A stretch of 13,049 bases of DNA from an uncultured Alphaproteobacteria bacterium (GTDB taxonomy: Bacteria > Pseudomonadota > Alphaproteobacteria > Puniceispirillales > UBA1172), in NCBI GenBank assembly GCA_913056245.1, contig CAJXME010000007.1, forward strand, positions 1-13,049. Direction: 5' to 3'. The position numbers were made by a program, and so were the translations under genes. Shown here piece by piece: positions 1 to 13,049 of this stretch (its first letter is position 1; each line of letters starts with the position of its first letter). The notes beneath the pieces were generated by a model. The model was not told the origin of the DNA. It did not search any database and was given only the letters and a program-made list of their open reading frames with translations.

Positions 1-35
1 TTACGGGAACTACCACCTGCTTTTTTATGTGCCAT
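1..35 (-). CDS. rpmA: 50S ribosomal protein L27, N-terminal fragment cut by window edge
   Basis: Only the first eleven complete codons lie inside the window, read leftward: MAHKKAGGSSR, the invariant start of bacterial L27. L27 is a large-subunit protein whose N-terminus reaches toward the peptidyl-transferase centre. The start ATG is at 35-33 and is preceded by AGGAG with a 6-nt spacer, so the start is well supported. It lies 23 nt downstream of rplU on the same strand, the standard rplU-rpmA order, and is presumably transcribed from the rplU promoter. Confidence 0.95.
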   Translation of the reverse strand, partial: MAHKKAGGSSR

Positions 36-58
36 TTTGGTCTCCTATCGGAACTGAA

Positions 59-532
59 TTACTTTTTCGCCGCGGCTTTTTTGGCGGCGGTCTTTTTCGC
101 GCTGGCTTTAGCGGCTGCTTTCTTTGGGGCGGCTTTCGCTTCGGTCTTAGCCGCGGCCTTTTTAGGGGCAGCTTTGGCTTCAGCCTTTGGCGCCGCTTTC
201 GGTGCAGCCTTCAATTTGCCGTCAGGGGCAATTTCATTGATCTGCAACAGCGTCAGGTCTTGGCGATGGCCACGGATGCGGCGGAAATTCTTGCGGCGCT
301 TGCGGCGGAAAACCATAATCTTAGGGCCGCGTGTCTGGCGCAGAACCGTTGCACCGACCACCGCGCCTTCGATCACTGGCGCGCCAACGGTCACTTTATC
401 GCCATCGGCCATCATCAACACTTGATCGAGCACAACGGTTTCACCGTCTTCACCCATCAGGCGATCCACAACGATCTTGTCGTCTTTGGCAACGCGATAT
501 TGCTTGCCCCCAGTTTTCACCACAGCGTACAT
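59..532 (-). CDS. rplU: 50S ribosomal protein L21 with Ala/Lys-rich C-terminal tail
   Basis: L21 binds 23S rRNA in the large ribosomal subunit. Residues 1 to about 102 are a complete L21 domain: it begins [14 protein letters not shown] and has the basic RNA-binding stretch around residues 76-92, ending in RGHRQ. Typical L21 is about 103 residues, whereas this one has 157. Residues 106-157 are a low-complexity tail of Ala, Lys and Pro, including the 12-residue unit [12 protein letters not shown] twice (residues 118-129 and 131-142, DNA 146-181 and 107-142). Such tails occur on alphaproteobacterial L21 proteins and are probably disordered and rRNA-contacting (inference). The start ATG at 532 has AAGGA with an 8-nt spacer. 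The gene leads the rplU-rpmA operon. Confidence 0.97.
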
Positions 533-642
533 GGCGTTTATCCTTCATCTGTCCACCTCAGCATGGGCAACAACGCCAAGCGTTTATTGTCATTCCAGTC
601 TGGGTGGGCCGGCAACGATGCCGATGATCCATAAAATACTTG

Positions 643-664
643 AGCGAAAGGCGCACCTTTCGCT
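643..664 (-). promoter_or_regulatory. Perfect hairpin at the 5' end of the rplU leader
   Basis: AGCGAAAGG (643-651) and CCTTTCGCT (656-664) are exact reverse complements separated by a 4-nt loop. In the leftward transcript this 9-bp stem begins about 6 nt after the predicted start site. No clean U-run follows, so it is not an obvious terminator; a 5' stabilising stem or a protein-binding leader element is more likely. The inverted repeat is directly visible; the function is not. Confidence 0.5.
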
Positions 665-676
665 TGAACACTGCGG

Positions 677-704
677 AATATAGCCAGACAGGCCGCGTTG
701 TCAA
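677..704 (-). promoter_or_regulatory. Sigma-70-type promoter of rplU-rpmA
   Basis: Read leftward, a perfect -35 box TTGACA (699-704) is followed after 16 nt by TATATT (677-682), five of six matches to the -10 consensus. The expected transcription start is near 670, giving an rplU leader of roughly 138 nt. The strength fits a ribosomal-protein operon. The start site is inferred from spacing only. Confidence 0.75.
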
Positions 705-750
705 GCCTCATTTCAGGTTTTGGCTTGATGCGAATTTTCCCGATGGGTTC

Positions 751-779
751 TTGATTGGCCCGCGCCAACACGGTAAACA
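751..779 (+). promoter_or_regulatory. Possible tRNA-Ser promoter
   Basis: TTGATT (751-756) and TAAACA (774-779) are separated by 17 nt and end 23 nt before the tRNA, which would give a leader of about 16 nt. The -35 matches consensus at four of six positions but the -10 at only three, so this is the best candidate in the gap rather than a firm call. Confidence 0.3.
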
Positions 780-802
780 GAAATCAGATCACATGACGAT
801 CC

Positions 803-892
803 GGAGAGGTGGCAGAGTGGTTGAATGCGCCGGTCTCGAAAACCGGTATGGGCGCAAGTCCATCGGGGGTTCGAATCCCCCTCTCTCCGCCA
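803..892 (+). tRNA. tRNA-Ser (anticodon CGA, reads UCG)
   Basis: This is a complete class II tRNA. The acceptor strands GGAGAGG (803-809) and TCTCTCC (882-888) pair with one G-U, followed by discriminator G889 and an encoded CCA (890-892). The anticodon stem is CCGGT (830-834) with ACCGG (842-846), and the seven-base loop holds CGA at 837-839. A long variable arm (about 847-864) is typical of tRNA-Ser. The T arm has the GTTCGAAT core flanked by five G-C pairs. There is no strong terminator behind it, only a 6-bp stem at 912-929 without a T-run, so it may be co-transcribed with the next gene. Confidence 0.97.
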
Positions 893-940
893 TCATTGCT
901 TCTCCGTTGGGTGGTTGAGCAAACAACCAGGGCAAGCGCC

Positions 941-1249
941 ATGATTGACCTCAGTTATGACTTTGATGCTGATCTTTGGCTTTGGCCAGCGAAAGACGCT
1001 TGGCATTTTATCACTTTGCCTGTTGAGCATGCCGAAGAGATCAGGTTTTTTGCGAAAACCCGCAATGGCTTTGGCAGTTTACGGGTGACGGTTCGAATCG
1101 GCGCCAGCGCATGGAAAACATCTATCTTTCCCGATAGCGGGTCGGGCAGTTTTGTTCTGCCCATCAAAAAAGAGATACGCAAAGCCGAAGGTCTTGCCGC
1201 GGGCGATCGGGCGCGGGTGCATCTGGAATTGGCCATCGAGCCGTTTTGA
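941..1249 (+). CDS. DUF1905 domain protein
   Basis: The product has 102 residues and is a single small beta-rich domain of the DUF1905 family. Family features seen are the 'W.F..LP.E.AEEI' block near residues 13-30, the 'GFGSLRVTVRIG' strand, a 'WKTSIFPDSGSGSFVLPI' segment, and 'GLAAGDRARVHLEL' at the end. No enzymatic residues are known for the family and its function is not established. There is no signal peptide or membrane segment. The start ATG lies 48 nt after the tRNA, with only a weak AGGG 8 nt upstream. The same frame is open back to 809, but that extension runs through the tRNA and cannot be coding. Confidence 0.8.
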   Translation: MIDLSYDFDADLWLWPAKDAWHFITLPVEHAEEIRFFAKTRNGFGSLRVTVRIGASAWKTSIFPDSGSGSFVLPIKKEIRKAEGLAAGDRARVHLELAIEPF

Positions 1250-1346
1250 TGGTGGCGCGATCTGTCGATGAAAACCTATGACGTCTCAGGCGTCTTTCCC
1301 CTAGACCTTAGAGGCAGGGCGACTTAAGTTATTCGCAACGAAACAC

Positions 1347-1363
1347 CGCCTTTCATCAAGGCG
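1347..1363 (+). terminator. Weak hairpin between DUF1905 and SDR genes
   Basis: CGCCTT (1347-1352) and AAGGCG (1358-1363) form a 6-bp stem with a 5-nt loop, followed by CTTTGTT. It could be a weak terminator for tRNA-Ser/DUF1905 or a leader stem of the SDR gene 40 nt downstream. The T-tract is interrupted, so confidence is low. Nothing else recognisable lies in the 153-nt gap 1250-1402. Confidence 0.2.
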
Positions 1364-1402
1364 CTTTGTTCCACGTTTGAGCAGATCAAAAAAGGATAGA
1401 TC

Positions 1403-2167
1403 ATGACTTTACCGCAAACCCCGTCTTTTCGACTTGATGGCAAATCCGCGCTGGTGACGGGCGCGTCTTCGGGGATTGGCGCAGCTTGCGCGGTGGCGCT
1501 GGCGCAAGCTGGGGCGCATGTTTTTGCGGCGGCGCGGCGCGGCGACAAACTCGAAGGTTTGGCCAAGGATGTTCAAGCCGAAGGCGGCAAGATGACGCCT
1601 GTGAGTTTAGACGTCACCGATCACGACGCTATGGCCACATTCATCGAAGCATCAGGGCCTTTTGACATTCTTCTCAATTCAGCGGGCATGGCGCGGCATT
1701 CCCCATCGATGGACACCACGGAAGATGATTTTGACGCGGTGGTCGATATCAATTTGAAATCCGCTTATTTTCTCTCGCAGCGTGTGGCGAAAGGCTTAAT
1801 CAAAGCGGGTAAGCCAGGCTCGATCATCAACATTTCCTCGCAAATGGCGTTGGTGGGGGGGATTGAACGCGCGGTTTATTCCGCCACCAAAGCGGGTGTC
1901 GAAGGCTTCACCCGTGGGATGGCGATTGAATTAGGCCCCCATCAGATTCGCATCAACACGATTTGCCCCACCTTTATTGTCACCGCCCTCACGCAGGCGA
2001 GTTTTGATGATCCCGTCAAACGCGAATGGATCGAAAGCAAAATTAAATTGGGGCGCGTCGGTGAGGTTGAAGACATCATGGGCGCGGCGGTGTTCTTGGC
2101 TTCCGACGCGGCGGCGTTGATCACCGGCACAGCGCTGGTGGTCGATGGCGGCTGGACAGCGGATTAA
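1403..2167 (+). CDS. Classical SDR-family NAD(P)-dependent oxidoreductase
   Basis: The product has 254 residues, the usual length for a classical short-chain dehydrogenase. It carries the cofactor motif TGASSGIG (19-26), the structural NSAG (92-95), and the catalytic set N118, S146, Y159, K163 (YSATK). The C-terminal 'ITGTALVVDGGW' is typical of FabG-like members. The arginines after strand beta-2 (R45, R46) favour NADP(H) over NAD(H). The substrate cannot be told from sequence. The start ATG has AAGGA 7 nt upstream. Its stop overlaps by 4 nt the stop of the convergent dipeptidase gene. It borders the recycling island, but I see no reason to assign it to that pathway. Confidence 0.9.
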   Translation: MTLPQTPSFRLDGKSALVTGASSGIGAACAVALAQAGAHVFAAARRGDKLEGLAKDVQAEGGKMTPVSLDVTDHDAMATFIEASGPFDILLNSAGMARHSPSMDTTEDDFDAVVDINLKSAYFLSQRVAKGLIKAGKPGSIINISSQMALVGGIERAVYSATKAGVEGFTRGMAIELGPHQIRINTICPTFIVTALTQASFDDPVKREWIESKIKLGRVGEVEDIMGAAVFLASDAAALITGTALVVDGGWTAD

Positions 2168-3180
2168 CCGATCTGTTTGGCGATCATATCGAGCCAGTTT
2201 TGACGACAGATTTTAGCGATCAAGGCTTTGCCATAGCCAGCATCGGCCATGGCGGCGGTGAGATTGGGCAATCCCGCGGCGGTGCCAATGGCTTCAGGGA
2301 TAACCGCGCCGTCAAAATCTGAGCCAAGGGCAACGCCATCCTCGCCCAGATGTTCGAGCAAATAATCCAAATGCCTAATCATCACATCAAGCGCGGTGGC
2401 GGCGGTTTTTTCCCCATCCTCGCGCAAAAAGCCTGACGCAAAATTAAGCCCCACCAAGCCGCCCGATTCGGCAATCGCCGCCAGTTGCTGATCGGTTAAA
2501 TTGCGCGGCGAAGGCGATAGCGCATGGATGTTTGAATGCGTCGCGATCAAAGGCCGTGACGTCAGGCTGGCGATGTTCCAAAACCCCGCCTCGTTCAAAT
2601 GCGACAGATCAATCATGATGCCCATCTCATCACAGGCGCGAATAAGGTTTTTACCCGCTTGGGTCAGCCCCGCTCCTTGATCAGGACTGCCGGGGAAATC
2701 AAACGGCACGCCATGGCCAAAAGCGTTGGATCGCGACCACACAGGGCCAATCGACCGCAAGCCTTGGCGATAATAATTCTCGAGATTGCTCAAATCAGGG
2801 GCGATGGCTTCCGCGCCTTCAATATGCAAGACTGCCGCCATGATTCCCGCCGCCATCGCGGCTTCAATCTCTTCTTTGTTATGGCATTGGCGGATGATCT
2901 GAGGATGCTCACGGCATAAGGATTGGAAAATCCCGATCATCGCATCGGTGGCGGATTGCGCATCCGTCATGGTGATGGGGTCAGTGCCGAGGATCGCTTC
3001 GCCCGTGGCGTTTTGTTGCGGGGTGAACATAGCAAAGAAGCCCCCCGTCAATCCGCCGGCCTTGGCTTTGGCGGCGTCGATATGCGTGTCCATGCCCTCA
3101 ATATAGCCTTGGCCGCTTGAATCATTGGCCATCCAAAGCCTGAGCAGGATGTCGTTGTGACCATCAAAGATCAATTCCAT
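2164..3180 (-). CDS. Peptidase family M19 (renal-type) dipeptidase
   Basis: This is a 338-residue metal-dependent dipeptidase with an amidohydrolase-type barrel. The binuclear metal site is complete: H8-x-D10 (DGHND), bridging E121 (LHIEGAEA), H194 (DLSHL), H215 (ATHSN) and the acid in GSDFDG (288-290). Bacterial M19 enzymes cleave dipeptides, often L-D ones. In this neighbourhood L-Ala-D-Glu from murein peptides is a plausible substrate (inference). There is no signal peptide, so it is cytoplasmic, unlike the GPI-anchored mammalian enzyme. I chose ATG 3180 over an in-frame ATG at 3204 because AAGGA sits 7 nt upstream of 3180 and the upstream gene stops 4 nt before it. It forms a two-gene operon with the GH84 gene. 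Confidence 0.92.
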   Translation of the reverse strand: MELIFDGHNDILLRLWMANDSSGQGYIEGMDTHIDAAKAKAGGLTGGFFAMFTPQQNATGEAILGTDPITMTDAQSATDAMIGIFQSLCREHPQIIRQCHNKEEIEAAMAAGIMAAVLHIEGAEAIAPDLSNLENYYRQGLRSIGPVWSRSNAFGHGVPFDFPGSPDQGAGLTQAGKNLIRACDEMGIMIDLSHLNEAGFWNIASLTSRPLIATHSNIHALSPSPRNLTDQQLAAIAESGGLVGLNFASGFLREDGEKTAATALDVMIRHLDYLLEHLGEDGVALGSDFDGAVIPEAIGTAAGLPNLTAAMADAGYGKALIAKICRQNWLDMIAKQIG

Positions 3181-3184
3181 GAGC

Positions 3185-4372
3185 TTATCCTTTCGGTGAG
3201 GCAAGATGCTTCAGATGCGGCGCCAATAAAGGCGGGGCGGTTTTGGCAATGCGGCGGCGGGTCATGCGGTGAAGCGAAAGCAGGATATCTTGGCGCATCC
3301 CCATCAAAAACGGATACCACTCGCGCTGCAAAGGTGATTTCCATCGCCAGAGCAAGGCATCCAAAGCATTCAGCAAAGCCTCCCCTTGTTCCGGTGGCAA
3401 GGGCGATGGCCATGGCGCGGCCTCATTTTCTGGAAAAGGTGGTCCCCAAAACGCTAGCGCGACATCGAAAAAGGCATCAGGAACGCCCTCATCGCTTAAG
3501 ACACGTCGCCATTGGTTTTCATCGCCTCCCCCTTGGGTGAGCGATAACAGCATCATGTCGGTTTCCAGCAATCCCGTGGGGTTGAGCATGATCGCTTGGC
3601 CATCATGACGGCCGCGATAAGGGCCTAAAAACAAACGCCGTGGGCAATAATCATGGGCATAGAGATTATCCCAGATGATCAGCAGATCTTCGGTCATCCC
3701 CGCCTTGACGATTTTTGTGTCCAGAAGGGCGGTATCGGCGGCGACAATATGATGCCCGCAGGTGAAGACCTTAATCGCCTGATCGAGATGCTGGACGAGA
3801 TGCGGCAGATAAAGCCCATCGTCTTCAATATTATCGGCGTAAACCCGAGGCGTCAGGCTAAGAGGCGCGTCGAGATCACGGCCAAGGGTATTGGCCAAGG
3901 CGGTATGCGCTTCACCGTCATGGTGAAACTCCCCCGCATGGCCGGGAAAGCCCGGGTCGATATCATCCATCAAAAGGCCGATTTCATCAGCGCCATCAGC
4001 GAGCAATTGCTGGGCTTTATTCAAGAGAAGGGTGTAATCGCCCCCGTCACCACTTCCGCCATCGCTCAAGTGATTGGACAGGCTTGAGAAGTCAAAATCC
4101 AGCCCCGGCGCGATCCCAGCGATCACGCGAATGCCTTTATCCTTGGCATAAGCGGTGAAGGCGCGAAACAATTGCCGCCAGTCATCGTCATAGGCTTGCC
4201 GCCATTGAAACCGATGATAGGGGTCTTCTTTCGGCGCGTAGAAATAAGCGGTCATGCCAAGATGAGCCAAATGGTCGATCAGCCGATGGCGATCTTGCCA
4301 CGACAACAGGCGGCCATAATAGCCTTCGATATAGCCGTGATGCGATGGCGAAACAGGTTTGATCTTGGTCAT
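3185..4372 (-). CDS. GH84-family beta-N-acetylglucosaminidase (O-GlcNAcase-like)
   Basis: The 395-residue product is a GH84 (NAGidase) catalytic barrel. Seen: GYIEGYYGR (13-21), YAPKEDPYHR (45-54) with the substrate-binding Lys, and WR.AYDDDW (57-65). The catalytic Asp pair is D136-D137 in LLMDDID, and WDNLYAHDY (234-242) and LNP (263-265) correspond to sugar-contacting loops of O-GlcNAcases. GH84 enzymes use substrate-assisted catalysis via the 2-acetamido group and release terminal beta-GlcNAc. There is no signal peptide and no accessory module, so a secreted hyaluronidase or mucinase is unlikely. Among recycling genes, cleavage of GlcNAc-anhydroMurNAc in place of NagZ is the attractive role (inference). 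The ribosome site is weak (AAGG). The gene is divergent from the PIG-L gene and followed after 4 nt by the dipeptidase gene. Confidence 0.88.
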   Translation of the reverse strand: MTKIKPVSPSHHGYIEGYYGRLLSWQDRHRLIDHLAHLGMTAYFYAPKEDPYHRFQWRQAYDDDWRQLFRAFTAYAKDKGIRVIAGIAPGLDFDFSSLSNHLSDGGSGDGGDYTLLLNKAQQLLADGADEIGLLMDDIDPGFPGHAGEFHHDGEAHTALANTLGRDLDAPLSLTPRVYADNIEDDGLYLPHLVQHLDQAIKVFTCGHHIVAADTALLDTKIVKAGMTEDLLIIWDNLYAHDYCPRRLFLGPYRGRHDGQAIMLNPTGLLETDMMLLSLTQGGGDENQWRRVLSDEGVPDAFFDVALAFWGPPFPENEAAPWPSPLPPEQGEALLNALDALLWRWKSPLQREWYPFLMGMRQDILLSLHRMTRRRIAKTAPPLLAPHLKHLASPKG

Positions 4373-4396
4373 TTCAGGCCTTTTGATTATGCTGAT

Positions 4397-4425
4397 ATTA
4401 AACCGTATTTGGGAAAGGATTTGAA
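4397..4425 (-). promoter_or_regulatory. Candidate promoter of the GH84-dipeptidase operon
   Basis: Read leftward, TTCAAA (4420-4425) and TTTAAT (4397-4402) are separated by 17 nt; matches to consensus are four and five of six. It sits in the 54-nt gap between the divergent GH84 and PIG-L genes, 25 nt before the GH84 start codon. An overlapping alternative -10, CATAAT, lies slightly downstream. Confidence 0.4.
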
Positions 4426-4426
4426 G

Positions 4427-5119
4427 GTGTTAAATATCACAGCCATTGGCGCCCATCCTGATGATCTTGAAATCTTTATGTATGGTTGCTTGGCGGCCAT
4501 GAAAGCCCGTGGCGATCGCCTGACGTTGATTGTCGCCACCGATGGCGCCAAAGGCGGAAGCGAGCCGGGGCCTGCCCTTGCCGCCCAGCGCGCCGAAGAA
4601 ACCCAAAAAGGCTTGGCGGATTTGGGCAAGCCGCAATTGTTGGGCTTGCCTGATGGGGCATTGGTGATGGCGCCAGATGCAAGGCAAGTGATCACGGAAG
4701 CCATCAACGCCAGTCAACCTGATGTGATCATCACCCATGGCCCTGAAGATTATCACCCGGATCACCGCGCTTTGGCGCATTATGTCCAAGACGCGGCGGG
4801 GTTCCGATGCCCTATTCTGATTGCCGATACCTTGATGGGCGTCGGGTTTCAGCCGGAATTTTATGTCGATATCACGCCTCATATGGTCGCCAAAGAAAAA
4901 GCCATCATGGCGCATACCAGTCAAATGCCGCATCGCTTTACCGATGCCGCGCGTATCACCAATCGCTTCCGCGCCGCTCAATGCAATGCCCCTGATGGAC
5001 ATTACGCCGAAGCCTATCGGCTGGAACGGCGGTTTCCCTTCACCGATATTCGCTGTTTATTGCCAGACGCGCCGCCTTATCGGCCGTTTTATGTGCCGGA
5101 TTCCGATGCGTTGATCTAA
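4427..5119 (+). CDS. PIG-L (LmbE)-family zinc deacetylase, GTG start
   Basis: The 230-residue product is a PIG-L/LmbE-family metal-dependent N-deacetylase. The zinc and catalytic motif AHPDD (9-13, followed by LE) and the second motif YHPDHR (109-114) are both intact. Known members remove acetyl groups from GlcNAc-containing molecules (GlcNAc-PI, the mycothiol and bacillithiol precursors, chito-oligosaccharides). Divergent placement from a GlcNAc-releasing GH84 enzyme suggests a GlcNAc or muropeptide-sugar substrate (inference). The frame is open upstream, but that part is antisense to GH84. I chose GTG 4427 because AAAGGA ends 7 nt upstream and AHPDD then falls at the family's usual distance from the N-terminus; TTG 4421 is too close to that site. 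Confidence 0.88.
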   Translation: MLNITAIGAHPDDLEIFMYGCLAAMKARGDRLTLIVATDGAKGGSEPGPALAAQRAEETQKGLADLGKPQLLGLPDGALVMAPDARQVITEAINASQPDVIITHGPEDYHPDHRALAHYVQDAAGFRCPILIADTLMGVGFQPEFYVDITPHMVAKEKAIMAHTSQMPHRFTDAARITNRFRAAQCNAPDGHYAEAYRLERRFPFTDIRCLLPDAPPYRPFYVPDSDALI

Positions 5120-5160
5120 AGGGCTGATCGAAACAACGGATCAAAACAATGAAGCGGCGG

Positions 5161-6273
5161 TTATTTGAGCCGCGGCATCAGCATGTCGCCGCCGGTCATG
5201 GGCGTGTCAACGCCAGTGGTTTGTGGAAACGTGATCGGCAATCCGCGTTCATGCCGCGCCGCCAAGACCGCCATCAATTCGGCTTCGGTAAAGCGGCTGT
5301 CGAGGCCGTGATCATCAAGACGGGAGACGGCGGTTTTGCTGTAGGATTGAATCATCGCCATTAAAGTGGGATTCAAACTGCCGCCGCCGCTGACCACCAC
5401 ATGATGAAATTCGCACGACAGATTGACATCTAAACTCGCCGCGATGCTGGCCGCGGTTAAGGCGGTGAGGCTGGCGATTTGGTTGGGCGTGCTATGATGG
5501 TCTAAAGCCGAAAGATCAATCCAATCGTAAAGCGCCATGCGATCCAGCGATTTGATCCCCCGCTGGTGAAAGAACGGGTGCTGAAGGCAAGCCGCCACAA
5601 AGGCCTGATCCACCTGCCCCTTTGCGGCCATTTGCCCGCCTTCATCAAAAGCCTTTCCTGTGAGCCTTGCCATGGCATCGTCGATCAACGCGTTGCCAGG
5701 CCCCGAATCATAGCCGATCAAATCTCGGCCATCCCAAAGGGTGACGTTGCTGATGCCGCCGATATTGACCATCGCCGCGGGCAGGTTAAGGCCAAGGTCA
5801 GATAGAATCATCTGGTGATAAATCGGCGCGAGCGGCGCGCCTTGCCCTCCCGCCGCAAGATCGGCTTGCCGAAATTGATGCACCACCGGCACCCCGATGC
5901 GATCCGCCAGATATTGCGCATCGCCAATCTGAAGGCTGACGCCTTGATCGGGGTTATGAAAAATAGTCTGCCCATGAAACCCAATGCGATCAGGCTGAAT
6001 GCCGCTGGTGATCATTAAGCGTTCCACCGCATGGGCATGATCGCGGGCGATCCGCATCGGCAGGTCATCGGGTATCTCATGGGGGTTTTGATAGGCGGCA
6101 AAAATCGCCGCCCGGGTTTGGGGGTGATAGGCAAAAGTATCCGCCGCGCCGCGCCGAGTGACGCGCTCGCCATCGGTATAGACCAAGGCCGCGTCAATAC
6201 CATCGACGCTGGTGCCAGCCATCAAGCCAATGATCGCCCAATCACCTCGCTGATCCTTTGGGGCATCCTCCAT
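5161..6273 (-). CDS. anmK: Anhydro-N-acetylmuramic acid kinase
   Basis: AnmK opens the 1,6-anhydro ring of anhydroMurNAc and phosphorylates it with ATP to MurNAc-6-phosphate, the substrate of MurQ. Motifs seen: GLMAGTSVDGID (16-27) for ATP, GFHGQT (98-103), FRQADLAAGGQGAPL (134-148) containing the catalytic Asp (D138), NIGGISN (170-176), DSGPGN (189-194), VSGGGSLNP (294-302), and a C-terminal E..LMAVLA. I start it at 6273, giving 370 residues, almost exactly E. coli AnmK length. AAGGA lies 7 nt upstream of this ATG, whereas the in-frame ATG at 6309 lacks a ribosome site and overlaps the -10 box of the candidate promoter. It is divergent from murQ, its next pathway step. Confidence 0.96.
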   Translation of the reverse strand: MEDAPKDQRGDWAIIGLMAGTSVDGIDAALVYTDGERVTRRGAADTFAYHPQTRAAIFAAYQNPHEIPDDLPMRIARDHAHAVERLMITSGIQPDRIGFHGQTIFHNPDQGVSLQIGDAQYLADRIGVPVVHQFRQADLAAGGQGAPLAPIYHQMILSDLGLNLPAAMVNIGGISNVTLWDGRDLIGYDSGPGNALIDDAMARLTGKAFDEGGQMAAKGQVDQAFVAACLQHPFFHQRGIKSLDRMALYDWIDLSALDHHSTPNQIASLTALTAASIAASLDVNLSCEFHHVVVSGGGSLNPTLMAMIQSYSKTAVSRLDDHGLDSRFTEAELMAVLAARHERGLPITFPQTTGVDTPMTGGDMLMPRLK

Positions 6274-6307
6274 CTTGGCGTCCTTATCTTTCCATCGCGG
6301 TTGATCC

Positions 6308-6336
6308 ATTGTATCGTCAGGTATGACCGATCACAA
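6308..6336 (-). promoter_or_regulatory. Candidate anmK promoter overlapping the murQ start
   Basis: Read leftward, TTGTGA (6331-6336) and TACAAT (6308-6313) are 17 nt apart, with four and five of six matches. Transcription would start near 6301, about 28 nt before the chosen anmK ATG. The -35 box lies within murQ codons 3-5 and the spacer spans the murQ start codon, so transcription of the two divergent genes may interfere. Confidence 0.5.
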
Positions 6337-7069
6337 TTCAACCACGGAATCGCAACCCCATGAAAGCCGCTGGCTTGATCGCCTCAGCAATGAGGCGGCG
6401 CTGGCCATTATGGCGGAAGATCAAGAAATTGCCGCCGCCGCCGTCAAAGCCGCGCTTGGTGAGATTGAGGCCGCCGCTGAGGCCATTGCCGCTCGTCTTG
6501 AAGGTGAGCCGCAAAGCCGATTGTTTTATGCTGGGGCGGGAACGTCGATTCGCATCGGTGTTCAGGATGGGGTGGAATTGACCCCCACTTTCGATTGGCC
6601 GGAAGATCGCTTGGGTTTTATCATCGCCGGGGGTGAGGCCGCGCTCATGCGGTCGGTGGAAAACGCTGAAGATAATGCTGAGGCCGCGCGTCAAGACGTT
6701 ATGGCCAAGGTCAATGCGGCGGATGTGCTGATCGGCTTGGCGGCGTCAGGTTCAACCCCCTTTACCTGCGCGGCGGTGGACGCGGCTAAGGCCAAAGGCG
6801 CGCTGACCATCGGCATCGCCAATAACGCCCAATCGCCGCTTGTGGCGAAGGCTGATTTTGGCATCACTTTATTGACCGGCGCCGAATCGGTGGCGGGGTC
6901 AACGCGGATGAAAGCCGGCACGGCGCAAAAGATTTGCCTGAATTTGATCTCAACCTTGGTGATGGTGCGGCTTGGGCGAGTCAAGCAAGGGGTGATGGCG
7001 TCGATGCGCCCCACCAACGCGAAATTACGCCAACGCCAAGAACAGATTGACGCGATCCTCAACCGTTAA
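6323..7069 (+). CDS. murQ: N-acetylmuramic acid 6-phosphate etherase, short form
   Basis: MurQ cleaves the D-lactyl ether of MurNAc-6-P to give GlcNAc-6-P and D-lactate in the cytoplasm. The SIS sugar-phosphate domain is present: GAGTS (71-75), both catalytic acids at the family spacing (E85 and E116, 31 residues apart as in E. coli E83/E114), IAGGE (101-105), GLAASGSTPF (138-147) and STRMKAGTAQK (193-203). With 248 residues it is about 50 shorter than E. coli MurQ (298) and lacks the C-terminal small helical domain. Active-site-proximal changes are GAGTSIR for GAGTSGR and DGVE for DASE. The start ATG has only a weak AGG nearby. The stop overlaps by 4 nt the stop of the convergent YkuD gene. 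An alternative is a MurQ-like SIS enzyme of altered specificity, though the anmK pairing favours MurQ. Confidence 0.88.
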   Translation: MTDHNSTTESQPHESRWLDRLSNEAALAIMAEDQEIAAAAVKAALGEIEAAAEAIAARLEGEPQSRLFYAGAGTSIRIGVQDGVELTPTFDWPEDRLGFIIAGGEAALMRSVENAEDNAEAARQDVMAKVNAADVLIGLAASGSTPFTCAAVDAAKAKGALTIGIANNAQSPLVAKADFGITLLTGAESVAGSTRMKAGTAQKICLNLISTLVMVRLGRVKQGVMASMRPTNAKLRQRQEQIDAILNR

Positions 7070-7602
7070 TCGCGGGTGATCACCATCGTGGTCTCTTTCG
7101 TAAGACGCGGCAATATCGCCATCATGGCGTCAAGGGCAATCGCGACACAGCCTTCCGTGACGTCACGCCCTTCATGCAGCAGATGAAAGAAAATCGCGCT
7201 GCCCCTTCCCGCGATTGGCGGGTCATCGTTGTAGCCCAAAGGGATCACCAGATCATAAGCGTGATCGTCGCGCCATAACACTTCATGGGACGCGTCAAAC
7301 GGCAGGCTCACCACTTGGTTGTATTGCGGGTGATCGGGATCATCACACCACCCCATGTCTTCGGTGATGGCAATACAGTCTAGAGCAAGAGGAGGTGGGG
7401 CAAGAGGCGGCAGGGTCAGGCGATCGGCGCGATAATAAATCTGGCGGAGCGGCCATAGCCCCAAGGGGGTTTTGCCATCGCCTTCTTTTTTAGCTGAAGC
7501 CTCTACCACCCCATGGCGGCCGAAACCAGCCTTGACCGTCATGCCATCAAAGGCGACAATACCATTATCAGTTTGGAGGATTGCTTTTATTTCAGAGGCC
7601 AT
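7066..7602 (-). CDS. YkuD-domain protein without signal peptide, likely L,D-carboxypeptidase
   Basis: The 178-residue product is almost entirely one YkuD (L,D-transpeptidase fold) domain. The active-site motif is FFH140 LLHEGRDVTEG C152 VAI, supplying the His and the nucleophilic Cys; GDGKTPLG (41-48) is also typical. Classical L,D-transpeptidases are exported, but this protein starts MASEIKAILQ with no signal peptide or membrane helix. Cytoplasmic YkuD proteins are known as murein-recycling L,D-carboxypeptidases that remove the terminal D-Ala of tetrapeptides (Acinetobacter ElsL), replacing LdcA. The recycling context supports that role here (inference). No clear Shine-Dalgarno is seen before ATG 7602. 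It is convergent with murQ and divergent from ampG. Confidence 0.85.
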   Translation of the reverse strand: MASEIKAILQTDNGIVAFDGMTVKAGFGRHGVVEASAKKEGDGKTPLGLWPLRQIYYRADRLTLPPLAPPPLALDCIAITEDMGWCDDPDHPQYNQVVSLPFDASHEVLWRDDHAYDLVIPLGYNDDPPIAGRGSAIFFHLLHEGRDVTEGCVAIALDAMMAILPRLTKETTMVITRD

Positions 7603-7690
7603 GGTTCATTTGTTTCAGTGTTTGAAAGGCCGCGCTCCAACAGCCTTTGATCCAAAGGGGGATGCACTGGTTCTAAGATTTATCATGACC

Positions 7691-7719
7691 ATTATCTGTT
7701 GTCTTGACGAAAGGATCAA
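7691..7719 (-). promoter_or_regulatory. Candidate promoter of the YkuD gene
   Basis: Read leftward, TTGATC (7714-7719) and GATAAT (7691-7696) are separated by 17 nt, with four and five of six matches to consensus. The expected start near 7684 gives a leader of about 80 nt. The -35 overlaps the ribosome-binding region of divergent ampG, so the two genes may affect each other. I found no equally good rightward promoter for ampG in this 119-nt gap. Confidence 0.5.
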
Positions 7720-7721
7720 TC

Positions 7722-9047
7722 ATGGATCTTAGTTCTATTCTCCGCGGGTATCATGACCGCCGGATGTTCCGCATTTTGCTGATTGGGATGATCAGCGGTT
7801 TTCCTTGGGTGTTGATTGGCTCAGCCTTGACCTTATGGTTGCGCGAAGATGGCCTCAGCCGCACGGCGGTGGGTTTCGCCGGTCTGATTTTTAGTGTTTA
7901 TGCCATTAACTTTCTCTGGGCGCCGCTCATCGATCGCATCAAAGTGCCAGTCTTGAGCAATATCTTAGGCCACCGCAAAGCTTGGATCGTGATCTTTCAA
8001 GCGGTGATTATAGTGGCCTTGTTCCTTTGGTCGCAATTAACCCCAAGCCAAGACCTGACCATGATTGTCGGCATTGCCTTGATGATCGCGATCGTCTCAG
8101 CCTCGCAAGATATAATGCTTGATGCGTTCCGCATTGAACAAGTGCGCGCCAATGAAACCGCGAGCATGACCGCTGGCGCGGCGGTGACGGTGATCGGTTG
8201 GATGACGGGCTTCAAACTCGGCGGCTTCGTCCTATTGATGGTGTCTGATGCTTTTGAAGCGGCGGGGGATGCGCTTTACTGGCAAAACAGTTTTATCGTC
8301 ATGATTGGGTTGATGCTGGTGATGAATATCGGCTTGGTCTTGATTCCAGAAAACGCCCCTGAAAAGCAAAATCCTGTGCCGAGCGATGATCCCATGAAAG
8401 CCGTTTTCATTTGGATTAAAGACACGGTCATCACACCGCTGACTGGGTTTTTCGTCGCCAATGGATTCAAGATTGGCCTTGCGATTTTTGCCTTTGTTTT
8501 TCTCTTTAAGATCGGCGAAGCCTTCATGGGCAAAATGTCGATTGTTTTTTACAAAGAAATCGGCTTCAGCAAATCTGATATCGCGCTTTATTCCAAAGGG
8601 CTGGGCTGGATCACCACGGTGATTTTTACCTTGATTGGGGGATTGGTGGCGATGCGCTTTGGCTCCGTCAAGGCCTTGCTCTTAGCTGGGATTGCCATGG
8701 CGTCGACCAATATTCTGTTCTCGATTCTCTCTTGGGTGGGGCCAACGGAGTGGCTGTTTGCGCTGGCGGTTGTGCTGGATGACTTAGCGGGCGCTTTCGC
8801 GAATGTGGCCTTTGTCGCGTTCATTTCGCTCTTGGTGGATCGCCGCTACACCGCCACCCAATACGCGCTTCTGGCTTCGATTGGCACGGCGGGGCGGACG
8901 TTCTTTGCGTCGTCCTCCGGTTGGCTGGTGGATAGTCTCGGCGGCGATTGGGGGGTGTTTTTCATCATCACCGCGGCCATGGTCATTCCATCGCTGTTGC
9001 TGTTGTGGAAGTTGGGGCCAATCCTGACCGCCAAAACGAAAACTTAA
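7722..9047 (+). CDS. ampG: AmpG-family muropeptide permease (MFS)
   Basis: AmpG is the inner-membrane, proton-motive-force-driven importer of GlcNAc-1,6-anhydroMurNAc and its peptides. The 441-residue product is hydrophobic throughout, with about 12 predicted membrane segments; the first spans roughly residues 16-40 (GFPWVLIG). Family signatures are FLWAPLIDR (64-72), SASQDIMLDAFRIE (126-139) and VAFVAFISLLVDRRYTATQ (362-380), all characteristic of AmpG rather than of other MFS carriers. E. coli AmpG is longer (491) because of extra helices. I start at ATG 7722, with AAAGGA 6 nt upstream, rather than an in-frame TTG at 7704. The stop TAA directly abuts the stop of the convergent NlpC/P60 gene. 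Confidence 0.93.
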   Translation: MDLSSILRGYHDRRMFRILLIGMISGFPWVLIGSALTLWLREDGLSRTAVGFAGLIFSVYAINFLWAPLIDRIKVPVLSNILGHRKAWIVIFQAVIIVALFLWSQLTPSQDLTMIVGIALMIAIVSASQDIMLDAFRIEQVRANETASMTAGAAVTVIGWMTGFKLGGFVLLMVSDAFEAAGDALYWQNSFIVMIGLMLVMNIGLVLIPENAPEKQNPVPSDDPMKAVFIWIKDTVITPLTGFFVANGFKIGLAIFAFVFLFKIGEAFMGKMSIVFYKEIGFSKSDIALYSKGLGWITTVIFTLIGGLVAMRFGSVKALLLAGIAMASTNILFSILSWVGPTEWLFALAVVLDDLAGAFANVAFVAFISLLVDRRYTATQYALLASIGTAGRTFFASSSGWLVDSLGGDWGVFFIITAAMVIPSLLLLWKLGPILTAKTKT

Positions 9048-9800
9048 TTAAGGACGCGCTAATCGTGTGATCGGTCCCGCCACGCTTTCAAGGCGCGGCA
9101 GGGCTGATCGCAACGACTCAATGGCGGTCATGGCGTGGTGCATATTGGCGTGAAGCAATCTATCCGCATCCGCCATGATGCCGACATGACCTTTCCAAAA
9201 GACCAGATCGCCGCGCCGCAATTCGTCGATATCCGATAGCGTCGTGCCGATGGTTTTTTCCTGATCGCCGGAATTCCGCATCACCGCGACGCCGCTGGCG
9301 GCAAGGGATAATTGCACCAGCGCTGAGCAGTCAAAGCCGATGCTGTCACGTCCGCCCCAACGATAGGGGGTGCCGATCAACCCTTCCGCCACCGCGACAT
9401 AATCATCTTCATAAACCCCAAGCGGCAAAGCGTGGCGGGTGGGGATATGCCCTATGATGCCATGAGGGCCGGTGACCGCGATGGTCTCGCCATTCATCTC
9501 ACCATGGATCAGGCCACCAAGGGGAATATAGCCTGAAGCCGGGGATTTGATGTCTGGCGATGCCGTCAACAACGCCCTTGGCGCGATGATATGATGGGTC
9601 GGCGGCGGCAAATCCCCCAGCGCGGTCTTGCGGATAAAGCCTTCATAGCCATCGGTTTCAAGCCTGATCTCTGCCCAATCGCCATGATCGGCCAGCATGC
9701 GGACGGCTTCGCCAAAAAGCGCGTCGGTTTCGCGGCCAGCCCCATCATCAGGCGCGGCCATGATCGGCGTCGATGGCGTGATGATGCGTTGATCGCTCAT
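9048..9800 (-). CDS. NlpC/P60 cysteine peptidase with SH3b domains, likely cytoplasmic
   Basis: The 250-residue product has an N-terminal bacterial SH3 domain (about 10-65), a second SH3-like segment (about 70-122) and a C-terminal NlpC/P60 domain (about 130-225). The catalytic Cys is C158 in FDCSALVQ, the His is H205 in GHVGIM, and H217 (LLHAN) is the third polar residue. NlpC/P60 enzymes of this layout (YkfC type) hydrolyse the gamma-D-Glu-mDAP bond of murein peptides. There is no signal peptide, so action on imported peptides is likely (inference). I start at ATG 9800: GAGG lies 6 nt upstream and its ATGA overlaps the TGA stop of the amidase gene, indicating translational coupling. An in-frame ATG at 9824 lies inside the amidase gene. 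Confidence 0.9.
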   Translation of the reverse strand: MSDQRIITPSTPIMAAPDDGAGRETDALFGEAVRMLADHGDWAEIRLETDGYEGFIRKTALGDLPPPTHHIIAPRALLTASPDIKSPASGYIPLGGLIHGEMNGETIAVTGPHGIIGHIPTRHALPLGVYEDDYVAVAEGLIGTPYRWGGRDSIGFDCSALVQLSLAASGVAVMRNSGDQEKTIGTTLSDIDELRRGDLVFWKGHVGIMADADRLLHANMHHAMTAIESLRSALPRLESVAGPITRLARP

Positions 9801-10213
9801 GCGATGCCTCGCGATATCGCCCAAGCCCCCGCATCAAAATTAGGGCAGGTTTTTTCGGTGTTATCAAAATCGCAATGGCCGCGGATTTCAGCCTTGGGGT
9901 GACGCGCTTTCCAGTCGCGCAGAACCTGATCAAGCGCTTGCATTTGAGCATCGGTGAATTGCGATCGGCCAATCAAGCAGACGCCAAGGCTTTCGTGATT
10001 ATGTTCATAGACATGAGCGCCGATCCAATAATCAGGGCGGCCATGTTCAATCGTGCCGTCACGGTTGATGATCCGGTGATACCCCACCCCATCCCAGCCG
10101 AAACCAAGATGCATTTTATGCAAATCAAGGGCGGTCAAGTTTTCATCGTCAGGGGTGTCGGCGCAATGCACCACCAAATAACGGATGGCATTGGCATCAA
10201 GATAGTTCGTCAT
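9797..10213 (-). CDS. T7-lysozyme-like N-acetylmuramoyl-L-alanine amidase
   Basis: The 138-residue product is a single zinc amidase domain (Amidase_2/PGRP fold) that cuts the MurNAc-L-Ala bond. It resembles phage T7 lysozyme more than E. coli AmpD: ligands H16 (VVHCADT), H113 (GHCDFD) and C123 (KTCPNFD), with Y45 (VGYHRII) and K121 as catalytic helpers. T7 lysozyme has H17, Y46, H122, K128 and C130, the same Lys-x-Cys spacing. AmpD instead uses His, His, Asp. There is no signal peptide, so a cytoplasmic AmpD-like recycling role is plausible (inference), as is a domesticated phage endolysin origin. The start ATG has GAGGG 6 nt upstream. It is the first gene of an overlapping pair with NlpC/P60. 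Confidence 0.9.
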   Translation of the reverse strand: MTNYLDANAIRYLVVHCADTPDDENLTALDLHKMHLGFGWDGVGYHRIINRDGTIEHGRPDYWIGAHVYEHNHESLGVCLIGRSQFTDAQMQALDQVLRDWKARHPKAEIRGHCDFDNTEKTCPNFDAGAWAISRGIA

Positions 10214-10226
10214 GTTCAGCCCTCAA

Positions 10227-10271
10227 AGGCTTGCCAGCAAAGATTCAATATGGTCATCTTGCCACAAGCCT
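10227..10271. repeat. Small repeats in the amidase/HAD divergent gap
   Basis: AGGCTTG (10227-10233) and CAAGCCT (10265-10271) are exact inverted repeats 31 nt apart, and CTTGCCA occurs twice (10230-10236, 10258-10264). They occupy most of the 83-nt gap between two divergent genes, so they could be an operator. Repeats this short may also be chance, and no convincing promoter was found here for either gene. Confidence 0.2.
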
Positions 10272-10296
10272 GACGATTTGCCGATAGGGATTTGCC

Positions 10297-10980
10297 ATGA
10301 TGTTTCCGCCCACTGGTTTGCCGCGCGCCGTTCTAAGCGATATGGATGGTGTTTTGCTCGATACGGAAACCCTGTCGAAGATCACTTTCTATGCCTTGAT
10401 GGAATCCCGCGGCTTTGATCAAGCGGACGCTATTTTCCCGCAATTGGTGGGGCGGAATAAAGCCGCGCATTATGAGATTTTTCGCCGTGACTTGCCCCAA
10501 GGATTGGACGTGATGGGTTTTGCCGATGAATGGATGGCGCGGTATTTGGCGATGTTGGTTGAAAATGTGCCGGTCAAAGACGGCGCCATGGCGCTGCTGA
10601 AACGCATGAAGACGCATGATATTCCCGTCTTGGTGGTGACGTCTTCGGCGACGGATAAAGCGGAAATGCTCTTGCAGCGGGCAGGGTTGCGGCCTTTCAT
10701 TGAGCAGGTAATCGGTGGTGATCAAGTGGCCTTAGGCAAGCCCGCGCCGGATATTTACCTGAAAGCCGCCGCGACCCTGCCGCATCCGATTGACCAAATG
10801 CTGGCGATTGAAGATTCCAATTATGGTGTGATGGCGGCGCATCGCGCGGGTGCTGTCACCGTGCAAATCCCAGACCTTGCCCCGCCTAGCGACGAGGTCA
10901 AAGCCCTTAATCCTATTATTTTGAATCATTTGGACGATCTGGCGGATCATTTTAACTGGCCAACAATCCCCCTCTCTTGA
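10297..10980 (+). CDS. HAD-superfamily hydrolase, beta-phosphoglucomutase-like
   Basis: The 227-residue product is a HAD subfamily I phosphatase/mutase with all four motifs: nucleophile D14 and acid D16 in DMDGVLLDTE, TSS (114-116), K147 in LGKPAP, and EDSNYG (171-176). A helical cap lies between about residues 20 and 90. Members act on sugar phosphates or convert beta-glucose-1-P to glucose-6-P. It lies 83 nt from the divergent amidase gene, so dephosphorylation of a recycled amino-sugar phosphate is possible; MupP of pseudomonads, a MurNAc-6-P phosphatase, is a member of this broad class. With murQ present such a role would compete rather than complete, so I leave the substrate open. The start ATG has GGGA 6 nt upstream. 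Confidence 0.85.
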   Translation: MMFPPTGLPRAVLSDMDGVLLDTETLSKITFYALMESRGFDQADAIFPQLVGRNKAAHYEIFRRDLPQGLDVMGFADEWMARYLAMLVENVPVKDGAMALLKRMKTHDIPVLVVTSSATDKAEMLLQRAGLRPFIEQVIGGDQVALGKPAPDIYLKAAATLPHPIDQMLAIEDSNYGVMAAHRAGAVTVQIPDLAPPSDEVKALNPIILNHLDDLADHFNWPTIPLS

Positions 10981-11027
10981 TGGTCTGCTCATCTTGACAT
11001 CAGGGGCGATGATCCCAAATTGATGGC

Positions 11028-11579
11028 ATGTTGAAACGCTCTCTTTTCTCTCTTTTTGCTCTGGTGATGATGATGACGATAGCCCCTTTGGCGCGAGCCG
11101 CCACGGCCTATGATTTTGAATTTATCGGTCTCGATGGCGCGCCTCTGCCGCTTGACCAATTCAAAGGCAAGGTGGTGCTGGCGGTGAACACCGCTTCGGC
11201 TTGCGGCTTCACCCCCCAATATGATGGCCTGCAAGCGCTTTATGATGATTATCGCGATCAGGGATTGGTGGTGCTCGGCATCCCCAGCAATGATTTTGGC
11301 CGCCAAGAGCTGCTTTCCGCCAAAGGCATCAAAGATTTTTGCGAGGTCAATTTCAACATCACCTTTCCCATGACCGATAAGACCGTCGTCAAAGGTCAAT
11401 CCGCGCATCCGTTTTATCAATGGGCGGCGGCGGAATTGGGAATGATGGCCAAGCCAAGGTGGAATTTTCACAAATACCTGATCGATCGTGAGGGGAAATT
11501 GGTCAATTGGTTTGCCTCCACCACCTCGCCGCAATCGGCCAAACTCAAAAAAGCCATTGAAGCCGCGTTAGGGCTTTAG
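11028..11579 (+). CDS. Exported Cys-type glutathione peroxidase-family protein
   Basis: The 183-residue product begins with a clear Sec signal peptide: basic MLKR, a hydrophobic core to about residue 19, and a likely cleavage after LARA (residue 24). It therefore acts in the periplasm or is lipid-exposed there. The thioredoxin-fold peroxidase domain has the peroxidatic Cys C59 in NTASACGFTPQY (selenocysteine in some animal enzymes), Q93 in FGRQE, and W145-N146 in WNFHKYLI, so the catalytic tetrad is intact. The usual NQFG is NDFG here. C105 in KDFC could act as a resolving Cys. It reduces peroxides, probably with a thioredoxin-like donor (inference). The Shine-Dalgarno is very weak. It follows the HAD gene by 47 nt. 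Confidence 0.92.
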   Translation: MLKRSLFSLFALVMMMTIAPLARAATAYDFEFIGLDGAPLPLDQFKGKVVLAVNTASACGFTPQYDGLQALYDDYRDQGLVVLGIPSNDFGRQELLSAKGIKDFCEVNFNITFPMTDKTVVKGQSAHPFYQWAAAELGMMAKPRWNFHKYLIDREGKLVNWFASTTSPQSAKLKKAIEAALGL

Positions 11580-11591
11580 CCGATAAGGGTC

Positions 11592-11620
11592 TTGCTAAAC
11601 GCCTCTATTTCGATGACAAT
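11592..11620 (+). promoter_or_regulatory. Possible promoter of the class II aldolase-like gene
   Basis: TTGCTA (11592-11597) and GACAAT (11615-11620) are separated by exactly 17 nt, each with four of six matches. Transcription would start near 11627, just before the strong GGGAGG ribosome site. The gene could equally be read through from the peroxidase gene 64 nt upstream. Confidence 0.35.
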
Positions 11621-11643
11621 TTCTGAAAAAAGGGAGGCTTGTC

Positions 11644-12408
11644 ATGGCAGTCACATCATTCGCGCAAGATCGCGCCAATATCGAATTCTACGAAGAGCGT
11701 GTCGATATGGCGGCAACATTCCGCTGGACGGTAAAACTCAATATGCATGAAGCGGTGGCCAATCACTTTAGCCTTGCGGTTAATGACGATGGCACGCGGT
11801 TTTTGATGAATCCCAATCAAAAACATTTTTCCCGGGTTCGGGCGTCTGATTTGCTTCTTCTGGATGCCAATGATCCTAACAGCATGACCGGCGATGACGC
11901 GCCTGACCCCACGGCTTGGGGGCTGCATGGCTCGATCCACCGCCATTGTTCCCACGCCCGTTGCGTGATGCATGTTCATTCTGTTCACGCCACGGTATTG
12001 GCGTCGCTGGCCGATAGCCGCTTGCCCGCCATCGATCAGAATTCTGCCATGTTTTTTGAGCGCATCGTCATTGATGAAAATTATGGCGGCTTGGCCTTTG
12101 AAGAAGAGGGCGAGCGTTGTGCGTCAATGCTGAGCGATCCAAAAACGAAAGTCATGATCATGGGCAATCACGGCGTTTTAATCATTGGCTCATCGCCCGC
12201 GGATACGTTCAATCGTTTGTATTATTTTGAACGGGCGGCGGAAAATTACATCCGGGCTTTGCAAACAGGCCAGCCGCTCCGCGTCTTGCCCGATGATATC
12301 GCCCGCAAAACCGCTGAAGAACTTGAGAATTACCCCGATCATGGTGATCGTTTCATGAAAGAAATGAAGGCGATTCTCGACGAAGAAGGCTCGAATTACC
12401 GCGATTAA
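11644..12408 (+). CDS. Class II aldolase/adducin-family protein
   Basis: The 254-residue product has the class II aldolase/adducin fold. Three zinc-ligand histidines are visible: H110 and H112 in MHVHSVH and H176 in GNHGV. In fuculose-1-phosphate aldolase a catalytic Glu lies 19 residues before the first His (E73/H92). The matching region here reads DPTAWGLHG (88-96) and has Trp, so a standard sugar-phosphate aldolase reaction is doubtful and the substrate is unknown. There is no signal peptide or membrane segment. The ribosome site GGGAGG, 6 nt upstream of the ATG, is the strongest in the window, suggesting high expression. It is convergent with the SDR gene, with 14 nt between the stops. 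Confidence 0.88.
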   Translation: MAVTSFAQDRANIEFYEERVDMAATFRWTVKLNMHEAVANHFSLAVNDDGTRFLMNPNQKHFSRVRASDLLLLDANDPNSMTGDDAPDPTAWGLHGSIHRHCSHARCVMHVHSVHATVLASLADSRLPAIDQNSAMFFERIVIDENYGGLAFEEEGERCASMLSDPKTKVMIMGNHGVLIIGSSPADTFNRLYYFERAAENYIRALQTGQPLRVLPDDIARKTAEELENYPDHGDRFMKEMKAILDEEGSNYRD

Positions 12409-12422
12409 CGGCTGAAGGCCAA

Positions 12423-13049
12423 TTAATAACGTTTGGTGATGCGGTCAAACCCCCGCGAGGTCGTGACGCGTTTGATCAAGGCCATGAGTTTCGTGGCCAT
12501 GGTGATGCGGTAGCGCAATCGTGGGCGCTTGGCGGTGGCGGCATGGACAACCGCATCGGTCACCGCATCGGGCATCAATTCAAACGGATCGCGCGGCGGG
12601 TCAATTGCCGATAGGCGTGGGATCAGCGCTTTTTCATAAACCTCTTCCAGCCTTGTGCCTTGCCAAGTGATCCAGCGTTTGAAATTGATATAGCCATTTT
12701 CGCGAATGCGGGTGCGAATGGGCCCGGGCTCAACCAAGATCATCTCCCCCCCAGACCCCGCCAGTTCCAACCGCATCGTATCGGTCAGACCTTCAATGGC
12801 AAATTTCGTCGCGTTATAAGCCCCGCGCATCCGCATGGCGGCGAAGCCCAGCACCGATGAATTCTGGATGATGCGGCCATGGCCTTGGCGGAACATCACC
12901 GGCAAAACCAGCCTTGTCAGGCTATGCCAGCCAAAAAAATTGGCCTCAAATATTTGCCGCAAGGCTTCGGTGGGGACATCTTCAAGCGCGGCGGGAATGG
13001 CATAAGCGCCATTGTTTAACAGCACATCAATGTGGCCATCCGACAAGCG
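12423..13049 (-). CDS. SDR-family oxidoreductase, N-terminus beyond window
   Basis: This is the C-terminal 208 residues of a short-chain dehydrogenase; the Rossmann glycine motif lies outside the window. Present are LLNNGAY (the NNAG-type motif), the conserved Asn in FEANFFGW, the catalytic Ser in QNSSVLG and the YNATK pair Y..K. This is followed by LVEPGPIRTRI, a proline-rich loop seen in the retinol-dehydrogenase-like, membrane-associated group of SDRs. The C-terminal extension (about the last 90 residues) is basic and contains a short hydrophobic stretch (MATKLMALI), consistent with that group. The substrate is unknown. It is not closely similar to the SDR at 1403-2167. Confidence 0.88.
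   Translation of the reverse strand, partial: RLSDGHIDVLLNNGAYAIPAALEDVPTEALRQIFEANFFGWHSLTRLVLPVMFRQGHGRIIQNSSVLGFAAMRMRGAYNATKFAIEGLTDTMRLELAGSGGEMILVEPGPIRTRIRENGYINFKRWITWQGTRLEEVYEKALIPRLSAIDPPRDPFELMPDAVTDAVVHAATAKRPRLRYRITMATKLMALIKRVTTSRGFDRITKRY

What the first reader, a model, noticed from the sequence alone, without database searches (positions are those of the whole stretch)
2164..10980. A compact peptidoglycan-recycling island built from alternative enzyme families
AmpG, AnmK and MurQ are recognisable. Around them sit a T7-like amidase, a signal-less YkuD protein, a signal-less NlpC/P60 peptidase, an M19 dipeptidase, a GH84 glycosidase, a PIG-L deacetylase and possibly a HAD phosphatase. 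Together they could take an imported GlcNAc-anhydroMurNAc-tetrapeptide down to amino acids and amino sugars. In E. coli the corresponding genes are scattered and several belong to other families (NagZ GH3, LdcA, MpaA). Every soluble enzyme in the set lacks a signal peptide, which suits cytoplasmic recycling. Such an integrated set, if conserved, would be a distinct recycling system.
Basis: partly seen in the sequence, partly recalled or inferred. Interest (0 to 1): 0.78.

Follow-up and report, generated by a model that had tools for sequence, protein, structure and literature searches.

The report
Marine bacteria's alternative cell-wall recycling island
In a group of ocean bacteria (SAR116), the genes for recycling old cell wall sit together in one conserved cluster in which two standard enzymes appear to have been replaced by unrelated ones: a relative of the human O-GlcNAcase stands in for NagZ, and a PIG-L-type deacetylase stands in for NagA.

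Summary
The cluster is real and conserved. The window comes from an alphaproteobacterial order that includes SAR116. GH84, PIG-L, AnmK, MurQ, YkuD, AmpG, an NlpC/P60 peptidase and a T7-lysozyme-type amidase recur together across it. Of 59 fetched regions with GH84, 49 hold at least 5 of 8 partners; three flanking genes recur in 5-6.
NagZ's family GH3 is in 2 of 136 genomes of the order and 0 of 43 good ones, against 271 of 314 good genomes of a class sample. S66 LdcA is in 0 of 136. GH84 and AnmK occur in nearly the same genomes (80 both, 5 and 5 alone, 46 neither).
New here: among 90 genomes with GH84 or AnmK, 69 have the island PIG-L, 12 have NagA, none has both, 9 have neither. PIG-L therefore probably replaces NagA.
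The same GH84 clade lies near ampG in Gammaproteobacteria (Granulosicoccaceae, 11 of 11 loci).
The leaderless YkuD model is closest to L,D-carboxypeptidases, in line with the known ElsL.
No activity is demonstrated. Not searched genome-wide: ampD, mpl, ROK-type nagK. The HAD gene is not core.

The parts
2164..3204 (-). M19 dipeptidase (ATG probably at 3180); candidate L-Ala-D-Glu dipeptidase
   Evidence: PF01244 306 bits; best PDB match 3fdg 1e-98; at the locus in 22 of 59 regions
3185..4372 (-). GH84 beta-N-acetylglucosaminidase, candidate NagZ replacement
   Evidence: PF07555 146 bits; profile matches human O-GlcNAcase 5uhk E 3e-49; D136-D137 and other positions aligned with the O-GlcNAcase active site invariant in 19 rows
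4430..5119 (+). PIG-L/LmbE-type deacetylase, candidate NagA replacement (start estimated)
   Evidence: PF02585; H9, D11, D12, R54, H109, D111, H112 invariant in 21 rows; model closest to diacetylchitobiose deacetylases
5161..6309 (-). AnmK, anhydro-MurNAc kinase
   Evidence: NF007141 378.8 bits, cut-off 352
6323..7069 (+). MurQ, MurNAc-6-phosphate etherase, short form (248 aa)
   Evidence: NF003915 286.5 bits, cut-off 168; the Glu of 'ASECPPTF' and of 'VEGAED' in 4lzj are kept (their catalytic role is recalled)
7066..7602 (-). leaderless YkuD protein, candidate cytoplasmic L,D-carboxypeptidase
7704..9047 (+). AmpG muropeptide permease
   Evidence: TIGR00901 372 bits, cut-off 350
9048..9824 (-). 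SH3_16 + NlpC/P60 peptidase, dipeptidyl-peptidase VI-like
   Evidence: PF00877, PF18348; PDB 8er5 1.5e-13, 3h41 2.6e-10, 3pvq (dipeptidyl-peptidase VI) 4.9e-9
9797..10213 (-). T7-lysozyme-type Amidase_2, candidate AmpD counterpart
   Evidence: PF01510; 1aro E 2e-23, AmpD 1j3g E 5e-4; one long frame with the NlpC part in 13 genomes (both domains confirmed by Pfam in one of them, L060)
10297..10980 (+). HAD-family phosphatase; neighbour, not core
   Evidence: PF13419; MupP model 39.9 bits against cut-off 359; present in 18 of 59 regions

Best explanation
This is a conserved cytoplasmic peptidoglycan-recycling island of an alphaproteobacterial order that includes SAR116 (Puniceispirillales). Proposed route: AmpG imports GlcNAc-anhydroMurNAc-peptides. 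GH84, not NagZ, removes GlcNAc. The T7-type amidase frees the peptide. The YkuD protein trims tetra- to tripeptide. The NlpC/P60 protein cuts the D-Glu/diaminopimelate bond, and where present M19 splits the remaining L,D-dipeptide. AnmK and MurQ turn anhydroMurNAc into GlcNAc-6-phosphate. The PIG-L enzyme, not NagA, removes the acetyl group from GlcNAc-6-phosphate and/or GlcNAc. Shown: gene identity, conserved active-site residues, conserved clustering, absence of GH3 and of S66 LdcA, and mutual exclusion of PIG-L and NagA. Inferred: every substrate and reaction.
For: Clustering: 49 of 59 GH84 regions hold at least 5 of 8 partners (gene orders). PIG-L lies between GH84 and AnmK in 46 of 46 regions that hold it. 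Co-occurrence of GH84 and AnmK: 80/5/5/46 in 136 genomes. GH3 in 0 of 43 good genomes of the order against 271 of 314 in the class sample; S66 LdcA 0 of 136. PIG-L 69, NagA 12, both 0, neither 9 among 90 genomes with GH84 or AnmK. NagA or a piece of it lies on one contig with AnmK within about 3 kb in G084, G109, G122, G126, G129, G130, G131 and G132 (positions). A BadF-type kinase over cut-off is in 8 of 15 NagA genomes and 1 of 121 others. Amidase and NlpC form one long frame in 13 genomes, as expected of successive steps. The GH84 clade of the island recurs near ampG in Granulosicoccaceae, 11 of 11 loci, in one clade with SAR116 (SH-aLRT 99); of those 11 genomes 7 have no GH3 and the GH3 proteins of the other 4 stay under the NagZ cut-off. 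Active sites are conserved. YkuD and PIG-L models.
Against: No biochemical test. Four genomes at least 96% complete (G001, G008, G010, G011) have GH84 but neither the island PIG-L nor NagA, so the deacetylation step can be lost or done otherwise. 46 of 136 genomes have neither GH84 nor AnmK. On the AnmK tree the PIG-L/NagA exchange needs only two changes, and in six of the nine NagA rows AnmK was exchanged too, so independence is limited; the Fisher values ignore relatedness. No GlcNAc kinase was identified in PIG-L genomes other than a weak BadF match in the window's own (only BadF was tested; ROK was not). YkuD is missing from four regions of the window's own family that hold AmpG (L046, L048, L049, L050). 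In Granulosicoccaceae no YkuD or PIG-L lies in the fetched flanks, and missing the NagZ cut-off is weak evidence for the three GH3 proteins scoring 145-156 bits against 207; the completeness of these genomes is not told. Other GH84 lineages (33 of 33 loci L192-L224) show none of the other nine island profiles nearby, so GH84 as a family does not imply peptidoglycan recycling. YkuD-to-ElsL orthology was not tested.
Confidence: 0.75

Rival explanations
1. The cluster does recycle peptidoglycan, but PIG-L is not a NagA counterpart: it deacetylates something else, for example a sugar conjugate as BshB does, or free GlcNAc only, with MurQ's GlcNAc-6-phosphate handled by an unknown enzyme.
For: PIG-L-family enzymes act on varied GlcNAc derivatives (PMC4101496, passages). 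NCBIfam's nearest model is BshB1, 82 bits against a cut-off of 182.5. The nearest structures are diacetylchitobiose deacetylases. BadF kinases go with NagA and, with one exception, not with PIG-L, which would fit a route through free GlcN. Four near-complete genomes have neither deacetylase.
Against: Position between GH84 and AnmK in 46 of 46 regions with PIG-L; strict exclusion with NagA (69/12/0/9); no island PIG-L in any of the 46 genomes lacking both GH84 and AnmK.
Confidence: 0.3
2. GH84 here is a scavenging or glycoprotein-directed glucosaminidase (chitobiose, O-GlcNAc) that merely sits among recycling genes; GlcNAc-anhydroMurNAc is split by another enzyme.
For: Solved GH84 enzymes are named O-GlcNAcases, hyaluronidases and glucosaminidases. 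SAR86 and Fibrobacterota GH84 genes show no island partners nearby. One other alphaproteobacterial GH84 (L130/G404) lies by MurQ, AmpG and AnmK in a genome that also has GH3, so GH84 and GH3 can coexist.
Against: GH3 absent; GH84 and AnmK co-occur; second occurrence near ampG in another class; no signal peptide apparent.
Confidence: 0.15
3. The YkuD protein is an L,D-transpeptidase or has another activity and is not the L,D-carboxypeptidase of the pathway.
Against: No leader apparent; the two best structural matches are carboxypeptidases; S66 LdcA absent; ElsL precedent (PMC8649774, passages).
Confidence: 0.2
4. The neighbourhood is ordinary shared ancestry of a chromosome segment without functional meaning.
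For: Most genomes examined belong to one order, so gene order can simply be inherited.
Against: Flanking genes L21, SDR and GPx recur in 6, 5 and 5 of 59 regions against 39-56 for AnmK, AmpG, MurQ, YkuD, PIG-L, amidase and NlpC. The order is rearranged in family f3 but most of the set stays together. Recurrence of part of the set in Gammaproteobacteria.
Confidence: 0.04

Closest known systems
E. coli recycling pathway (AmpG, NagZ, AmpD, LdcA, AnmK, MurQ, NagK, NagA, MpaA/Mpl)
   Same: AmpG import and the AnmK-MurQ route to GlcNAc-6-phosphate
   Different: GH84 in place of GH3 NagZ; PIG-L in place of NagA; YkuD in place of S66 LdcA; T7-type amidase in place of AmpD; NlpC/P60 in place of MpaA; genes clustered. 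The scattering of the E. coli genes and MpaA are recalled, not tested.
Caulobacter crescentus recycling (PMC13046382; abstract, sections 5 and 8, part 1 of section 3, passages)
   Same: Alphaproteobacterial AmpG, AnmK and an Amidase_2 enzyme; no LdcA
   Different: Caulobacter has NagZ, NagK, two NagA and the MurU shunt, and no MurQ
ElsL of Acinetobacter baumannii (PMC8649774; passages and section 12)
   Same: Leaderless YkuD-domain protein acting as (here: proposed as) recycling L,D-carboxypeptidase
   Different: Orthology not tested here; ElsL orthologues were reported mainly in Gamma- and Betaproteobacteria (624 and 101 of 788 hits)
YkfC / dipeptidyl-peptidase VI (the name YkfC is recalled)
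   Same: SH3_16 + NlpC/P60 without apparent leader; PDB 3h41 and 3pvq match
   Different: Here adjacent to, or in one frame with, a T7-type amidase
GH84 O-GlcNAcase / NagJ
   Same: Catalytic domain and active-site residues
   Different: Short protein without apparent signal peptide inside a recycling cluster
Diacetylchitobiose deacetylase / BshB1 (LmbE-like)
   Same: Fold and catalytic residues
   Different: Genomic setting; substrate unknown; BshB1 model scores below cut-off

Membership tests
GH84 | PF07555 over gathering score | tested here: met
   146.2 bits against 25
GH84 | catalytic Asp-Asp pair and the WDN..DY segment (their role is recalled) | tested here: met
   D136, D137, W234, D235, N236, D241, Y242 invariant in 19 rows
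NagZ (GH3) | GH3 catalytic domain PF00933 | tested here: not met
   the protein matches PF07555 only; no GH3 found in the genome
NagZ (GH3) | cleaves GlcNAc-anhydroMurNAc | not testable with these tools
   needs enzyme assay
PIG-L/LmbE-like deacetylases | metal ligands His, Asp, His and general base Asp | tested here: met
   H9, D12, H112 and D11 invariant in 21 rows, matched by eye to BshB residues given in PMC4101496 (passages)
NagA (amidohydrolase) | amidohydrolase fold / TIGR00221 | tested here: not met
   window PIG-L matches PF02585 and no amidohydrolase family; own genome has no NagA over cut-off
BshB1 | TIGR04001 over cut-off | tested here: not met
   82.1 bits against 182.5
AmpG | TIGR00901 over cut-off | tested here: met
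   372 bits against 350
AnmK | NCBIfam equivalog over cut-off | tested here: met
   NF007141 378.8 against 352
MurQ | NCBIfam subfamily model over cut-off and catalytic Glu | tested here: met
   NF003915 286.5 against 168; Glu kept
MurQ | NCBIfam equivalog TIGR00274 over cut-off | tested here: not met
   214.5 against 302; the C-terminal part of the model is not matched
LdcA (S66) | PF02016 gene in the order | tested here: not met
   0 of 136 genomes; 6 of 14 control genomes ring
ElsL class | leaderless YkuD domain with conserved His and Cys | tested here: met
   (leader judged by hydropathy only)
ElsL class | orthology to ElsL | not tested
   the ElsL sequence was not at hand
ElsL class | L,D-carboxypeptidase activity on disaccharide-tetrapeptide | not testable with these tools
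   structure neighbours only
AmpD | NF008758 over cut-off | tested here: not met
   23.3 bits against 143; T7 lysozyme is far closer
YkfC / dipeptidyl-peptidase VI | SH3_16 + NlpC/P60 domains | tested here: met
MupP | NF009696 over cut-off (HAD gene) | tested here: not met
   39.9 bits against 359

The most novel reading that the evidence does not exclude
Two core steps of peptidoglycan recycling have been taken over by unrelated folds in a marine order: GH84 (the O-GlcNAcase family) is the cytoplasmic GlcNAc-anhydroMurNAc glucosaminidase in place of NagZ, and a PIG-L-family deacetylase is the GlcNAc-6-phosphate (or GlcNAc) deacetylase in place of NagA. The recycling GH84 has also crossed between Alpha- and Gammaproteobacteria, where it again sits near ampG.
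Probability: 0.6. Interest if true: 0.78.

Novelty: new variant of a known kind. Interest (0 to 1): 0.68.

Why it matters
It predicts isofunctional replacements for NagZ (a target of inhibitors meant to restore beta-lactam action; PMC3920638, listing and abstract start only) and for NagA, and it gives a testable function to an O-GlcNAcase-family gene and to a PIG-L gene that public records name only generically. Pathway surveys that look only for nagZ, ldcA and nagA would wrongly score these bacteria as unable to recycle their wall.

Tried and rejected
An apparent M19-GH84 fusion in G002 (L047, 687-aa frame, Pfam domains) was dropped: the two parts are joined across a run of undetermined bases. 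The 21 long amidase-NlpC frames contain no undetermined residues (they come from 13 genomes, some fetched twice).

The HAD gene as a MupP-like or otherwise integral phosphatase was rejected (18 of 59 regions). The AmpD filing of the amidase was rejected in favour of T7-type.

GH84 as a general peptidoglycan marker was rejected: 33 of 33 loci L192-L224 (SAR86, Fibrobacterota and others) show none of the other nine island profiles; their flanks are at most 8 kb. Of the six GH84 genomes of the class sample outside the order, five were examined for context and one (L130) has MurQ, AmpG and AnmK nearby; the sixth (L118, 3.3 kb contig) was not examined.

Two GH3 hits in the order: in G109 (L043) a 256-aa NagZ-like piece (NF003740 144.8 bits against 207) beside scpAB-like frames, in a genome with 7% contamination; in G132 (L044) a piece nearer to xylosidases (NagZ model 35 bits) in a frame that also holds a TIGR00730 protein and an ABC-ATPase piece, so perhaps a mis-assembly (in one search I had sent the wrong strand of L044, and sent the right one). 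Neither genome is among the 43 good ones.

PIG-L counts: 72 of 136 genomes have a match to profile A1; I dropped three (G023, G062, G102) whose only matches are 63 bits or less. The 59 GH84 regions were chosen by hand from 85 GH84 genomes, with long contigs preferred; regions cut by contig ends lower the counts. G130 and G132 carry NagA pieces under the cut-off (99 and 129 bits) and were counted with NagA. The GH84 tree rows were also picked by hand: 26 SAR116 rows, 11 Granulosicoccaceae, 21 SAR86 and related, 6 Fibrobacterota, 5 other Alphaproteobacteria, 6 others. Both trees are quick ones without bootstrap.

Literature searches on GH84 or PIG-L in recycling and on SAR116 listed no paper whose title or abstract start describes either role; only the top 6 to 20 rows of each were seen. 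Two SAR116 papers have no occurrence of 'peptidoglycan' in the held main text (PMC12262181, PMC8547437).
Full report
WHAT IS THERE. The window (G000:C7, 13,049 bases, of a 1.74 Mb, 377-contig genome at 88.85% completeness) carries, from 2164 to 10980, M19, GH84, PIG-L, AnmK, MurQ, YkuD, AmpG, SH3_16-NlpC/P60, Amidase_2 and HAD genes. Strands alternate, so this is a cluster of several transcription units and not one operon. GH84 and M19 follow each other closely, and the amidase and NlpC frames overlap. Left of it lie an L21-like gene, tRNA-Ser and an SDR; right of it GPx, a class II aldolase-like gene and another SDR. The family names of these flanks are my reading of the sequence; only the tRNA has a call.

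WHERE IT COMES FROM. A same-genus genome (G003) has a contig of the same length as JAGWAQ010000007.1 (Alphaproteobacteria bacterium), and contigs of G084 and G104 have the lengths of records named SAR116 cluster bacterium and Candidatus Puniceispirillum sp.. G001 (2,704,644 bases) and G094 (2,592,803 bases) have the lengths given for the cultured SAR116 isolates LSUCC0684 and LSUCC0396 (PMC12262181, passages). These identifications are inferred from length alone.

CONSERVED CLUSTER. I fetched 60 regions from 59 genomes and annotated them with profiles built from the window's proteins. Of the 59 regions with GH84, AnmK is in 56, AmpG in 52, MurQ in 49, YkuD in 48, PIG-L in 46, amidase in 39, NlpC in 39, M19 in 22 and HAD in 18. 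The window's flanking genes L21, SDR1 and GPx are in 6, 5 and 5. In one family (f3) the order is rearranged, with AmpG-YkuD on one side and GH84-PIG-L-AnmK and usually MurQ on the other, yet the set stays within 20 kb. Wherever PIG-L is present in these regions it lies between GH84 and AnmK (46 of 46). Amidase and NlpC are one open reading frame of 393-435 aa in 12 of the 60 regions and in one further genome, G107; Pfam confirms both domains in the one that was scanned, L060.

NAGZ AND LDCA ARE MISSING. GH84 is in 85 of 136 genomes of the order (31 of 43 good ones), in 12 of 12 of the family, in 11 of 385 of a class sample of which 5 belong to this order, and in 0 of 14 control genomes. GH3 is in 0 of 43 good and 2 of 136 genomes of the order, in 320 of 385 (271 of 314 good) of the class sample, and was not found in the window's genome. 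S66 LdcA is in 0 of 136. AnmK is in 85 of 136. GH84 and AnmK together: 80 both, 5 GH84 only, 5 AnmK only, 46 neither. These counts ignore relatedness.

PIG-L AND NAGA EXCLUDE EACH OTHER. NagA over its cut-off is in 13 of 136 genomes, with pieces in two more. The island PIG-L is in 69 of 136 (three weak matches dropped). Among the 90 genomes with GH84 or AnmK: PIG-L 69, NagA 12, both 0, neither 9. Five of the nine are 57-76% complete; four (G001, G008, G010, G011) are 96% complete or more and are true exceptions. In G084, G109, G122, G126, G129, G130, G131 and G132 the NagA gene or piece lies on the same contig as AnmK within about 3 kb; in G084 the row reads AnmK, MurQ, BadF-type kinase, NagA. 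A BadF-type kinase over the Pfam cut-off occurs in 8 of the 15 NagA genomes and in 1 of 121 others, which is the window's own genome with a weaker match. The two of those eight that were scanned are nearest to the NagK_SO3507 model, at 134 bits against a cut-off of 370. On the AnmK tree (61 rows) NagA needs two changes of state; six NagA rows share a separate AnmK branch, so there AnmK was probably exchanged along with NagA, while G078-G080 kept the island AnmK.

A SECOND, DISTANT OCCURRENCE. In 11 of 11 Granulosicoccaceae loci (Gammaproteobacteria) AmpG lies within the fetched flank, with NlpC in 9, amidase in 7, AnmK in 4, MurQ in 3 and M19 in 2, and no YkuD or PIG-L. Their GH84 genes form one clade with those of SAR116 (37 rows, SH-aLRT 99) and are intermixed with them, which suggests horizontal transfer. 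Of those 11 genomes, 7 have no GH3. Three have GH3 proteins with lipoprotein-like N-termini by eye, scoring 145-156 bits against the NagZ cut-off of 207, and one has a xylosidase-like GH3. In contrast, 33 of 33 other loci (L192-L224) have none of the other nine island profiles.

MECHANISM. The route in the best explanation follows from the known chemistry of each family (recalled) plus the neighbourhood evidence above. GH84 uses the substrate's own N-acetyl group (recalled), so deacetylation must follow GH84, which puts PIG-L where NagA acts. Whether PIG-L takes GlcNAc-6-phosphate, GlcNAc or both is open. MurQ should make GlcNAc-6-phosphate in PIG-L genomes, which favours the phosphorylated sugar; the scarcity of the BadF kinase there favours free GlcNAc. 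Deleting both nagA genes was not possible in Caulobacter (PMC13046382, section 8), so some outlet for GlcNAc-6-phosphate is expected; the four exceptions above are therefore puzzling.

NOVELTY. The kind (AmpG-based recycling) is known and the YkuD step has a known precedent. The use of GH84 and PIG-L is, as far as the rows seen show, undescribed in the held library; most subscription papers are not in it. I rate it a new variant of a known kind.

Noticed in passing
window 6323-7069 and L045-L104: The island MurQ is about 50 aa shorter at the C-terminus than the NCBIfam models (248 aa in the window; 243-262 in most of the fetched frames), whereas the three Granulosicoccaceae copies are 304-308 aa.
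   Followed up: partly
G001/L051, G008/L053, G010/L137, G011/L050: GH84 islands without PIG-L in genomes where NagA was not found either; in L051 the rest of the window's gene order, flanks included, is kept and GH84 and AnmK simply abut.
   Followed up: partly
L130 (G404): A different GH84 lineage next to MurQ, AmpG and AnmK in an alphaproteobacterial genome that also has GH3 genes.
   Followed up: no
L197-L220: GH84 genes in SAR86-cluster and related genomes without recycling genes nearby; their role is unknown.
   Followed up: no
L050 (G011): AmpG at the locus is a divergent copy (31-32% identity in pieces) in the opposite orientation, and YkuD is missing there.
   Followed up: no
L141, 6100-7314: A malate/L-lactate dehydrogenase-family gene (PF02615) next to NagA in G131; possibly related to the lactate released by MurQ.
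   Followed up: no
L225, 5487-6407 (G000 C51): The window's own genome carries a divergent BadF-type kinase weakly like NagK_SO3507 (50 bits against a cut-off of 370), over the Pfam cut-off unlike its family relatives.
   Followed up: partly
L043 (G109): A NagZ-like fragment beside scpAB-like frames (my reading of the frames) in a genome with 7% contamination; possibly foreign sequence.
   Followed up: no
L044 (G132): One frame holds a TIGR00730 protein, a GH3 piece and an ABC-ATPase piece, which looks like a mis-assembly.
   Followed up: no
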